A stretch of 64,000 nt of DNA from Gloeobacter kilaueensis JS1 (GCF_000484535.1 NC_022600.1:2232001-2296000); one strand, 5' to 3'. Counted from the stretch's first letter, positions 1 to 64,000 are shown. Notes: generated by a model not told the origin, from the sequence alone. Translations and numbers: made by a program.

Positions 1-980
1 TCGTAGCCGGTAAGCGTCTCCACCAGCCGGTCGCGGCGCATCCGGCTGACATTCGCTTCCAGGCTGTCGTCGCTTCCCAAATCCAGCGCTTTGAGCGCCT
101 GCAACAGCCGCACCAGGGCGGAGGCCAGATCGTCCGCCAGGACCGGATCGATGTTGTAGCGCCGCGTCTGCTGGGAACCGGAAAGCAGCGTCTCAAAGAA
201 GAAATTGCTCGTCGCCTCCGCCTGCGAGAGCGCCACGCCGATGAGCGGAAACTGCTTTTTGATCCGGCCCAGCGTCCGCCCGACGCCAAAATTGCTCAAA
301 GCGAGCGTCAGCGCCCGGCTGGCGTACTCGGCAAATTGGTGGGCTTCATCGATGACGAGCAGATCAAAATCCGGCAGGATCTGGCCGTGGCTTGCCCGGT
401 CGATAAGCAGCAGGGCGTGATTGGTAATCAACAGCTGCGCCTGGGCGAGGGAGCGGCGCGACTCAAAATAAAAGCAACTGTCGAAGTGGGGGCACTTCTC
501 CCGCAGGCAGTCGTCCTTGTCGGAGCGAATATCTTCCCAGATGTCCGCCGGGGGGCTGGTGGGCAGATCCGCCAGATCGCCTGTGGTGGTGTCCTCGTAC
601 CACTCCCGCAGCCAGGTAATACCGGGAGCGAGAAGCGACTCTCCCCAGCGCCGCTTCGAGACGTAGTGGCTGCGCCCCTTGACCAGCCGCGCCTGAAAGC
701 GGACGGGCAGTGCCCGCTGCAACAGCGGAATGTCCTTATATAAATACTGCTCCTGCAGGGCGATCGTCGCCGTCGAGATCACCACCCGCTTGCCGCTCAA
801 GATAGCCGGAATGAGAGCACTGAAGCTCTTGCCGGTACCCGTTCCCGCCTCCGCCACCACCGGCATCCGCTCGGCAAAACCGCGCTCGATCGCCCGCGCC
901 ATGTCCAGCTGCGCCTGCCGCACCTCGTAGTTGGGCAGAATGCGCGCTACGGCATCGAAGGCATCGCTGAGGGTGAGCAT
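1..980 (-). CDS. dinG: DinG/Rad3-type ATP-dependent DNA helicase, C-terminus cut by the window edge
   Basis: The frame is open from an ATG at 980 to base 1, so about 326 N-terminal residues are visible. Superfamily 2 XPD/DinG helicases unwind DNA 5'->3' using ATP and an iron-sulfur cluster. Visible motifs are Walker A GTGTGKS (residues 46-52), the iron-sulfur domain with C158, C163 and C169 in the C-x4-C-x5-C spacing known from DinG, the following LLITNHALL block, and the DEAH box (211-214). The first cluster cysteine, expected just after the KGRSHY block (about residue 108), reads serine here (YVSKRR). The N-terminus is complete because MLTLSDAF leads straight into the helicase core. The gene is transcribed away from the PfpI gene's 3' end. 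Helicase assignment is firm; DinG versus a related Rad3-like paralogue is less certain without the C-terminal half. Confidence 0.85.
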   Translation of the reverse strand, partial: MLTLSDAFDAVARILPNYEVRQAQLDMARAIERGFAERMPVVAEAGTGTGKSFSALIPAILSGKRVVISTATIALQEQYLYKDIPLLQRALPVRFQARLVKGRSHYVSKRRWGESLLAPGITWLREWYEDTTTGDLADLPTSPPADIWEDIRSDKDDCLREKCPHFDSCFYFESRRSLAQAQLLITNHALLLIDRASHGQILPDFDLLVIDEAHQFAEYASRALTLALSNFGVGRTLGRIKKQFPLIGVALSQAEATSNFFFETLLSGSQQTRRYNIDPVLADDLASALVRLLQALKALDLGSDDSLEANVSRMRRDRLVETLTGY

Positions 981-1048
981 TGTCTCAGTTTGACACTCCT
1001 CACCCTTAATGTGGTGCTCTTCGTCTGAGGACAGGTGCCCGTTATTTT

Positions 1049-1759
1049 CTAAACGTCGATACCAAGACCGGCAGCGATTCGCCGCGCCGTCCGCTCCCGC
1101 CGGGCAGTGATGTCCTGCACAGCCTGCCGCGCCTGCTCCAGTATTGGAGCGGGAGCGGTTTCGGGGGAGCCGCTGTTAAAGGGCGGCTCAGGCGCATAGG
1201 CAATACCGAGTTGAATGAGCTGGGCCGCCTCGCTGCCGCGCAGCTCAGCCGCCAGCCGCAGGGCACCGTCGATTCCGGCGGTGACACCGGCGGCGAACAC
1301 CCAATTGCCGTCTACTACCACCCTCTCGTTTACCGGGATGGCACCAAAAAATGGCAACAGGTGAAACGAAGCCCAGTGCGTCGTCGCCCGGCGGCCCATC
1401 AATAGACCCGCCGCACCGCAGAGCAGGGCACCGGTGCAGACGGAGAAGACGCTGAGCGCGCCCGCCGCCTGCTGCCGTATCCAGCCCAGCACCTCGTCGT
1501 TGTCCATCAAAGCTTCCTGACCAAAGCCGCCGGGAATGTGTAGAACGTCGAGTTGGGGCGCATCGGCCAGAGTCGCATCTGGGACGAGGCGCAGTCCTTT
1601 AAGATCGCGAACCGGCTCAGCCGTTCTGGCATAAATCTTGTAAGTCGAATTTGGCAGGCGCGACAGCACCTCGAACGGTCCTGTAAGGTCAATCTGGTCC
1701 AGCCCCTCAAAAAGCAGGGAGCCGATCTGCAGGTGGGTGTCGTCGGGAATCACAGACAT
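1049..1759 (-). CDS. DJ-1/PfpI (class I glutamine amidotransferase-like) protein, isonitrile-hydratase-like
   Basis: A 236-residue cytosolic protein of the DJ-1/ThiJ/PfpI superfamily. The nucleophile elbow is clear: VFSVCTGALL puts the reactive cysteine at 108, followed by AAGLLMGRRATTHW, an arrangement very like isonitrile hydratase InhA and the sensor domain of AraC-type GlxA regulators. The early Asp in DQIDLTGPFE (D24) matches the acid used by InhA. There is no C-terminal HTH, so this is a stand-alone enzyme or glyoxalase/hydratase-like protein rather than a regulator. Family membership is very likely; the substrate cannot be read from sequence. It is divergent from the NmrA-like gene across about 310 bases. 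No good ribosome-binding site precedes the ATG at 1759. Confidence 0.8.
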   Translation of the reverse strand: MSVIPDDTHLQIGSLLFEGLDQIDLTGPFEVLSRLPNSTYKIYARTAEPVRDLKGLRLVPDATLADAPQLDVLHIPGGFGQEALMDNDEVLGWIRQQAAGALSVFSVCTGALLCGAAGLLMGRRATTHWASFHLLPFFGAIPVNERVVVDGNWVFAAGVTAGIDGALRLAAELRGSEAAQLIQLGIAYAPEPPFNSGSPETAPAPILEQARQAVQDITARRERTARRIAAGLGIDV

Positions 1760-2069
1760 CTTGGAGGCAAATATTAGAAGAACCAGACAACTTCACATTA
1801 CAGCGATCTGCATCGATAGTTGATAAGCTTCGCCCCTGTGGGGAGATTTCGATCGAACCGGCGGTGCTACCTAGATATCAGCCTTTAGAGATGGTTCGAT
1901 GAAAGATCCATTTGTTACTTTGAGGGCGGGTGAACAGCAACTGCCGCGGCTTATGAACTAGTTTCACCTGTTATCAACCCAATTATCTTCAGTTCGTTCT
2001 GAGTGTTCTTTCAGGATACGACAGAGATTGAGCGTGTCAGTATTACACCCAATTTATCAGGAGAGAAAC
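1760..2069. other. Divergent intergenic region between the PfpI and NmrA-like genes
   Basis: 310 bases without a convincing gene. It is more AT-rich than its surroundings and carries a perfect 10-base palindrome TTCGATCGAA at 1848-1857. It must hold the promoters of both flanking genes, but I cannot place a convincing -35/-10 pair. Confidence 0.4.
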
Positions 2070-2945
2070 ATGGAAAACTCCGATCGGATCATTCTTGTTA
2101 CCGGTGCAACTGGTAACCAGGGCGGTGCAGTAGCTCGCCATCTGTTGCAGCACAAAAACTTTACGGTTCGCGCCTTCGTGCGCGACGAGAATAAGCCTGA
2201 GGCACAGGCGCTCAGACGAGCGGGTGCAAAACTCGTAGAAGGAGATCTAGACGATCGCGCCTCGCTCGATCGCGCCCTACAGGGTGTCTATGGTGTCTTT
2301 TCGGTGCAAAACTTTGAAAGGGGATTAGACACCGAAATTCGAGAAGGTAAAGCCGTTGCTGACGCAGCGAAGGCAGCAGGGATCCGACACTTTCTCTATA
2401 GTTCGGTCGGTAGCGCAGAGCGCAACACCGGTGTTCCCCATTTTGACAGTAAGTTTCAAATCGAAGAACATGTTCGAGCGATCGGCTTACCCTACACGAT
2501 CATGCGTCCGGTCTTCTTCTTTTACAATTACGAACAGATGCGCCCTCTGATCGAAAAGGGAACATTGTCCCAGCCACTCAGTCCCGAGACGAAATTGCAG
2601 CAACTTTCCGAAGAAGATTACGGAGAGATGATCGCTGGGGTCTTTGAGCGCCCGGCAGAATTTCTGAACCGTGAAATCGAAGTGGCCAGTGTAGAGATGA
2701 CGATGACAGAAGTGGCCGCTGCCTTCAGCCGTGTTCTGGCAAAAACCGTTCAGTACCAGCAGATCCCTTTTGAGGCGTTCGAGCAGCAGGCTGGCAAAGA
2801 GATGACCATCATGTATCGCTGGTTCGAGAACGTCGGCTATCGAGCCGATCTGGCAGAACTGAGACGGATTTTTTCTAAACTGAGCAGCCTTGAATCTTAT
2901 CTGCGCGAAAAGGGCTGGGCAAAACTAACCGAATCGAGAGGGTAA
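2070..2945 (+). CDS. NmrA-like NAD(P)-binding (atypical short-chain dehydrogenase) protein
   Basis: A 291-residue Rossmann-fold protein. The N-terminus carries the NAD(P)-binding signature VTGATGNQGG (about residues 9-18), followed by FVRDENKPEAQALRRAGAKLVEGDLDD, typical of NmrA/HSCARG redox sensors and related oxidoreductases. The catalytic Tyr-x-x-x-Lys of classical SDRs is not obvious, which fits NmrA-like proteins; NmrA members bind dinucleotides and often act as redox sensors or isoflavone-reductase-like enzymes. I place the start at the ATG at 2070, because AGGAGAG at 2058-2064 is well spaced from it; an upstream in-frame TTG at 2028 would add 14 unconserved residues. Its role here is unknown. 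It is a single-gene unit divergent from the PfpI gene. Confidence 0.8.
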   Translation: MENSDRIILVTGATGNQGGAVARHLLQHKNFTVRAFVRDENKPEAQALRRAGAKLVEGDLDDRASLDRALQGVYGVFSVQNFERGLDTEIREGKAVADAAKAAGIRHFLYSSVGSAERNTGVPHFDSKFQIEEHVRAIGLPYTIMRPVFFFYNYEQMRPLIEKGTLSQPLSPETKLQQLSEEDYGEMIAGVFERPAEFLNREIEVASVEMTMTEVAAAFSRVLAKTVQYQQIPFEAFEQQAGKEMTIMYRWFENVGYRADLAELRRIFSKLSSLESYLREKGWAKLTESRG

Positions 2946-2969
2946 ATAGTCTACATTGAAAAAGAATAT

Positions 2970-3503
2970 TTACTTTGGCGGCAAGTCGAAGTGTGTACTT
3001 AAAAGCCCTTCAGTTTCGGCATCATGGGCAACAAGCTTGATTACAAACGGCTGCTTCATGCTAGAGCTGAAGCCCTGCCCACTTTTTCTATTTCGTGGAA
3101 AAGCAGGTATTGATTCACCGCGCTTTTTCCGTTCTGACTTATGCTTTGGCAACTCGACTCGCACTTCGATGCCGCTACCGATCTGTGAAGCAGCCTCCCT
3201 TAAAGCCTGAAAATCAGCCACAGGAATAGCCTTACCCTGGGCAGCCTGTTTCTCGATGCGCTGCTTGATCCTCAGGAGTCGAGCGAGTGGCTCTTGCTCT
3301 GAGGATAATTCTTGAACACCATCCCCAGCCTGAGGAGGCTGTTGTCGCTTTGGACGAGCAATGTAATCCTCCGGGGCGGGCGTCTCGGTGGATAGGCTCT
3401 CCTTGTAAAAATCTGAGTGAGCAAGCCGCTCCGCCTCCCTATTGACCGCCTTCCTGCGTTCTGGAGATAGACGGGCCAGCATTTCCTCAAGTGAGAGTGG
3501 CAT
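2970..3503 (-). CDS. Putative antitoxin partner of the upstream RelE/HigB-like toxin, without a recognisable HTH
   Basis: 177 residues, starting at the ATG at 3503 that overlaps the toxin's TGA (TGATG), so the two are translationally coupled. The first 25 residues (SLEEMLARLSPERRKAV...) look like the N-terminus that precedes the XRE helix-turn-helix in HigA-type antitoxins. Here, however, the expected HTH is replaced by a polar, Pro/Gln-rich segment (about 35-70), a helical stretch (LARLLRIKQRIEKQAAQGK), a basic segment (KHKSERKKRG) and a hydrophobic C-terminal strand (PFVIKLVAHD). Antitoxin identity is inferred from position and this N-terminal similarity only. If correct, it may neutralise the toxin without binding DNA, or regulation may lie elsewhere. 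It is convergent with the NmrA-like gene. Confidence 0.45.
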   Translation of the reverse strand: MPLSLEEMLARLSPERRKAVNREAERLAHSDFYKESLSTETPAPEDYIARPKRQQPPQAGDGVQELSSEQEPLARLLRIKQRIEKQAAQGKAIPVADFQALREAASQIGSGIEVRVELPKHKSERKKRGESIPAFPRNRKSGQGFSSSMKQPFVIKLVAHDAETEGLLSTHFDLPPK

Positions 3504-3988
3504 CAACGTTTCCTTTTCTTTTGTCTGGTCGCCGGTGGGAATGACTTCCCGTTGACTTTCTTCTTTGCCTGTTCAGCCTGTTGTCGAACCTGTTTGAGTT
3601 CGGCTTCGACTACCTCTCTATGTTGATCGTATCGTTTATCAGCATGACGGAGCAGTGTTTTGTAAAACAAATCCTCGCTCATTCCAGATTTGTTTCCAGC
3701 CCACAGTAGGACGGCTCTGCGTTTGGGATCGAAGGCGAATGCAACTCTCCAGGGTCCATCTTCGCTTATCTGTAGTTCTTTCATATTTGCAAACTTGGAA
3801 CCATTGAGGGTATCAACTTTTGGCCTGCCAAGCCTCGGACCATCTTTTTTAAGGTTCTTTGCAGAGGCGAGGATGGCAAGCTGAACGTCTTCATCGAGCG
3901 CGTCAAACTCTGGTCTGAATTCGTCGTGGAAGATAACCTCCCAGGGCGGTGGTTCTTGAACCATGTCATCCGAGCTGGCCTTGGGCAT
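3503..3988 (-). CDS. RelE/HigB-superfamily (phage Gp49-like) toxin with a Lys-rich C-terminal tail
   Basis: About 161 residues from the ATG at 3988. A later ATG at 3964 is equally possible, and a TTG at 4003 is the longest option. The core MKELQ...DGPWRVAFAFDPKRRAVLLWAGNKSG...FYKTLLRHADKRYDQH matches the Gp49/HigB branch of RelE-like ribosome-dependent mRNA interferases. The family is usually near 110-120 residues; this one adds a long, helical, very basic tail (KKKVNGKSFPPATRQKKRKR). The partner gene follows with overlapping stop and start codons, the toxin-first order seen in higBA systems. Toxin fold is likely; activity is unproven. Confidence 0.7.
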   Translation of the reverse strand: MPKASSDDMVQEPPPWEVIFHDEFRPEFDALDEDVQLAILASAKNLKKDGPRLGRPKVDTLNGSKFANMKELQISEDGPWRVAFAFDPKRRAVLLWAGNKSGMSEDLFYKTLLRHADKRYDQHREVVEAELKQVRQQAEQAKKKVNGKSFPPATRQKKRKR

Positions 3989-4037
3989 TGCAGAAAATTT
4001 CAAGAAAGCAGTTGACGAAACATCCTGCGCCCAGCAC

Positions 4038-4859
4038 TCACATCGACAACAGATAAACGTCGCTCTTGTACCAGTAGGCGAGGATCTGGCGGTAGTTCCA
4101 GCCGGAGGTGGCCATCATCTGGGAGACGCGCTGGCTGAGCATCCGGCCTTTGGGAATCGGTAACTGGTACTGGCCGTAGCGCACCCAACCGGCGATGCCG
4201 TTGTCGCGGTAGAAACCCTGGGCCTTCGAGTAGTCGAGTACCTGACCACGGGTGGCGAGGATGGCCCGATCGGTGCGCGCATCGGTGAGGATCGTGCTGC
4301 GGCCCGTGCGCGGGTTGTAGCGGGCAAAGCCGCCGTAGACTTGATCGATGACCGAATCGACCATGTCGTAGTGCGGGCCGTGCTTGCGCCGGACGTAGCT
4401 CGTGAGCGCGTAGGTGCGCGCTGCCACCGCCTGGGCCATCAGGGCGTGATCGCTCCAACTGGCGGGCATTTCGCGGGGAACGACGCCGCGCAGGTAGGTT
4501 TCAGAATCGACCAGGTTGATCGCACCCACGCCGCCTTTGAAGCGCAAGAACTGCATTCCCTCCGGATACCAGCGATCGCCCACCAGCACGTAGGCGTTTG
4601 CAGGCAATTGCAGGATGCCGGTGTGGGCGGCGGTGACCGTAAACCAGTGGCCGGGGGCAAGATCGATGGCGCTGCCGTTGTCCTGGCGCAGTTGGGCAGG
4701 GGCGGAGACGGCAATCATCATCGAAGGCTTTGGCCCCTCGATGAGCACGCGCAGCGGAAAGGCACGGGCAGCTGTACCCCCCGTTAAAAGCAGGGAAAGA
4801 AGAACAAGAAGCAACGGGGCAAGAAGGGCGCGAATCGGGCTGGCTGCTGGACTTTGCAT
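4038..4859 (-). CDS. SpoIID/LytB-domain protein, secreted or membrane-anchored
   Basis: A 273-residue protein with an N-terminal hydrophobic segment (about 10-33), either a signal peptide or an anchor. The SpoIID domain is recognisable from GVVPREMPASWSDHALMAQAVAARTYAL (about 125-152), with E130 matching the catalytic Glu of SpoIID-type lytic transglycosylases, followed by DSVIDQVYGG. The C-terminal part after TRGQVLDY departs from the usual SpoIID ending, where a His/Ser-rich SGG block is normally found. SpoIID enzymes cut glycan strands in peptidoglycan; in cyanobacteria related proteins are of unknown cell-wall role. The gene is divergent from trpF. Domain call is firm; enzymatic activity is uncertain because of the altered C-terminus. 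Confidence 0.75.
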   Translation of the reverse strand: MQSPAASPIRALLAPLLLVLLSLLLTGGTAARAFPLRVLIEGPKPSMMIAVSAPAQLRQDNGSAIDLAPGHWFTVTAAHTGILQLPANAYVLVGDRWYPEGMQFLRFKGGVGAINLVDSETYLRGVVPREMPASWSDHALMAQAVAARTYALTSYVRRKHGPHYDMVDSVIDQVYGGFARYNPRTGRSTILTDARTDRAILATRGQVLDYSKAQGFYRDNGIAGWVRYGQYQLPIPKGRMLSQRVSQMMATSGWNYRQILAYWYKSDVYLLSM

Positions 4860-4953
4860 CGCTTTGTCAGGTGGGATGGTCGAACGGTAGGCGCAAAATC
4901 TCCGGCAAAGTTAGCGCACACTGGAGGTGATTTGCAACTTCTGCGCCACTGCC

Positions 4954-5613
4954 ATGCGGGTCAAAATTTGCGGCCTCACCGATCCTGCCCAGGCACACGC
5001 CATCGCCGGGCTCGGTGCCCACGCCCTGGGCTTTATCTGCGTGCCCGCCTCGCCCCGCTATGTCGCAGCGGAGCAGTTGAGGGCCCTCACCGCCGGATTG
5101 CCGCCCTTTATATTCAAAGTGGGCGTCTTCGCCGACGCGCCCCTGGAGGCGATCGAGGAAGCGGTGCAGGCCGGAGGGTTGAACGCAATTCAGCTGCACG
5201 GCGAGGAGGAGCCGCAAGTGTGCAGGGATCTGGCGCAAAGCGTGCCCGGTGTGGCGCGGATCAAGGCACTGCGCCTGCGGGAGGCAGCGGACCTGGAGCG
5301 CATCGAGCGCTACCGGGGCTGCGTCGAGACGGTGCTGCTCGATTCCTGGCACCCGGCCCAACTGGGCGGCACGGGAGTGACCTTCGACTGGCAGTGGCTT
5401 ATGGGCTTCAAGCCGGGGCTGCCCTGGATTCTCTCGGGCGGACTGAAGCCTGAGAATCTGCTCACAGCACTCCATCGCCTCCAGCCCCAGGCAATCGATC
5501 TGTCGAGCGGCGTCGAGGAAGCAGGCCAGCCTGGCCGCAAGAACCTCAAAAAGGTGGCCCAGGTGCTCGCGATCGCCCGGCAATTTTCGGAGCAATCCCA
5601 TGTCGTCGTCTGA
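4954..5613 (+). CDS. trpF: Phosphoribosylanthranilate isomerase
   Basis: 219 residues, the usual size for TrpF, a cytosolic (beta/alpha)8 enzyme that converts N-(5-phosphoribosyl)anthranilate to CdRP in tryptophan synthesis. The catalytic Cys lies in MRVKICGLTD (C6) and the catalytic Asp in VETVLLDSW (D130). The phosphate-binding loops appear as ILSGGLKPEN and IDLSSGVEEAGQPGRKN. I chose the ATG at 4954 because family members begin at this motif; a GTG at 4927 would add nine residues, with its GGAG too close to serve. No other trp gene is in the window, in keeping with the scattered trp genes of cyanobacteria. The 3' end overlaps the protease gene by 14 bases. Confidence 0.95.
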   Translation: MRVKICGLTDPAQAHAIAGLGAHALGFICVPASPRYVAAEQLRALTAGLPPFIFKVGVFADAPLEAIEEAVQAGGLNAIQLHGEEEPQVCRDLAQSVPGVARIKALRLREAADLERIERYRGCVETVLLDSWHPAQLGGTGVTFDWQWLMGFKPGLPWILSGGLKPENLLTALHRLQPQAIDLSSGVEEAGQPGRKNLKKVAQVLAIARQFSEQSHVVV

Positions 5614-6268
5614 CGAGGCGCGGGGGGAGCCGCCCGATATTCTCAACGGCCACACGCTGCCTTTTATAGTCTTCATCGCCCTTACGGCCCTCACCCCCCT
5701 GGTGCCGGGCGGTGTGTTCGTGATCTATCCGCTCAAGACGGTCCTGGCGGCGGGAATGCTCTGGTACTTCCGGCGCGACTACAGCGAGCTTTCTAAGTGG
5801 CACTTTCACTGGCTGGCCCTGCCGGTGGGGCTTCTGGTCACACTGCTCTGGGTCGGGATGGACGGGTTCTATCCGAAGACGGCGGTGGCCGAAGGCTTCA
5901 ACCCGTTTACCACTGGCGCGCCTGGGCTGGACTGGCTTGGGGCGGGTATCCGCCTGGGCGGCTCGACGCTGGTGGTGCCGGTGATGGAGGAACTGTTCTG
6001 GCGCTCCTGGCTCTTGCGCTTTCTCATCGACCGGGACGATTTTCGCCGGGTGCCGGTGGGCCGCTTCAGCGGTTTTGGTTTTTGCGTCTCGATTTTGCTT
6101 TTTGGCCTGGAGCACGACCGCTGGCTCGCAGGCATCCTCGCCGGGGCGATCTACGCGGCTCTCGTCTACTGGCGCAAAGAAATCCGCACCGCAATCGTCG
6201 CCCACGCCGTCACCAACTTTGCCCTGGGGCTCTACGTCATCGCCGCCCGCGCCTGGACATTCTGGTAA
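5600..6268 (+). CDS. CPBP-family intramembrane metalloprotease (CAAX-protease-related)
   Basis: A 222-residue polytopic membrane protein. The CPBP/Abi motifs are intact: E130-E131-x-x-x-R135 in VMEELFWRSW, FGLEHDRW with H172, and HAVTNF with H202 and N206. These glutamic-type intramembrane proteases (Rce1 relatives) cleave or bind membrane-embedded substrates. The EELFWRSW form resembles the subfamily annotated as CAAX prenyl protease-related in cyanobacteria and exosortase-bearing bacteria; no exosortase is in this window. Translation is coupled to trpF by a 14-base overlap, but no functional link is evident. The family call is strong; the substrate is unknown. Confidence 0.88.
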   Translation: MSSSDEARGEPPDILNGHTLPFIVFIALTALTPLVPGGVFVIYPLKTVLAAGMLWYFRRDYSELSKWHFHWLALPVGLLVTLLWVGMDGFYPKTAVAEGFNPFTTGAPGLDWLGAGIRLGGSTLVVPVMEELFWRSWLLRFLIDRDDFRRVPVGRFSGFGFCVSILLFGLEHDRWLAGILAGAIYAALVYWRKEIRTAIVAHAVTNFALGLYVIAARAWTFW

Positions 6269-6350
6269 ATGTGCCGCCTCCCGGTGGGCGGTTTATGATA
6301 AATGATGAAGGCACTGTTACCTTTCTTAAATCTCAGTGCCCCTGGGAGTT

Positions 6351-7328
6351 ATGAGCGTGGTGTCCGCAGGGAACTGGTCAGCTCTTGTCGAAGACGACCT
6401 GAGCCAGATGACGCGCAGTCTGATGAGTCTGGTCGGGGCAAAACATCCAGTTCTGCACGCAGCGGCGGAGCATCTGTTTAACGCGGGGGGCAAGCGCATC
6501 CGTCCGGCGCTGGTACTTTTGGCCTCGCGGGCAACGGTCGCGGGGGGAGAACCGAGCGAGCGGCATCGGCGTCTGGCGGAGATCACCGAAATGATCCACA
6601 CCGCTTCGCTCTTGCACGACGACGTGATCGACACCAGCGAAGTGCGCCGGGGCATCGAGACGGTGAACGCCCGCTTCGGCAACCGGGTAGCGATGCTCGC
6701 GGGCGATTATCTATTTGGTCTATCTTCGGTGCTGCTGGCCCGCTTGGGCAGCCTGGAGGTGGTGGAACTTTTAGGAGAGGTGATCTCGCACTTTGGCGAA
6801 GGCGAACTGTTGCAGAGCACGATCCAGTTCGACCCGGAACTGACCTTCGAGCAGTATCTCGACAAGAGTTTTTATAAGACGGCCTCGCTGATGGCCGGTA
6901 CCTCGCGGGCGGCGGCGGTGCTGAGCGGTAGCCCTGCGGTTGTCTGCGACGCTCTTTATGAGTATGGCCGCCACTTGGGCATCGCCTTTCAGGTGATCGA
7001 CGATCTGCTCGACTTTACCGGTTCGACCGCCCAACTGGGCAAGCCTGCCGGTTCGGATCTGCAGGACGGCAACCTCACCGCTCCAGTTCTCTACGCCCTT
7101 GAGGAGGCACCGCACCTGGGTGTACTCATCGAGCGCCAGTTCGACGAGCCGGGCGATCTCGAAAAGGCGATGTCGATGGTCTTTGCCAGTCGGGGCATCG
7201 AGCGCACCCGCGAGTTGGCCCAGCAGCACGCCCGCGAGGCGCTTACCAATCTCGATGCGCTGCCGGCTTCACCCGCCAGAGAAGCGCTCGCCGACCTGGT
7301 GGATTACATTCTTGGTCGCCTGCACTAA
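6351..7328 (+). CDS. All-trans long-chain polyprenyl (solanesyl-type) diphosphate synthase
   Basis: A 325-residue trans-prenyltransferase. The first Asp-rich motif is D90-D91-V-I-D94 (LLHDDVID), and the second D217-D218-L-L-D221. GGKRIRP near residues 46-51 is the isopentenyl diphosphate/phosphate-binding block. Small residues upstream of the first motif (HTASLL) leave an open elongation tunnel, as in C40-C45 enzymes that make the side chain of plastoquinone in cyanobacteria. The start is the ATG at 6351, preceded by GGGAG at 6344-6348; an in-frame GTG at 6336 is less well placed. The role in plastoquinone supply to the NDH-1 and photosynthetic chains is inferred from the family. Confidence 0.9.
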   Translation: MSVVSAGNWSALVEDDLSQMTRSLMSLVGAKHPVLHAAAEHLFNAGGKRIRPALVLLASRATVAGGEPSERHRRLAEITEMIHTASLLHDDVIDTSEVRRGIETVNARFGNRVAMLAGDYLFGLSSVLLARLGSLEVVELLGEVISHFGEGELLQSTIQFDPELTFEQYLDKSFYKTASLMAGTSRAAAVLSGSPAVVCDALYEYGRHLGIAFQVIDDLLDFTGSTAQLGKPAGSDLQDGNLTAPVLYALEEAPHLGVLIERQFDEPGDLEKAMSMVFASRGIERTRELAQQHAREALTNLDALPASPAREALADLVDYILGRLH

Positions 7329-7440
7329 CCACCGTTGCGCCCTCGCCAGAATTTGAAATCTATCTTAAAATTAGGGCGAGTACGGACGGTTGCGGCTGCG
7401 GCCCCCGGTGCGGGTCGCTGGCATCTCTAGGAGGAAAGTT

Positions 7441-8511
7441 ATGGCGCTTGTACCGTTGCGAATTTTGCTGGACCACGCTGCTGAGAACAACTACGGCATT
7501 CCAGCTTTTAACGTCAATAATCTCGAGCAGATCAAGGCAATCATGGAGGCTGCCCGCGAAGTCAACAGCCCCGTGATCCTGCAGGCGTCGCGGGGTGCCC
7601 GCAAGTATGCAGGCGAAGCCTTCCTGCGCCACATGGTGCTCGGCGCTGTCGAGGAGTACCCCGAGATTCCGATCGTCATGCACCAGGACCACGGCAACAG
7701 CCCGGCCACCTGCTACTCGGCGATCAAGAACGGCTTTACCAGCGTGATGATGGATGGCTCCTTGATGGAGGATGCCAAGACCCCGGCAAGCTACGAGTAC
7801 AACGTCGAGGTGACTGCCAAGGTGACCGAAGTCGCCCACGCCCTCGGGGTGAGCGTCGAGGGTGAACTGGGTTGCCTCGGTTCCCTTGAAACCGGCCAGG
7901 GCGACAAAGAAGACGGCCACGGCTTCGAGGGGTCGCTCTCCCACGATCAGCTCCTGACCGACCCGGATCAGGCCGCCGATTTTGTCGAGCGCACCGGCGT
8001 CGATGCCCTCGCCATCGCCATCGGCACCAGCCACGGCGCTTACAAGTTCAGCCGCAAGCCCGACGGTGCGATCCTCGCCATCGACCGCATCCGCGAAATT
8101 CACCACCGCCTGCCCAACACCCACCTGGTCATGCACGGCTCCTCCAGCGTGCCGCAGGATCTGCAGGACATCATCAACGCCTACGGCGGAGCGATTCCGC
8201 AGACCTGGGGCGTGCCGGTCGCTGAGATTCAAGAAGGCATTCGCAACGGCGTGCGCAAGATCAACGTCGATACCGACAACCGGCTGGCGATTACCGGTGC
8301 CGTGCGCAAGGCTCTCGCCGAGGACACCACCGAGTTCGATCCGCGCAAGTTCTTGATCCCCTCGACCAAGGCGATGCAAAAAGTCTGCCGCGAGCGCTAC
8401 ATCGAGTTCGGCTCCGCCGGTCAGGCCGACAAGATCAAGCAGGTCTCCCTCGAAGAGATGGCCAAGCGCTACATCGCCGCCGCCAGCATCAAGAAGACCG
8501 TGACTGTATAA
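7441..8511 (+). CDS. fbaA: Class II fructose-1,6-bisphosphate aldolase (Calvin cycle subtype)
   Basis: A 356-residue zinc-dependent aldolase that condenses DHAP with G3P (and with erythrose-4-P in the Calvin cycle). The zinc/catalytic block MHQDHGNS (H81, D83, H84) and the downstream SVEGELG and GTSHGAYKF blocks are diagnostic. The start at 7441 is fixed by a strong AGGAGG Shine-Dalgarno at about 7430. A rho-independent terminator follows at 8534-8559, so this is a single-gene unit. Together with glpX at 51290 it supplies two consecutive Calvin-cycle steps. The N-terminus [24 protein letters not shown] is typical of cyanobacterial and proteobacterial CbbA. Confidence 0.96.
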
Positions 8512-8533
8512 AACCGCCACCTGCTGACAGTGC

Positions 8534-8559
8534 AAAAAGGGGCCGTCTGGCCCCTTTTT
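8534..8559 (+). terminator. Rho-independent terminator of fbaA
   Basis: Perfect inverted repeat AAAAAGGGGCC-GTCT-GGCCCCTTTTT directly after the aldolase stop. The symmetric A and T tracts would let it work in both directions, so it can also end the convergent gene at 8580. Confidence 0.9.
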
Positions 8560-8579
8560 GTTGAATCTATCTACACGGT

Positions 8580-9245
8580 CTACGGTTTGGGCGGGGTGTT
8601 GCCCGGTGCGGGATTCAACGCATCGGAGGGCGCAGTCGTCGTGGTCGTGGTCGTGCTGCTGTAGGAGGCGCTGCTCACAGACGTGGCACTCGGATCGGCG
8701 TAGCCCGTCTGGTAGGGATAGACGTTGAAAGCAGCGATCGCCGACTTGGGCGACTGCGCAGGCGGGAAGGTGGTGGGATCAAAGCGGCCCAGCACGTTGT
8801 TGGAGCGGGCGTTGCGCAGAACATGCACCACCGCGAAGCCCCGGTTGTTCTTGGGTAGACGGCTCAAAGAAACGCTCAGATCCTTGTTGGCACCGGCCTC
8901 GATCGGGGTGTAGCCCAGGATGTCGCCGCGCAGGCCGTTGTTGTTGTCGTAGATCACCAGGTAGCCGATCGAAGGGCTGTTGACGGTCTTTATTTTGAGC
9001 TTGCCATCGGCAACGTACTGATCCTGGATATCGATGAGCGAGTCTTCGGGTTGGGGCACGTTGTCGTTGGTGTAGCTGACGGTGCTTGTCGTCGTGGTCG
9101 GTTGGGTGCTCGTCGTCGTCTCGGTCGTGGTCGTCGTGGTTGTCGTGCTCGGGCTGGTCATCTGCTGGGCCTGGGCACTGCCGCTCAGCAGTACTGCCGG
9201 TGAAAGAGCAAGCAGCGCACTGAGGATCAAATGACTGGGTCTCAT
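8580..9245 (-). CDS. Secreted Thr-rich protein with a DUF7282-like domain
   Basis: 221 residues from the ATG at 9245, preceded by GGGAGG. The signal peptide MRPSHLILSALLALSPAV ends near SAQAQQ. Two poly-threonine tracts (just after the signal peptide and again near the C-terminus) flank a folded domain that reads KTVNSPSIGYLVIYDNNN...GYTPIEAGANKDLSVSLSRL. This resembles the DUF7282-type beta domain found in exported archaeal and bacterial proteins; the match is from memory and weak. The Thr/Ser/Pro tracts look like flexible linkers or glycosylation substrates at the cell surface. The function is unknown. It is divergent from the MlaF-like gene and convergent with fbaA. Confidence 0.7.
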   Translation of the reverse strand: MRPSHLILSALLALSPAVLLSGSAQAQQMTSPSTTTTTTTTETTTSTQPTTTTSTVSYTNDNVPQPEDSLIDIQDQYVADGKLKIKTVNSPSIGYLVIYDNNNGLRGDILGYTPIEAGANKDLSVSLSRLPKNNRGFAVVHVLRNARSNNVLGRFDPTTFPPAQSPKSAIAAFNVYPYQTGYADPSATSVSSASYSSTTTTTTTAPSDALNPAPGNTPPKP

Positions 9246-9314
9246 GGGGAATAGCCTCCCTAACTCCAGGTTTGATCGTGCCACGCTCGAAGCAGTGCCT
9301 ACATCTCCCTATAG

Positions 9315-9344
9315 AGACATGTCCATAGGCCAATAGACAGGTCT
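9315..9344. promoter_or_regulatory. Two similar palindromes one 20-bp step apart in a divergent promoter region
   Basis: AGACATGTCC at 9315-9324 and AGACAGGTCT at 9335-9344 are near-identical dyads whose centres lie 20 bp apart (two helical turns). The second extends to TAGACAGGTCTA. They lie between the Thr-rich secreted protein gene and the MlaF-like gene, so they could be a paired operator. No regulator can be assigned. Confidence 0.3.
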
Positions 9345-9401
9345 AAAGTCGCAGAGGCCGCCAGTGTAAAATGTCCCTGTCACCTCTCGGTCACGTATTT
9401 T

Positions 9402-10190
9402 GTGAACACACCTGTCTCGACAGGCGGGCCGCTTGTAGAGTTGCGCGGCGTTACTAAAAGCTTTAACGGTCAGCGCGTCCTCGACGGCGTCGATCTCAAG
9501 ATTTATCACGGTGAGGCGCTGGTGATCGTCGGGCCATCCGGTACCGGCAAATCCACAGTTCTGCGGATCGTGAGCGGTCTATTAGATCCCGACGAGGGGG
9601 AGGTGCTCGTCTCGGGCCAGCCCCTGCAGGTCAACCGCGCCCTCGCCAAACCGGTGCAGATCAGCATGGTCTTTCAGCAGGCGGCGCTGTTCGACTCGCT
9701 CACCGTCAAGGAGAACGTCGGCTTTTTGCTCTACGAGCACTCGAAGCTGCCCCGCGAAAAGATCGCCGAGCTGGTGCGTCAAAAACTCGAACTGGTGGGC
9801 CTGCACCCGGAGATCGCAGAACAGATGCCGGCGGAGCTGTCCGGCGGCCAGCGCAAGCGGGTCTCCTTTGCGCGGGCGATCATGGAAGATCCCGGCAATC
9901 CCGACGACGACCCGCAGCTGTTACTTTATGACGAACCGACTGCCGGGCTTGACCCGATCGCCTCGACGGTGATCGAAAATTTGATTCGCCAGCTCAAAGA
10001 CCAGGGCTCCTGCGATAGCTACGTCGTGGTCACCCACCAGGAAAGCACGATTCGTCACACCGCCGATCGCATCTTGATGATCTACCAGGGCAAGGTGCGC
10101 TGGGAGGGCACGGTGCCTGAAATTGACACCTGTCAGGATCCGTACGTGCGCCAGTTTTTTGATGGCAGGACCGACGGACCTATCCAGTAA
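9402..10190 (+). CDS. MlaF-like ABC transporter ATP-binding protein
   Basis: 262 residues with a GTG start. Walker A GPSGTGKS (44-51), Q-loop VFQQAALFDSLTV, signature LSGGQRKR (146 onward) and Walker B LLLYDEPT (173-180) are intact, and AGLDP follows. The wording around these motifs matches the MlaF/TGD3 class that energises phospholipid transport between outer and inner membranes (in plastids, lipid import). The MCE-domain gene starts 18 bases downstream, which supports this assignment. The permease (MlaE/TGD1-like) is not adjacent and must lie elsewhere. The start is the GTG at 9402; residues before residue 10 are unconserved. Confidence 0.9.
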   Translation: MNTPVSTGGPLVELRGVTKSFNGQRVLDGVDLKIYHGEALVIVGPSGTGKSTVLRIVSGLLDPDEGEVLVSGQPLQVNRALAKPVQISMVFQQAALFDSLTVKENVGFLLYEHSKLPREKIAELVRQKLELVGLHPEIAEQMPAELSGGQRKRVSFARAIMEDPGNPDDDPQLLLYDEPTAGLDPIASTVIENLIRQLKDQGSCDSYVVVTHQESTIRHTADRILMIYQGKVRWEGTVPEIDTCQDPYVRQFFDGRTDGPIQ

Positions 10191-10208
10191 CCACTAAGGA
10201 GCAACAAG

Positions 10209-11354
10209 ATGAACCGACGGGGCATTCGCGAGGGGCTGGTAGGACTGCTGATTATCGTCGGTGTGGGCATCACCGTCGGACTTTACCTCTGGATCTCAGG
10301 CGGCCTGCGCCAGGGCGGCTATCGCTTTTCGATCGCCTTTGAAGATGCCAACAGCCTCAACGTCGGGGCACCGGTACGCCTCAGGGGCGTGCGCATCGGC
10401 ATCGTCGAGGGGACGGTGCCGGGGATTCGCAACGTGCGCGTCGATGTGCTGCTCGACAAAGGGGATGTGATTATTCCAAAAGATTCAAAATTTGTCGTCT
10501 CCCAGAGCGGCCTGATCGGCGAGACGTTCATCGAGATCTTCCCGCCCGACACAGCCTCGGTGCCCCCAGATTTTACCGTTGCCAAGCTTTCAGAAGGTTG
10601 CGAGCAAAACCCGGCAGTGCAGCTGTACGTCTGTCCAAAATCGACCGTCATCGGGAACACCCCGCCGCGCTTTGAAGAACTGGTGCGCTCCCTCGACGCT
10701 CTGGCAAGCCGCCTCGATCGCCGCTTTTTTGATTCATTGCAGACGACCGTAGTCAAATTTGGGCAGACCGCCGACAATTTGAGCCTGCTTTCTAAGCGCG
10801 CCGCTACCGACCTCGACACACTCGCCGTCGCCGCCGACCGGGTTGCCAACAAAGAAGTCCCCAACTTCAGCGTTGCCGCCCGCTCGCTCGCCAAAACTTC
10901 TCAAGACGTCGATGCGCTCCTCAACGACAACCGCGACTCCCTGCGCTCGACTCTCGCTAACTTGAGCCAGACCAGCGACGACGTGCGGCGGCTTTCCCAG
11001 CAGCTCGGATCGAGCCTCACCAAAGAAAAAGTCGATCGCATCGTCAACAACACCGATCAGGCGGTGACGAGTTTGCGCAATTTGAGTGCGTCCATCTCCG
11101 ACCCCGGCACGGTCGATTCGCTGCGCGCCACCCTCGATTCGGCCCGCACTTCGCTGCAGAACGTCCAGAAGATCACAGGCGACCTCGAAGAATTTACCGG
11201 CGATCCCAAATTTCGCGCCAACCTGCGCCGGCTCATCGATGGCCTGAGCAACCTGGTCTCAAGCAATCCCCCGATCTTCGACAGCAGCGACAGGATCGCC
11301 GCCGGAGACTTTGCCTGGCCTAGCGAACCGGCTGGACCCGCGACTCGACCGTAA
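10209..11354 (+). CDS. MCE-domain (MlaD/TGD2-like) substrate-binding protein
   Basis: 381 residues, with an AAGGAG Shine-Dalgarno before the ATG at 10209. One N-terminal transmembrane helix (GLVGLLIIVGVGITVGLYLWI) is followed by the MCE domain (about 38-125; DANSLNVGAPVRLRGVRIGIV). A long helical region to about residue 345 is rich in heptad-like Leu/Ala/Ser (RNLSASISDPGTVDSLRATL), as in needle- or tube-forming MCE proteins and cyanobacterial/plastid TGD2 relatives. It probably binds lipid in the periplasm as partner of the ATPase encoded upstream. The 3' end overlaps the convergent oxygenase gene by 35 bases. Confidence 0.88.
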   Translation: MNRRGIREGLVGLLIIVGVGITVGLYLWISGGLRQGGYRFSIAFEDANSLNVGAPVRLRGVRIGIVEGTVPGIRNVRVDVLLDKGDVIIPKDSKFVVSQSGLIGETFIEIFPPDTASVPPDFTVAKLSEGCEQNPAVQLYVCPKSTVIGNTPPRFEELVRSLDALASRLDRRFFDSLQTTVVKFGQTADNLSLLSKRAATDLDTLAVAADRVANKEVPNFSVAARSLAKTSQDVDALLNDNRDSLRSTLANLSQTSDDVRRLSQQLGSSLTKEKVDRIVNNTDQAVTSLRNLSASISDPGTVDSLRATLDSARTSLQNVQKITGDLEEFTGDPKFRANLRRLIDGLSNLVSSNPPIFDSSDRIAAGDFAWPSEPAGPATRP

Positions 11355-11919
11355 AGGTCGGAATGCTCAGTAGTTCCAGCTCGCTCAGCTGGTATTGCTC
11401 GCACACCAGGCTGAGGCGGCGACCGGGGGAGCGCATTTTATTGACAGAGTGGGTGAGATTGCCCTGGAAGTGGACCAGGGTATTTTCTACAGGCCGGATC
11501 TGGCCGACTGGTTTTTTGCCGCAGCACAGTACCAATTCTCCCCCTTCGAGGGCGGGGGGCACCTGGATGTAGAGCACGCTGACGGCGGCGGGGGGATCGA
11601 CCGTCTTGCAGTAAGAACGCAGGCTGCGGTCGATGTGCGGATCGACGCGGGAATTTTGGGTGAGCAGCAGAGCGTTGAGGTAAAAGGCGTTGCAGTCCGC
11701 CTCAAGGGCAAGCGCCAGGTAAGGCTCCAGATAGCCGAAGCGCTGAACGACTACAGGCAGGCTCTCTTGTTTGAAGACAATCGAGAAGCCACGGGTGGCG
11801 ACAAAGTCGCGGTTGAGGTTGTTGACGCTCAAGTAGGGCGAGGCCAGAAGCTGGCCGCCCAGGGTGCTCAGCTCGCTTGGGGCAAGAGCCTGATCGCGTC
11901 TACGGTAATAACCTGCCAT
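11320..11919 (-). CDS. 2-oxoglutarate/Fe(II) oxygenase-like protein
   Basis: A 199-residue protein with a double-stranded beta-helix pattern. An HxD iron pair is visible in RVDPHIDRSL (H95, D97), with a distal His in GNLTHSVNKM (H157) and an Arg (RSPGRRLS, about 167-168) that would bind 2-oxoglutarate. The spacing and the block LVHFQGNLTHSVNK resemble the prolyl-4-hydroxylase-like branch. The small size means only the catalytic core is present. The substrate is unknown. The gene is convergent with the MCE gene and overlaps its 3' end. Fold assignment is probable and rests on these residues alone. Confidence 0.65.
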   Translation of the reverse strand: MAGYYRRRDQALAPSELSTLGGQLLASPYLSVNNLNRDFVATRGFSIVFKQESLPVVVQRFGYLEPYLALALEADCNAFYLNALLLTQNSRVDPHIDRSLRSYCKTVDPPAAVSVLYIQVPPALEGGELVLCCGKKPVGQIRPVENTLVHFQGNLTHSVNKMRSPGRRLSLVCEQYQLSELELLSIPTFTVESRVQPVR

Positions 11920-12020
11920 TTGCCAGATACCTAAAAAGACAGTCGGGCAACTGGCACAGGCCAGGCTGAGCCCATCACCAGTCCACTTCTATAATCGCTG
12001 GTATCTTCCAGAGAATTGCC

Positions 12021-13340
12021 ATGCAACTGCCCCCCAACTTCTCACCCGCCTTCCGGCGCTCCCTCAAGCAGGAGGTGCCCCTCTGGCGCGAGCGCGGCCT
12101 GGTCGATGCGGCCCAGGCCGAGGCCCTCGCTCAACTGTATCGGCTCGACGAACTGCCGCAGACCCGCTTCAGCCTGGTAACGGCGGTGGCCCTCTGCGGA
12201 GCCCTGCTCATTGGCCTGGGTGTCATCAGCTTCGTCGCCGCCAACTGGCAGGCTCTGCCCACACTGGCGCGGATACTCTTGCTTTTGGGAGCGATGTGGG
12301 GCGCTTACGGCGGCGGGTTTTATCTGTGGCGGGTGCGCGGCCAGTCCGCCGCCGGTCAGGCGCTGGTGCTGGTCGGTTCGCTTGTCTATGGCGCAAATAT
12401 TGGTCTATTTGGCCAGATCTTTCACCTGCAGGGCGAGCTGTACCAGGCGCTGCTCCTCTGGGTCGTCGGGGCGCTTTTGGTAGCGTTCGCTCTACCCAAT
12501 CTGGCGAACGCCCTGCTGGCGCTGCTTGTAGGTTGTTCGGCCTGTTTGAGCGCCAGCTTCTCCCAGGGGCAGATCGATCAACCTCTCTGGTGGCTATTGC
12601 CCTGGTCGGGCCTGGCGCTGTTTTTGCTGCTGGCCTGGCGCGAGCGCTCCTGGCTGCTCTACCAGATAAGTGGCCTTGCCTTCAGCCTGGTCGTTCTTTT
12701 GCAGGGGGTGGACCGCTTTGGCTTTGGGGACGGCCCGCCGTTTGTCTTTGGCCTGCTGGTGGCAGCCTGGCTGTGGGTCTTTGCTACGCTGCCGGCGGCA
12801 GCCGGAGTGCCCCAGGGCCGCTTCGCTCGCGGCGTCGCCTTCTTTGCGGTTGCCCTGGTGGGCTACTATTACTCGTTCTGGTTTGCCCTGGAGCCGCTGC
12901 CGGGCCGCTGGGAAATGGCGAGCGACAGCTCCAGCTGGCTGTTGCTCACCAGCTTGATCGCAGGGGGCGGCTGGCTTTTGTGGCAAAGCAACGATCTGCA
13001 ATTGCGCCTGCAGGCGCTGGCGATCGCCGTCGGCGCTGCCGGGGTGCTGTTGCCTCTGTTGCTCGGGCTACCCGATCTGGCGGCGATTATCTGGCGGAAC
13101 CTGACGCTGCTGGCGATGGGCAGCTATCTGCTCTGGGCCGGGCTGCACGCGGGCGATCGCCGGGCTTTTTTGTTGGGGACCGGTTTTTGGGGCCTGCTCA
13201 TCTTGAGCCGCTTCTTCGAGTACGAGACTGGCCTGCTCATCAAATCCGCCGCCTTTGTGGGCATCGGGCTGGCCGTCGTTGCCGCCGCCTTCTGGTTTGA
13301 AAAATTTCTCCAGCGCGAGGAGGGCTTCAAAAATGCTTAA
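12021..13340 (+). CDS. DUF2157 polytopic membrane protein
   Basis: 439 residues. The N-terminal soluble part (RSLKQEVPLWRERGLVDAAQAEALAQLYRL) is the DUF2157 signature, followed by about ten to twelve hydrophobic segments from residue 55 to 435. DUF2157 proteins are inner-membrane proteins of unknown function and are often encoded with a GDYXXLXY-domain protein, exactly as here: the next gene starts 8 bases before this one stops. Gene order supports a two-protein membrane complex. No catalytic residues are apparent. Confidence 0.82.
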   Translation: MQLPPNFSPAFRRSLKQEVPLWRERGLVDAAQAEALAQLYRLDELPQTRFSLVTAVALCGALLIGLGVISFVAANWQALPTLARILLLLGAMWGAYGGGFYLWRVRGQSAAGQALVLVGSLVYGANIGLFGQIFHLQGELYQALLLWVVGALLVAFALPNLANALLALLVGCSACLSASFSQGQIDQPLWWLLPWSGLALFLLLAWRERSWLLYQISGLAFSLVVLLQGVDRFGFGDGPPFVFGLLVAAWLWVFATLPAAAGVPQGRFARGVAFFAVALVGYYYSFWFALEPLPGRWEMASDSSSWLLLTSLIAGGGWLLWQSNDLQLRLQALAIAVGAAGVLLPLLLGLPDLAAIIWRNLTLLAMGSYLLWAGLHAGDRRAFLLGTGFWGLLILSRFFEYETGLLIKSAAFVGIGLAVVAAAFWFEKFLQREEGFKNA

Positions 13341-13890
13341 GTCCCTGCCTGCCAAGCAGAACCGCGTCCGGGGATGGGGTTTGCTGCTGGCTGCCGTCCT
13401 TGGGCAGACGCTGCTGCTTTTTTGGGCACCGGCCCAGCAAAACTGGATCTCTCTCACGGGCCGGGAAGTGACGCTCCAGACAGCCCCGGTCGATCCGTTC
13501 AACGCCTTGAGCGGCTACTACGTCAACTTGAGCTATCAGATCGCCGATGCGCGCAAGCTACCGGGCTTTCCGAGCGCAATCGCCGAGGGCGCACCGCTCT
13601 ACGTGCTTCTGGCCGCTCCGCAGACGCCTGGCACCGCCTGGCGGGCGCTCTCTGTCTCTACCAGCCCACCGCAACCCACCGGCACCCAGGCGGTGCTGAT
13701 GGGCCACTACCGCAGGGGCAGGCTGAAATTTGGCCTGGAGACTTACTACATTCCCGAAGCGGAGCGCGAGCGCATCGCCGCCGATTTGAATCAGCATCCC
13801 AGCCGGGCGCTGGTCGATGCGCGGGTGACGGCGGGCGGGCAGGCGGTACCGGTGCGCATCCGCATCGAGAACCGGCGCTACGAATTTTGA
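13333..13890 (+). CDS. GDYXXLXY-domain membrane-anchored protein
   Basis: 185 residues, starting at the ATG at 13333 inside the end of the DUF2157 gene (8-base overlap, translational coupling). One N-terminal transmembrane helix (GLLLAAVLGQTLLLFWAPA) precedes an extracytoplasmic domain. The name-giving motif appears as SGYYVNLSY (GYYxxLxY instead of GDYxxLxY), and RIEINR-like strands close the domain (VRIRIENRRYEF). The function is unknown; the family consistently accompanies DUF2157. The 3' end overlaps the convergent gene by 13 bases. Confidence 0.78.
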   Translation: MLKSLPAKQNRVRGWGLLLAAVLGQTLLLFWAPAQQNWISLTGREVTLQTAPVDPFNALSGYYVNLSYQIADARKLPGFPSAIAEGAPLYVLLAAPQTPGTAWRALSVSTSPPQPTGTQAVLMGHYRRGRLKFGLETYYIPEAERERIAADLNQHPSRALVDARVTAGGQAVPVRIRIENRRYEF

Positions 13891-14399
13891 GGCTCCTCCC
13901 GCAGTTGCAGGCACAAAAAGACGATCCGCATCCACTGGCTGAGGATGGCCGCCTGCTCTGGATCGTCGAACTGCCGGCCTTCGAGGAGCAACTCGAATTT
14001 GAACGAGTCGAGGGTATAGCCGTCCCTGTAGGCCCGAATCACGCCGAGCACCAGCAGCTCGACCCCTGTCTCGTCCGCGCGCGGATCGTTGCTTGCCAGG
14101 GGTTCACCGGGAGGCGGCTCACCGACCATCTCGAGGGCGAGGTAGACCAGCCGCAGCCACAGATCGCGCACCCCCAGTTCTTCCTCGCTGAAGGCGAGGT
14201 TGGCGTCGAGGGCAGGGTTGCCGGTCAGCTTGCGGCTGGCCACCAGTTCGAGCTTGAGCCGCTCCAGGCTATAGCCCCTGCGGTAGGCACCGATCGCGGC
14301 GCGCACAAAAGCTTCGAGAGCCGACAGGTAGTCCTCGCCGATGCCGCGCGCGTACAAAAAAAGCCATGCCTTGCGGAAGGCCAGTTCGATCTCACCCAG
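13878..14399 (-). CDS. Conserved hypothetical protein with an internal duplication, probable CTG start
   Basis: I do not recognise this family by name. The protein has two copies of one helical module: AAIGAYRRGYSLERLKLELVA... followed by DLWLRLVYLALEMVG, then GVIRAYRDGYTLDSFKFELLL followed by QWMRIVFLCLQL. The first in-frame standard start is a TTG at 14357. The frame stays open upstream, however, and the extra residues (LGEIELAFRKAWLFLY) look coding. An AGGAGA Shine-Dalgarno at 14406-14411 sits six bases ahead of a CTG at 14397-14399, with no ATG/GTG/TTG in frame between. I therefore extend the gene to 14399 (173 residues); with a TTG start it would be 159 residues. Probably a small soluble helical protein. 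Confidence 0.6.
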   Translation of the reverse strand: MGEIELAFRKAWLFLYARGIGEDYLSALEAFVRAAIGAYRRGYSLERLKLELVASRKLTGNPALDANLAFSEEELGVRDLWLRLVYLALEMVGEPPPGEPLASNDPRADETGVELLVLGVIRAYRDGYTLDSFKFELLLEGRQFDDPEQAAILSQWMRIVFLCLQLREEPQNS

Positions 14400-14537
14400 G
14401 GAGTGTCTCCTTCAGCCGCCTGTGCATTTTTTCACCTTAGCACCGCTAAGTGGGTCTAAAGGGATCGTGAACTTCTCATAGAGGGGCGAAGATCGCCCGC
14501 TAGACTAGTCCGCGTTCCGCCCTCCTCTTTTTTTGGG

Positions 14538-15392
14538 ATGCTCTTTGCGATGCCTCAAAAAGTGATCGCCTCTGCCCTCGGTTGGGTTGCGCTTTTCTTT
14601 TTTTCCATCCCTTCGATCGCCGCTTTTGCCAGTGGGCTGCTCGAGGGCGACCTCAACGCCGACAGTGTGATCGATCTGCAAGATGAACACCTGCTCGGGC
14701 GCTACCTGCAGGGAGAGGTGCTTTTAAGCGAAGAACAGATTCGCCGCGCCGACATCGACGGCGACGGCCAGGTGGACGCCCAGGACGATGCGCTGTTGCG
14801 CGCCAGGTTGGGCATCGCTGGAGCAGTGCCCCATCCACTGCTGCAGGTGGGCATTCGCAGTGGCGGCAGCCAGGGGACGCCCTTTTTGCTGGGCGTCTCG
14901 ACGCTGGCGCTCATTCCGGACTGGGTGCGCGGCAGTTGGCAGTTCACCTCGACGGTGATCGAAGATCATGGCTTCGGTACCCTGGGTAGCTACCAGAGCG
15001 AGCGCATCAGCCTGCCTGGCGACCTGGCAGGTCTTTACGCGGGCTACCGCGTCGATACGGGCGAGCGTCTGGAGCGCGTCTGCTGGCAGGTCGAAGAAAA
15101 CACCAGAAACCACTTTGTCTTCAGCGAGCACCTGCGCGACCACGAAGGTTCCTTGATCGCCTCTACCGCCGACATCACCCGCCATGCCCCTGGCGAGGCC
15201 ACCATCCGCATCCGCACCGAAGTGCTCAAAAGCTCGCCGGTGGTCGCCATCGATCTGAGTGTGCTGCTGGCAATGGGCACCCACGCCGGCGATTTCAACG
15301 TCCGCACCGGCGCGATGCAGCGCATCGCCGGGACCGAGAGCAGCACCGACGAGGAAGCTCTGGCCCAGCCCCTCTGCACCGAGGGGCGCTAA
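14538..15392 (+). CDS. Secreted protein with an N-terminal dockerin-like calcium-binding domain
   Basis: 284 residues with a signal peptide (ALGWVALFFFSIPSIAAFA). Directly after it come two dockerin-type F-hand loops: GDLNADSVIDLQDEHLLGRYL (about 38-58) and ADIDGDGQVDAQDDALLRARL (about 71-91). Both have Asp/Asn at calcium positions and the helix that follows. The rest (about 95-284) is a beta-rich domain I do not recognise. Dockerins normally bind cohesins; none is visible in the window, so the module may simply stabilise a periplasmic or extracellular protein. The start may be the ATG at 14538 or at 14550. The gene stands alone between the convergent hypothetical gene and the outer-membrane protein gene. 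Confidence 0.75.
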   Translation: MLFAMPQKVIASALGWVALFFFSIPSIAAFASGLLEGDLNADSVIDLQDEHLLGRYLQGEVLLSEEQIRRADIDGDGQVDAQDDALLRARLGIAGAVPHPLLQVGIRSGGSQGTPFLLGVSTLALIPDWVRGSWQFTSTVIEDHGFGTLGSYQSERISLPGDLAGLYAGYRVDTGERLERVCWQVEENTRNHFVFSEHLRDHEGSLIASTADITRHAPGEATIRIRTEVLKSSPVVAIDLSVLLAMGTHAGDFNVRTGAMQRIAGTESSTDEEALAQPLCTEGR

Positions 15393-15436
15393 ACCGGCGA
15401 GATTCGGTATGCTGAGGAAGCAGACCAGGAGTGTTC

Positions 15437-17368
15437 ATGCCCTACTTCCCGGTGCTTCCGCCGCCGCCCCCGCCCCTGGTACTTCTGGCTGAGGCGCTAC
15501 CCGAGCCACAACCGCCGGTTGCCCGCGTGAGCGATCTGCAGGCCCAGGCTCCCGGCCAGGCGAGCGATCTGGGCAAAAACGTCGATAACAGCCGCCTGCG
15601 ACCTGCCGAGGAGGGACTGTCCTCCGGCGGTGCGCTCAAGCCCGGCGATCAGATCTTTCTTGACGCCGACGATCAGCAGTACGACCAGACGACCCATATT
15701 TTTACGGCCCGAGGCAACGTCAAGCTCCGCCTCAACGACATTCTGCTGAGCGCCGACCAGATGCAGGTCAACCTCGACACGCGCCTGGCGGTGGCCGAGG
15801 GCCATCTCACGCTCGTCCAGGGAGAGCAACGCCTGAGCGGCAGGCGGCTGGAGTACAACTTTGCCCGCAAAGAAGGGGTGCTGCTCGATGCCCAGGGGCG
15901 CATCGACACCAAGCCCGACAACACCGCGCCGGTGCCCAATTCTCCCCTGGCAACCGATCCAGGACCGATCGCGGCGGCGGCTCCGGTCGCGCCCAAGGCG
16001 CGGGGCGGCATCCTGCGCTTCCACGCCCGGCGCATCACCTTCAGCCCCCAGGGCGCAAAAGCCGAGGACCTGCGCGCCACACCGGACCAGTTCGACCCGC
16101 CGGAACTGGAGGTCATCTCCAACCGCGCCACGCTCGTCCCGAACGGTCCCGGCTCCAACCGGCTCACGATCGATTCAGGAACAATCCTGTTCGATCAGAC
16201 GACAACCCTGCCCTTTCCAACCATCCTCAGCACGATCGACAAGGAGCGCCGCAAGCCGCCCTACGAGATCGGTGCCGACTACTTTGACAAGGGCGGCATC
16301 TACTACCAGCAAAACTTCTACATCGACTTTTCTAATAAAAGCTGGTTGTCTTTTTCGCCCCAGTTCTACATCCAGCAGGCGTTCAGCTCGCGCGGCTTTC
16401 TCGACCCGGCCAACTTCGGCATCCAGAGCAAACTCAACCTCGACTACGGCAACGGCCAGATTACAAAGGTCTTTCTTGAACTCAACGGCCTCGACCTCGG
16501 CAACCTCGAAAACCGTCTGCGCGGTCGCATCGATCAGATCCTGCCGCTGGGCAACCACACCCTGACCTTCAACTTTTCCTACAACGAGCGCTTCTTTAAC
16601 TACGTCGTCGGCTATCAGATCGCCCACTCGATTCTGGGCATTACCCTCGATTCGCCCGTAATCAACCTGGGCAACACCGGCGTGCTGCTCTCTTATCAGG
16701 TCAACGCCGCTTTGATCAACGCCATAAGTGACCGGCCCAACCTACCTGCCCAGCCGGACCTTTCCCGCCTGCGGCTCGCGGGTTCTTTAAGCAAACAGAT
16801 TCCGCTGGTGGTGGGCACCTACCTGCCGCCCTCGCGCGAGACCCTGCGCTTTACCCAGCAGCCGGTCACACCTGGCCTCTGGCTGGATCTGGGCACCACC
16901 CTCTCCCAGTCCTGGTACTCGAGCGGCGACAGCCAGACCTACCTGGGTGGCCGGGTGGGCCTCTCGACGATTATTGGCCGCTTTACGAAGGACCTGTTCG
17001 ATTACACCAGTCTCAACATCGGCTACAACAACGGTTATGTCAGTGGCCTCTCGCCGTTTTTGTTCGACCGGGTCGCCTCAGCTCAGCAGATCTACGGCGG
17101 CATCCAGCAGCAGATCTATGGACCGGTGCGCGCCGGAGTCCAGGTGGCCTACGACCTGTTTTTTCGTAAAGTTGTAGACAACTACTTCTCCTTGAGCTTT
17201 GATCGGCGCACCTATTCGCTGTCGCTCATCTACAACCCGGTGCTGCAGACCGGCGGTTTTCAGTTGCGCGTCGATGACTTCAACTGGGGAACCAACCAGT
17301 ACGGCAAACCTGATCAGGTGACGACGGTCCTGGGCGGTGTCGAGCGCTTTAATCGCACCGGTCCCTGA
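15437..17368 (+). CDS. Cyanobacterial LptD-like outer-membrane protein (OstA-like N-domain, DUF3769-type barrel)
   Basis: 643 residues. AGGA sits well spaced before the ATG at 15437, which I prefer over the GTG at 15431. An N-terminal Pro-rich segment is followed by an LptA/OstA-like domain (about 75-160; FLDADDQQYDQTTHIFTARG, LLSADQMQVNLDTRLAVAEG). The long C-terminal half alternates polar and aromatic residues typical of a beta-barrel (YYQQNFYIDFSNKSW, SLSLIYNPV). This architecture is the cyanobacterial DUF3769 family, the likely LptD counterpart that inserts LPS into the outer membrane. No classical signal peptide is obvious. The LptD role is inferred from architecture. Confidence 0.8.
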   Translation: MPYFPVLPPPPPPLVLLAEALPEPQPPVARVSDLQAQAPGQASDLGKNVDNSRLRPAEEGLSSGGALKPGDQIFLDADDQQYDQTTHIFTARGNVKLRLNDILLSADQMQVNLDTRLAVAEGHLTLVQGEQRLSGRRLEYNFARKEGVLLDAQGRIDTKPDNTAPVPNSPLATDPGPIAAAAPVAPKARGGILRFHARRITFSPQGAKAEDLRATPDQFDPPELEVISNRATLVPNGPGSNRLTIDSGTILFDQTTTLPFPTILSTIDKERRKPPYEIGADYFDKGGIYYQQNFYIDFSNKSWLSFSPQFYIQQAFSSRGFLDPANFGIQSKLNLDYGNGQITKVFLELNGLDLGNLENRLRGRIDQILPLGNHTLTFNFSYNERFFNYVVGYQIAHSILGITLDSPVINLGNTGVLLSYQVNAALINAISDRPNLPAQPDLSRLRLAGSLSKQIPLVVGTYLPPSRETLRFTQQPVTPGLWLDLGTTLSQSWYSSGDSQTYLGGRVGLSTIIGRFTKDLFDYTSLNIGYNNGYVSGLSPFLFDRVASAQQIYGGIQQQIYGPVRAGVQVAYDLFFRKVVDNYFSLSFDRRTYSLSLIYNPVLQTGGFQLRVDDFNWGTNQYGKPDQVTTVLGGVERFNRTGP

Positions 17369-17478
17369 AGTTATCGACATCAAAATGTATCGCTTGGGGC
17401 GCGACAGGCAACTTTAGAGATGATTTTTGTTAGACTCTTACCAGCCTTCGGTAACTCGAAAAGTTAGCCCATTCAGCT

Positions 17479-20400
17479 ATGGACAACGCTTCTGTCAAAC
17501 CCACGCCGCTGCAGTCCGGGGACGGGGCAGGCATCTCGATGCACGACGAACTTTTTACCGGCAGCGGCCAGATGGGCCGCCTCGTGCAGACCAGAGACTG
17601 GTCGCTCACGCCGCTCGGGCCGCAGCACAACTGGCCCCAGAGCCTGAAGACGGCCCTGCGCATCCTGCTCAGTTCACGCTACGCGATGTGGATGGGTTGG
17701 GGAGAGGAACTCACGTTTTTCTACAACGACGCTTACCGTCCGACTCTGGGCATCAAACATCCCTGGGCGCTCGGTTCTGCGGCCCGGCAGGTCTGGGCCG
17801 AAATCTGGAGCGACATTGGCCCGCGCATCGAGAAGGTGCTGCGCACGGGGGAGGCCACCTACGACGAAGGGCTCTTGCTTTTTTTGGAGCGCAGCGGCTT
17901 TTCGGAGGAGACCTACCATACTTTCTCCTACAGTCCCCTGGCCGACGATAGTGGCCGGGTCGTCGGGATGCTGTGCGTGGTTGCAGAGGAAACCGAGCGG
18001 GTAATCGCCGAGCGGCGCATGGCCCTGCTGCGCGAGTTGGCCACCGATCTCGCTGTCACCAACACCGAGCAGGAAGTGCTCGCTGCCGTGGAGCGCCGGG
18101 TAGGCCACGACCGCAAGGATCTGCCTTTTATGCTGAGTTATCTATTTGAGGCGGAGAGTGGAGGGCGGGCCCGGCTGGCCGGCACCACCGGCCTCGACCC
18201 TGCCCTTTCCGTTGTCGCAGCGGCGATCGATCCTGGAGCCGACGATCCCCAGTGGCCAGTGGAGGCTGCCTGGCACGGAACGACGACCACCGTCGGCGAC
18301 ATTGCCAGACGCTTTGGCAATCAGCCGCCTCCAAGCGCGTGGGACCGACCGCCGCTCGAAGCGACGATCGTGCCCCTCAAAAGCCAGGGCCAGGAGCAAC
18401 CGGCGGGCTTTCTGGTGGCCGGGCTCAGCCCCTACCGCCGCTACGACGACGCCTACGCGGGGTTCATCGATCTGCTGGCCGGGCAGATTGCCGCTGCCCT
18501 GGCCAACGCCCGAGCCTACGAAATCGAGCGCAGGCGGGCAGCCGCCCTGGCTGAACTCGACCGGGCAAAGACGACTTTTTTTAGCAACGTCAGCCACGAA
18601 TTTCGCACGCCCCTCACGCTGATGCTCGGTCCGCTGGAGGAAACCCTTGCGGCTCCAGAAAAGAGTATCCCTGCAAAAGAGCGCGAGCGGTTGCAGATGA
18701 TCCAGCGCAACGGCCAGCGGTTGCTAAAACTGGTCAACACGCTGTTAGATTTCAGTCGCATCGAAGCGGGCCGGGTGCAGGCGAACTACCAGCCTACGGA
18801 TCTGGCAGGTTTTACGGCGGAGTTGGCCTCGGTCTTCCGCTCGGCCATCGAGGCGGCAGGGCTGCAGTTGGCGATCGATTGTCCGCCGCTCCCTGAGCCG
18901 GTGTACGTGGACCGGGACATGTGGGAGAAGATCGTCCTCAACCTGCTTTCTAACGCCTTCAAGTACACCTTTGAGGGTCAGATCGTCGTTTCGCTCGCGG
19001 TGAGCGGCCAGAGTGCGCAGTTGAGCGTCAAAGATACAGGCATCGGCATCGCCGCTCACGAGTTGCCGCGCTTATTTGAGCGGTTTTACCGGGTCGAGGG
19101 GGCACGCGGTCGCACCTACGAGGGCAGCGGCATCGGGCTGGCGCTGGTGGCGGAGTTGGCCCGGCTCCACGGCGGCACGATCGCTGTCGCCAGCATTCTG
19201 GGCCAGGGCAGCACGTTCACCGTCAACCTGCCGCTGGGAACAAAACACCTCGACAGCAAAGCCGTATCGGCCCCAGACCCCCTCCCTTCCACCGCCATCC
19301 GGGTGGATGCCTACGTCGAGGAAGCCCTAAGCTGGCTGTCCACCGCCGACAACACAGCAGCGGCAACGCTTTCTGGCTGGCTGCCGGATCGGCCATTTGA
19401 GTCTACCTATCACCGCTCGCGGATCTTGCTTGCCGACGACAACGCCGATATGCGCGAGTACGTGCGCCGCCTGCTGGGCGAGCGCTACACCGTCGAGGTG
19501 GTCAGCGACGGCCTGGAGGCGCTCGCTGCTATCGAGCGGGAGTTGCCGGATCTGGTGCTCACCGACGCGATGATGCCGAGACTCGACGGGTTCGAGCTAT
19601 TAAAAGCCCTCAGACAGCGGCGAGGCGGGGTGGAAGTGCCGGTGATCGTCCTCTCGGCGCGGGCCGGAGAGGAGGCACGCATCGAGGGTCTTGCTGCCGG
19701 GGCGGACGATTATCTGGTCAAGCCCTTCTCGGCGCGGGAATTGCTGGCGCGGGTGCAGGCAAACCTGGCGCTGTCGCACGTCCGAAGAGAGACCGAACAG
19801 CGGCTGCGCAAGGCAGAACAGCGCACCCGGCTTGCGATCGAGGCGGCCCGGCTCGGCACCTGGCACTACGACCCGTCCGCCGACCAGGGAGAGTTGGATT
19901 CCCGACTGTGCGAAATTCTGGGTCTGAGCAGCGAGCATGCCAGGCTGAGCCTCACCGCTGCCCTGCAGAGTGTCCACCCCGACGACCGGCAGCGCGTGGG
20001 CGCTGCCCTTGCCGCTGCCCTCGATCCGACTGGGGCGGGCCGCTACGAACTTGAGCACCGGATCGTCCAGCCGGATGGCGGCGTGCGCTGGCTCTCGGTA
20101 AATGGCCTGGTGCTCTTCGAGGGCGAAGACACCGCCCGTAGACCCGTCGAGTTCTTCGGCACCGCCCTCGACATCACCGAGCGCAAGCAGGGGGAGTTGT
20201 CGCTGCGCGAGAGCGAGGCGCGCCTGGTGGCTATCCTCGACGGCTCCGGCACAGTCGTCTACCTCAAGGATCTCGAAGGCCGCCTGCAACTGGTCAACCG
20301 CGAGTTTGAACGGTTGTTCGGCTGGCCCAGAGAAAAAGCAATCGGCAAAACGGACCGGGAACTGTTTGGCGAGGAGCTGGCGGAGCAATTTCTCAAAAAC

Positions 20401-21306
20401 GACCGCCAGGTGCTGGAGGCCAGTCGGCCCCTCGAATTTGAAGAGGTGATTCCGCTGGACGGCGAGCAGCGCACCTATCTGTCGGTCAAATTTCCCCTCT
20501 ACGACACCTCAGGCAAGGTATACGCCCTCTGTGGCTTCTCGACCGACATCACCGAGCGCAAGCGCAGCGAGAAGATGCTCGAAATCGCCCGCGCCGAGGC
20601 GGAGACGGCCAACCGGGTCAAAGACGAATTTCTCGCTGTCCTCAGCCACGAGCTGCGCACCCCGCTCAATCCGATCATCGGCTGGACCCAGTTGCTCCGG
20701 CGCGGTGGATTGCCAGAAAAGACGCAGGCGAGCGCCCTTGAGGCGATCGAGCGCAACGCCAAGCTTCAGAACCAGCTCATCGCCGATCTATTAGATGTCA
20801 ACCGCATCCAGCGGGGCAAATTTGAACTGAAGCTCCAACCGCTGGCCCTGGAAGGGGTCGTGCAACTGGCTGTCGAGACGGTGCGCCCGCTTGCCAAAAA
20901 TGCCCAGGTCGAGCTGACGGTCGAGGTCGCGAAGAACCTGCCTGAGCTGATGGCCGATTCGGTCCGCCTCACCCAGGTGGTCTGGAATCTGCTCACCAAC
21001 GCGATCAAGTTCACCCCCGCCGGGGGACAGGTGGAGGTGCGGCTGATGACCACAGCGGGCGGGGTGCGCATCGAGGTGCGCGACAGCGGGGTGGGCATCG
21101 CGCCTGAATTTTTGCCGCGCCTGTTCGAGCGCTTTACCCAGGCGAGCGCCGGTACCACCCGCACCCAGGGCGGCCTGGGGCTGGGACTTTTTATCGTCAA
21201 GCACATCGTCGAGTTGCACGGCGGCAGAGTCTGGGCCGCCAGTGCCGGTGCAGGCAGCGGGGCAGCCTTCTTCGTCGAGTTGCCCCTGCCCGTCCCGTCG
21301 CCCTGA
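17479..21306 (+). CDS. Hybrid sensor histidine kinase with two kinase cores
   Basis: 1275 residues, soluble. In order: a PAS-like N-terminus (about 45-175), a GAF-like region (185-345), HisKA with phospho-acceptor H373 (FSNVSHEFRTPL) and HATPase (about 490-595). A receiver domain (about 650-765) follows, with acceptor D696 in LTDAMMPRLDGFE and the KPFSARELL lysine. Two PAS/PAC domains (about 780-1035), a second HisKA with H1057 (VLSHELRTPLN) and a second HATPase (about 1145-1270; GLGLGLFIVKHIVELHGG) complete it. There is no terminal output domain and no cognate response regulator next door. The first core resembles the bacteriophytochrome-neighbour HK/REC type. The input signal is unknown; the absence of membrane helices points to a cytosolic cue. 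Confidence 0.92.
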   Translation: MDNASVKPTPLQSGDGAGISMHDELFTGSGQMGRLVQTRDWSLTPLGPQHNWPQSLKTALRILLSSRYAMWMGWGEELTFFYNDAYRPTLGIKHPWALGSAARQVWAEIWSDIGPRIEKVLRTGEATYDEGLLLFLERSGFSEETYHTFSYSPLADDSGRVVGMLCVVAEETERVIAERRMALLRELATDLAVTNTEQEVLAAVERRVGHDRKDLPFMLSYLFEAESGGRARLAGTTGLDPALSVVAAAIDPGADDPQWPVEAAWHGTTTTVGDIARRFGNQPPPSAWDRPPLEATIVPLKSQGQEQPAGFLVAGLSPYRRYDDAYAGFIDLLAGQIAAALANARAYEIERRRAAALAELDRAKTTFFSNVSHEFRTPLTLMLGPLEETLAAPEKSIPAKERERLQMIQRNGQRLLKLVNTLLDFSRIEAGRVQANYQPTDLAGFTAELASVFRSAIEAAGLQLAIDCPPLPEPVYVDRDMWEKIVLNLLSNAFKYTFEGQIVVSLAVSGQSAQLSVKDTGIGIAAHELPRLFERFYRVEGARGRTYEGSGIGLALVAELARLHGGTIAVASILGQGSTFTVNLPLGTKHLDSKAVSAPDPLPSTAIRVDAYVEEALSWLSTADNTAAATLSGWLPDRPFESTYHRSRILLADDNADMREYVRRLLGERYTVEVVSDGLEALAAIERELPDLVLTDAMMPRLDGFELLKALRQRRGGVEVPVIVLSARAGEEARIEGLAAGADDYLVKPFSARELLARVQANLALSHVRRETEQRLRKAEQRTRLAIEAARLGTWHYDPSADQGELDSRLCEILGLSSEHARLSLTAALQSVHPDDRQRVGAALAAALDPTGAGRYELEHRIVQPDGGVRWLSVNGLVLFEGEDTARRPVEFFGTALDITERKQGELSLRESEARLVAILDGSGTVVYLKDLEGRLQLVNREFERLFGWPREKAIGKTDRELFGEELAEQFLKNDRQVLEASRPLEFEEVIPLDGEQRTYLSVKFPLYDTSGKVYALCGFSTDITERKRSEKMLEIARAEAETANRVKDEFLAVLSHELRTPLNPIIGWTQLLRRGGLPEKTQASALEAIERNAKLQNQLIADLLDVNRIQRGKFELKLQPLALEGVVQLAVETVRPLAKNAQVELTVEVAKNLPELMADSVRLTQVVWNLLTNAIKFTPAGGQVEVRLMTTAGGVRIEVRDSGVGIAPEFLPRLFERFTQASAGTTRTQGGLGLGLFIVKHIVELHGGRVWAASAGAGSGAAFFVELPLPVPSP

Positions 21307-21358
21307 GGGCGCTCCGCTGTGCTACAAGTACGTCAACAGCACCCCAGGAGCATCAGCC

Positions 21359-23152
21359 GTGCAACTGCAGCAGGACCGCCGCGACAAGCGCACCAGTGGC
21401 GAGGGCAACCGGGGCATGGTCTTACTCGGCGTGGCGCTGCTCCTTTTAGCGGGGGTCGGCTCGCGCCTGGGCTACCTGCAACTGGTGCGCGGCAGCTACC
21501 ACCGCGAACTGGCCGAGAACAACCGCATCCGGCTCATCCCGATCCGGCCCCCCCGTGGCCGGATCCTCGATCGCTATGGCCGGGTGCTGGCGACCAACCG
21601 CCTCTCCTACTCGGTCTTTCTTGAGCCGATGCAACTGAGAGCCCGGCAATGGCCCGAGGTGCTGGGACGGCTGAGCGGCTTTATCGCCGTTCCGGCGGAC
21701 AGGATGGCCCAAAAACTGCGGATTGCCGGTTACAACTCGCCCTACCCGGTGCGCGTGCTGCAGAACGTCGAACCGAAGCTGGTGACCGTCCTGCGCGAGC
21801 ATATTCAACAGTTGCCGGGGATCAGAGTCGATGTCGAGTGGATGCGCACCTATCCCAACGGCCCGATCGCAAGCCACCTGCTGGGCTACACCGGCGAAAT
21901 CTCGGAGCAGCAGCTGGCCGAGCGCAAGGAGCAGGGCTATCGTCTGGGCGATATCGTCGGCAAGGCCGGTGTGGAGCGGCTGCTCGAAGAACAGCTGCAC
22001 GGCGAGTGGGGCGGCGAGCCGGTGGAGGTCGATGGGGCCGGTCAGGTGGTGCGCGTGCTCGGAGAACGGCCCCCCAAAGCCGGTGCCGACGTGCGCCTCT
22101 CCATCGATCTGAGCCTGCAGAAGGCCGCCGAGTCCGCCCTCCATAGCCTCCAAAAGCGCGGCGCGGTCGTGGCCCTCGACCCGCGCACGGGCCAGGTGCT
22201 GGCGATGGCCTCCAGCCCCAGCTACGACGCCAATATTCTCTCAGGCCGGATTGCGACGGCGGACTGGAAGCGGCTGCAGACGCCGGAGCGGCCCCTACTC
22301 AACCGCGCCCTCAGACCCTATCCCACCGCCAGCACCTTCAAGATCATCATGACCGCCGCCGCCCTCGAAAGCGGCAAATTTAACCCCGCATCGACCCTGC
22401 AGACCTTTGGCGGCCTGCGCATCGGCAGCCGCGTCTTTCGCGAGCACGACGGCGGCGGCTTTGGCCGCCTGGGCTTTGTCGGCGCGCTGGCGATCAGCTC
22501 CGATACGTTCTTCTATCAGGTGGGCCTGCGCATCGGTCCCGAGCAAATCGGCCACTGGGCCCGAAATTTTGGCTTCGGCACCCGCACCGGCCTGGGTCTA
22601 CCCAGCGAATCGAACGGCATCGTGCCCACCCCTGAATGGAAGATGCAGCGCTTCGGCCAGCGCTGGTATCCCGGCGACACCGCCAACACTTCGATTGGCC
22701 AGGGCATGGTGCTCTCCACGCCCCTCCAGAACGCGATCATGGTGAGCGCCATCGCCAACGGCGGCTACCGCGTCCAGCCGCACCTGCAGCTTGACAGCCG
22801 CCCCGGACTGTCGCCGGTGGGCCTCGCACCGGCGACGCTCAACACGATTCGCCTCGGACTCATCGAAGTCGTGCGCGGCGGCACCGCCCGGCGCTCCCTG
22901 GGCAATATCGGCATCCCCAACGCCGGTAAGACCGGTTCCGCCGAACACGGCCTGCGCAAGGCCCGCCAGACCCACGCCGTCTTCGTCGGCTACGCCCCCA
23001 TCCTCCAGCCCCAGATCGCCGTGTCGGTTTTTCTTGAGAACGGCGGCCACGGCGGCTCCGATGCCGCCCCGATTGCAAAGAAAATTTACAAGGCTTACTT
23101 CAGTCATGGCACTAAAAAAAGTGCTTCAACCTCTACAAAGCATGTAGAATGA
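21359..23152 (+). CDS. mrdA: Penicillin-binding protein 2 (class B transpeptidase of the elongasome)
   Basis: 597 residues from the GTG at 21359 (AGGAG about ten bases upstream); the longer open frame overlaps the kinase gene and has no family match. One transmembrane helix (MVLLGVALLLLAGVGSRLGYL) anchors the protein to the inner membrane. The pedestal domain begins RPPRGRILDRYGRVLATN. Transpeptidase motifs are complete: S325-T-F-K, S380-S-D (the SxN equivalent, as in PBP2) and K524-T-G-S. It cross-links peptidoglycan during lateral wall growth with RodA and MreB partners, which are not in the window. The basic tail (HGTKKSASTSTKHVE) is unconserved. Confidence 0.92.
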   Translation: MQLQQDRRDKRTSGEGNRGMVLLGVALLLLAGVGSRLGYLQLVRGSYHRELAENNRIRLIPIRPPRGRILDRYGRVLATNRLSYSVFLEPMQLRARQWPEVLGRLSGFIAVPADRMAQKLRIAGYNSPYPVRVLQNVEPKLVTVLREHIQQLPGIRVDVEWMRTYPNGPIASHLLGYTGEISEQQLAERKEQGYRLGDIVGKAGVERLLEEQLHGEWGGEPVEVDGAGQVVRVLGERPPKAGADVRLSIDLSLQKAAESALHSLQKRGAVVALDPRTGQVLAMASSPSYDANILSGRIATADWKRLQTPERPLLNRALRPYPTASTFKIIMTAAALESGKFNPASTLQTFGGLRIGSRVFREHDGGGFGRLGFVGALAISSDTFFYQVGLRIGPEQIGHWARNFGFGTRTGLGLPSESNGIVPTPEWKMQRFGQRWYPGDTANTSIGQGMVLSTPLQNAIMVSAIANGGYRVQPHLQLDSRPGLSPVGLAPATLNTIRLGLIEVVRGGTARRSLGNIGIPNAGKTGSAEHGLRKARQTHAVFVGYAPILQPQIAVSVFLENGGHGGSDAAPIAKKIYKAYFSHGTKKSASTSTKHVE

Positions 23153-23234
23153 GCGATTGAAATGCAGGCCCAAGAACACTTCCAGCAGTTCGCGTGCAAC
23201 TTTCGGGTCTGCTATTGCACGGTGAGGAGTTTCT

Positions 23235-23522
23235 ATGAACAAAGGTGAACTGGTGGATGCTGTCGCCAAGAAGGCCAAGCTGGCCAAAAAAGACGTCGAT
23301 GCCGTCGTCGGCGCGACCTTCGATGTGATCGTCGAGGCGGTGGCCAGAGGCGACAAGGTGACGCTGGTGGGCTTCGGTTCCTTCGAGCCGCGCAAGCGCT
23401 CCGCCCGCGAGGGCCGCAACCCCAAGACCCGCGAGAAGATGCAGATTGCCGAGACGACCGTGCCGGCTTTTTCTGCCGGTAAGCAGTTCCGTGAGGCCGT
23501 AGCGGGCTCCGACAAGTCCTAG
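23235..23522 (+). CDS. hup: HU-type DNA-binding histone-like protein
   Basis: 95 residues, the standard HU length, with GAGGAG before the ATG at 23235. N-terminal helices MNKGELVDAVAKKAKLAKKDVD lead to the strand/arm region VTLVGFGSFEPRKRSAREGRNPKTREKM, where the proline of the arm appears as RNP (the DNA-intercalating residue). It bends and compacts DNA. It stands in its own unit after PBP2, with the TonB-like gene beginning two bases after its stop, so the two may be cotranscribed. Confidence 0.96.
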   Translation: MNKGELVDAVAKKAKLAKKDVDAVVGATFDVIVEAVARGDKVTLVGFGSFEPRKRSAREGRNPKTREKMQIAETTVPAFSAGKQFREAVAGSDKS

Positions 23523-23524
23523 CC

Positions 23525-24238
23525 GTGTTTTTTTCGCACCGGCTGTCGGGGCTATTGCGCGTCCAGTCGAGTCTGCTGGTTTTGTGGGCGGGATTGGTCT
23601 GTGCCCCTGGGCCTCTCTCCGCCCAGGCGGACGCTCTGAGCGGCCCATCCCGTTCTGAGATCGACGCCTACATCCAGCGGGTAAAGGGGCGGATTATCAG
23701 CAGTTTTTCGGGCTTTGCCACCGCCAGACAGCGCGGCATCATCCGCCTGCAGCTCACCCCGCAGGGCCAGCTCAAAGGGGCGGCTCTCGATCAAAGTTTT
23801 GGCGACCCCGAGTGCGACCGATCGCTCCTGGCTCACATCCGGCAGCTGGCCCCCTTCGAGCCCCTGCCCGCCTCCTTCAGCGCTCCGGATATCAGCCTCA
23901 CCCTGCCGTATCTTCCCGACGCGGTGATCGAGCACTATCTAGAAAGCGTCCGTCCCAGCGTCTATGCCCGGCTTTCGGCGTTAGGCCGGATGACCCGCAC
24001 GGGCGAAGTCGAACTCAAAATCAGCGGCAACGGTACCGTCCGCGTCCGTACCCTGGCTAGCTTCGGCGATCCCCAGCTCGATCGGCGGGCAGTCGAGTCG
24101 ATCAAAGGTCTCTCGCCCTTACCGGCGATTCCCGGTGCCGCCGATTGGGAAACGGTTTCTACCACGTTCTCCTACGGACCGGCTGCCCCGATTCCGTTGC
24201 AGCAGCCGACGATCTTGCCCACCGTCAGGCGCAAGTAG
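23525..24238 (+). CDS. Secreted protein with two tandem TonB C-terminal-like domains
   Basis: 237 residues, GTG start two bases after the HU stop. A signal peptide-like segment (LLRVQSSLLVLWAGLVCAPG) is followed by two copies of a TonB_C/TolA-like unit. The first holds GIIRLQLTPQGQLKGAALDQSFGD and DRSLLAHIRQLAPFEPLP; the second GEVELKISGNGTVRVRTLASFGD and DRRAVESIKGLSPLPAIP. The pattern (strand, GxLxxxxLxxSFGDPxxDRxxxxxIxxLxPxPxxP) is that of energy-transducer TonB ends, but the transmembrane box and Pro-rich spacer of TonB are missing. It could be a periplasmic scaffold. No ExbB/ExbD gene is nearby. Confidence 0.72.
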   Translation: MFFSHRLSGLLRVQSSLLVLWAGLVCAPGPLSAQADALSGPSRSEIDAYIQRVKGRIISSFSGFATARQRGIIRLQLTPQGQLKGAALDQSFGDPECDRSLLAHIRQLAPFEPLPASFSAPDISLTLPYLPDAVIEHYLESVRPSVYARLSALGRMTRTGEVELKISGNGTVRVRTLASFGDPQLDRRAVESIKGLSPLPAIPGAADWETVSTTFSYGPAAPIPLQQPTILPTVRRK

Positions 24239-24240
24239 CC

Positions 24241-25149
24241 TCAGATGCCCCTCGCGATCAGTCGCTCCGCCTGGTCGCGGTCGCGGTGCAACTGCTCGAT
24301 CAGTTCTCCTACCGAGGCAAATTTTTTCTCGGCCCGCAGGTAATGTTCGAGGGTGATCTTCATCGACTGGCCGTAGAGATCGCCCTGCCAGTCGAGGACG
24401 TGGACTTCGAGGGTGCGCCGCTCGCCGCCAAAAGTCGGGCGCACACCGAGGTTAAAAAGTCCCCAGCGCCGCTGCGATCCCCAGTGGGCGCGCACCAGAT
24501 ACACGCCGTCGCCCGGCAGAAACTTGCGCTCGCTCACCTGCAGGTTGGCGGTCGGAAAACCGAGCAGCCGCCCGCGCTGATCGCCCCGGCCAATTTCACC
24601 TTCAAGACTGTAGGAGCGGCCCAACAATAGCCGCGCCCGCTCGACATCGCCCGACGCCAGTGCGGTGCGGATGGCGGAGCTGCTGACGCGCTGGCCTTCG
24701 ATCTGGCGCTCCGCCAGGATCTCGATGTCGAACTGGTATGCGCGGGCGCAGGATTGCAGCATCTCGGTGTTGCCGAGGCGGTCCTTGCCAAAGCGAAAGT
24801 TCCAGCCCACCGAGACGAAGCGGGCGCGCAACCCCTCTACCAGAACTTCCTCGACGAAGCGGTGGGCCTCGGTGCTCGCCAGTCGCTCGTCGAAGGGCAG
24901 CACGACGATCTGAGCGATCCCCAGGGCCAGAATCTGGCTGCTGCGCTCCCGCTCCGGAGCCAGCAAAAAGCCGGTGCGGCCCGAAAAATACTCCCGTGGA
25001 TGGGGATCGAAGGTGAGCACCGTCGGGACACCCGGACGGCCAAGCACCGCCTGGATCACCGCCTGGTGCCCGAGGTGAACGCCGTCGAAGTTGCCCAGAG
25101 CGACAGCGCAGGGCCGCGCCACCTCCGATACCGATCGAAAAACTGTCAC
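24241..25149 (-). CDS. ribF: Bifunctional riboflavin kinase/FAD synthetase
   Basis: 302 residues from the GTG at 25149, which has AGGAAG seven bases upstream; a TTG at 25182 would add eleven residues. The N-terminal FAD-synthetase (nucleotidyltransferase) domain shows GNFDGVHLGHQ (about 19-29) and TFDPHPREYF. The C-terminal riboflavin-kinase domain shows GRGDQRGRLLGFPTANL and VYLVRAHW. The enzyme phosphorylates riboflavin to FMN and adenylates it to FAD, cofactors needed by the NDH-1 and photosynthetic chains. It converges with the TonB-like gene with only two bases between stops, and is divergent from ndhF. Confidence 0.95.
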   Translation of the reverse strand: MTVFRSVSEVARPCAVALGNFDGVHLGHQAVIQAVLGRPGVPTVLTFDPHPREYFSGRTGFLLAPERERSSQILALGIAQIVVLPFDERLASTEAHRFVEEVLVEGLRARFVSVGWNFRFGKDRLGNTEMLQSCARAYQFDIEILAERQIEGQRVSSSAIRTALASGDVERARLLLGRSYSLEGEIGRGDQRGRLLGFPTANLQVSERKFLPGDGVYLVRAHWGSQRRWGLFNLGVRPTFGGERRTLEVHVLDWQGDLYGQSMKITLEHYLRAEKKFASVGELIEQLHRDRDQAERLIARGI

Positions 25150-25443
25150 ATTCTGCTTCCTGTATGAGGCTCTTCTTAACAAACGCCGCTATCTAAAAAG
25201 AGTCTTAAATCTCCTCCAAATGCCTGAAAAGCTTTCCTACACTGCCAGTAAAGCACCCTCTGCTGTTACCTTCGACGTGCAAAGTTTTATTGCGATACCG
25301 TTAAAAAAATCTGCGATCGCCAGGATTGCCTGGAGCGCTTTGCTTAGAATAAGTTTTGGGGAATCGCACTTGACCCAGGGGTTTGTACAGCGAATTGGCC
25401 CCTCACGTCGTCGTTTCTGCAAGGATTTGACAGGGAAAGCCTT
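25150..25443. other. Divergent ribF/ndhF intergenic region
   Basis: 294 AT-richer bases that must hold the promoter of ndhF-ndhD. A HIP1-like octamer GCGATCGC lies at about 25313-25320 and a TAGAAT at 25345-25350 could be a -10 box, but no -35 element at normal spacing is convincing. No open frame here is credible. Confidence 0.35.
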
Positions 25444-27525
25444 ATGGAATGGGTATACAGTTACGCCTGGCTGATTCCGGTGCTGCCGCTGCTGGCTGCG
25501 CTGCTTCTGGGCATCGGATTCGTATCGGCCCAGGAGTGGACCAGAAGTCAGCGCTCCCTGGCAGCCGGCCTGAGCATCGGTACGATCGCCGTTGCCTTTG
25601 TCTATTCGGTATTGATTTTGCTGCAGGCGATCGGGGGCCATCCGGCCTACACCTGGCAGTTCGAGTGGGCAGCGATGGGCGGCATCGTCGTGCCGATGGG
25701 CTACACGGTCGATAATCTCGCAGCGGTCATGCTCACGGTCGTCACCGGCGTCGCCATGCTCGTGATGATCTACTCCCACGGCTACATGGAGCACGATCCG
25801 GGCTACGTGCGCTTCTTCTGCTACTTGAGCCTGTTTAGCTTCTCGATGCTGGGTCTGGTCGTCTCGCCCAACTTGATCCAGATCTACGTTTTTTGGGAAC
25901 TGGTGGGCATGTGCTCCTACCTGCTGGTCGGTTTCTGGTTCTATAAAAAATCGGCTGCCGACGCCGCTCAAAAAGCGTTCATCACCAACCGGGTCGGCGA
26001 CTTTGGTCTGCTGTTGGGCATTCTGGGCATCTACTCGATTACCCGGACCTTCGATTTTGAGGGGCTTGCCCCGGCGATCCGCACCGCCCTCGAAAGTGGG
26101 GCAGTGCCGCTGGCGCTGGTGATTCTCTACAGCCTGCTGGTCTACATGGGTCCGATGGCCAAGTCGGCCCAGGTGCCCCTGCACGTCTGGCTGCCGGATG
26201 CGATGGAAGGCCCCACACCGATCTCCGCCCTCATCCACGCCGCGACGATGGTGGCCGCCGGTGTCTTTTTGGTGGCCCGCATCTTCCCGGTCTTCTCGGA
26301 GGTGCCGGCAGTTCTCGAAGTCGTAGCCTGGCTCGGAGCGATCACCGCCTTTGTCGGCGCGACGATTGCGATTACCCAGAACGACATCAAGAAGGGCCTC
26401 GCCTACTCGACGATCTCCCAGCTCGGCTACATGATGATGGGCATGGGCGTCGGTGCCTACGCCGCCGGGCTTTTTCATCTGGTGACCCACGCCTGCTTCA
26501 AGGCGATGCTGTTCTTGGGCTCCGGTTCGGTCATCCACGGCGTCCACGACAACCAGGACATGCGGCTGATGGGCGGCCTGCGCAAGTACATGCCGATCAC
26601 CGCCGCTACCTTCGGGATCGGTGTACTCGCCATCAGCGGTATTCCGCCCTTCTCCGGTTTCTGGTCTAAGGACGAAATTCTCGGCTACGCCCTCGGCCAT
26701 AGCAGCTGGCTGTGGCTCATCGGCTTTGTGACCGCCGGGATCACGGCCTTTTATATGGCCCGCATGTACTTTATGACCTTCGAGGGCAGCTACCGGGGCG
26801 AAGACCAGATGGCGATCGCCCGCGTGAACGCCTGGCAGCACAACATCGATCAAGACGGCATCGTCCATGGCTTTGCCGAGTTGCCCGCCTACGGCCCCGG
26901 CGCGATGGACCGCAATGAACCGCTGCACGCCCAGGACGATGCGCACCACCACGGTCCGGACGATCCCCACGCCCACCACGGTGGCACGCCCCACGAATCG
27001 CCCTGGTCGATGACCCTGCCCCTGGTAGTCCTGGCGGTGCCCTCGGTGCTGATCGGCTTTGTCGGGGTGCCCTGGGACAACTGGTTCGGCAAGTTCCTGG
27101 GCGAAGGCGGTGGGGAAGGGGCCGCCGAACACGGCTTCGATCTGGCGCACTTCTTGCTGGTGGGTGGCTCCTCGACGCTCCTGTCCCTCACGGGCATCGC
27201 CCTCGCCTACTACCTCTACATCCTCAGGCCCGAACTGCCGGGACGACTGGCGCGCCGCTTCGAGTCGCTCTACTTGTTCTCGGTCAACAAGTGGAACTTC
27301 GACTGGCTCTACGAGCAGGCGTTCGTCAAGACCTCCAGGCTCCTGGCGCGGGGCACCCTCGAAGTGGACCGCAAGGGGGTCGATGGTGTCGTCAACTTCT
27401 CAGGACTCACCACGCTGCTTGCCGGTGAAGGGCTCAAGTACCTCGAATCGGGCCGCGCCCAGTTCTACGTGCTCATCGTCTTTGTCTCCCTGCTGGCGCT
27501 CATCGCCGTGCTCGGCCTCCTTTAG
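25444..27525 (+). CDS. ndhF: NAD(P)H-quinone oxidoreductase subunit 5 (NDH-1 NdhF)
   Basis: 693 residues with about 16 transmembrane helices, a proton-pumping antiporter-like subunit of the NDH-1 complex in respiratory and cyclic electron flow. Family blocks are clear: [56 protein letters not shown], the antiporter core [21 protein letters not shown], and [20 protein letters not shown]-like text. A His-rich loop (about 490-520; [16 protein letters not shown]) sits before the C-terminal lateral-helix region, a common insert in cyanobacterial NdhF. The start is the ATG at 25444. ndhD follows 16 bases downstream. Confidence 0.96.
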
Positions 27526-27541
27526 CCCACGGGTGCAAACT

Positions 27542-29107
27542 ATGTTTCCTTGGTTGACTGTCATCATCGTTCTGCCCCTGCTGGCCGCCTTCGCCGTACC
27601 GTTCATTCCCGAAAAGCGGGTGAAGTGGTTCAGCTTCGGCGTCTGCTTGATCGACTTTGTGCTGATGGTCGCTGCCTTCTGGCTCGACTACGACATCACA
27701 AAGCCCGGAATGCAACTGGTCGAGCGCTACAGCTGGATGCCCCAGATTGGCCTGGAGTGGTCGGTGGGAGCGGACGGCCTCTCGATGCCGCTCATCTTGC
27801 TCACGGGCTTTATCACTGCCCTCGCCACTCTCGCTGCCTGGCCAGTCACCCTCAGGCCGCGCATGTTCCACTTTTTGATGCTCGCCATGCTCACCGGCAT
27901 GACGGGCGTCTTTGCCGTACAGGACGTGGTGCTTTTCTTCCTGTTCTTTGAGCTGGAACTGGTGCCGGTCTACCTGATGCTCGCCATCTGGGGCGGCAAG
28001 GGCAGGCTGTACGCCGCCACCAAGTTCATCCTCTACACGGCGATTGGCTCGCTCTTTATCATCGTCGTCGGCCTGGCGATGTACTTCTACGGCGACGTGC
28101 GCACCCTCAACATGATCGAGCTGGCGGCCAAGAACTACAACTCCACCTTCCAGAACCTCTGCTTTTTGGGACTCCTGATCGCCTTTGCGGTCAAGCTGCC
28201 CATCTTCCCGCTGCACACCTGGCTGCCGGATGCCCACGGCGAGGCGACCGCCCCTGTCCACATGCTGCTCGCGGGCATCCTGCTCAAGATGGGCGGCTAC
28301 GCCCTGATGCGGATGAACGTCGGTTTCTTTCCGGAGGCGACGCGCCTGTTTGCGCCGCTGCTCATCGTGTTGGGCATCGTCAACATCATCTACGCCGCCC
28401 TCACCTCCTTTGGTCAGCGCAACCTCAAGCGCAAGATCGCCTATTCGTCGATCTCGCACATGGGCTTTGTGCTGATCGGTATCGGGTCGCTCTCGCAAAT
28501 TGGCATGGGCGGGGCGATGCTCCAGATGATCTCCCACGGTCTTATCGGTGCCTCGCTCTTTTTCCTGGTCGGGGCCACCTACGACCGCACCCACACGCTC
28601 ATCCTGAACGAAATGGGCGGTATCGCCCCCAAGATGCCCAAGATCTTCGCGATGTTTACCGCCTGCTCCCTCGCCTCCCTCGCCCTGCCGGGCATGAGCG
28701 GCTTTGTCGCCGAGTTGATGGTCTTTGTCGGCATGACCACCACCGACGCCTACAGCTTCCAGTTCAAGGCGCTGGTGATCTTGTTCGCCGCCTTCGGGGT
28801 GATCCTCACGCCCATCTATCTGCTCTCGATGCTGCGCGAAATCTTTTACGGCAAGCTCAACCACAAGGTCGTCCACGAGGAGGAGCTATTTGACGCTGAG
28901 CCGCGCGAGGTGTTCATCATCGCGAGCCTGCTGGTGCCGATCTTTGGGATCGGTCTTTATCCGAAGTTGACGACCGATATGTACGTCGCTACCACCGACC
29001 GCCTGGTCGATGTCACCCGCGAACGCACCGCCCGCTCGGTGCCGCCCCGTCTTCTGGGCGGCATCTATAATTTCCCGGTGGCCAAAGACTCGATCAGCCT
29101 GCGCTGA
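27542..29107 (+). CDS. ndhD: NAD(P)H-quinone oxidoreductase subunit 4 (NDH-1 NdhD)
   Basis: 521 residues, a second antiporter-like membrane subunit of NDH-1. It begins [21 protein letters not shown] at the ATG at 27542; the open frame runs further upstream only through ndhF in another frame and is not used. Diagnostic text includes [45 protein letters not shown] and [13 protein letters not shown]. Adjacency to ndhF suggests one operon for the distal proton-pumping arm. Whether this is the respiratory (D1/F1) or CO2-uptake (D3/F3) type cannot be settled by eye; no CupA/NdhE-like partner is next to it, which slightly favours the general type. Confidence 0.95.
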
Positions 29108-29124
29108 GGACCAGTCTTTTCAAG

Positions 29125-29160
29125 AAAAAGCCCTGTCTGAGCCAACAGACGGGGCTTTTT
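29125..29160 (+). terminator. Rho-independent terminator after ndhD
   Basis: Inverted repeat AAAAAGCCCTGTCTG with a six-base loop and CAGACGGGGCTTTTT, 17 bases after the ndhD stop. A strong stem followed by a T run closes the ndhF-ndhD operon. Confidence 0.9.
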
Positions 29161-29417
29161 CTGATCCCTGGAAGCAAGTCTGGCCTGGGGGGAAGGCAGG
29201 AAGGGGGGACCGATTGCGGTTTGCCTGAAGCCGGCGAACCGGGAAGGGAACCGAAGCTCTACCATCCCATAGCCACAACTGCGCTCGCTTATGCAGAGGA
29301 TTTCGCCTGCTTGCGAGCTTTGTTAAATCTTTATCGAAAACCGATCGTCCGATACAATGATTGGCCTGCGGTATTGGACAGATTTACGTATCTTCCCCTT
29401 CCTAGAGTCAAAATCCT

Positions 29418-30596
29418 ATGCAAGCGCGTCAGGTATTCTCAACATACCCCGTGTTCGATGCAAGCCGGATGCGCTGGGAGCGCATTCCCCGGTTGCAGCG
29501 GAACATGCAAATCTGGTCGGAGCAAGAGCCGCAGGCGTCCTATTCGATCGAGCAGTGGCTGCTTTTTTGGTATGGGCGCTGGCGCAGGGGGGACGATCCA
29601 CTGGCAGTCGAGCACCTGACCTGTTATCTTTATGAGCCTGCCTGCTGGGCAGCACGGGACATGCAGAACAGTTTCCGGCGGCACGACGAACTGGGGGATC
29701 TGGTACAGATGGCGATCACGGGCGTCGGGCGCGTCCTGGAGCACTACAACCCGGAGCGGGGCATCGATCTTAAGCGCTACGCTGCCCGCGTCTTCAAAAA
29801 TATGCTCAATCGCATCCTGCGGGAGCGGCACGAGGCAGAAGTCTGCACGGACTGGTCGCTTTTGCGCAAGTACAGTCTCAGATGCCTGCACAAAGCTCTG
29901 CAGCGCAGCGGCTACACAGGTCCGGCGCTAGAGTGTCGCCTGAGCGCTGCGAGCGCCTTCAAGACAATCTATGTTCCGCAGCGCAAAGCTGGTTCTTCTC
30001 ATCTGCAGCCGCCGCCGAACGAGGTCTGGCTGGCCATCGCCGGACATTACATCTACCACAGCACCCCAGACTCTCCCTCTGCGACAGTGGCCCAACTGCA
30101 AAGCTGGCTGGAGGACTGCGCCAAAGCGCTGCGCCGCCACCTGATCATCGAGGTCAGCCTTGCCGACTTGAGCAGCGAAGCCTCGCGGGATCTGCTCGAT
30201 TATCTGCAGCCAGCGGGACCGACGCCCATCGAGCAATTGATCGAACAAGAAAGCGCCGAAAGACGTCGGCTTCTGCACGCCCAGATCAACGCCGTACTGG
30301 TAGACGCCCTCCACCGGCTGGACCTGCCCCTGCAGCAGTCGCTCCAGCTTTATTACAGCGGCAGTTTGAACCAGCAGCAGATTGCCTCAGAATTTGATGT
30401 TCAACAATACACAGTTTCGCGCTGGCTCCATCGGGCCCGCACAAAACTTCTTGTTGCGGTAGGTAGCTGGGTCCACCAAAACCTGCATGTTTCGCTGGAA
30501 CCGAACATAGTGGAAGGTATGGGTATGAATACGATCCTTGAAGACTGGCTCCAACTGCACTTTCAACCTTCCGATCCAGGAGAGCTAAACCTGTGA
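29418..30596 (+). CDS. Divergent sigma-70-family factor, partner of the DUF1822 protein
   Basis: 392 residues. A region-2-like block is visible at about 88-134 (HDELGDLVQMAITGVGRVLEHYNPERG...RYAARVFKNMLNRILRE), and a region-4 helix-turn-helix near 315-348 (LNQQQIASEFDVQQYTVSRW LHRARTKLL). Between them lies a long, non-canonical middle. Cyanobacteria encode such atypical sigma-like proteins directly upstream of DUF1822 proteins; here the stop overlaps the next start (GTGA, four bases), so the pair is translationally coupled. It probably directs RNA polymerase to a small regulon, but regions 2.3/2.4 are weak, so promoter recognition may differ from classic sigma-70. Confidence 0.78.
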   Translation: MQARQVFSTYPVFDASRMRWERIPRLQRNMQIWSEQEPQASYSIEQWLLFWYGRWRRGDDPLAVEHLTCYLYEPACWAARDMQNSFRRHDELGDLVQMAITGVGRVLEHYNPERGIDLKRYAARVFKNMLNRILRERHEAEVCTDWSLLRKYSLRCLHKALQRSGYTGPALECRLSAASAFKTIYVPQRKAGSSHLQPPPNEVWLAIAGHYIYHSTPDSPSATVAQLQSWLEDCAKALRRHLIIEVSLADLSSEASRDLLDYLQPAGPTPIEQLIEQESAERRRLLHAQINAVLVDALHRLDLPLQQSLQLYYSGSLNQQQIASEFDVQQYTVSRWLHRARTKLLVAVGSWVHQNLHVSLEPNIVEGMGMNTILEDWLQLHFQPSDPGELNL

Positions 30597-31705
30597 CCCT
30601 CGAATCTTCTATTTACTGTCCGGATACCCTCTGGCTTGAAATCCCAGCGGCAGCCCTCAGGGCGGAGCGGCGGGCCTACTCCCACGGCAGCGTGCATTGG
30701 AGCGCCTACCTCAATCAACTGTGCCAGGCAACGGTTCTGGAGTGGATCCAGCAGGATTTTGAACCTTCCGCCCAGGTCTGGCCTGCGGTTGCAGACCAGC
30801 CGGCCCTCCGAGAATTTGTGAGTGGTACGGCGATTGTCTGCGGCGCGTTGAGGCTGGTCTTTTTGCCCAGCGAACAGATCGACCGCGACGAATTTCGCAT
30901 TCCCCGCGAGTGGGTCGAAATTCCGGGTTGGGCGGCCCACTATTACCTGCCCGTCGAGATCGATTGCGAGAACGACCGACTGGGGATCTGGGGCTTCGTG
31001 CGCTACGAGCAGCTGCACTTTGATCTCATCGACCACCGCGACCGCACCTATTGCCTGGACGGCTGGCGCGTCAATCCGAACCTGCACACGCTCTGGGCAG
31101 CTTATGAGTTGGAGGTGCGTCCTCCCGACCCCCAGCCCGTAGCCCCAGCCGCCCTCAGCAGCAGTCAGGCAGAACAGCTGATTGCCCAGTGGAGCGACCG
31201 GCGGCAAATGCTCTCCCCCCGACTGCAGGTCTTCGACTTCAGTCAGTGGCTGGCGCTGCTTTCTGATCCTGATTGGCGGGAGCAACTCTACGCCGAGCGC
31301 CATCGCCATTCGGTGCTGCGCTGGCTGCAGCGGGGCAGTGAGCTGCCGAGCGGCTGGTGCAGACCCCTGGCACCGGCGGGTGGACGCGGCAGGAGCAGCG
31401 GGCAGGCCGTGCTCCGCCAGTTGCAGATCGCCGGTCAGCAGTACGAACTGCGCGTCTTTCCGCTGCCGGACCGCCCCGACTACACCTGGCGCTTTGAGTT
31501 GCGCAACTGCCGGGGGCGGGTGCCAGGCGGCCTCAAACTCAGGCTTTTGACCGACGAAAGGCAGCCTTTTGAAAACAACGAGGAGACAGCCCAGACAGCG
31601 ACCGACGAACTCTACATCGACGTACAGCTCGATCCGGGCGATGGCCTGATCTGGGAGATCGAGCCGCAACCGGACAATTTTGTCCATGAGGTTCTCTACT
31701 TTTAA
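30593..31705 (+). CDS. DUF1822 family protein
   Basis: 370 residues with a GTG start inside the stop of the sigma gene. The N-terminal text (IYCPDTLWLEIPAAALRAERRA, HWSAYLNQLCQATVLEWIQQD) and the middle block VEIPGWAAHYYLPVEIDCENDRLGIWGFVRYEQL match the cyanobacteria-specific DUF1822 family, which is repeatedly encoded after divergent sigma factors. No signal peptide or membrane helix is seen. Its role is unknown; co-translation with the sigma factor suggests an anti-sigma, co-regulator or sensing role (inference). Confidence 0.78.
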   Translation: MTLESSIYCPDTLWLEIPAAALRAERRAYSHGSVHWSAYLNQLCQATVLEWIQQDFEPSAQVWPAVADQPALREFVSGTAIVCGALRLVFLPSEQIDRDEFRIPREWVEIPGWAAHYYLPVEIDCENDRLGIWGFVRYEQLHFDLIDHRDRTYCLDGWRVNPNLHTLWAAYELEVRPPDPQPVAPAALSSSQAEQLIAQWSDRRQMLSPRLQVFDFSQWLALLSDPDWREQLYAERHRHSVLRWLQRGSELPSGWCRPLAPAGGRGRSSGQAVLRQLQIAGQQYELRVFPLPDRPDYTWRFELRNCRGRVPGGLKLRLLTDERQPFENNEETAQTATDELYIDVQLDPGDGLIWEIEPQPDNFVHEVLYF

Positions 31706-31716
31706 TCTCTCAATCT

Positions 31717-33027
31717 CTAGCGGCGGCTGGAGACGCCCAGATGACTGAAGGCGATCGTCGGCAACGCGGTCGAACCGAAAACCCAGCTTGTCTCGCGGGA
31801 CAGTCCCAGCAGTTGGGTGCTGAACGCCTCGAAGATATTGCCGGCAACCATCGTATTTTTGAGGCGACCGACGATCTCGCCCTTCTCGATCTTGTAGCCC
31901 AGATCGAGGTTGACCGAAAATTCGCCCGCGAGCGTATTGGATTGACCGGCACCGAGCACCTGCTCGACCAGGATACCCTCGTCGATCGAGCCGATGAGTT
32001 GGGCGGTTGTTGCCCTCCCCCCGGCCATACAAAAATTGACCAGTCCCGGTGCGGGCCGGGCGAGGCCACTGCGAAAGCCGTTGCCGCCCGGCAGTCGGCC
32101 TGCCCGCGCTGCCCAGGTGCGGTCCCAGTAAAATTCTTGCACCACACCTCGCTCGATAAATTGCTTGGCTCTTGTCGGTGTTCCCTCGTCGTCGAAGCCA
32201 GTGGCAGCGGTGCCCTGATCGGGAGCTTCAAAAAGCGTCAGCTCTTCGCTGAAAACCTGCTGGTCCAGCCTGTCCGCCAGGGGAGAGGTCTTCTGGAGGA
32301 CCGTCTGCCCCGAGAGCGCCGTTTGAAAGAGCCCCCCCAGGGTAAAGGCCGCCGCCATCGGCGAGAAGACGACCGGTAAAGTGCCGCTCTCCACCCAGGC
32401 AGTGCGCTCGGCCCGGCGGAACTTGGCAATTACCCCGGCAACCAGTTGCTCGTAGTCCGGCTCGCCGTCGCGCTCGACCGCAAAGTCCGAGACCTCCAGT
32501 AAGTCGGCATCGCGCACCAGGTTGCCAGAAAGCGAGGCGCTCACCGTCGTCCGCTCACGCCTGCCGGTGGTGCCGCCGGTGGTGGCAATCTCGACCTGCG
32601 ATCGGCGCAGGGTAAAAGCAGCGCTCACCAGAATATCGCCGTTGTAGTCGCGGATGCGCGCCACCAGCTCATCGCCCAACCGCACAAAATGGTCGCCACT
32701 CGGCACCGTAAAGAGCCGGCTCGCCCGCCCTTCGGGCAACTCGCCCGCCGCTAAAAAGTCGAATTCAGCCGGATCGCCGCTGCCCGCCGTCTCGATTGCC
32801 GCCGCCAGCAGCGCTTCGAGGCGACTCAGGTCAGTAGAACTGGCAAAACCCAGCCGCCCCTGCGAGAGGACGCGCAGGGCAATACCGGTAGTCGCCCGCG
32901 TCTGCAGGCTTTTGAGGCGGTTGGTCTCGAATTTGACCGGGGTTTCATCGAGCTGGAGAAAGTAAACCTCCGCCTGGACCCCCTGCTGCCGGGCAAGGGC
33001 GAGCAGTTTCTGGACACTATCGTTCAC
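31717..33027 (-). CDS. pmbA: TldE/PmbA-type regulatory subunit of a TldD/TldE metalloprotease
   Basis: 436 residues. The N-terminal block AEVYFLQLDETPVKFETNRLKSLQTRATTGIALRVL and the C-terminal block GGNGFRSG...GLVNFCMAGG are typical of PmbA/TldE. The HExxxH zinc motif of the TldD subunit is absent, as expected for TldE. TldD/TldE cleaves leader or unfolded peptides (for example microcin B17 and other RiPP leaders in enterobacteria). No tldD gene is in this window. The zinc-ribbon gene overlaps its start by four bases, so the two form an operon. It converges with the DUF1822 gene. Confidence 0.9.
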   Translation of the reverse strand: MNDSVQKLLALARQQGVQAEVYFLQLDETPVKFETNRLKSLQTRATTGIALRVLSQGRLGFASSTDLSRLEALLAAAIETAGSGDPAEFDFLAAGELPEGRASRLFTVPSGDHFVRLGDELVARIRDYNGDILVSAAFTLRRSQVEIATTGGTTGRRERTTVSASLSGNLVRDADLLEVSDFAVERDGEPDYEQLVAGVIAKFRRAERTAWVESGTLPVVFSPMAAAFTLGGLFQTALSGQTVLQKTSPLADRLDQQVFSEELTLFEAPDQGTAATGFDDEGTPTRAKQFIERGVVQEFYWDRTWAARAGRLPGGNGFRSGLARPAPGLVNFCMAGGRATTAQLIGSIDEGILVEQVLGAGQSNTLAGEFSVNLDLGYKIEKGEIVGRLKNTMVAGNIFEAFSTQLLGLSRETSWVFGSTALPTIAFSHLGVSSRR

Positions 33028-33278
33028 GGCAATTTGGGTAGATGAATGGGGCGGCGGCGCAGGCGCGGTTCAGCCGTCGCCTGCACCCGCGTCGGATTGA
33101 TGACGCGGCCTGCCACATCGAGGTGCCAGATCTGCTGGCTGTTGAGATTTTTGAGTCGCCGGGAAGCACCGTCCCAGTGGAAGGTGCCGTCCCACTCGCA
33201 GTGCAATAGACCGTCCTCGATCACCGCGACCGATTGCAGAAGGCGATTACACAGCGGGCAGTGGCGTGGCCTGATCAT
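33024..33278 (-). CDS. Small zinc-ribbon-like hypothetical protein
   Basis: 84 residues starting MIRPRHCPLCNRLLQSV. Only one CxxC pair is present near the N-terminus, with a third Cys at LLHCEWDG, so metal binding may be incomplete or formed in a dimer. The C-terminus is basic (RLRRRPIHLPKLP). Its stop overlaps the start of pmbA by four bases, which supports it being a real, coupled gene. I do not recognise the family. Confidence 0.65.
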   Translation of the reverse strand: MIRPRHCPLCNRLLQSVAVIEDGLLHCEWDGTFHWDGASRRLKNLNSQQIWHLDVAGRVINPTRVQATAEPRLRRRPIHLPKLP

Positions 33279-33630
33279 ATCTCTCCTGATAAAAAGTGAT
33301 TGCCTGGCTTGAGAATAGCAAACCCTTCCCCACGATACAAAGCCTCCGGCGGTTATTCACCTTTTTTTGTGGCTCGAATGTCGATATTTTCTGCCGAAGC
33401 CTGCCTTTAGAACGTCGGACAGTAGCGGCAGGCAGACAAAAGCAGCGGTCGTGGCTATCCCAGTCATTCGATCCGGTTAACACCAGCTTCGATCGGCAAT
33501 TGGGGGAGCGGTTGCCGACGCTGCCGCCCCGCCCTCGTGCTGCCGATTGTCTCGGATACTACCGAATATGAACAATTCCTAAAAAAACAAGCAGGCACGA
33601 AAAATTTCTGGAACTCTAGAGGTTGAAGAT
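33279..33630. other. Intergenic region, no gene recognised
   Basis: 352 bases between divergent genes. The one open frame (33296-33571, plus strand) has no family character or ribosome-binding site and I leave it out. It is AT-rich near 33280-33370, so promoters for both flanks are likely, but none can be placed. Confidence 0.4.
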
Positions 33631-34152
33631 GTGTTCTCAGAAAGAAGTTATCCCGTGAATACCGGTGGTAAGCCCCTGGCAACCAAGCATCGCCTTTGCT
33701 ATCAGGATGTCTATGCCTGCCCGATCTGTCGTCACGGCGAGATCGCGGGCCTGGTCCTCACCGAAGCCTTTGCCTGCAATTTCTGCAGACACATCTTTAC
33801 TGCCGACCTCGAAGAAAACACGCTTAGGGTCGAGGACAGTTCACAGCCTTTAAGCTGGCGCTGGAACGGTCGGCACTGGCAATCGATTCATCGCGAAGAT
33901 TTTGATCTGACGCTCGTGATCTGGATTGTCGGTCTGGCATTGATTGTCTTCCCACCGACGCTGGTCTGGTTTTCTTACCGTTCGCTGCCCCAGCCGCCGC
34001 TGTTGTTCCCAACGATCTGGACGGTGCTGACGCTGGTGGCGCACCTCGCTCTGGTGGGCTGGCTGCTGGCTGAGCACTATCAATTTCCGCTCTACATTGC
34101 CGGTAAGATCCGCCTGCGCACCTGGATGGAGCATCGCGATTCTAAAGCCTGA
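33631..34152 (+). CDS. Cyanobacterial conserved zinc-ribbon membrane protein
   Basis: 173 residues. The zinc ribbon reads YACPICRHGE...AFACNFCRHIF (two CxxC pairs, about residues 30-57), followed by SWRWNGRHWQ and two transmembrane helices (LVIWIVGLALIVFPPTLVWF and a second near 125-147). I recall this arrangement as a conserved cyanobacterial hypothetical family; no function is known to me. The start is a GTG at 33631 (AGGTTGA upstream); a second GTG at 33655 is possible. The two CxxC pairs suggest a structural zinc site at the cytosolic face of the membrane. Confidence 0.75.
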   Translation: MFSERSYPVNTGGKPLATKHRLCYQDVYACPICRHGEIAGLVLTEAFACNFCRHIFTADLEENTLRVEDSSQPLSWRWNGRHWQSIHREDFDLTLVIWIVGLALIVFPPTLVWFSYRSLPQPPLLFPTIWTVLTLVAHLALVGWLLAEHYQFPLYIAGKIRLRTWMEHRDSKA

Positions 34153-34451
34153 TGCCCCGCTCGGGCACTCTTTTGCTGTGGGGCAGTCATGAAAAAGGAC
34201 CGAGCGGACAGGCAACGGTCCCCAGCTTCGGGATCCCCGATTATGACCCTCCCTGTTCCCTCGGATCATAGCGGGAATACCCCCCTTCCAAGGGCAGAGT
34301 ATAGCACACGCCCTGATCGCGAGTAATGTGCGGACCGAGCCGTTGTGCTTGAAAATTCCGGCAGGCCAATCGCCTATGCATCTCCGCTTTGAACCAGGAA
34401 AGCTGGGGACGGACTGATACAGTGGTTCTGTCGTGGCATACGAGGCCGAAC
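34153..34451. other. Non-coding region with strong predicted base pairing
   Basis: About 300 bases without a gene. Several inverted repeats are packed into the first 125 bases: CCGCTCGG (34157-34164) with CCGAGCGG (34200-34207), CCCGCT (34156-34161) with AGCGGG (34270-34275), and TATGA...TCATA (34242-34246, 34266-34270). The first two share bases, so they are alternatives. This density resembles a small structured RNA or a leader, but I could match it to no named RNA, and no convincing promoter or T-run terminator frames it. Confidence 0.25.
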
Positions 34452-35084
34452 GTGGAGCCGGTACAGGATTTTTTTCATTACCTGAGCAACTTCGATGCGC
34501 TGATTCGCACCGGTGGCTATCTGGCTTTGACGGCGATCATCTTTGCAGAGACGGGCCTGCTGGTCGGGTTTTTTTTGCCGGGCGATTCGCTTTTGGTGGC
34601 GGCGGGCGTGCTCATCGCCGCCAGCGGCCTGCTCAATATCTGGGTGCTGACGGGCCTGCTCATCGCCGCTGCCATCGGCGGCAATGCCGTCGGCTACTGG
34701 ATCGGGTCAGCGGCGGGGCCCCGCTTATTTCGCCGCGAGCAATCGCTGTTGTTTTCTAAAAAGAGCCTGCTCAAGGCCGAGCGCTTTTACCTCCGCCACG
34801 GCGGCAAGACGATCGTGCTCGCCCGCTTCGTCCCGATTATCCGCACCTTCGCGCCGGTGGTGGCGGGGGCGGCGGGGATGTCCTTTCGGACATTTATGCT
34901 CTACAGCGTCTTTGGCGGCATCGCCTGGATTGGCCTGCTGTTGCCTGGCAGTTACTTTTTGGGCCGGCTGATCCCAGATCTCGAAAAAAACATTCACCTG
35001 GCGGTCGCCCTGGTGATTGTCCTGTCGCTGCTGCCGCCTTTGATCGAATATCTCAAGACCCGCCGGGAACCCCACACCTCCTGA
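34452..35084 (+). CDS. DedA/VTT-family membrane protein
   Basis: 210 residues from the GTG at 34452 (GAGG six bases upstream); a longer TTG start at 34389 adds 21 unconserved residues. The family blocks are FAETGLLVGFFLPGDSLLVAAG (about 29-50), the half-helix GNAVGYWIG and the conserved ARFVPIIRTFAPVVAGAAGM, whose Arg residues are needed for function in DedA proteins. DedA proteins help recycle lipid carriers such as undecaprenyl phosphate and sustain membrane potential. About five hydrophobic segments are seen. The gene stands alone, ahead of the amidohydrolase genes. Confidence 0.9.
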   Translation: MEPVQDFFHYLSNFDALIRTGGYLALTAIIFAETGLLVGFFLPGDSLLVAAGVLIAASGLLNIWVLTGLLIAAAIGGNAVGYWIGSAAGPRLFRREQSLLFSKKSLLKAERFYLRHGGKTIVLARFVPIIRTFAPVVAGAAGMSFRTFMLYSVFGGIAWIGLLLPGSYFLGRLIPDLEKNIHLAVALVIVLSLLPPLIEYLKTRREPHTS

Positions 35085-35172
35085 TCTTAAAAAACTACCC
35101 GCTCTGGGCGAAAGCGCGGTCCTGGCTGCGCTATGATGCGCTGCGACCCACCCGCGACTGCTTCTGGTCTTT

Positions 35173-38100
35173 ATGCCGACTGCCCTGTACCGGCTGACAG
35201 GCTTCCTTATCGCCTGGTGCTGCTGTCCTGCCATCGCCTTTGCCCAGATCCCCGAGACGGCTCCGCCCCAGGGCCTGCGCGAGAACAACCCGCGCCTGCA
35301 CGCCCTCACCGGAGCGCGCATCGTCGTCGCCCCCGGCAAAGTGATCGAAGATGGCACCCTCCTCCTGCGCGACGGTCTGATCGAGGCGGTGGGCGGCAAG
35401 CTCACCATTCCGGCTGGAGCGAGAGTCTGGAAGCTCAGGGGCCGGGTGATCTACGCGGGCTTTATCGACAGCTACACCTCCCTCGATCTGCCCAAAGATC
35501 TCCAGCCGCCTAAACCGCGCCCAGAAGAAGGCGAAGCAAACGAAGCGAAGCCCCCGGAAAAAAAAGCGCCCCCCGCTGGAGCGGCGGCCTGGAACGAGCG
35601 GGTCACCCCCGAGCGCAATGCCGCCGACGCGCTCACCATCGATGCCACGGGCACCGAAAAGTTGCGCAACCTCGGTTTTACCAGTGCCCTCAGCGCACCG
35701 GGCCGGGGCGTCTTCCGGGGCAGCAGCGCCCTTATCAACCTGGGCAGTGGCGACGGCAACCGGGTGGTACTGGTGCCGAAGCTGGCCGAGCACATTGCCT
35801 TCGAGCAGTCGCGCTTTCGGGAGGACCGCTATCCGGTGTCGCTGATGGGTTCGATCGCCCTCATCCGCCAGACGTTCCTCGACGCCGACTGGTACCGCCG
35901 CGCCCAGGCCGCCTACAGTCGTTCTGCCGCAGGACTGGTGCGGCCTGAGACCAACGAGGCGCTCGCCGCCCTCGAAGAAGCCTCCACCGCCAAGATGCCC
36001 GTCGTCTTCGAGGCGCAGGACGAGCTGGACCTGTTGCGGGCGCTGCGCCTGGTGGACGAATTTCACCTGCGCGGCCTGCTTGTGGGCAACGGCTACGAGT
36101 ACCGGGTGATGGACGAGCTGCAGGCGGCCCGCACACCGGTGATCGTGCCCCTCGATTTTCCGGGGGCCCCGGAGGTGGAGACGCCCGAAAAAGCGCTCGA
36201 TATCCCCCTCGACGAGCTGCAGCACTGGGACCAGGCTCCCGACAACCCGGCCCGGCTGGCGGCGGCAGGCATTCCCTTTGCTCTCACGACAGCCCGCCTC
36301 GCCAGGCCCGAGGAGCAGTTCTGGACGCGGCTTCGGCGCTCGGTGCGGCGCGGCCTCAGTGCCACGAGCGCCCTCGCCGCCCTCACCACCACCCCGGCCC
36401 GGCTCTGGGGCGTGAGCAACCGCTACGGCACGATCGAGCCCGGCAAGGTGGCAAATCTCGTCGTCGCCGACGGGGATCTGTTTACCGGCAAGGCGAACGT
36501 GCTCACCGTCTGGGTCGATGGCCAGTACTACCAGACCGATAGAGGCGAAGCGGCGGACCCACGGGGCAGCTGGCAGGTGAGCTGGTCCGGGGCGAGCGCC
36601 CCCACCGCCCTCGACATCAAAGGCGAGGCGGGCAAACCCAGGGCGAGCCTGGCGGGCAGCGACCTCACCGCCGCCCTCGATGGCGAGCAACTGGTGCTGC
36701 TTGCGCCAGCCAGACTTTTTGGCACCACCGGCGGGCTGGTGCGCCTCAGCGGCCAGATCGCAGAGGACAGCCTCAGCGGCACTGGCCAGCTACCCGATGG
36801 CCGTTTTTTTGACTGGAGCGCCCGCCGCACCGCCGTGGGTGCCGCCGCAGACAAGGACAAGGACACCGACACCGACAGAGCAAGTAGCGCCCCTGCCACC
36901 TACCCGGCGGGAGCCTTCGGTCGCGCCCAAAAACCCGATCAGCCCGAGTGGGTGCTGGTGCGCGGCGGCACGCTCTGGACCAGCGCCGCTGCCGGTAAGC
37001 TCGTCGAGTCCGACCTGCTCGTTCACCGGGGCAAGATCGCCCGCCTCGGACCCAATCTCGTCGCCCCAGCCGGGGCAACGGTGATCGACGCGCGCGGCGG
37101 GCATATTACACCCGGTCTCATCGACTGTCACTCCCACACGGCGATCAGCCGGGGGGTGAACGAGGGCACCCACGCCGTCACCAGCGAAGTGCGCATCGGC
37201 GACGTGCTCGATGCCACCGACATCAACCTCTACCGCGAACTGGCGGGCGGTCTCACCGTCGCCAACGTCCTGCACGGCTCGGCTAACCCGATCGGCGGCC
37301 AGAATCAGGTCATCAAACTGCGCTGGGGCGAAAAGCCGGAGGGGCTCAAATTTGCCGGGGCGATGCCGGGCATCAAGTTCGCCCTGGGCGAGAACGTCAA
37401 GCAGTCCTTTCGGCCCCAGTCGAGCCGCTATCCCCAGACGCGCATGGGGGTCGAGCAACTGTTGCGCGACAATTTTTTGGCGGCCCGCGACTACGAGCGG
37501 AACTTTGAGCGCTATCGCGTCGGGGCGACGCTGCTGCCGCCCCGGCGGGACCTCCAGCTCGAAGCCCTCGTCGAAATCTTAAATGGCAGGCGGCTGGTTC
37601 ACATCCACTCCTACCGCCAGGACGAGATCTTGATGTTCACCCGGCTCGCGGAGCAGCTGAAGTTTCAGATCGGCACCTTTCAGCACGTGCTCGAAGGCTA
37701 CAAGGTGGCCGACGCCATCGCGAGAGTCGGGGCGGGCGCTTCGAGCTTCAGCGACTGGTGGGGCTACAAGGTCGAAGTCTACGACGCTATCCCTCAGAAC
37801 GTGGCGCTGATGACGCGGGTGGGGGTAGTAAGCTCGGTCAACTCCGACAGCGACGATCTGGCCCGCCGCCTCAACACCGAAGCGGCCAAGTCGATCCGCT
37901 ACGGCGGCCTCAGCGAAGAAGAAGCGCTCAAGCTCGTCACGATCAACCCGGCCAGGCAGCTGCGCATCGACCGGCAGGTGGGCTCGCTGGAGGTAGGCAA
38001 GGACGCCGACTTTGTGATCTGGAGCGGGCCGCCGCTTTCGAGCAAAAGCCGCGCCGATGCGACCTGGATCGACGGGCGGCGCTACTTCGATCGCGACGAG

Positions 38101-38352
38101 GATGCCCGGCTGCGGACCGCCAATGCCCAGGAGCACGAGGCGCTCGTTCAAAAAGCGCTCGTCGAGCGCCAGAAGATGCTCGGCACAGGTGGCCGCGCCG
38201 CTGACAAACCGACTACCCCAGGTTCTACTCCCACCCTCGAAGCAGGTGATTTTGCCTATGCGCTCGAACACCGCTCGCTCTACCACGACGGTCGCGGCCA
38301 TATCGACTGTTCTGATCGCGATCATCGCACTCTGTACGGCGATCGCCCCTAG
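35173..38352 (+). CDS. Large secreted protein with two amidohydrolase modules, only the second with metal ligands
   Basis: 1059 residues with a signal peptide ending near residue 24 (CCCPAIAFA). Module 1 (about 35-480) has the composite-domain text LTGARIVVAPGKVIEDGTLL and the ending YGTIEPGKVANLVVADGDLF, but where the HxH ligand should be it reads FIDSYTSL, so it lacks metal ligands. Module 2 (about 595-1020) has LIDCHSHTA (H653, H655), VHIHSYRQDE, TFQHVLEGYK and SVNSDSDD, a full urease-type metal site. Such double proteins are known from Acidobacteria/Bacteroidetes-like secreted amidohydrolases. Substrates are unknown, perhaps cyclic amides or peptides. The next amidohydrolase gene overlaps the 3' end by 95 bases. 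Confidence 0.82.
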   Translation: MPTALYRLTGFLIAWCCCPAIAFAQIPETAPPQGLRENNPRLHALTGARIVVAPGKVIEDGTLLLRDGLIEAVGGKLTIPAGARVWKLRGRVIYAGFIDSYTSLDLPKDLQPPKPRPEEGEANEAKPPEKKAPPAGAAAWNERVTPERNAADALTIDATGTEKLRNLGFTSALSAPGRGVFRGSSALINLGSGDGNRVVLVPKLAEHIAFEQSRFREDRYPVSLMGSIALIRQTFLDADWYRRAQAAYSRSAAGLVRPETNEALAALEEASTAKMPVVFEAQDELDLLRALRLVDEFHLRGLLVGNGYEYRVMDELQAARTPVIVPLDFPGAPEVETPEKALDIPLDELQHWDQAPDNPARLAAAGIPFALTTARLARPEEQFWTRLRRSVRRGLSATSALAALTTTPARLWGVSNRYGTIEPGKVANLVVADGDLFTGKANVLTVWVDGQYYQTDRGEAADPRGSWQVSWSGASAPTALDIKGEAGKPRASLAGSDLTAALDGEQLVLLAPARLFGTTGGLVRLSGQIAEDSLSGTGQLPDGRFFDWSARRTAVGAAADKDKDTDTDRASSAPATYPAGAFGRAQKPDQPEWVLVRGGTLWTSAAAGKLVESDLLVHRGKIARLGPNLVAPAGATVIDARGGHITPGLIDCHSHTAISRGVNEGTHAVTSEVRIGDVLDATDINLYRELAGGLTVANVLHGSANPIGGQNQVIKLRWGEKPEGLKFAGAMPGIKFALGENVKQSFRPQSSRYPQTRMGVEQLLRDNFLAARDYERNFERYRVGATLLPPRRDLQLEALVEILNGRRLVHIHSYRQDEILMFTRLAEQLKFQIGTFQHVLEGYKVADAIARVGAGASSFSDWWGYKVEVYDAIPQNVALMTRVGVVSSVNSDSDDLARRLNTEAAKSIRYGGLSEEEALKLVTINPARQLRIDRQVGSLEVGKDADFVIWSGPPLSSKSRADATWIDGRRYFDRDEDARLRTANAQEHEALVQKALVERQKMLGTGGRAADKPTTPGSTPTLEAGDFAYALEHRSLYHDGRGHIDCSDRDHRTLYGDRP

Positions 38353-39661
38353 CCGGGCCAGCGACCTGGTGCCGCCTCCGCCCCAGACGCGCCCCATCGC
38401 CCTGGTGGGCGGTACGATCCATCCGGTGAGCGCCCCCGCGATCGAGGCGGGGCAGATCGTCATGAGCGGCGGCAAGATCGTGGCGGTGGGCAAAAATCTG
38501 TCTCTGCCTCCCAACGCCGAGGTGATCGATATAACCGGAAAGCACGTCTATCCGGGATTGATGGCCGCCCACAGCGAACTGGGGCTGGTGGAGATCGGCT
38601 CGGTGCGTGCCAGCACCGACACCGCCGAGAGCGGATCGATCAATCCGAACGTGCGGGCGGCGGTGTCGATCAACCCCGACAGCGAATTGTTGCCCGTCGC
38701 CCGTACCGGCGGCGTGCTCACCGCCCTCAGCGTGCCCCAGCCAGGGGGCGAGGACGGCCTGATTACCGGCACCTCTGCCCTCATCCAGCTCGACGGCTGG
38801 AGCTGGGAGGAGATGGCCCTCAAGCCCCGCGTCGGCCTGCACATCTTCTGGCCGACCCTCGCGATCAACCGCGACCCGAGCTTTCCCAAGTCGCCCAAAA
38901 AACAGCAGGAGGAGGCCCAGAAGCGCCTGCGCCAGATCGACGACACCTTTGCCGTCGCCCGCGCCTACCGCCTCGCCCGCCTGCACAACAGCGCCGCCCA
39001 GGACCACGACAGCCGCTGGGAGGCGATGATCCCGGTCTTCGAGGGCAAGCTGCCGGTATTTATCCATGCCGACGAATTGAGCCAGATCGAGTCTGCCCTC
39101 GCCTGGAGTGCCGGGCAGAAGCTCTCGATCGTGCTGGTGGGCGGGCAGGACGCCTGGCGGGTGGCAGGTCGCCTCAAAGAGCGCGACATTCCGGTTATTA
39201 TCAGTCCCCTCATCGCCCTGCCCCTCAGGCGGGACGATCCCTACGACGCACCCTACACCAGTGCCGCCAAACTCTTCCAGGCCGGGGTGCGCTTTGCGAT
39301 CGCCAACGACGGCAGCAGCTTTGCTGCTCCCCACGAGCGCAACCTGCCCTACCAGGCGGCGATGGCCGCCGCCTACGGCCTGCCCCCGGACGAGGCGATC
39401 AGGGCAATCACCCTCTACCCGGCCCAGATTCTGGGGGTGGCGGATCGACTCGGGTCGCTGGAGGTGGGCAAGGACGCCACCCTCATCGTCACCACCGGCG
39501 ATCCGCTCGAAATGGCTACCCAGACCGAGCGCGCCTACATCCAGGGCCGCAACATCGATCTGGCCAACCGCCAGACGCGCCTCTACGACAAGTACCGCCA
39601 GAAGTACGAGCGGCTGTTGCGCACCGCTACTCCGGCCAGTTCGACTGGCGGCAGGCAGTAG
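38258..39661 (+). CDS. Secreted amidohydrolase-family protein with a degenerate metal site
   Basis: 467 residues from the ATG at 38258 (AGGTGA upstream), inside the end of the previous gene. A signal peptide (TVLIAIIALCTAIAPSRAS) precedes the amidohydrolase fold: LVGGTIHPVSAPAIEAGQI, KHVYPGLMAAHSELG, VFIHADELSQI, FAIANDGSSF, and the composite-domain end ADRLGSLEVGKDATLIVTTGD. The first HxH is reduced to a single His (AAHSEL). Together with the preceding protein it forms a tandem found in many secreted amidohydrolase pairs, where a weakly conserved partner accompanies an active one. They are likely coexpressed. Confidence 0.8.
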   Translation: MRSNTARSTTTVAAISTVLIAIIALCTAIAPSRASDLVPPPPQTRPIALVGGTIHPVSAPAIEAGQIVMSGGKIVAVGKNLSLPPNAEVIDITGKHVYPGLMAAHSELGLVEIGSVRASTDTAESGSINPNVRAAVSINPDSELLPVARTGGVLTALSVPQPGGEDGLITGTSALIQLDGWSWEEMALKPRVGLHIFWPTLAINRDPSFPKSPKKQQEEAQKRLRQIDDTFAVARAYRLARLHNSAAQDHDSRWEAMIPVFEGKLPVFIHADELSQIESALAWSAGQKLSIVLVGGQDAWRVAGRLKERDIPVIISPLIALPLRRDDPYDAPYTSAAKLFQAGVRFAIANDGSSFAAPHERNLPYQAAMAAAYGLPPDEAIRAITLYPAQILGVADRLGSLEVGKDATLIVTTGDPLEMATQTERAYIQGRNIDLANRQTRLYDKYRQKYERLLRTATPASSTGGRQ

Positions 39662-39696
39662 TACGATCGAAGCAGAGATGAGGGAGAGAAAAGCGT

Positions 39697-39960
39697 ATGA
39701 GCGAGCAGCAGCAGCAGCGTAATTGTGCCGAGGTCTGCCAGAACGGCTGTATCGAGGCGGCGAACGGCACCCCCGAAAAATGCCCGCACTACGAGAGTAT
39801 GCTCCAGGCTCGCGCCACCGTCGAGAACACCTCCTTTGACCGACTGATGGAACTGGCAGAAGAAGGGGCGATCGAATCGCGCCTGCGGGGCATCGGGGCC
39901 ACCCCCAAATTTGAAGATCTGCCCCCGGAAGTGCGGCGGATGCTCACCGGCGAGGGCTGA
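39697..39960 (+). CDS. Small Cys-rich hypothetical protein
   Basis: 87 residues starting MSEQQQQRNCAEVCQNGC. Cysteines at 10, 14 and 18 (CxxxCxxxC) plus C29 (EKCPHYES) could hold a metal or cluster, though the CxxxCxxxC pattern alone is not the full radical-SAM set, and the protein is far too short for that fold. The C-terminal half is helical and acidic. I do not know the family. It follows the amidohydrolase gene by 35 bases, close enough for the same transcript. Confidence 0.65.
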   Translation: MSEQQQQRNCAEVCQNGCIEAANGTPEKCPHYESMLQARATVENTSFDRLMELAEEGAIESRLRGIGATPKFEDLPPEVRRMLTGEG

Positions 39961-40007
39961 TTGTCCCGGAGGCGGTAGACTCAACAGAGTTTCTGCTCAT
40001 CGAGACG

Positions 40008-40673
40008 GTGAAGACGCTCCTTGCTGCGCTGACGCTGCTTCTGCCCTGGCCGGTGCGCCGGTGGGTGCTGGTGCGCTTCTGGGGCTACCGGATCGACCCG
40101 ACCAGCCGCATCGGCCTTGCCTGGATCTTTCCGCGCCGCCTGGTGCTGGCGGCCCACAGCCAGATCGGCCACCTGAACGTCTGCAGGGGACTCGACGAGC
40201 TGCGCCTCGAAGAACACGCCCGAATTGGCCGCCTCAACTGGATCAGCGGTTTTCCGGCGAGGCCCGACCGCCACTTTGCCCACCAGCCGGAGCGCTCGCC
40301 GCGCCTCGTCCTGGGCCGCCACGCCGCGATCACCCACCGCCACCTCATCGACTGCACCGACACGGTTCGCCTGGGCAACCACGCAATCTTGGGAGGGTAC
40401 CGCTCGCAGGTGCTCACCCACGCCATCGACCTCGAGCGGGGCCGCCAGCACGCTGCCCCGGTGCAGATCGGCAACTACTGTTTTGTCGGCACCAGCTGCG
40501 TGTTGCTGGGAGGCAGCCGCCTGCCCGACCATTCAGTACTTGGGGCGATGAGCCTGCTCAAGGACGCCTTCAGCGAGGAGTACACCCTCTACGCCGGTGT
40601 GCCCGCGACGGCGCGCAAGAACCTCGGCACAGACTGGAAGTACTTTTCGCGGCCAGAAGGCTACGTCTGGTAG
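40008..40673 (+). CDS. Hexapeptide-repeat acyltransferase
   Basis: 221 residues with a GTG start at 40008. After an N-terminal hydrophobic/basic segment, left-handed beta-helix repeats run through the middle (RLEEHARIGRLNWI, LGRHAAITHRHLID, LGNHAILGGYR, IGNYCFVGTSCVLLGGSRLPDHSVLGAMSLL). The catalytic-type His is suggested by LTHAIDLERG. Such LbH acyltransferases add acetyl groups to sugars of surface polysaccharides. The next gene, six bases downstream, encodes a second hexapeptide acyltransferase, so a polysaccharide-modifying operon is likely. Confidence 0.82.
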   Translation: MKTLLAALTLLLPWPVRRWVLVRFWGYRIDPTSRIGLAWIFPRRLVLAAHSQIGHLNVCRGLDELRLEEHARIGRLNWISGFPARPDRHFAHQPERSPRLVLGRHAAITHRHLIDCTDTVRLGNHAILGGYRSQVLTHAIDLERGRQHAAPVQIGNYCFVGTSCVLLGGSRLPDHSVLGAMSLLKDAFSEEYTLYAGVPATARKNLGTDWKYFSRPEGYVW

Positions 40674-40679
40674 GTGGCG

Positions 40680-41237
40680 ATGTCCGGCATCCTCGAAGGC
40701 AACGACCCTTACACCCAGCCCAGTTTCAGCCGGGCGAACCGGCTTGGGCGGCTCGTCTGGGGGCTGGTCCGGCTGGTGGCCTTTCGATTTAGCCCCCGGC
40801 CCCTGCACGCCTGGCGGGCCTTCGTGCTGCGCTGCTTTGGGGCAAAGCTGGGCCGGGGCTGCCACATCTATCCGGGGGTCAAGATCTGGGCTCCCTGGAA
40901 CCTCGAGTGCGGCGACTACGTGGGTATCGCCGACGGCGTCACCCTCTACAACCAGGATCGAATTGCGATCGGCAGCCGGGCAACGATCTCCCAGGGTTCG
41001 CACCTCTGCACGGGTACCCACGACTACACCCGGCCCCACTTTCCGCTTCGTACTGCGCCGATTGCCGTCGGGGATTGCGCCTGGATCTGTGCGGAGGTGT
41101 TCATCCATCCGGGGGTGCGGGTGGGTGAAGGAACCGTGGTCGGTGCCCGCGCCGTCGTCACCGCCGATCTGCCCGCCTGGACTGTCTGCGCCGGTCATCC
41201 CTGCCGGGTGCTCAAGCTGCGCCCGAGGTGGGAATAA
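40680..41237 (+). CDS. WcaF-like hexapeptide acetyltransferase
   Basis: 185 residues from the ATG at 40680. The order FRFSPRPLHAWRAFVLRCFGAKLGRGCHIYPGVKIWAPWNL, then ATISQGSHLCTGTHDYTRPHFPL, then VFIHPGVRVGEGTVVGARAVV, is that of the WcaF branch of colanic-acid-type acetyltransferases; the His in THDY is the catalytic one. It probably O-acetylates an exopolysaccharide or O-antigen sugar. The stop converges on the end of the nucleotidyltransferase gene, one base apart, which marks the left border of the RiPP-like cluster. Confidence 0.88.
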   Translation: MSGILEGNDPYTQPSFSRANRLGRLVWGLVRLVAFRFSPRPLHAWRAFVLRCFGAKLGRGCHIYPGVKIWAPWNLECGDYVGIADGVTLYNQDRIAIGSRATISQGSHLCTGTHDYTRPHFPLRTAPIAVGDCAWICAEVFIHPGVRVGEGTVVGARAVVTADLPAWTVCAGHPCRVLKLRPRWE

Positions 41238-41238
41238 C

Positions 41239-42384
41239 CTATTCGACCCGGCGCAGGCCGCGCAACCAGCGGTAGGGGTAATAGAAGGGCACCAGCGACC
41301 GGTGGGCAATTCCGTAGCGCTCCTGCATGTACTCCGCGTCTGGAAACAGGGCTCGCCGGACAAGCTGCCACTTCTGCCGCCAACGGATGACCCCCGAAAG
41401 ATCCGCAAGCAGGCGCTGGGCGCGGGTCCGCTCGCCGGGGGCGAGGGCACCGAAGGCGCGCAGTTCAGTAGCAGTGACTCGCAGGGCGCGCAGGTCTTCG
41501 ACGATTCCCCGAGGCACCGGCACCGCCCAATCGGTGGCCAGCTGCAAAAGGGTGCGCTGCAGCGGCAGCACCAGGCTGTTGCCTTGCGCTTGCTCCAGGA
41601 GCACTTCCCAGTCCAGATCCTGTCCGCAGCGGACAAGCAGCTCGGCAATATCCTGCAGCCAAAGAAGGGAGCGGCCTCCGTGGTGCAACTGCAGGTGGGC
41701 GCACAGGTAGAGCACTTCTGCTTCGAGGCCCAGCACCAGGGCCATCCGATCGCCGATGGGGCTGCGGCGGGCCGTTTGCCAGAACCACTCGCCCGCGAGG
41801 GCCCGCTGATAATAATTGGGGCCGATGAGCCGCCAGTGCAGATCGACGTAGACATCCACCAGCCCCCGCCTGTGCAGCGATTCCTCGTTGCGGAAGGCGG
41901 CGTTGAATCCAGTCGCGATCTCCGTGCGGGTAGGAGCGAAGTGCAGCGCTTTGAGCACCTGGCGCGCCACCGGCAAAGCAGCGGGACGGATGAGCAGATC
42001 GAGATCCTGCATGGGCCGCACGGCGATGTCGCCGTAGAGGCGTTCGGCCAGCGCCGCTCCTTTGAGAACGATCACCTCCACCTGCGCCCCTGCCAGCGCC
42101 TGGAGGATGTCTGCCAGGGCAGCAAACAGCAGCGCGTTGCGGCAGGCGTTGCGCCGGTAGGCCACTTCCCACTCCGCTTCGACGGCGGCAGGAACGAGCG
42201 CCTGGTGGTGGACGACGCTGTAGAGCAGGGGGCCCAGGGCTTCTGAATTCACGATCTGACAGCAGCGCTCCCAGTCGAGGGGCGGCTGGTCACGGGCCAA
42301 TTCCAGCGCCTCCGGCTCCCAGCGCCCGCGCAGGCAGAGCACCAGCCACCGGGTCAGTTCTTCGTCCACCGCAGGCACCGGCAT
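41239..42384 (-). CDS. Nucleotidyltransferase-fold protein (NTP_transf_5-like) of the RiPP cluster
   Basis: 381 residues. The nucleotidyltransferase core is at about 103-132: VIVLKGAALAERLYGDIAVR PMQDLDLLI, with K108-G109 and D127/D129 as likely phosphate and metal ligands. This family is repeatedly found in lasso-peptide and related RiPP clusters together with HPr-kinase-like proteins. Published work on pseudomycoidin-type lasso peptides implicates such a protein in modifying a phosphate installed by the kinase. Here it is the last gene of a minus-strand operon, starting six bases after the methyltransferase gene. The substrate in this cluster is inferred, not shown. Confidence 0.8.
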   Translation of the reverse strand: MPVPAVDEELTRWLVLCLRGRWEPEALELARDQPPLDWERCCQIVNSEALGPLLYSVVHHQALVPAAVEAEWEVAYRRNACRNALLFAALADILQALAGAQVEVIVLKGAALAERLYGDIAVRPMQDLDLLIRPAALPVARQVLKALHFAPTRTEIATGFNAAFRNEESLHRRGLVDVYVDLHWRLIGPNYYQRALAGEWFWQTARRSPIGDRMALVLGLEAEVLYLCAHLQLHHGGRSLLWLQDIAELLVRCGQDLDWEVLLEQAQGNSLVLPLQRTLLQLATDWAVPVPRGIVEDLRALRVTATELRAFGALAPGERTRAQRLLADLSGVIRWRQKWQLVRRALFPDAEYMQERYGIAHRSLVPFYYPYRWLRGLRRVE

Positions 42385-42390
42385 GGGCTA

Positions 42391-43521
42391 CTACTGTCCG
42401 TACTTCTGGGCCAGTTCACCGACGCGGGCCAGACTGTCTTGAAGGCGGTCGAAGCGGCCAGGAAAGTGCTGCGCCAGGCGGCGGGCAATCGCTTCGAGGG
42501 TGAGCTGGCCGTCCATCTGTTCGAGGATGAACCGGTCGATCTTGCCTTCTTCGCCCAGGCTGGGCACGGAATCCGCCGCCTGCCGCCGCAGCCGCTCCAG
42601 CGAAAGGGGCATCCCGTAAAAGGTGGACTGGCGAAAGCTCATCTTTTCGATCTGGCTGTCCCAGCGCCAGATATATTCTCCCCCGACCAGTCTGGCGCTG
42701 AGTTGAACAACGATCGTGTCGCCGACAGCGACATTCACCGGTTCGGACCAGGGCAGAAAGCCGCTGCCGTAGATCGTGGTCGGCTGGGCTGTGCCGGGGC
42801 GGTTACAAAAGCCAATGCCGGGAGCGAGCACGGCGTCGAACCAGAGCAAGAGCCCGTGGGCGGTGCCGGACCGGGTCACCTGCCAGCGCAGTTCACCCTC
42901 GACGTCGCTGGTTTCGACGGTTCTGTAATCGAGGGTGGCCCAACGCTCGGGCGGGGCGAGCAACTGCTCCGGGCCGACCGGGCCGTGGTGAAAGCTGTTG
43001 CGCACGATGGGCAGGGCGGCCCGCAGATCGAGGTTGTGGCAGTTGTCCGTCCAGGGCAGTGTGCAGGAGTGGTAGAGGGCTTCGGACTCGATGATCGCTG
43101 CCCAGAGCACGTCCTGCTCGGGAATGAGTGCCCCATCGGGTGCCAGAAAGCGCCGCCGCGCATCGATGATCGTCGGCAGATGGTTGCGAAAAAGCGGCAG
43201 CGCCCCGCGCAGGTCCGAGACGATCAGATCGGCGCGCTCCGGCAACTGCACCGCGTTCGACCAGTTCTGGAGAAATTCGATGCGATCCGCGCAACCGGCG
43301 GCCACAGCAACCTCCTGCGCCAGGGCGATCGTATCGTCCGCCTCGATGGCGTAGACCCGACGCGCCCCGAAGCGGCAGGCGAGCACCGCAAAGACGCCGG
43401 TGCCGGTGCCGATGTCCACGACCACCGCCCCAGGCGTCACCCGTTGCCGCAACGCCCGCTCGTAGGCGCGCGAGCGCACCCCATCGGCGATCATCTGGCC
43501 ATGATTTAAAAGGACGTACAT
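42391..43521 (-). CDS. PRMT-like SAM methyltransferase with a C-terminal PqqD-like segment
   Basis: 376 residues. SAM motif I is VVVDIGTGTGVFAV (D36-G42), with acidic post-II residue E60 (VYAIEADD). The fold after about 150 is beta-rich, as in protein-arginine methyltransferases (GYFLLYE-like double-E loop is replaced by SDLRGALPLF, so the canonical catalytic Glu pair is not conserved). From about residue 317 the text (EEGKIDRFILEQMDGQLTLEAIARRLAQHF) has the look of a PqqD winged-helix, the fold that binds RiPP leader peptides. It probably methylates the cluster's peptide, with the tail recruiting the leader (inference). Its ATG directly follows the PhyH stop (TAGATG). Confidence 0.78.
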   Translation of the reverse strand: MYVLLNHGQMIADGVRSRAYERALRQRVTPGAVVVDIGTGTGVFAVLACRFGARRVYAIEADDTIALAQEVAVAAGCADRIEFLQNWSNAVQLPERADLIVSDLRGALPLFRNHLPTIIDARRRFLAPDGALIPEQDVLWAAIIESEALYHSCTLPWTDNCHNLDLRAALPIVRNSFHHGPVGPEQLLAPPERWATLDYRTVETSDVEGELRWQVTRSGTAHGLLLWFDAVLAPGIGFCNRPGTAQPTTIYGSGFLPWSEPVNVAVGDTIVVQLSARLVGGEYIWRWDSQIEKMSFRQSTFYGMPLSLERLRRQAADSVPSLGEEGKIDRFILEQMDGQLTLEAIARRLAQHFPGRFDRLQDSLARVGELAQKYGQ

Positions 43522-44463
43522 CTAAGATCCGGCCCGCTCGCACAGGTGTTGCGCCAGATCAAGATAGCGGATCAGCCGCACCTCGTTGCGGTAGTAGTCG
43601 AGAATCGCCCGCCCGATCAGCCCCAGGCGCTCGGCGAACGGGGGCAGACCGGCTGTGGGATCAAAAAGGGGCCGCTCGCGGGCGGTGGGTTCTTCTTGAG
43701 CGGCGAGAAATTCGGTAGAAAAACTGAGGCGCGGCTCGCCTGTCCCATCGGATTTGCCTCCCCAGTGCAACAGCTCGCCGTCCCAGATGAGCGCTGCACC
43801 GGCAGCTACCGGCAGGGCGCGGCTGTGGTGCAGCAGGGCGAGCAGCGTTTCTTTTGTGAGCATCTGCAGATCATCGCGCCAGCTTCCCACTGGCGCATTT
43901 TTCGGAACGGCGTAGAGGCAGCCGTTTGCGGGTGTGGCAGGGCTGAGCGCCATCCAGACAGTCACCCGTCCCGTCCTGTCCGGATAGTCCTGGTGGGGAG
44001 GCCAGCCGCCTGCCCCCGGCAGGGCAGGAACGGCGTGAAACCAGAAGTTCGCACTCTGGCGGTAGCCGCTGCCGAGAATGGAACCGAGCAGCGCCGCCAG
44101 CTTCGGTAGCTGGGGCACCTGCCAGAAAGCGTCGTAGACGAAGGCGAACACCGGCGGCCAGTCCTCGCGCTGCAGCAGGAGGGCGCAGCGGTGCATCGCC
44201 TCCAGCAGCGGCGGCGGCAAAGCGGACTCGACCTGCAGGTAACCGGCGCTCCCAAACTGGGCAAGCAGCGCTCCCTGGTGTTCTGGCAGGAGGGCTGCGG
44301 TTTCGCTATCCGGCAGAGGGGACGTTCCGGCAACGGAAAGCTGGGGCTGGAGGGTGCGCCAGTAATCGATCGACAGCGCCTGCTCCAGCTTGCGGGCGAC
44401 CAGCCTGTCGTCCAGGCGCGCGCCTGCAAGAAGTTGCCGGGCGAGTTGCCCATCTATACCCAT
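43522..44463 (-). CDS. PhyH-family (phytanoyl-CoA dioxygenase-like) 2OG/Fe(II) oxygenase of the RiPP cluster
   Basis: 313 residues from the ATG at 44463; a much longer open frame reaching 45567 is only the shadow of the upstream kinase gene. Iron ligands are H157 and D159 in PPHQDYPDR and H233 in LLHWGGK, with R245 (GEPRLSFS) to bind 2-oxoglutarate. The ligand text WMALSPATPANGCLYAVPKNA is typical of PhyH hydroxylases. It overlaps the preceding kinase-like gene by ten bases and is likely to hydroxylate, desaturate or oxidise the peptide or a cofactor-linked residue. The operon position makes a tailoring role the simplest reading. Confidence 0.82.
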   Translation of the reverse strand: MGIDGQLARQLLAGARLDDRLVARKLEQALSIDYWRTLQPQLSVAGTSPLPDSETAALLPEHQGALLAQFGSAGYLQVESALPPPLLEAMHRCALLLQREDWPPVFAFVYDAFWQVPQLPKLAALLGSILGSGYRQSANFWFHAVPALPGAGGWPPHQDYPDRTGRVTVWMALSPATPANGCLYAVPKNAPVGSWRDDLQMLTKETLLALLHHSRALPVAAGAALIWDGELLHWGGKSDGTGEPRLSFSTEFLAAQEEPTARERPLFDPTAGLPPFAERLGLIGRAILDYYRNEVRLIRYLDLAQHLCERAGS

Positions 44464-45440
44464 GCCCGACTCCGCTGCAGCGCCTCGAAATCTTGCAAAA
44501 TCGCATCGCCCAGCCCGGTCAATCCTGGCCCTCCAGGGCGGGAGGAGACGCAGCGCAGCGGTACCGCTTCCGCCAGTTGGGCGAGCTGAACGAATTGCTG
44601 GGCGCGCATCGCTCTGGTGTGCAGACGACTTACCCAGCTTTCGGCGAGCAGAGCGGGCCAGATGGTCTGAAAGGAAGCAGGCTCGATCCGGGTCGTCGGC
44701 GCGGGTTGTCTCAGCCAGTAGATAGCGGCGACGGGCAGTGGCTGGCGGGCATACCGGCAACCGTTCTGGCGCAGGTCGAGGTCGAGGTGGTCGCCGTCCG
44801 GCGCAGGGATCAGCTGGAGTGTAAATCCCTGCAGCTGGGCGAGCAGCGGCGCGGCTGTGGGCCGCAGGCGCAGCCAGGGCGTGCCCGGCTGGGCAATGAA
44901 GTGATCGCCCTGTTGCCCCAGCGCCACCAGATCGTCCGCCAGTACCGGGTAGCCCCGCGCCGCCAGCGCCGCCGCCAGCGTCGATTTGCCGCTCCCCTCC
45001 GCTCCCAGCAAAAGTAGTGCCCGATCGCCCACGACCACTGCCCCAGCGTGCAGCGCGATCGTCCCCCTTAGGCCCAGCACCAGGGCGAGGAGCGAACCGA
45101 GTAGATAATCCGTTGCCGCCTGAAAACCGGCAGATGCGGGCCAGGTTGCCCAGACCTGGGTGCCGACCCGATCGAGCAGAAACTCGACCCCGTCGCCGTA
45201 GCGCAGGCGCAGATAGACATCGCCCACCTCCCAGCCGACGAGCACCGGCTGGCCATTCCGGTGCCGGTAGGGGCTGGTGTACCAGCGCTTCTGAGACAGC
45301 TCTCCCATCCCCTGCGGCCAGCAACCGAGCTGGATCTGGACATCCACCGGCTCGCTTCCGGCAGCCAGAATATCCAGATTGGCGACGGGCCGGTTCACCC
45401 GCAGGCGCAGGCCAAAGATCCGATGCAAAACCGCTGTCAC
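44454..45440 (-). CDS. HPr-kinase-like protein 2 of the RiPP cluster
   Basis: 328 residues from the GTG at 45440, which overlaps the stop of the preceding gene (GTGA, four bases) and has GGGAGA six bases upstream. The kinase core shows IALHAGAVVVGDRALLLLGAEGSGKSTLAAAL, with Walker A GAEGSGKS at 146-153 and the acidic motif LADDLV at 168-170. The N-terminal 100 residues are shared with its paralogue (FLLDRVG.QVWATWPA). Enzymes of this type phosphorylate a Ser of lasso peptides (paeninodin-like). It looks active, with a complete P-loop. Confidence 0.85.
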   Translation of the reverse strand: MTAVLHRIFGLRLRVNRPVANLDILAAGSEPVDVQIQLGCWPQGMGELSQKRWYTSPYRHRNGQPVLVGWEVGDVYLRLRYGDGVEFLLDRVGTQVWATWPASAGFQAATDYLLGSLLALVLGLRGTIALHAGAVVVGDRALLLLGAEGSGKSTLAAALAARGYPVLADDLVALGQQGDHFIAQPGTPWLRLRPTAAPLLAQLQGFTLQLIPAPDGDHLDLDLRQNGCRYARQPLPVAAIYWLRQPAPTTRIEPASFQTIWPALLAESWVSRLHTRAMRAQQFVQLAQLAEAVPLRCVSSRPGGPGLTGLGDAILQDFEALQRSRAWV

Positions 45441-46477
45441 CGGCACTCTCCCAAAGCTGCAGTCGCTTCGAGAATCCGATCGCACAACTGGTCGAGGCGG
45501 GCCGGGTCGCTGTGGGGGTGGAGCCACAGGGGCGGCATCTGCTCGCTGAGCCGGGCGAGCAGGTCAAATTCTTGCTCGCGCATCGCTCTATTCAGCAGGC
45601 GGGCAGCGTAGGTATTCCCCACCAGGGCGATCAGCCCTTGCTGGCCCATTGCAGGGGTGATCCGGGGTGCAGTAGCGTCTGGATGCCGTTCAGCGAGCAG
45701 ATAAAGCGCGCCCAATGGCAGCGGCTCCGCCCAGAAGCGGTAGCCGTTTTGCTGAAGATCGAGGTGCAGCCGTCTTTCTCCCTGGGCCTCCGGCAGCGCA
45801 AGCGCCTCACCGGCAGCGCAGGCAAGCATCGTCAGGGCGGTGGGCCGCAGCCTGAGACGCGGATAGCCCGGCTGCACCAGAAAGTGCGTCCCGCCATCGA
45901 CCAGCGGCACGATGTCATCGGAGAGCACCGCCAGACCGCGTCTGGCCAGGGCCGCTGCCAGAGTGGATTTGCCCGCCTCCGCCGGGCCGACGAAGACGAC
46001 CGCCCGGCCTGCAATGGCGACAGCGCTGGCGTGGAGGGCAACCGTTCCCCGCAGCCGCAAAAGAAAACCGAACACCGGACCGAGCAGGTAGGTGAGCGCG
46101 TCCGCCTCGGTGAGGGTGGCTGGCCACCAGGCCCAGAGGCGGCTGCCAGTGCGATCGAGAAGAAACTCGGCTCCGTCGCTGTAGGCGAAGTGGACATGCC
46201 CATCCAGCCGTTCCCAGACGATCAGGGCCGTCCTGCCGCCCTCGTCGCGGTAAGGGCTGAGATAGACCGGCGGCGGTGCGGTGGCCATCTCCCGATCGAG
46301 CCACTCCGGACGAGCGGCCAGTTCGATCGTCAGATCCGCCGGACCGGTGGCCACACTCGCGGCCAGGGCGGGAATGGGCCGGTTGGAGGCAATTTTCAGG
46401 CCATAGGCGCTGTACAACCGGGCGGCTGCATCTTCGACTCGCCCGGCGGCGCTGCCCCGCTCCGTAGCGCCCGTCAT
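45437..46477 (-). CDS. HPr-kinase-like protein 1 of the RiPP cluster
   Basis: 346 residues. The paralogous layout is clear: FLLDRTGSRLWAWWPATLTEADALTYLLG, then VALHASAVAIAGRAVVFVGPAEAGKSTLAAALA, with Walker A GPAEAGKS (164-171) and SDDIV (187-190). It begins six bases after the precursor gene's stop. Two HPr-kinase-like copies in one cluster are unusual; they may act on different residues or form a heteromer. Phosphorylation of a core Ser/Thr is inferred from the paeninodin-type kinases. The P-loop lacks the usual GxxGSGKS glycine (GPAEAGKS), so activity may differ from its sister. Confidence 0.85.
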   Translation of the reverse strand: MTGATERGSAAGRVEDAAARLYSAYGLKIASNRPIPALAASVATGPADLTIELAARPEWLDREMATAPPPVYLSPYRDEGGRTALIVWERLDGHVHFAYSDGAEFLLDRTGSRLWAWWPATLTEADALTYLLGPVFGFLLRLRGTVALHASAVAIAGRAVVFVGPAEAGKSTLAAALARRGLAVLSDDIVPLVDGGTHFLVQPGYPRLRLRPTALTMLACAAGEALALPEAQGERRLHLDLQQNGYRFWAEPLPLGALYLLAERHPDATAPRITPAMGQQGLIALVGNTYAARLLNRAMREQEFDLLARLSEQMPPLWLHPHSDPARLDQLCDRILEATAALGECR

Positions 46478-46482
46478 CTTCG

Positions 46483-46623
46483 CTAGACAGCTGTCTTTAC
46501 TCTGTTGCTGTCTTTTCGGCCCTTGCGATCAGAAGTTCCCTGGGTGATCGTGCGGATATCGCCGTAGACGTGCAACTGGGGAGGCTGGTACGGTTTTTTC
46601 TCCGGCGGCGCTGGCTCGCTCAT
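46483..46623 (-). CDS. Lasso-type RiPP precursor peptide
   Basis: 46 residues. The ATG at 46623 overlaps the asparagine-synthetase-like gene's TGA (ATGA) and has a near-ideal AGGAG six bases ahead. The leader starts MSEPAPPEKK and contains PYQPPQLHVYGDIRTITQ, which fits the lasso-leader rule YxxPxLxxxGxxxxxT exactly (Y12, P15, L17, G21, T27). The core would be G29 to V46, beginning GTSDRKGRKDSN and ending RVKTAV: basic, no Cys, with Ser/Thr at core 2, 3, 11 and 16. Asp occurs only at core 4 and 10, so no acceptor lies at the usual ring positions 7-9. The downstream kinases, oxygenase and methyltransferase fit a tailored product. The leader call is strong; the product class is open. Confidence 0.85.
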   Translation of the reverse strand: MSEPAPPEKKPYQPPQLHVYGDIRTITQGTSDRKGRKDSNRVKTAV

Positions 46624-48431
46624 GGTCTGCTCCTGGTAGGTATCGGGACGGACGGAACGGTGTATTTCAACCAGTAATTCAGGGCAATCAATCTTCGTCT
46701 TTTCTGGATTGTATCGTTCAGCTCATCGCAGGTCGTCCCCTGGATCAGTGTAGAAACGATCGTCATGTCCACGTACTCTCCCAGCCGGGCGACCGGCAGG
46801 GCGTCGCCCAGCACCCAGGGAGCGTAGGGATGGACAGGACGGGCCGCCAGGGGAGTTTTGGGCCGTTGCCGCACCGCCTCCGGCAGCCGATCGCCCATCG
46901 CCTCACGCAACAGTTGCTTGTGAACGCACCAGGGCACAGGCGGGATCGCCAGCAAAAATTCGAGCAGGCGCAGGTCGAAGAAAGGATGGCGCACCTCGAC
47001 GGGGATATGGGTCCAGGCCGGATCGTAGCTTTCAAACAGGCTCGGCCAGAACGGATCGCGGAGCATTCTATGTAGTCTGGGGCGAAAGGGATGCACTGCC
47101 GGTGGATTGCTGCTCAGTTGCCGCCAGCGCCCCGGCAGATCCAGGCGGGCAGCGAAGTCCCTGTTGAGCCAGTCGGGATAGCCTGCCGGTTCCTGCCTGC
47201 GGAGGCTTTTTAAAAAGGTGCGGATACCGAGGGGCGGCAGGCGGCCATGCTCCACCAGATAACTGCCGATCGTTCCGGCGGCGCGCCTGATCCCGCCCTG
47301 CCTGAGCAGGTACAGGCCGTAGGTGTTCTCGGCACAGAAGGCAGAATCGCCCCCCTGGCCGGTGAGGAGCACCCGGCCACCGCTGGCCGCTATCTGGCGG
47401 CACTGATCGGCGTCGATGAGCCAGAGCGGATGGTCGCAGGGCTCGGGCAGGTAGCCCTCCAGCCGGTCCCAGCCCTCGAAGGCGCAGTAGCGATCGGCGA
47501 TCTGGTAGTGGACGGCGATCTCCAGGTGCCGGGCGGCCAGAGCGGCCCAGTGGCGCTCACTATCGGGGATGAGCCGGTCGTAGACGCAGGTGTGGGCCCA
47601 GAGGCGAGAAGCATTCCCCTGCCGAGATAGCAGGGTTCTGGCCGTAGCCGCCACCGAGGTCGAATCCATGCCACCGCTCATCGAGATGGCGACGGGCCCG
47701 TCCCCAAGCCGGTCCCCCACCGCCCGGTCGAACAGTTCTCGAAAGTGCTCGATGTAATCGCCGCGACGACGGTAAAAAATCGGCTCAGCGACCGGCAGCT
47801 CCCAGTAGCGGCTGATGCGGACCGGCTGTCTGGGCTGCCAGCCGAGCGTGTGAGCCGGGGGCAACCTGCGGATGGCAGCGAAGGGGGTGATATCCAGTTG
47901 CTGGGGACAGCCAAACAGTAGAAAGTCGGCAACCGCCAGCTCATCGATCCGATTGCTCAAGGCCGGGTGCAGCCGCAGAGCCGCCAGCTCGCTGCTGAAG
48001 AGCAAGCTCTGACCTACCTGGGTATAAAAAAAAGGTTTGACTCCCAGCTGATCGCGGGCACAAAACAGGCTGCCATCCCAGATGGCGAAGGCAAAATCGC
48101 CCAGCAGGTGCGTGGCGCACCCTTCACCCCAGCGGCGGTAGGCGCTAAGAATCAGCTCGGCATCCGAAAGCGGCGCTTTTACTGCCAGTTTCTCGGCCAG
48201 CTCCGCCCGCCCGTCTAGGCGCGCATCCGCCACGATCCAGAGTGGAGCGCCTGCAAAGCACCCTCCACTGCTCTGGCCGGACTGGCTGAAACCAAAGCCC
48301 ACCGGCCCCGTCAGCCTGCTTTGCTGCCCATCCGGACCCCGGTGGGCAAGGGCTCTCACTAGTTGCTCTAACAATCGGCGGTCGGCGGGAGCGCCGTCCA
48401 GGTTGAGAATACCAGCAATACCGCCACTCAT
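46620..48431 (-). CDS. Asparagine-synthetase-like lasso cyclase (C protein)
   Basis: 603 residues. The Ntn domain starts MSGGIAGILN; the catalytic Cys2 of glutamine-dependent enzymes (MCGIAG) is absent, so it cannot use glutamine. The ATP-pyrophosphatase motif is S252-G-G-M-D-S257 (AISMSGGMDSTSV), with GGRVLLTGQGGDSAF downstream. In lasso biosynthesis the C protein adenylates an Asp/Glu side chain and forms the macrolactam. It precedes the precursor with a four-base overlap. Identity as a lasso-type cyclase is inferred from the leader motif and PqqD partner; alone it would be called an AsnB-like protein. Confidence 0.85.
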   Translation of the reverse strand: MSGGIAGILNLDGAPADRRLLEQLVRALAHRGPDGQQSRLTGPVGFGFSQSGQSSGGCFAGAPLWIVADARLDGRAELAEKLAVKAPLSDAELILSAYRRWGEGCATHLLGDFAFAIWDGSLFCARDQLGVKPFFYTQVGQSLLFSSELAALRLHPALSNRIDELAVADFLLFGCPQQLDITPFAAIRRLPPAHTLGWQPRQPVRISRYWELPVAEPIFYRRRGDYIEHFRELFDRAVGDRLGDGPVAISMSGGMDSTSVAATARTLLSRQGNASRLWAHTCVYDRLIPDSERHWAALAARHLEIAVHYQIADRYCAFEGWDRLEGYLPEPCDHPLWLIDADQCRQIAASGGRVLLTGQGGDSAFCAENTYGLYLLRQGGIRRAAGTIGSYLVEHGRLPPLGIRTFLKSLRRQEPAGYPDWLNRDFAARLDLPGRWRQLSSNPPAVHPFRPRLHRMLRDPFWPSLFESYDPAWTHIPVEVRHPFFDLRLLEFLLAIPPVPWCVHKQLLREAMGDRLPEAVRQRPKTPLAARPVHPYAPWVLGDALPVARLGEYVDMTIVSTLIQGTTCDELNDTIQKRRRLIALNYWLKYTVPSVPIPTRSRP

Positions 48432-48512
48432 CGCCGTGGAAGGATGGCGCGATCGAAGGCGGCTACGAACAGTCCTCTCGCTGGTCCAGGTAGACGAAAG
48501 AAGCGGCGGGCC

Positions 48513-48788
48513 CTATTCATCGCTCGTCTCCAACAGACCGTGTCTCACCAGTTCGGCAATCAAGTTCAGGGCGTCCTGCCGCAGGACAGCCGCCTCCACG
48601 TCGTACTCGCCCAGGAGCAATGTGCAGGCTGCCTCGACCGACTCGGAAGTGGTCAGCACTTCCCACATGCGGGTGCCGACCGCATCGAGGCCAAAGTACT
48701 GTTCGCTGCGCAAACTGAGCAGCACAGACTCGGTCTTGAGCCGGCGCACGAGAACATCGGCAGGTAGGGACACTCGCATGGAGACCAT
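48513..48788 (-). CDS. PqqD-like RiPP recognition protein (lasso B1)
   Basis: 91 residues from the ATG at 48788; an ATG at 48779 is also possible. The PqqD/RRE fold is plain: SVLLSLRSEQYFGLDAVGTRMWEVLTTSESVEAACTLLLGEYDV, with the hydrophobic strand and helix that bind a leader peptide. In lasso systems the B1 protein binds the YxxP leader and hands it to the B2 peptidase and C cyclase. It is the first gene of the operon, 81 bases ahead of the cyclase gene, with a 122-base divergent region to the glycosyltransferase. That 81-base gap is too short to hold a B2 protein. Confidence 0.85.
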   Translation of the reverse strand: MVSMRVSLPADVLVRRLKTESVLLSLRSEQYFGLDAVGTRMWEVLTTSESVEAACTLLLGEYDVEAAVLRQDALNLIAELVRHGLLETSDE

Positions 48789-48910
48789 CGAGGCGCTGTC
48801 TCTGTGCAGCCCTCCTCGATCATTGTTTCGGAGAAATCTGAGAATGGCAATCAACATCCCTTAACAATCGGGGCGAGTCGCAGTGCAACAATAAGAAGGC
48901 GTCATCGCAC

Positions 48911-49750
48911 TTGCGCCTGGCCGTGGCCGTCTCGATCGTCATTCTTACCCTCAACGAAGCGGCGGATCTGCCCGGTTGTCTGGAGTCGATCGGCTGGTGC
49001 GACGACATTCACCTCGTCGATTCCGGCAGCTGCGACGGAACGCTCGAACTGGCCGTCGCCGCCGGAGTACGCTGCTACGAGCATCCCTTCAGTTCTTTTG
49101 GCAAGCAACGCAACTGGGCTCTCGATCACTGCCAGTTCGCCCACGAGTGGATCTTGTTTCTGGATGCGGACGAGAGAGCGACGCCCGCCTTTGCCCGCGC
49201 AATCGAGGGGGCAACGGCAGCCGCTGGAGCTTCTATCGCCGGTTATTACTGCTGCTGGAAGCTCATGCTGGACGGGCATTGGCTCAGGCGCACCGACGGC
49301 TTTCCGCGCTGGCAGTTTCGCCTGCTGCGCTGGGGCCGGGTGCGCTTTTGCGACTTTGGCCACGGCCAGAAAGAAGACCGCGTCCAGGGACAGCTCGCCT
49401 ACCTGAGCGAACCGTACCTGCACTACGCCTTCAGCAAGGGCTGGGGGCAGTGGCTGAGCCGCCACAACCGCTACTCCGATCTGGAGGCTGCCGAGCGGTT
49501 GCGCGCCAATGTTTCCTGGCAGGAATTGCTTGCCCGCGACCCTTCGGTGCGCAACAAAGCCCTCAAACCGCTGCTCAGCCGCCTGCCCGGCTGGCCCTTG
49601 TGGCGGTTTTTGATCATGTATGTTTTCAAGCTGGGCTTTCTTGAGGGGCGAGCGGCCCTCACCTACTGCATTCACCTGGCGTACTACGAGTTTTTAATCC
49701 AGGTAAAGATGGACGAATTGCGCCGAGGCCGCTGTCTGGACAGAACCTGA
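48911..49750 (+). CDS. Family 2 glycosyltransferase (WaaE/KdtX-like)
   Basis: 279 residues, TTG start at 48911 (AAGAAGG upstream; a GTG at 48923 is possible). VSIVILTLNEAADLPGCLESI is the GT2 nucleotide-sugar site, DSGSCDGT and LFLDADERAT carry the acidic DxD-type motif, and QLAYLSEPYLHYAFSKG fits LPS-core beta-glucosyltransferases. It transfers a sugar to LPS core or a polysaccharide chain at the inner membrane. It is divergent from the RiPP operon and precedes the WcaI-like gene by about 220 bases, suggesting one polysaccharide locus with the acetyltransferases at 40 kb. Confidence 0.88.
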   Translation: MRLAVAVSIVILTLNEAADLPGCLESIGWCDDIHLVDSGSCDGTLELAVAAGVRCYEHPFSSFGKQRNWALDHCQFAHEWILFLDADERATPAFARAIEGATAAAGASIAGYYCCWKLMLDGHWLRRTDGFPRWQFRLLRWGRVRFCDFGHGQKEDRVQGQLAYLSEPYLHYAFSKGWGQWLSRHNRYSDLEAAERLRANVSWQELLARDPSVRNKALKPLLSRLPGWPLWRFLIMYVFKLGFLEGRAALTYCIHLAYYEFLIQVKMDELRRGRCLDRT

Positions 49751-49972
49751 AGCGGGCTATCGTCAGCGATTTTTGACTTTGTCACCCAAAAGCACCTGTC
49801 TCCCCCGTTCGTGCTTCCGTCCCGACTTTGATTCCTGTACGCTTCATAAAGATAACCGGCAACTGTCCTGTGGGCATTTGCCAGAGGTCGGTCAGTTTAT
49901 GCTCCTGGCTTGCGAACAAAATTCGCTGAAAACTGTTCAGCCAGCCCCTCCCGTTGTTTCCCTCCAGTTCCC

Positions 49973-51280
49973 ATGCGTATCCTCATTTATGGCATCAACT
50001 ATTTCCCCGAACTGACGGGCGTCGGCAAGTACACCGGCGAGATGGCGGAGTGGCTGGCCGCCCAGGGGCATCAGGTGCGCGTCGTCACCGCCCCTCCCCA
50101 CTATCCCGCCTGGCGGGTGGCCAAAGGTTACAGCCCCTGGCGCTACAGCCGTACATGCCAGGCGGGCGTCGAGGTGTTCCGCTGTCCTGTCTGGCTCAAA
50201 ACCCAGCCCACCGGCGTCGAGCGGCTGGTTCACCTGCTGTCGTTCGCCCTTACAAGCCTGCCGGTGATGCTCGCCCAGGTGTTCTGGAAGCCGGAGGTGG
50301 TGCTCACGATCGAGCCGCCGCTTTTGGCGGCCCCGACGGCGCTGCTGGTAGCCCGGCTCTCAGGAGCCCATAGCTGGCTGCACATTCAAGATCACGAGGT
50401 AGACGCCGCCTTCGAGTTGCAGTCACTGCCAGGAGGGGGCCGTCTACAGCGCACGGCGGTGGGCTTCGAGCGCTGGTTGCTCAAACATTTCGATCGCCTC
50501 TCGACCCTGTCGCTCCAGATGCTCGAGCGGGCAGTCGGCAAAGGGGTCGAGCGCGAACGGATCGGTCTATTTCCCAACTGGGTCGATACGGGCCGGATTC
50601 ATCCCGATATCTCAGCTGATGCATTGCGCCGCGAGCTGGGGCTTACAGCCGAGGATCTGGTGGTGCTCTACTCGGGCAATATGGGCGGCAAACAGGGACT
50701 CGATCTGTTGCTGGCAGCGGCAGACAGGCTGCCACGGGTGCAGTTCGTCCTCTGTGGCGACGGCACAGCCCGCCGCCGCCTGAAGAGTGAAAGCTGTCGT
50801 CTGGCCCTCGCCAATGTCCATTTTTTGCCCCTACAGCCGACCGAGCGGCTGGGCGAATTGCTCAATCTGGCCGACATCCACGCCCTGATCCAGCGCGATC
50901 AGGCCGCCGACCTGGTCATGCCCTCCAAACTGGCGGGCATGATGGCGAGTGGCCGGGCGGTGATCGCCACCGCCCGCCCCGGCACCGCCGTGGCGACGAT
51001 GGTCACCGCTTCTGCCTGCGGGGCGCTGGTGCCCCCCGAAAATGTCGATGCGTTCGTGCTGGCGGTGCAGGAGCTGGCCGCTGCCCCGAGGCTGCGCCGC
51101 GAAATGGGGCGCAATGGCCGCAACTGGGCACGGGACTATCTAGCTAAGGGACTGATTTTAAGTCAGTTCACAGCTCAACTCCTCCAGCTTTGCAGCGGCA
51201 CTGTACCGCTTGTGATCCCCGATGCTGGGCTTGAGGAGGCTTCTGGTACACTGAGGACCGCGGACGTAGATGGAGAATGA
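49973..51280 (+). CDS. WcaI-like family 4 glycosyltransferase
   Basis: 435 residues from the ATG at 49973; the open frame upstream is unconserved. MRILIYGINYFPELTGVGKY begins the GT-B fold, HYPAWRVAKGY and WLHIQDHEVDAAFEL follow, and the donor-binding half shows YSGNMGGKQGLDLLL and the E-like ending VMPSKLAGMMASGRAVIATA. This is the order of WcaI, the fucosyl/colanic-acid-type glycosyltransferase. It probably extends an exopolysaccharide repeat at the cytosolic face. glpX follows nine bases downstream; coupling is plausible but the functions are unrelated. Confidence 0.88.
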   Translation: MRILIYGINYFPELTGVGKYTGEMAEWLAAQGHQVRVVTAPPHYPAWRVAKGYSPWRYSRTCQAGVEVFRCPVWLKTQPTGVERLVHLLSFALTSLPVMLAQVFWKPEVVLTIEPPLLAAPTALLVARLSGAHSWLHIQDHEVDAAFELQSLPGGGRLQRTAVGFERWLLKHFDRLSTLSLQMLERAVGKGVERERIGLFPNWVDTGRIHPDISADALRRELGLTAEDLVVLYSGNMGGKQGLDLLLAAADRLPRVQFVLCGDGTARRRLKSESCRLALANVHFLPLQPTERLGELLNLADIHALIQRDQAADLVMPSKLAGMMASGRAVIATARPGTAVATMVTASACGALVPPENVDAFVLAVQELAAAPRLRREMGRNGRNWARDYLAKGLILSQFTAQLLQLCSGTVPLVIPDAGLEEASGTLRTADVDGE

Positions 51281-51289
51281 GGTGCGGTC

Positions 51290-52330
51290 ATGGAGAAAAC
51301 GCTGGGGCTGGAGATTATCGAGGTAGTCGAGCAGGCGGCGATCGCCTCGGCCCGGCTGATGGGCAAGGGCTTGAAAAATGAAGCGGACGGCGTCGCTGTC
51401 AAGGCGATGCGCGACCGGATGAACGAAATTTATATGCGTGGCCGGATCGTGATCGGCGAAGGCGAGCGCGACGACGCGCCGATGCTCTATATCGGCGAGC
51501 AGGTGGGCATCTGCACGCGCGAGGACGCCGCCCAGCTGTGCAGCCTCGATGAACTCATCGAGATCGACATCGCCGTCGATCCCTGCGAAGGTACCAATCT
51601 GGTCGCCGAAGGCCGGGCCGGATCGATGGCGGTGCTCGCCATCTCCGAGAAGGGCGGCCTGCTCGGTGCGCCCGATCTGTATATGAAAAAATTGGCCGCT
51701 CCGCCCCAGGCCAAAGGCAAGGTCCACATCGACTATTCGGCCACCAAAAATCTGCAAATCATTGCCGAGTGCCTCGATCGCAGCGTCGAAGAGCTGGTGG
51801 TGATCGTTATGAAGCGCGACCGCCACAAAGATCTCATCCGCGAAATTCGCGAGACCGGAGCGCGGGTGCGCTTTATCGACGACGGCGACATCTCCGCCGC
51901 CCTCTCCGCCGGGATCAACGGCACCGGCGTCCACGCACTGATGGGTATCGGAGCCGCACCTGAGGGAGTGATCTCCGCCGCCGCCCTGCGCTGCCTGGGT
52001 GCCCACTTTCAGGGACAGCTCATCTACGATCCGGAGGTCGTCCAGACGGGTTTACTCAAGGGCACCAAAGCCGAGATCGAAGAGCAGCTCAAGGCTCAGG
52101 GCGTCGAGCAGCCCGACAAAGTCTGGGAAGCCGACGAACTCGCCTCCGGCAAGAACGTGCTCTTTGCTGCCGCCGGCATCACCGACGGCGACTTTATCAA
52201 GGGCGTGCGCTTCTTCAATGGCGGGGCGCGCACCGAGACGATGGTCATCTCCAGCCAGTCCAATACGGTCCGCTTCGTGGACACGGTTCATATCCTCGAT
52301 TCGAGCAAGCACGCCGATCTGGTGATCTAG
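51290..52330 (+). CDS. glpX: Class II fructose-1,6-bisphosphatase/sedoheptulose-1,7-bisphosphatase
   Basis: 346 residues. The metal-binding text [15 protein letters not shown], the [12 protein letters not shown] loop (lithium-sensitive phosphatase motif) and [19 protein letters not shown] identify the GlpX family. In cyanobacteria this enzyme hydrolyses both FBP and SBP in the Calvin cycle, a redox-regulated step. The start at 51290 (ATGGAGAAAACGCTGG) is well supported by GAGG upstream and the family N-terminus [17 protein letters not shown]. It complements fbaA at 7441 as a carbon-fixation gene in this window. Confidence 0.95.
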
Positions 52331-52449
52331 AGCGGTCTTTGGCAGCCGGGTATCAGAACCAACTGAACGAAGCATCCGGCTCTGGACAACCGATTGTTCT
52401 GGTTTGCGACATCACCCAATAGAATGGACTTGCTGCACTCAAAATCCCA

Positions 52450-53022
52450 GTGATTGCCTCCGTCCACGAGCGCCTCTTCTCGGTGCGTGAGTTCCGCCAG
52501 ATGGTGGAAGCAGGCATGTTCGGCCCAGAAGAAAATGTCGAACTTTTAGAAGGCCGCATCGTCGTCATCCCTCCCCAGGGTCCGCTTCACGCTTCGACGG
52601 TGCGTCGGCTGATGCGCCTGTTGCTCTCTTTGGGGCTGCCCATCGAGCAACTGTTCGACGAAAAGCCCATCTTACTCGGCCACGGCGGACAACCGGTTCC
52701 CGATATTGCCCTCGTCGAAGTGAACCCTCAAGATCCGGAGTACCGCTACGAACATCCCACCGCCCGGCAGGTGCGTCTGGCGATCGAGGTGGCCGATTCT
52801 ACCGCCGCCTTCGATCTCGGTGAAAAAGCCCGCGCCTGTGCCAGAGGCGGCCTGCGGGAGTACTGGGTAGTGGACCTGCCGCACAATCGCATCGTTCAGC
52901 ACACTGAAGCGTCTGAGAACAGCTATCTGTTGGTCATCTCCCACCCGGCAGGCTCCGGCATCCAGCTACAACTACCTGACGGGGTGCATCTCGATATTGA
53001 TGCCCTCTTTGCCCAGGCTTGA
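52450..53022 (+). CDS. Uma2-family (DUF820) putative endonuclease
   Basis: 190 residues with a GTG start. The Uma2 restriction-endonuclease-like core shows VELLEGRIVVIPPQGPLHAS, PVPDIALVEVNPQDPEY and LAIEVADSTAAFDLGEKA, with the PD-(D/E)xK-type Asp (PDIALV) and Glu (IEVADST) and a Lys (EKARACA). These genes are extraordinarily abundant in cyanobacteria, usually without a clear role. It stands alone between glpX and the Xre-RES pair. Confidence 0.88.
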   Translation: MIASVHERLFSVREFRQMVEAGMFGPEENVELLEGRIVVIPPQGPLHASTVRRLMRLLLSLGLPIEQLFDEKPILLGHGGQPVPDIALVEVNPQDPEYRYEHPTARQVRLAIEVADSTAAFDLGEKARACARGGLREYWVVDLPHNRIVQHTEASENSYLLVISHPAGSGIQLQLPDGVHLDIDALFAQA

Positions 53023-53120
53023 GGGGATAGCACCGCAGCAAGATTCTGAATCCACAGAAAGACGGTTGCATCTCCTCAAATGCATATAATGTGCATATCA
53101 AGCACTGCTGGAGCAGCAAC

Positions 53121-53483
53121 ATGTTGTCGCCGTTTTTGGAATCCGTTCTGGAGCCGCAGAAGGGTTGGATCTCTCCTCGGCTCGTGGCACATGCGCTACG
53201 AATGCAATTGCAGGAGCTATCCGCGATAGTGCAGGTGCATCGCAACACGCTCACCCGGCATCCGGAATCTCCGGAAGTGCAGAATCGTCTGGGCCAGGTG
53301 GTGCGCATCATCAATCGAGCCGCTGCTATGGTTGGCGGAGATAGCAACCGAGCTGTTCTCTGGTTTCGTTACGAGCCGCTATCCGGTTTCGATCGCAAGA
53401 CAGCCGAGCAACTGGTAGCAGCCGGGCACGGCGACGCAGTGGAAGCGCACCTCGACATGCTCATAGAAGGCGTATATGCCTGA
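53121..53483 (+). CDS. Xre/MbcA/ParS-type antitoxin
   Basis: 120 residues from the ATG at 53121, which has GGAG seven bases upstream; a longer start at 53091 is less likely. LSAIVQVHRNTLTRHPESPEVQN is the Xre-like DNA-binding part and the C-terminal block NRAVLWFRYEPLSGFDRKTAEQLVAAGHGDAVEAHLDMLIEGVYA is the toxin-binding domain of MbcA/ParS/Xre antitoxins. It neutralises the RES toxin encoded immediately downstream and probably represses the operon. Confidence 0.88.
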   Translation: MLSPFLESVLEPQKGWISPRLVAHALRMQLQELSAIVQVHRNTLTRHPESPEVQNRLGQVVRIINRAAAMVGGDSNRAVLWFRYEPLSGFDRKTAEQLVAAGHGDAVEAHLDMLIEGVYA

Positions 53484-53498
53484 TGTTGCTTGTTGGAG

Positions 53499-54035
53499 AT
53501 GAGTGAGAACAGCAGCATCACTGCCCGGCGCTACACGGGCCTCTGCTGGCGGATTTTAGCGCCGAAATGGTCCTATGATCCTCTAAGCGGGGCTGGTGCA
53601 GCGCGCTTCGGTGGCCGGTGGAATCCCCAGGGTGTACCAGCTCTGTACACGTCGGAGCAGATCGACACCGCCTTTGCTGAGTACCAGCAGGATCTTCTGG
53701 TGCGACCGGGCACCTTCTGCGCTTACCGCCTCGATTTGGAGGGCATCGTCGATTTTTGTGACCCTGCTGTCCGGGAGGCTGCCGAAATCACCGAAGCAAC
53801 ACTTTTGAGTCCCTGGAAGGAGATCTGGCTTGTGCAGCGGCGCAGACCGCCAACCTGGGAAGCGACCCAGAAGCTGCTGCAATTCGGCTTTAGCGGTGTT
53901 CGCGTACCATCTGCCAGACAGCAAGGCGGCGTCAATCTCGTACTCTGGCACTGGAACAACACTCCAGTTCGCACAGTTGAAGTACTGGATCCGAGGGCGG
54001 ATTTGCCCCGTGACCAGCGCTCCTGGAATAGTTGA
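53499..54035 (+). CDS. RES-domain toxin (NAD+-degrading family)
   Basis: 178 residues from the ATG at 53499 (a TTG at 53490 is possible). The RES domain is recognisable: RYTGLCWRILAPKW, GAARFGGRWNPQGVPALYTSEQIDTAFAE, TFCAYRLDLEGIVDF and the closing VNLVLWHWN. RES toxins of Xre-RES systems degrade NAD+ and stop growth; the Arg, Tyr and Glu in the GGRWN...LYTS...AFAE block are the expected active residues. The antitoxin gene lies 15 bases upstream, the usual order. It converges with pilC. Confidence 0.88.
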   Translation: MSENSSITARRYTGLCWRILAPKWSYDPLSGAGAARFGGRWNPQGVPALYTSEQIDTAFAEYQQDLLVRPGTFCAYRLDLEGIVDFCDPAVREAAEITEATLLSPWKEIWLVQRRRPPTWEATQKLLQFGFSGVRVPSARQQGGVNLVLWHWNNTPVRTVEVLDPRADLPRDQRSWNS

Positions 54036-54059
54036 ACGCCCGGTAAATACAGAAGAGCG

Positions 54060-55292
54060 TTACTTAATCAAATCAAAGACAGTAAATAGCGGCAGGTACA
54101 TTGCCAGAATGACCGAACCGACCAGGCCGCCGAGGACGACGATAAGTAGCGGTTCCAGCAGGCTGGTGAGAGACTTGATCGCCTGCTCGACTTCAAGCTC
54201 GTAGAAGTCGGCGACTTTGGTGAGCATCGAGTCGAGTTCGCCGGACTCTTCGCCCACCCGGATCATCTGGACAGCCATCGGCGGAAAGGCCCGCTCCTGC
54301 TGGAGGGTGGGGCTAATCATGCCACCTTCGCGGATCGTCTGGCGGGCAGCATCGACGGCGTCGGCGATGACGGTGTTACCGGCGGTGTCGCGGACGATCT
54401 CAAGGGCGCGCAGCACATCGACGCCAGAACGAAACAGCACGCCGAAGGTGCGACAGAAGCGGGCGATGGCGGCCTTGCGGATCAGATCGCCAAATAGCGG
54501 CAGCCAGAGCCGGACCCGGTCGATCGAGCGGCGGCCACGAGGGGAGCGGTAGGTGCGCCGATAAAACCAGACGACGAAGGCCACGAGAGCCACGAGCACC
54601 AGCCAGTTGAGGGGTTGCTGCAAAAAGGTGCTGAGAGACATCAACAGCTGCGTAAAGGCAGGGAGGGTGCCCCCTAACTGGTCGAAGATGCCCTTGAAGA
54701 CCGGCAGGATAAAGGTGACCATCGCGAGGAAGATGCCGACGGCGAGCACGAGCACGGTAATCGGATAGGCGAGGGCGGAGCGCACCTGGCGCTGCAGCCG
54801 GTCTTGATCTTCGAGCAACTTGGAGAGCCGTTCGAGCACCTCGTCGAGCACGCCGCCCTGCTCTCCGGCGGTGATCATCGCCACAAAGAGATTGTCGAAG
54901 GCGTCAGGAAATTTGCGCATCGCCCCCGCCAGACTGCTGCCCTGCTGCACATCGACGTTGATCTGGGCGAGGTATTTTTTGAGTTTGCGGTTGCTGGTCT
55001 GCTCTTCGAGCACCGTCAGCGAGCGGACGAGGGCGACACCGGCGTTGGTGAGGGCCGAGAGTTGCCGGGCAAGGAGGGATTTGTCGCGGACGGTGATGCG
55101 GGTGGTGGCCAGACGCAGTGCCTCAAGGGAGAAGCGCCCGCCGGGCTGCTCGGGCTTTACTTCGGCAATTTCGATCACGTACATGCCCTTTTCGCGCAGT
55201 TGCGAGCGGAGAATGGTAGCGTTGTCGGCCTCGGCAGTCTGTTCGAGGGGTGCCCCCCGGTAGTCGCGGACGCGGTATCTGAACGTGGGCAT
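54060..55292 (-). CDS. pilC: Type IV pilus inner-membrane platform protein
   Basis: 410 residues, a GspF/PilC-family membrane protein with three to four helices (IVVLVAL..., LVLAVGIFLAMVTFILPVF, VVLGGLVGSVILAMYLPLF). It has two GspF domains, marked by KSLLARQLSALTNAGVALVRSLTVLE and IARFCRTFGVLFRSGVDVLRALEIV. It forms the platform through which the PilB/PilT ATPases drive pilin assembly or retraction. It is the last of three pil genes, 16 bases after pilT, in the conserved pilB-pilT-pilC order of cyanobacteria. It is needed for motility and DNA uptake. Confidence 0.95.
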   Translation of the reverse strand: MPTFRYRVRDYRGAPLEQTAEADNATILRSQLREKGMYVIEIAEVKPEQPGGRFSLEALRLATTRITVRDKSLLARQLSALTNAGVALVRSLTVLEEQTSNRKLKKYLAQINVDVQQGSSLAGAMRKFPDAFDNLFVAMITAGEQGGVLDEVLERLSKLLEDQDRLQRQVRSALAYPITVLVLAVGIFLAMVTFILPVFKGIFDQLGGTLPAFTQLLMSLSTFLQQPLNWLVLVALVAFVVWFYRRTYRSPRGRRSIDRVRLWLPLFGDLIRKAAIARFCRTFGVLFRSGVDVLRALEIVRDTAGNTVIADAVDAARQTIREGGMISPTLQQERAFPPMAVQMIRVGEESGELDSMLTKVADFYELEVEQAIKSLTSLLEPLLIVVLGGLVGSVILAMYLPLFTVFDLIK

Positions 55293-55308
55293 GGCAGCTT
55301 ACCTGTGG

Positions 55309-56412
55309 CTAGTAGGGGCGGCTGGTGGCAGGCCGGGGAGCGGCTCCTCCCAACATGCGCTGGAATTCTTCGGGCCGGGAGGTGTAGGTAAGGGCGTTTT
55401 CGAGGGCGATCTGACCGGAGGTGACCAGGTCGCGCAGGGAGCTTTCGAGCGTCTTCATTCCGAGGCTGCCGCCGGTCTGCAGGGCAGAGTAGATCTGGCT
55501 GGTCTTGCCCTCGCGGATGAGGTTGGCGATGGCGGGGTTGACAACCATGATCTCCTGGGCCATCACCCGCGACTGCAGTCCCCGGCCCGCCTGCACCCTC
55601 GGGATCAAGGTCTGGGAGAAGACGGCGACCAGCGAATTGGAGAGCTGGACGCGGATCTGCTGCTGCTGGGCGGGCGGGAAGACATCGACCATGCGATCGA
55701 CTGTCTGGGCGGCGGAGCTGGTGTGCAGGGTCGCAAAGACGAGGTGGCCGGTCTCAGCGGCGGTGATCGCCAGTTGAATCGTCTCAAGGTCGCGCATCTC
55801 GCCGACTAAGATCACGTCGGGATCTTCGCGCAGGGCGGCGCGCAGGGCGTTGGCAAAGCTTTTGGTGTCTTCGCCCAACTGGCGCTGGTTGATGAGGGAG
55901 CGCTTGGGAACGAACAGATATTCGATCGGATCCTCGACGGTGAGGATGTGCTCGGAGCGGCTGCCGTTGATGTAATCGACGAGGGAGGCGAGGGTGGTCG
56001 TCTTGCCGGAGCCGGTGGGACCGGTGACGAGCACCAGCCCACGGGGCCGATCGGCGATCTCGCGCATGACCGGCGGCAGGCCCAGTTCCTGGATCGTCGG
56101 GATGCGGGAGCTGAGGGCGCGCAGAGCTGCGGCGTAGTTGCCCTTGTCTTTATAGACATTGACGCGAAAGCGGGTGCCGCCGTGGCTGTAGGAGCAGTCC
56201 AATTCCCAGTTCTGCTCAAGCTGCAGCCGCTGGTTGTTGCTGAGTAGCGGCAGGATGAGCGCCTCGGAGTCGGCGGGACTCAGAGGCTCGTTGCCCACGA
56301 AGTGCAGCGCACCGCCCACCCGGATGCAGGGGGGCGTACCGGCGGCAATGTGCAGGTCTGAACCCGCCGAGTCGATGACGTGCTGCATCAGCGTTTCAAT
56401 GGCTACGGGCAT
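55309..56412 (-). CDS. pilT: Type IV pilus retraction ATPase
   Basis: 367 residues. Walker A GPTGSGKT (131-138), Asp box/Walker B region DPDVILVGEMRDLETIQLAI and the His box LVFATLHTSSAAQTVDR are complete. MPVAIETLMQHVIDSAGSDLHI is the PilT N-terminus. It depolymerises pili for twitching motility at the inner membrane. Gene order pilB-pilT-pilC, all on the minus strand, indicates one operon. Confidence 0.96.
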   Translation of the reverse strand: MPVAIETLMQHVIDSAGSDLHIAAGTPPCIRVGGALHFVGNEPLSPADSEALILPLLSNNQRLQLEQNWELDCSYSHGGTRFRVNVYKDKGNYAAALRALSSRIPTIQELGLPPVMREIADRPRGLVLVTGPTGSGKTTTLASLVDYINGSRSEHILTVEDPIEYLFVPKRSLINQRQLGEDTKSFANALRAALREDPDVILVGEMRDLETIQLAITAAETGHLVFATLHTSSAAQTVDRMVDVFPPAQQQQIRVQLSNSLVAVFSQTLIPRVQAGRGLQSRVMAQEIMVVNPAIANLIREGKTSQIYSALQTGGSLGMKTLESSLRDLVTSGQIALENALTYTSRPEEFQRMLGGAAPRPATSRPY

Positions 56413-56491
56413 GGGTCTTCTCCAGGCTGTTTTTATCGCTATTCGGCCATGACGGCCCGGTGAGGGCGCAGGTGCCCCACTCTAGAAGAGT

Positions 56492-58150
56492 CTATCCATC
56501 CTGGCGGGGCGTTGTGCAGTACGGGCAGTCGATCCACTCGGGCCGCAACTCGGCCCGGCAACCCCGGCAGTTACTGGTATGGGCGGTGCAGGCGTGCAAA
56601 CCCGCATCGGTGAGGACGACCCGCTCGACTTCTTCGAGGCTCGTAAGCCCCCGGCGGGCCAGTTGCAGCGCGGAGGTGAGCAGCGTCTGCATTCCTGCCT
56701 CAAGCGCCGCTCCCCGCAGGCGAGCTGCAGAAGCGCCGTCGGCAATCAGTGTGCGCAGCCCTTCGCTGATACCCATCGCTTCGTAGACGCCGACCCGGCC
56801 CTTGTAGCCGGTGCCGCCGCAGTGATCACAGCTCCGGGCGCGGTAGAAGACGACTTTGCCGGTGGTGGCTGTGAGCGCGCCGAACGGTCTGAGCCGCTCA
56901 GGGTTCGGATAGTACGGTTCGCGGCAGTGGGCACAGAGGCGGCGCACCAGCCGCTGGGCCAGCACACCCACCAGCGCACCGGTGATGAGGTACGGCTCGA
57001 TACCCAGTTCTGCCAGCCGGACGATCGCTTCGGCGGCGTCGTTGGTGTGCAGGCTGGTGAGCACCAGATGCCCGGTGAGGGCCGCCTCGACGGCGGTGGC
57101 GATCGTCTCGCGGTCGCGGCTTTCACCCACCAGCAAGATGTCCGGATCCTGGCGCAAGAAGGCGCGCAGGATCCGGGCAAAGTCGAGCCCCTTCTCGCGC
57201 AGCACCTGCACCTGGGTCACCCCCGGCAGGCTGTACTCGATCGGATCTTCAGCGGTGACGATGTTGAGGCCCACTTCGTTGCGCTCCTCCAGGGCGGCGT
57301 AGAGCGTCGTCGTCTTGCCCGAGCCGGTGGGGCCGGTGACGAGCACCAGGCCGTGGGGGCGGTGGATCCAGCGGTTGACGAGCGCCAGAGTCTGCCCATC
57401 CGCGATGAGTTCTGCCAGGCGAAAGCGAGCGGCACTGTCTAACAGGCGCAATACCAGCTTTTCGCCGTAGCGTCCCGGCAGCGTCGAGAGGCGAAAGTCG
57501 ATCGCCCGGCCATCGAAGTGGCGGCGCAGGCGGCCATCCTGGGGCAACCGCCGCTCGGCAATGTCCAGTTCCGCCAGCACCTTGAAGTGCGACACCAGAG
57601 CCGGGGCGATCTCAATCGGCAAGGGCTCGAACGCCTCGCGCAGCACGCCGTCCTGGCGCAGACGGATGCGCAGGTGCCTCTCAGTCGGTTCGATATGGAT
57701 GTCGGAGCTGCCGCTGCTGATTGCCCGCAAAAGAATCTGGCCCGCGAGCCGGAGAACCGGGCTTTCCTCCTGCACCTGCCACTCCGGCAACACCGCCCGT
57801 TCCTCCCCGACCCCCCGCCGGGCAAGCCAGCGCCCGTACTCCTCCTCGCCCACCGCCACCCGCCTCAGGGCAAGTCCCTGGCAGTGCAGGCGGCGCACGA
57901 GATGGTCGATGGCCTCCAGATCATCTGGATCGACCATCGCGACGACTACGGTGGACTGCTCCTGCCGGATCGGGAGCAACCGGTAATGGGCACAGGCTTC
58001 GGACCCGACGAGTTCCCGCAGCCGTCCGGATTCTGCCTCGCCCGGCGCGTCCTGCTCGGGATCGATCACCATCACCCCAAAAAGCAGCTTGATTTCAAAT
58101 AACCGCTGGTGCGTTGCCAGGGTCCGCTCGCTCAATGCAAGAGCCGTCAT
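56492..58150 (-). CDS. pilB: Type IV pilus assembly ATPase with an extra C-terminal zinc ribbon
   Basis: 552 residues. The N-terminal MSHEN-type domain leads to the ATPase with Walker A GPTGSGKT (273-280), Asp box and His box (LTSLHTNDAAEA). The family's zinc site is C406-x2-C409 and C441-x2-C444. Beyond the usual end there is an added segment with C528-x2-C531 and C542-x2-C545 (NCRGCRAELRPEWIDCPYC), a second zinc ribbon, which I do not recall from standard PilB. It powers pilus extension. sigF is divergent upstream, a gene known in Synechocystis to control pilin expression. Confidence 0.92.
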   Translation of the reverse strand: MTALALSERTLATHQRLFEIKLLFGVMVIDPEQDAPGEAESGRLRELVGSEACAHYRLLPIRQEQSTVVVAMVDPDDLEAIDHLVRRLHCQGLALRRVAVGEEEYGRWLARRGVGEERAVLPEWQVQEESPVLRLAGQILLRAISSGSSDIHIEPTERHLRIRLRQDGVLREAFEPLPIEIAPALVSHFKVLAELDIAERRLPQDGRLRRHFDGRAIDFRLSTLPGRYGEKLVLRLLDSAARFRLAELIADGQTLALVNRWIHRPHGLVLVTGPTGSGKTTTLYAALEERNEVGLNIVTAEDPIEYSLPGVTQVQVLREKGLDFARILRAFLRQDPDILLVGESRDRETIATAVEAALTGHLVLTSLHTNDAAEAIVRLAELGIEPYLITGALVGVLAQRLVRRLCAHCREPYYPNPERLRPFGALTATTGKVVFYRARSCDHCGGTGYKGRVGVYEAMGISEGLRTLIADGASAARLRGAALEAGMQTLLTSALQLARRGLTSLEEVERVVLTDAGLHACTAHTSNCRGCRAELRPEWIDCPYCTTPRQDG

Positions 58151-58313
58151 CGTCGCCGTCGCCAGATGCCATCTTTCTTTCTTAATCTGTGACTGCTTGC
58201 CTGGACAGCTTTCCGGTCGAACCGGACAGCCGCCGGACTGGGCGGGCTGTCCGGCAGTTGCCTTCAGCAGCGGGAAGCTCTACTGCTGGTGGGGTGCATC
58301 CTGAGGAACACCC

Positions 58314-59087
58314 ATGCAGACCGCCAACCGCCCGACGATGAGCGAGCGCCAGCAACAGGTGCTCAGCCACATTGGCCTCGTCTATCGAACTGCCCACCGA
58401 CTGAGCCGCATCAGCCGCGAACCTTTCGAGGATCTCGTCCAGGTCGGCATCCTCGGCCTGATCCGCGCCATCGATCGCTTCGATCCGGCGCGGGGCAACG
58501 CCTTCAGTTCCTTTGCCGCCCCCTACATCCAGGGTGAGATGCAGCACTACCTGCGCGATCGGGCCGACAGTATCCGCCTGCCGCGCCGCTGGCAGGAACT
58601 GGCCCGTCAGGCCCAAAAGCTCGGCCTGCTGGGTATGGAACGGCTGCCAGAACAACAGATCGCCCACGCCCTGGGGATTACCCTCGACGAATGGCTCGCG
58701 GTCAGCGAGGCTCAGCGCAACCGCGTTCCTCTGAGCCTCGATGCGCCCCTCGGGCCGCACCCGGAGGCACCCACCCTGGCAGAGTCGTTGCCCGACCGCA
58801 CGGGGCAGTACCGCCGTCAGAACGACGAGGACCGCTTGCTGCTCCAGCAGGCTCTCAGCTCTCTCGATCCGCTCACCCGCGATATCGTCGAGTCGGTTTT
58901 TCTGCGAGAATGCACCCGACACGAGACTGCACGACGCATAGGCATTTCCCCAGTTACAGTCTCGCGAAGGCTGCGACAGGGCGTGGCGCAATTGCAGCAT
59001 TTGCTACAAGATCCGGGCAGCGCGCCGCCGGAGGTCACCGGCTATCCGATTACTATCGCCGTTGATCCCCGTCGGCTCAGCGCTTAA
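58314..59087 (+). CDS. sigF: SigF-type (group 3) RNA polymerase sigma factor
   Basis: 257 residues. Region 2 reads HRLSRISREPFEDLVQVGILGLIRAIDRFDPARGNAFSSFAAPYIQGEMQHYLRD, then region 3 (RLPRRWQELARQAQKLGLL) and region 4 with the HTH ETARRIGISPVTVSRRLRQGV. The lack of region 1 and the short size match group 3 SigF, which in Synechocystis controls pili and motility. Its place beside pilB/pilT/pilC supports this role here. rpaB follows on the same strand after 174 bases. Confidence 0.9.
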   Translation: MQTANRPTMSERQQQVLSHIGLVYRTAHRLSRISREPFEDLVQVGILGLIRAIDRFDPARGNAFSSFAAPYIQGEMQHYLRDRADSIRLPRRWQELARQAQKLGLLGMERLPEQQIAHALGITLDEWLAVSEAQRNRVPLSLDAPLGPHPEAPTLAESLPDRTGQYRRQNDEDRLLLQQALSSLDPLTRDIVESVFLRECTRHETARRIGISPVTVSRRLRQGVAQLQHLLQDPGSAPPEVTGYPITIAVDPRRLSA

Positions 59088-59261
59088 CAAGTTTTCGTCG
59101 AACTTTCGACCAGCACAATTACTTACGAACGGGGATCACCAATCGCAGCAACGCTGACCGGCTTTGGACAACGCAGCGATCGAAGTGTTAAAAGAAACGG
59201 AAGCTCGCATCAGAGTTTACATCCACCTGATAGACTAAACAAAAGTCATCAAAAATTAGCA

Positions 59262-60002
59262 ATGGGTGGTGGCAACTTGGACAACCGTAAAGAGAAAATT
59301 CTTGTTGTTGACGACGAGGCCAGCATCCGCCGCATCCTCGAAACACGTCTATCGATGATCGGTTACGATGTCGTGACCGCTGCCGACGGTGAAGAGGCAC
59401 TCGAAGTTTTTAGCCGCGAGCATCCCGATCTGGTCGTACTGGACGTGATGATGCCCAAGCTCGACGGCTACGGTGTCTGCCAGGAGCTGCGCAAAGATTC
59501 CGACGTGCCGATCATCATGCTGACGGCCCTGGGCGACGTGGCCGATCGGATCACAGGGTTGGAGTTGGGAGCAGACGATTACGTCGTCAAGCCCTTCTCC
59601 CCCAAAGAACTCGAAGCGCGCATCCGCTCGGTGCTCCGGCGGGCTGACCGCGACACGGCAAGCGGCATCCCCAGTTCCGGTGTCATCCATGTGGGCGATC
59701 TCAAGATCGACACCAACAAGCGCCAGGTCTACAAGCGCGGCGAGCGTATCCGCCTCACCGGCATGGAGTTCTCGCTCCTTGAGCTATTGGTGAGCCGCTC
59801 CGGCGAACCCTTCTCGCGCTCAGAAATTTTGCAGGAAGTCTGGGGCTACACCCCCGAGCGCCACGTCGATACTCGCGTCGTCGATGTCCACATCTCGCGC
59901 CTGCGCTCCAAACTCGAAGACGATCCGTCCAATCCAGAACTGATCCTCACCGCTCGCGGCACCGGCTATCTGTTCCAGCGGATCACCGAACCCAAAGAGT
60001 AG
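59262..60002 (+). CDS. rpaB: RpaB (Ycf27-type) OmpR-family response regulator
   Basis: 246 residues. The receiver starts KEKILVVDDEASIRRILETRL; acceptor D61 lies in VVLDVMMPKLDGYG and K110 in YVVKPFSP. The winged-helix OmpR output begins near GDLKIDTNKRQVYKRGERIRLT and includes RVVDVHISRLRSKLEDDPSN. This is the almost invariant RpaB of cyanobacteria, which binds HLR1 direct repeats and tunes photosystem genes to light stress, acting with Hik33. It is monocistronic, with a terminator behind it. A TTG at 59277 is a possible alternative start. Confidence 0.95.
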   Translation: MGGGNLDNRKEKILVVDDEASIRRILETRLSMIGYDVVTAADGEEALEVFSREHPDLVVLDVMMPKLDGYGVCQELRKDSDVPIIMLTALGDVADRITGLELGADDYVVKPFSPKELEARIRSVLRRADRDTASGIPSSGVIHVGDLKIDTNKRQVYKRGERIRLTGMEFSLLELLVSRSGEPFSRSEILQEVWGYTPERHVDTRVVDVHISRLRSKLEDDPSNPELILTARGTGYLFQRITEPKE

Positions 60003-60021
60003 CTGCAAATCAATCTCACAG

Positions 60022-60057
60022 ACGGGCAGGGGGTAAACCGCTGCCCGTTATATTTTT
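60022..60057 (+). terminator. Rho-independent terminator of rpaB
   Basis: Inverted repeat ACGGGCAG (60022-60029) and CTGCCCGT (60041-60048) with an 11-base loop, followed by TATATTTTT, 20 bases after the rpaB stop. Confidence 0.85.
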
Positions 60058-60081
60058 GGGTAGCCCCCAGTAAGAGCATCT

Positions 60082-60774
60082 ATGTTCTATGCCCGTTGCC
60101 GCCGTTATCTTACAATCTTCTTTCTTGTTTGCCTGCTTGCCCGACCGGCAGCTGCTGCCTCGCCCTTCGAGGGCGTTGCCGCCCAGGATCTAGATGGCAA
60201 GCCCGTCACAGCCGAGCAGTTTCAAAAGAAAATTACCGTAGCCGTGGTGGCGGACCGCACCACCGCCGACGCTGCCACCCAGGCGGGTGCCGACCTCCAG
60301 TTCAACCTGCGGGGTGAACCCGGCTTTTTCTACGTCGTCGTCTTGAACCTGCGCGACATCCCCGGCATCGCCCACGGCCTGGTGCTGGGACTGATCAAGG
60401 ACAAAGCAAAAAGCGCCGAGCAGGATCTGCAGAAGCGCTTTGCCCTGGCCGGTAAAGATCTCACCGCCCGCCAGCAGCGGCCCCTTTTTATCCCGGACTG
60501 GGACGGCGAACTGGCGCTTCGGCTGTGGCAAAATAGCCCCCTGCCAGAATTTGCAATCTTCCGCAAAGAGAAGCTGCAGTCCCGCTTCGAGCGCGAGCGA
60601 ACCCAGCGCGAAGAGCAGCCGTTGCGCGAGCACGTGCATTTTTTCATCCTTGGCCCAGACGGTGAAGTGAAGGCCCACTATCTCGATGCGGGGGCGGTCG
60701 GCACGGTGATCGACAAAGTGCGGGCTCTGCTGAAGGGACCGCCGCCCAGTCCGGCAGTCTCATCTGCAAAATAA
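60082..60774 (+). CDS. Secreted thioredoxin-like-fold hypothetical protein
   Basis: 230 residues with a signal peptide (MFYARCRRYLTIFFLVCLLA). After it comes a domain reading EGVAAQDLDGKPVTAEQFQKKITVAVVADRTT and ending FFILGPDGEVKAHYLDAGAV, which resembles the YtfJ/thioredoxin-like arrangement. No CxxC is present, so it is not a redox enzyme. The gene lies behind the rpaB terminator. I have no function to offer; a periplasmic role is implied by the signal peptide. Confidence 0.6.
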   Translation: MFYARCRRYLTIFFLVCLLARPAAAASPFEGVAAQDLDGKPVTAEQFQKKITVAVVADRTTADAATQAGADLQFNLRGEPGFFYVVVLNLRDIPGIAHGLVLGLIKDKAKSAEQDLQKRFALAGKDLTARQQRPLFIPDWDGELALRLWQNSPLPEFAIFRKEKLQSRFERERTQREEQPLREHVHFFILGPDGEVKAHYLDAGAVGTVIDKVRALLKGPPPSPAVSSAK

Positions 60775-61104
60775 ATATTTAATTTTCAATCTGGCTTAAC
60801 AGTTGTTACGGAAGGAAGAAGGCTCCCACGATTCGCGGTAGATTTTTTAACGGTCCGGTGCAGTCACTCCCTGCCTCTGTCGATCAAAGGCATTCTTCTG
60901 GGGCAATCGGGCGTGCCTGCCGGAGGCTCGCACCGGCGATCCCTTCCCCTACCGCGACGAGCCTGCTAAAGATAACTGTACTTTTTGAAACAACTCCAGC
61001 GCTGCAGAGGGTTGTGGCACATTGGCCACCGGCAGCTCCGAATATCTTGCTTGCGTGATCGGCGCGATGCGCTGACCTGTCACTTTGACCGAAGGAGAAA
61101 AGCT
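60775..61104. other. Long 5' leader of the BNR/IPT gene with possible RNA structure
   Basis: 330 bases. The longest in-frame reading (start at 60985) is not used because AAGGAG sits just before the GTG at 61105. Nested inverted repeats CCGGTGC (60855-60861) with GCACCGG (60930-60936), and GCCTC (60873-60877) with GAGGC (60923-60927), could fold into one multi-branched element. No known riboswitch consensus was recognised. Confidence 0.3.
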
Positions 61105-62928
61105 GTGAAGAGACACTTTCCACTTGCCGGTTCGATCCTCCTGGCGACCGGCCTGCTTCTGGCCCCAACGACCATTCACCTTCAAACCGCTACAGCCCAA
61201 CAAGTCGCACCGGCTGACGATGCTCTGCGCCAGCTCTACAACGACAAGCGGCGCTTCGAGGAACTCTCCGGCGCGGCCCGCACCGCCCTCGAGCGGCGCT
61301 TCGGTCCAAAGGTACCGCTCCGAGCGCCCGCTTACCCGGCTCCTGTTCCGAGTGCGGAGGTACCGCTCGACGGATTTACCAACGTCCTGGTCAACAACCC
61401 AGCCGCCGATCGCACCGCCCAGGACACCCAGAGCGAGACGACGATCGTGTTGGGAAGCGGCAGCACCGTCGTCGCCGCCTACAACGACTCCGGTTCGTTT
61501 CTAGGCGGTGCCTCCAAGTTCACCGGCTATGCCGTCTCGACCGACGGCGGCACGACCTTCGTCGATAAGGGTGCCCTGCCCACCGTTACCGGCGGCGACG
61601 CAGGCGATCCGGGCCTGGCGCGGGATACGACCACCGGCACGATTTATTTTCTCACCCTCGAATTTAGCCCCGGCAATTCCCTCAAGGTCTTTCGCTCCAC
61701 CGACAACGGCCAGACCTTCAGCAGTGCCGTCTCCAACGGCTCGCCCGGTTTTCCCACCTCGACTTTCAACGACAAAGCCTGGATCACCGTGGACAACTTC
61801 CCCGGTCCCGGCAACGGCAACGTCTACCTGGGCTTTCGGCCCTTCCCGGTTTCTGGGGGCAACATGGCCTTCACCCGCTCCACCGACGGCGGCGCGACCT
61901 TTGGGCCCAGCGGCGGTCTGGCGCTCACCGGCTCCGCTACCGGCGACGCAGGTGGCCAGGGAGCCTTCGTGCTCGTCGGCCCCGATCACGCGGTCTATTA
62001 CTTCTGGTACGACAGCGGCAACAGCAAGCGGCGGATCTCGGTGCGCAAGTCCACCGACTTAGGCGTGAGCTTCGCCCCCAAAGTCCAGGTTTCTGCCAAC
62101 TTGCTCGCTACCGGCACCAACGGCGATCTGGGCTTGAACGGCGGCTTTCGCACCAACAGCTTCCCCCACGCGGCGGTGAACCCGGTGAGCGGCGATCTGT
62201 ACGCGGTCTACAACGATCGAGCCAGTAGCGCTGACCGGGGCAACGTTTACCTTGTCACCTCCACCGACGGCGGGGCCACCTGGAGCAGCCCGATTCTGGT
62301 CAACGATGACGGCACGACCAACGACCAGTTCATGCCGACCGTCGCCGTCACCCCGGACGGCTCGCGGCTCATCGTCGGCTTCTACGACCGCAGGCTCGAT
62401 CCGAACAACTCCCTCATCGACCGCTTCTCAGCGATCGCTACCCTCTCCGGCGGTGCTGTCACCTTCGCTCCCAACTTCCGGGTAAGCAGCCAATCTTTCC
62501 CGGTAGTGATCGGTCAAGATCCAGTCGTTAACACCACCTACATGGGCGACTACGACCAGATCGCCGCCGACAACGCCTTCTTCTACAGCACCTGGGGCGA
62601 CAACCGCGACTCCAACAGCTTCCACACCAACCAGCCGGACGTGCGCTTCGCCAAGATCCCGGTCACAGGCACCGGCACCATCACCCCCACGATCGCAAGC
62701 TTCACCCCTGCCTCCGGCCCGGTGGGGACTCCCGTCACGATCACGGGCACCAACTTCACCGGAGCCACCGCCGTCACCTTCCGGGGAGCCGGAGCCACCT
62801 TCAGCGTCAACGCCGCCGGAACCCAGATCAACACGACCGTTCCAACCGGTGCCCGCACCGGTCGCATCCGGGTCACCACACCCAACGGTCAGGCCGTGAG
62901 CGCTACGGTCTTTAGAGTGACGCCCTAA
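61105..62928 (+). CDS. Secreted BNR/Asp-box beta-propeller protein with a C-terminal IPT/TIG domain
   Basis: 607 residues from the GTG at 61105 (AAGGAG upstream). A signal peptide (LAGSILLATGLLLAPTTIHLQ) leads to a propeller with five Asp-box repeats: STDGGTTF, STDNGQTF, STDGGATF, STDLGVSF and STDGGATW. Sialidases and related glycosidases share this fold, but no sialidase catalytic Arg triad is evident, so it may bind rather than cut. The last ~85 residues (TIASFTPASGPVGTPVTITG) form an IPT/TIG immunoglobulin-like domain. It is likely exported to the cell surface. A strong hairpin follows. Confidence 0.85.
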   Translation: MKRHFPLAGSILLATGLLLAPTTIHLQTATAQQVAPADDALRQLYNDKRRFEELSGAARTALERRFGPKVPLRAPAYPAPVPSAEVPLDGFTNVLVNNPAADRTAQDTQSETTIVLGSGSTVVAAYNDSGSFLGGASKFTGYAVSTDGGTTFVDKGALPTVTGGDAGDPGLARDTTTGTIYFLTLEFSPGNSLKVFRSTDNGQTFSSAVSNGSPGFPTSTFNDKAWITVDNFPGPGNGNVYLGFRPFPVSGGNMAFTRSTDGGATFGPSGGLALTGSATGDAGGQGAFVLVGPDHAVYYFWYDSGNSKRRISVRKSTDLGVSFAPKVQVSANLLATGTNGDLGLNGGFRTNSFPHAAVNPVSGDLYAVYNDRASSADRGNVYLVTSTDGGATWSSPILVNDDGTTNDQFMPTVAVTPDGSRLIVGFYDRRLDPNNSLIDRFSAIATLSGGAVTFAPNFRVSSQSFPVVIGQDPVVNTTYMGDYDQIAADNAFFYSTWGDNRDSNSFHTNQPDVRFAKIPVTGTGTITPTIASFTPASGPVGTPVTITGTNFTGATAVTFRGAGATFSVNAAGTQINTTVPTGARTGRIRVTTPNGQAVSATVFRVTP

Positions 62929-62952
62929 CCGGCTGCTCTGCAAATAACCATG

Positions 62953-62985
62953 CCGGGTGCGGGAGCCGCTTTCCGCACCCGGTTT
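62953..62985 (+). terminator. Hairpin terminator after the BNR/IPT gene
   Basis: Perfect 10-base stem CCGGGTGCGG (62953-62962) and CCGCACCCGG (62973-62982) with a 10-base loop, followed by only three Ts, 25 bases after the stop. Probably an intrinsic terminator despite the short T run. Confidence 0.75.
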
Positions 62986-63077
62986 CACGCTGAATCCTCC
63001 AAAACAGGAAGAAATATGGAAATTTATATCCCCTCTATACCGTCTGGATCAAAGCGGAGAAGTATAAAGATTATTCA

Positions 63078-63719
63078 TCATGGATTTATCAGACGGTCAA
63101 TAAGTCCTAATAGTTTTGCTTCACTGAACTCTTGCGGGTCAAATGGTGGGTTAAGGACAAAAGTTGGCTTAAGTCTTAGAGAGCCTTCAAGGTAGTCAGC
63201 TCCATAACCCTCTTGTAAGATCTGCACATTAATTTTGCTTCCGCTTTTGTCATAATCAAAAATCTCAGTCTTACCGCGACTACCAAAGTAAGTGTCACGG
63301 CGTTTCAGATTATTATTGATGTCTGTGGAGCCAACAATGATGACTACAGAACCATAAGTTCGGTGCGCACATGTTTTCTCTGTAACTATCAGAGCTTGGC
63401 TAGGAGCTGTCCCTCCCATCCAATCTTCTGTAAAGAGGCCGCTCTCTAGGAATAGACCAGGTCCAATCGTTACAAGAGGACTCGTGTCTGCTACAGATAC
63501 ATTGGCATAATGTACAACTGAGTGGCTACCTAATTCAATCTTTAAACCATCTGTGTAGGTCAACACTACAGAACAGGACTGGCTCCGAATCTTATATCCG
63601 AGCTTAAGAGTGTTGCCAATTCCTAAAGGTTCTGATGGCCCCCCATTGCGTTCCAGGGTAGCTTTATCATTAGCATTAGCAGCTGTTCCAACAATACTAC
63701 TAACTTGCCATTCACCCAT
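63078..63719 (-). CDS. FecR-like-domain protein in a lower-GC block
   Basis: 213 residues, AGGAGATT before the ATG at 63719. The block LGIGNTLKLGYKIRSQSCSVVLTYTDGLKIELGSHSVVHYANVSV resembles the FecR/LRR-like beta domain seen in cyanobacterial surface and sigma-factor-linked proteins; the rest is unrecognised. No signal peptide is obvious. Base composition here is clearly lower in GC than the rest of the window, and codon use differs, which suggests lateral acquisition. It converges on the BNR gene's terminator region. Confidence 0.5.
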   Translation of the reverse strand: MGEWQVSSIVGTAANANDKATLERNGGPSEPLGIGNTLKLGYKIRSQSCSVVLTYTDGLKIELGSHSVVHYANVSVADTSPLVTIGPGLFLESGLFTEDWMGGTAPSQALIVTEKTCAHRTYGSVVIIVGSTDINNNLKRRDTYFGSRGKTEIFDYDKSGSKINVQILQEGYGADYLEGSLRLKPTFVLNPPFDPQEFSEAKLLGLIDRLINP

Positions 63720-63882
63720 GATTTAATCTCCTAAATCGAACTTTTGTAGAACCAACTAGAGTGTTGGCGAGAACTAATAGTCTCAGAAGTCATGAAATAT
63801 GCAGGTAATGTAGAAATAGTTTAATTTCCTTAATGAGTTTCCCTATCAGGTATTTTTCCCAAGCAATATAAAAGCAATTTAA

Positions 63883-64000
63883 TCAACGGTTTTCCGTTGT
63901 TGTCTCTTGCATTCGCTTAACTGCGATTTCAGCCTCTCGCAAAATATATACGAATTCGGAATCATGGCGGAGTTTAGAAAAGAGAGGATCTATTTGAGCT
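63883..64000 (-). CDS. C-terminal end of a gene cut by the window edge, TPR-/adenylate-cyclase-type ending
   Basis: Reading in from the right edge, the last 38 codons before a TGA at 63883-63885 spell AQIDPLFSKLRHDSEFVYIL and then REAEIAVKRM and QETTTENR. The DPLFSKLRHDSEF phrase is typical of the last TPR-like repeat of adenylate-cyclase or winged-helix TPR proteins (DPxFxxLRxDPRF). Only this tail is in the window, so the full function is unknown. It lies upstream of the FecR-like gene on the same strand and shares its lower GC. Confidence 0.55.
   Translation of the reverse strand, partial: AQIDPLFSKLRHDSEFVYILREAEIAVKRMQETTTENR

Follow-up and report, generated by a model that had tools for sequence, protein, structure and literature searches.

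How can a lasso-type gene cluster work when the only leader peptidase found in its genome lies elsewhere, and is the set of tailoring genes that accompanies its cyclase peculiar to one genome or shared by a family? Both questions are raised by a locus of Gloeobacter kilaueensis JS1, whose closed genome comprises 4,724,791 bp (PMC3806779). The locus lies in a stretch of 64,000 nucleotides (GCF_000484535.1 NC_022600.1:2232001-2296000), here called the window, from whose first letter positions are counted. An initial annotation had described eight minus-strand genes at 41239-48788 as a lasso-type RiPP cluster with an unusual combination of tailoring enzymes. We put the probability at roughly 0.7 that these genes belong to a two-locus lasso pathway of class II (no disulfides) that represents a sub-family not described before, and we infer the product, chemistry, step order and substrates of that pathway from sequence.

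All eight open reading frames are present on the minus strand, and Pfam and NCBIfam searches back the family named for each. They begin at 41239, as annotated, and end at 48857 rather than 48788; packing is tight, the spacing between genes ranging from -91 to +81 nt, and the start of the PhyH reading frame is corrected to the ATG at 44463. The features are:

41239..42384, minus strand: N, NTP_transf_5 (PsmN-like) protein, 381 aa (Pfam NTP_transf_5, 9.4e-50)
42391..43521, minus strand: M, PRMT-fold methyltransferase, 376 aa, with a C-terminal helical domain at 324-376 (PrmA/PRMT_C; profile, AF2, Foldseek)
42391..42555, minus strand: C-terminal domain of M, faintly PqqD/B1-like (hhalign against shuffles; Pfam PqqD; Foldseek)
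43522..44463, minus strand: O, PhyH-type Fe(II)/2-oxoglutarate oxygenase, 313 aa, HxD...H...R intact (Pfam PhyH, 5e-10)
44454..45527, minus strand: K2, second HPr-kinase-like protein, 357 aa, H / GKST / DD intact (TIGR04352, 1.2e-10)
45437..46477, minus strand: K1, HPr-kinase-like lasso kinase, 346 aa, H / GKST / DD intact (TIGR04352, 1.8e-9)
46483..46623, minus strand: A, precursor, 46 aa, leader MSEPAPPEKKPYQPPQLHVYGDIRTITQ and core GTSDRKGRKDSNRVKTAV (lasso_leader_L3 over cut-off; lasso_cyano 8.6e-7; leader motif)
46486..46539, minus strand: predicted core, 18 residues (putative cleavage site; Asp10; KT at 15-16)
46620..48431, minus strand: C, AsnB-like lasso cyclase, 603 aa (NF033535, 4.7e-95; GATase_7 and Asn_synthase, the latter 1.6e-32)
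48513..48857, minus strand: B1, PqqD-like RiPP recognition element, 114 aa (Pfam PqqD, 1.8e-15; NCBIfam lasso_PqqD_Bac, 1.6e-12)

That this is a lasso-type RiPP cluster with kinase and nucleotidyltransferase holds up on several counts: leader motif, cyclase, recognition element, kinase, NTP_transf_5 protein and recurring gene order. The recognition element B1 is 42-56% identical to the B1 proteins of the nearest related loci, while C combines the GATase and synthetase domains of an AsnB-like cyclase and matches the lasso cyclase model NF033535 at the E-value listed, yet under its strict cut-off. The precursor scores over the cut-off of lasso_leader_L3 NF033521 (20.5 bits against 19) and under that of lasso_cyano NF033528 (28.8 bits against 33). 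Its leader carries the YxxPxL motif with Tyr at -17, Pro at -14 and Leu at -12, the register reported for such leaders (PMC10368454), together with Thr at -2. A hidden second precursor was ruled out, as lasso_cyano finds none in the genome at E up to 1.

In the register set by Thr-2, Asp10 is the first acidic residue that could close the ring, and on this motif register a ten-residue ring is predicted for the window's product; ring size is only a prediction because cleavage one residue later would restore the ring Asp to position 9. Within the clade, the ring acid stands at position 9 in 26 precursors, at 8 in seven and at 10 in another seven, the last being those of L008, L014, L015, L019, L100, L117 and the window, all loci with a methyltransferase. 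Known natural lasso rings have 7-9 residues and a ring of ten has been produced in vitro (PMC8498205), such that a natural ten-residue ring, if true, would extend the known range. We consider it improbable that the AsnB homologue makes no lasso at all, performing instead a plain macrolactam closure or amide ligation on a peptide with a YxxPxL leader. The short ring residues (Gly/Thr/Ser), the 10-residue spacing and a core with no obvious bulky plug would suit such a product, but the leader, B1, B2 and C each fit lasso models, and the position of the ring Asp, at 8-10, is conserved over the clade.

The gene set extends well beyond this genome. A contig scan with the cyclase yielded 80 loci, and relatives of C, 38-47% identical, occur in at least six phyla. 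The closest loci (L007-L045) have the order B1-(B2)-C-A-K-(M)-(ABC transporter)-(N) and come from cyanobacteria, Acidobacteria, Gammaproteobacteria, a 'Deltaproteobacterium', Rokubacteria and Chloroflexi. Because the same gene order recurs in relatives from several phyla, the cluster is not a chance assembly; the genes are co-located elsewhere, as a cluster reading demands, and the relatives carry a homologous precursor at the equivalent place. Among 34 loci whose sequence extends 4 kb or more past C on the downstream side, 21 carry M, and in most of these phyla it shares about 50% identity with the protein of the window. Its presence or absence changes six times on the cyclase tree, which points to a long association with some losses. 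Judging from these loci, a PRMT-like gene with one kinase and NTP_transf_5 is a family trait. The claim of an unusual combination therefore stands for the PhyH gene and the tandem kinase pair, found only here, and falls for the remainder, which recurs.

Two components that occur in this gene order are missing from 41239-48857, and the initial annotation was silent on both: no ABC transporter gene was found there, and no match to the leader peptidase B2 (PF13471). The sole PF13471 match in the genome lies at 3206846-3207133 (G000:C1), 0.93 Mb from the cluster, within a B1'-B2-N' cassette (G000:C1:3205334-3207510; L002:8335-10511). That the cassette is a lasso cluster of its own was rejected, there being no cyclase or precursor around it, and a genome search found no second cyclase of the window's kind for it to serve. 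The C-terminal part of the cassette's NTP protein (YPAVFCHKEGPGGQASCWVELNGRIVHAW) resembles by eye a degenerate second B2 domain; B2-N fusions have been noted before (PMC8498205).

Comparable arrangements occur in other genomes, where the distant B2 is often accompanied by B1 but not by C. In one genome (G014) C-A-K-M-(ABC)-N and B1-B2 are on different contigs, the latter in the interior of its contig; a second (G017) has C-A-K and B1-B2 apart; G229 and a Roseofilum locus (L010) keep B1 in cis with a solitary B2 elsewhere; and G008, of the same order as the window's genome, has A-A-K-M-..-N with B2-B1 (L123) and its nearest cyclase homologue on a different contig (L124). Among 36 loci with upstream coverage, 22 have B1 and B2, six B1 only and six neither. 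Clusters with B2 in cis include those of Phormidium (L007) and Acidobacteria (L016, L039). B2 is found elsewhere in 10 of the 11 clade genomes examined that have none beside C, as against 25 of 244 cyanobacteria sampled. The comparison is approximate: the eleven include genomes from outside the cyanobacteria, and in some cases the distant B2 belongs to a second lasso cluster. Among the split genomes only the window's is closed, and contig breaks limit the reading of the others, though several matches lie well inside contigs.

This co-occurrence makes it likely that the pathway is split and that B2 acts for the window's cyclase from the distant locus, while some distant B2 genes may serve another lasso cluster. 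A B2 gene within the cluster would be a usual rather than a strictly defining lasso feature, given pseudomycoidin. That example also inspires an alternative, which we regard as unlikely: C and host proteases might make the lasso without a leader peptidase, leaving the distant cassette to serve something else. Synthesis of pseudomycoidin without leader and leader peptidase is reported in the title of Zyubko et al. 2019, as cited in PMC8498205, and the cluster here retains its own B1 while the cassette has its own B1 and N. Set against this are the roughly ten-fold enrichment of B2, on an approximate base rate, in clade genomes that lack it in cis, and a genome with neither a second cyclase of this kind nor a second lasso_cyano precursor. 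A peptidase in trans would lead cluster-based mining to class pathways of this kind as incomplete, and it predicts further orphan cyclases that pair with distant peptidases.

The genomic setting suggests another view of the missing genes. The cluster occupies a lineage-specific stretch between polysaccharide-type genes: neither C nor B2 was found in the three genus mates searched, and synteny with them ends at about 51241. Hexapeptide acyltransferases (one of them WcaF-like) and two glycosyltransferases flank it on the plus strand at 40008-41237 and 48911-51280, embedding it in an apparent polysaccharide region that does not adjoin the conserved FBPase gene in the genus mates. A decaying or non-functional import, which would have shed B2 and the ABC transporter and in which the second kinase and the PhyH gene would reflect drift, would agree with this restricted occurrence in a single isolate and with the absence of a transporter. 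We give this view low odds, since the eight reading frames are intact and tightly packed, catalytic motifs are kept in K1, K2 and the PhyH protein, and other genomes show the same split.

A profile of M (METHYLTRANSFERASE) built from 19 members matches the structures of PRMT2, 6, 8, 1 and CARM1 with E down to 3e-53, and an AlphaFold2 model (pLDDT 88.9) retrieves PRMT6 and PRMT1 in Foldseek, at TM values (by target length) as high as 0.85; both the SAM domain and the barrel of the PRMT fold are present. The residues that characterize PRMTs are a different matter. In the window the double-E loop reads SD-LRG-...-LFR, SE(x8)E having become SD(x8)R; in relatives, Gln or Gly mostly stands in place of the second Glu, and Asn or Arg also occurs; and no THW loop was found in M. 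With double-E and THW both wanting, an arginine target is not supported by residues: M is a PRMT by fold that fails the residue test for arginine methylation.

The C-terminal 53 residues of M form three helices, and a PqqD-like domain is suggested here by the profile signal, which is real against shuffles. In hhalign this domain scores 22.7 against the B1 profile, where 300 column-shuffled B1 profiles reach at most 19.4. The other indications are weak: Pfam PqqD matches 4 of the 19 members, the direct hhalign probability is 4.6%, and Foldseek places PqqD 3g2b fourth and a lasso B1 twenty-first with non-significant E-values (E 1.5). Leader docking through this domain is a reasonable idea. It bears on the proposal, which we think distinctly improbable, that M and/or the kinases act on some other protein, such as one involved in immunity or regulation, and are co-located for self-protection or regulation. 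The altered double-E of M and a second kinase for which no obvious second core site exists would accord with such a role; the retention of M next to A and K in six phyla or more, and the resemblance of its C-terminal domain to B1, speak for the precursor as substrate.

No paper joining a PRMT to lasso peptides was found in the literature searched (subscription papers and preprints lay outside its scope), and the methyltransferase sections of a 2022 lasso-modification review and of a 2026 review name no PRMT-type enzyme. The lasso methylations described in those parts of the reviews are carboxyl O-methylation and an isoaspartyl-type step forming aspartimides. M beside a kinase is thus a recurrent sub-family, undescribed in the lasso literature searched. 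A PRMT-fold enzyme conserved with lasso genes over at least six phyla would constitute a new tailoring class, and the clade offers natural variants with and without M, ready for testing. PRMT-like genes of the same or a neighbouring family also occur in cyanobacteria away from lasso genes (L118, L120, L121 and L122).

Kinases are nearly universal among the related clusters. The matches of K1 and K2 to the HprK-related kinase model TIGR04352 both fall below cut-off; aligned with about 40 cluster kinases, each keeps LHA, GKST and DD, that is, the His, P-loop Lys and Asp-Asp of HPr-like kinases. Within the kinase set the closest relative of K2 is K1, at 43% identity, and the pair has therefore likely arisen by duplication within this lineage. 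Close tandem kinase paralogues occur only in the window among the related lasso loci compared; L011 was scored as having two kinases, the second of which is only distantly homologous (2e-22), lies on the opposite strand and is no tandem copy. N has its NTP_transf_5 domain next to the kinases, as in the PsmN type, a likeness that rests on the family domain.

Lasso kinases phosphorylate the precursor, usually at a C-terminal Ser (PMC9266682). In this clade the candidate site is a (K/R)(T/S) dipeptide behind the ring, present in 20 of 23 M-associated tails, whereas shuffled tails average 5.9 and never reach 20 in 1000 trials; members of the same clade without M have it in 11 of 18 tails (4.8 expected), and other lasso clades collected in 10 of 60 (10.3 by chance). 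These counts come from related sequences and hence are not independent events. The dipeptide was rejected as a signature of M: it is also enriched in Acidobacteria of the same clade that lack M, and because it occurs without M it cannot be assigned to that enzyme. It is likely a kinase/methyltransferase site. On the simplest reading, its Thr/Ser would be the site of phosphorylation and PsmN-type glycosylation, and its basic residue would serve recognition and/or methylation.

The PhyH protein shows the metal triad HxD...H and the 2-oxoglutarate-binding Arg, as PHQD ... LHWGGKS ... PRLS, when aligned with four cyanobacterial relatives. It was rejected as a family trait: no homologue is present in any of the related lasso loci compared, and its relatives, found in 4 of 243 other cyanobacterial genomes, stand alone, none of them near lasso genes.

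From these components we propose the following pathway. B1 would bind the YxxPxL leader and present the precursor. On the linear precursor, K1/K2 would phosphorylate the Thr/Ser of (K/R)(T/S) near the C-terminus, N would add a hexose (or nucleotide) to the tail phosphate, M would methylate the precursor, most probably at the dipeptide or beside it and possibly docking by its PqqD-like domain, and the PhyH enzyme would hydroxylate a core residue, all before folding. B2, acting in trans, would then cut after Gln28 to release the leader, and C would close a macrolactam between Gly1 and Asp10 (Thr and Asp9 for a cleavage one residue later). Unmodified, this macrolactam has a calculated mass of 1956.061 Da as the 18-mer, or 1899.040 Da as the 17-mer of the later cleavage; series at +79.966, +162.053, +14.016 and +15.995 would be expected for modified forms. 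There is precedent for a kinase that phosphorylates the linear precursor, for PsmN adding hexose to the phosphate and for CanB1 helping a 2-oxoglutarate-dependent hydroxylase (PMC9266682, PMC8498205). A fuller version of this scheme is tentative, and we would sooner doubt than assert it: a PRMT-fold enzyme stripped of its arginine-gripping residues would be a lasso N-methyltransferase that docks the leader by its own B1-like domain and acts at a phospho-glycosylated (K/R)(T/S), in lassos with ten-residue rings and a leader peptidase in trans.

Lasso clusters with a kinase and NTP_transf_5 are already known (pseudomycoidin, bsf). The pseudomycoidin (psm) cluster of Bacillus pseudomycoides shares B1, C, A, an HPr-like kinase and the NTP_transf_5-like PsmN; its product has a phospho-glycosylated tail, and its leader peptidase is reported to be dispensable (PMC8498205, PMC9266682). 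Unlike the window, it has one kinase, no methyltransferase and no PhyH enzyme, carries B2 in the cluster, and is modified on the C-terminal Ser, whereas the (K/R)(T/S) site of the window's clade lies at or a few residues before the end. Clusters of the paeninodin/ThcoK type likewise have an HPr-like kinase with the H-K-D-D residues that acts on the precursor, but a single one, and no M, N or oxygenase. The bsf cluster of Bradymonas sediminis has A-B1-B2-C-D with kinase and nucleotidyltransferase and YxxPxL at -17 to -12, and differs in Ile at -2, an 8-residue ring, phosphorylation of a ring Ser, and the absence of M and PhyH (PMC10368454).

A 2-oxoglutarate hydroxylase or a methyltransferase is also found in the clusters of canucin A (CanE, likened here by description), StspM/LasF and LihM/TceM. 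StspM/LasF are carboxyl O-methyltransferases and LihM/TceM isoaspartyl methyltransferases; unlike M, neither has the PRMT fold. Eukaryotic PRMT1/2/6 share with M the whole SAM domain and PRMT beta-barrel, at the E-values and TM given above, and differ from it in their unaltered double-E, their THW loop and their lack of the extra C-terminal helical domain.

The cyanobacterial lasso family NF033528/NF033535 has the leader type and cyclase family of the window, and includes most Nostocales B1-B2-C-A-K-..-N clusters (L046-L086), which differ in their long tails without (K/R)(T/S) and in having no PRMT-like gene. Two further cyanobacterial arrangements were observed. Oscillatoria sp. PCC 10802 (L018, 12-22 kb) carries two divergent lasso clusters in a span of some 10 kb that includes two copies of B2 and two almost identical precursors, and in Moorena (L063, L081) four to six tandem lasso precursors follow one cyclase.
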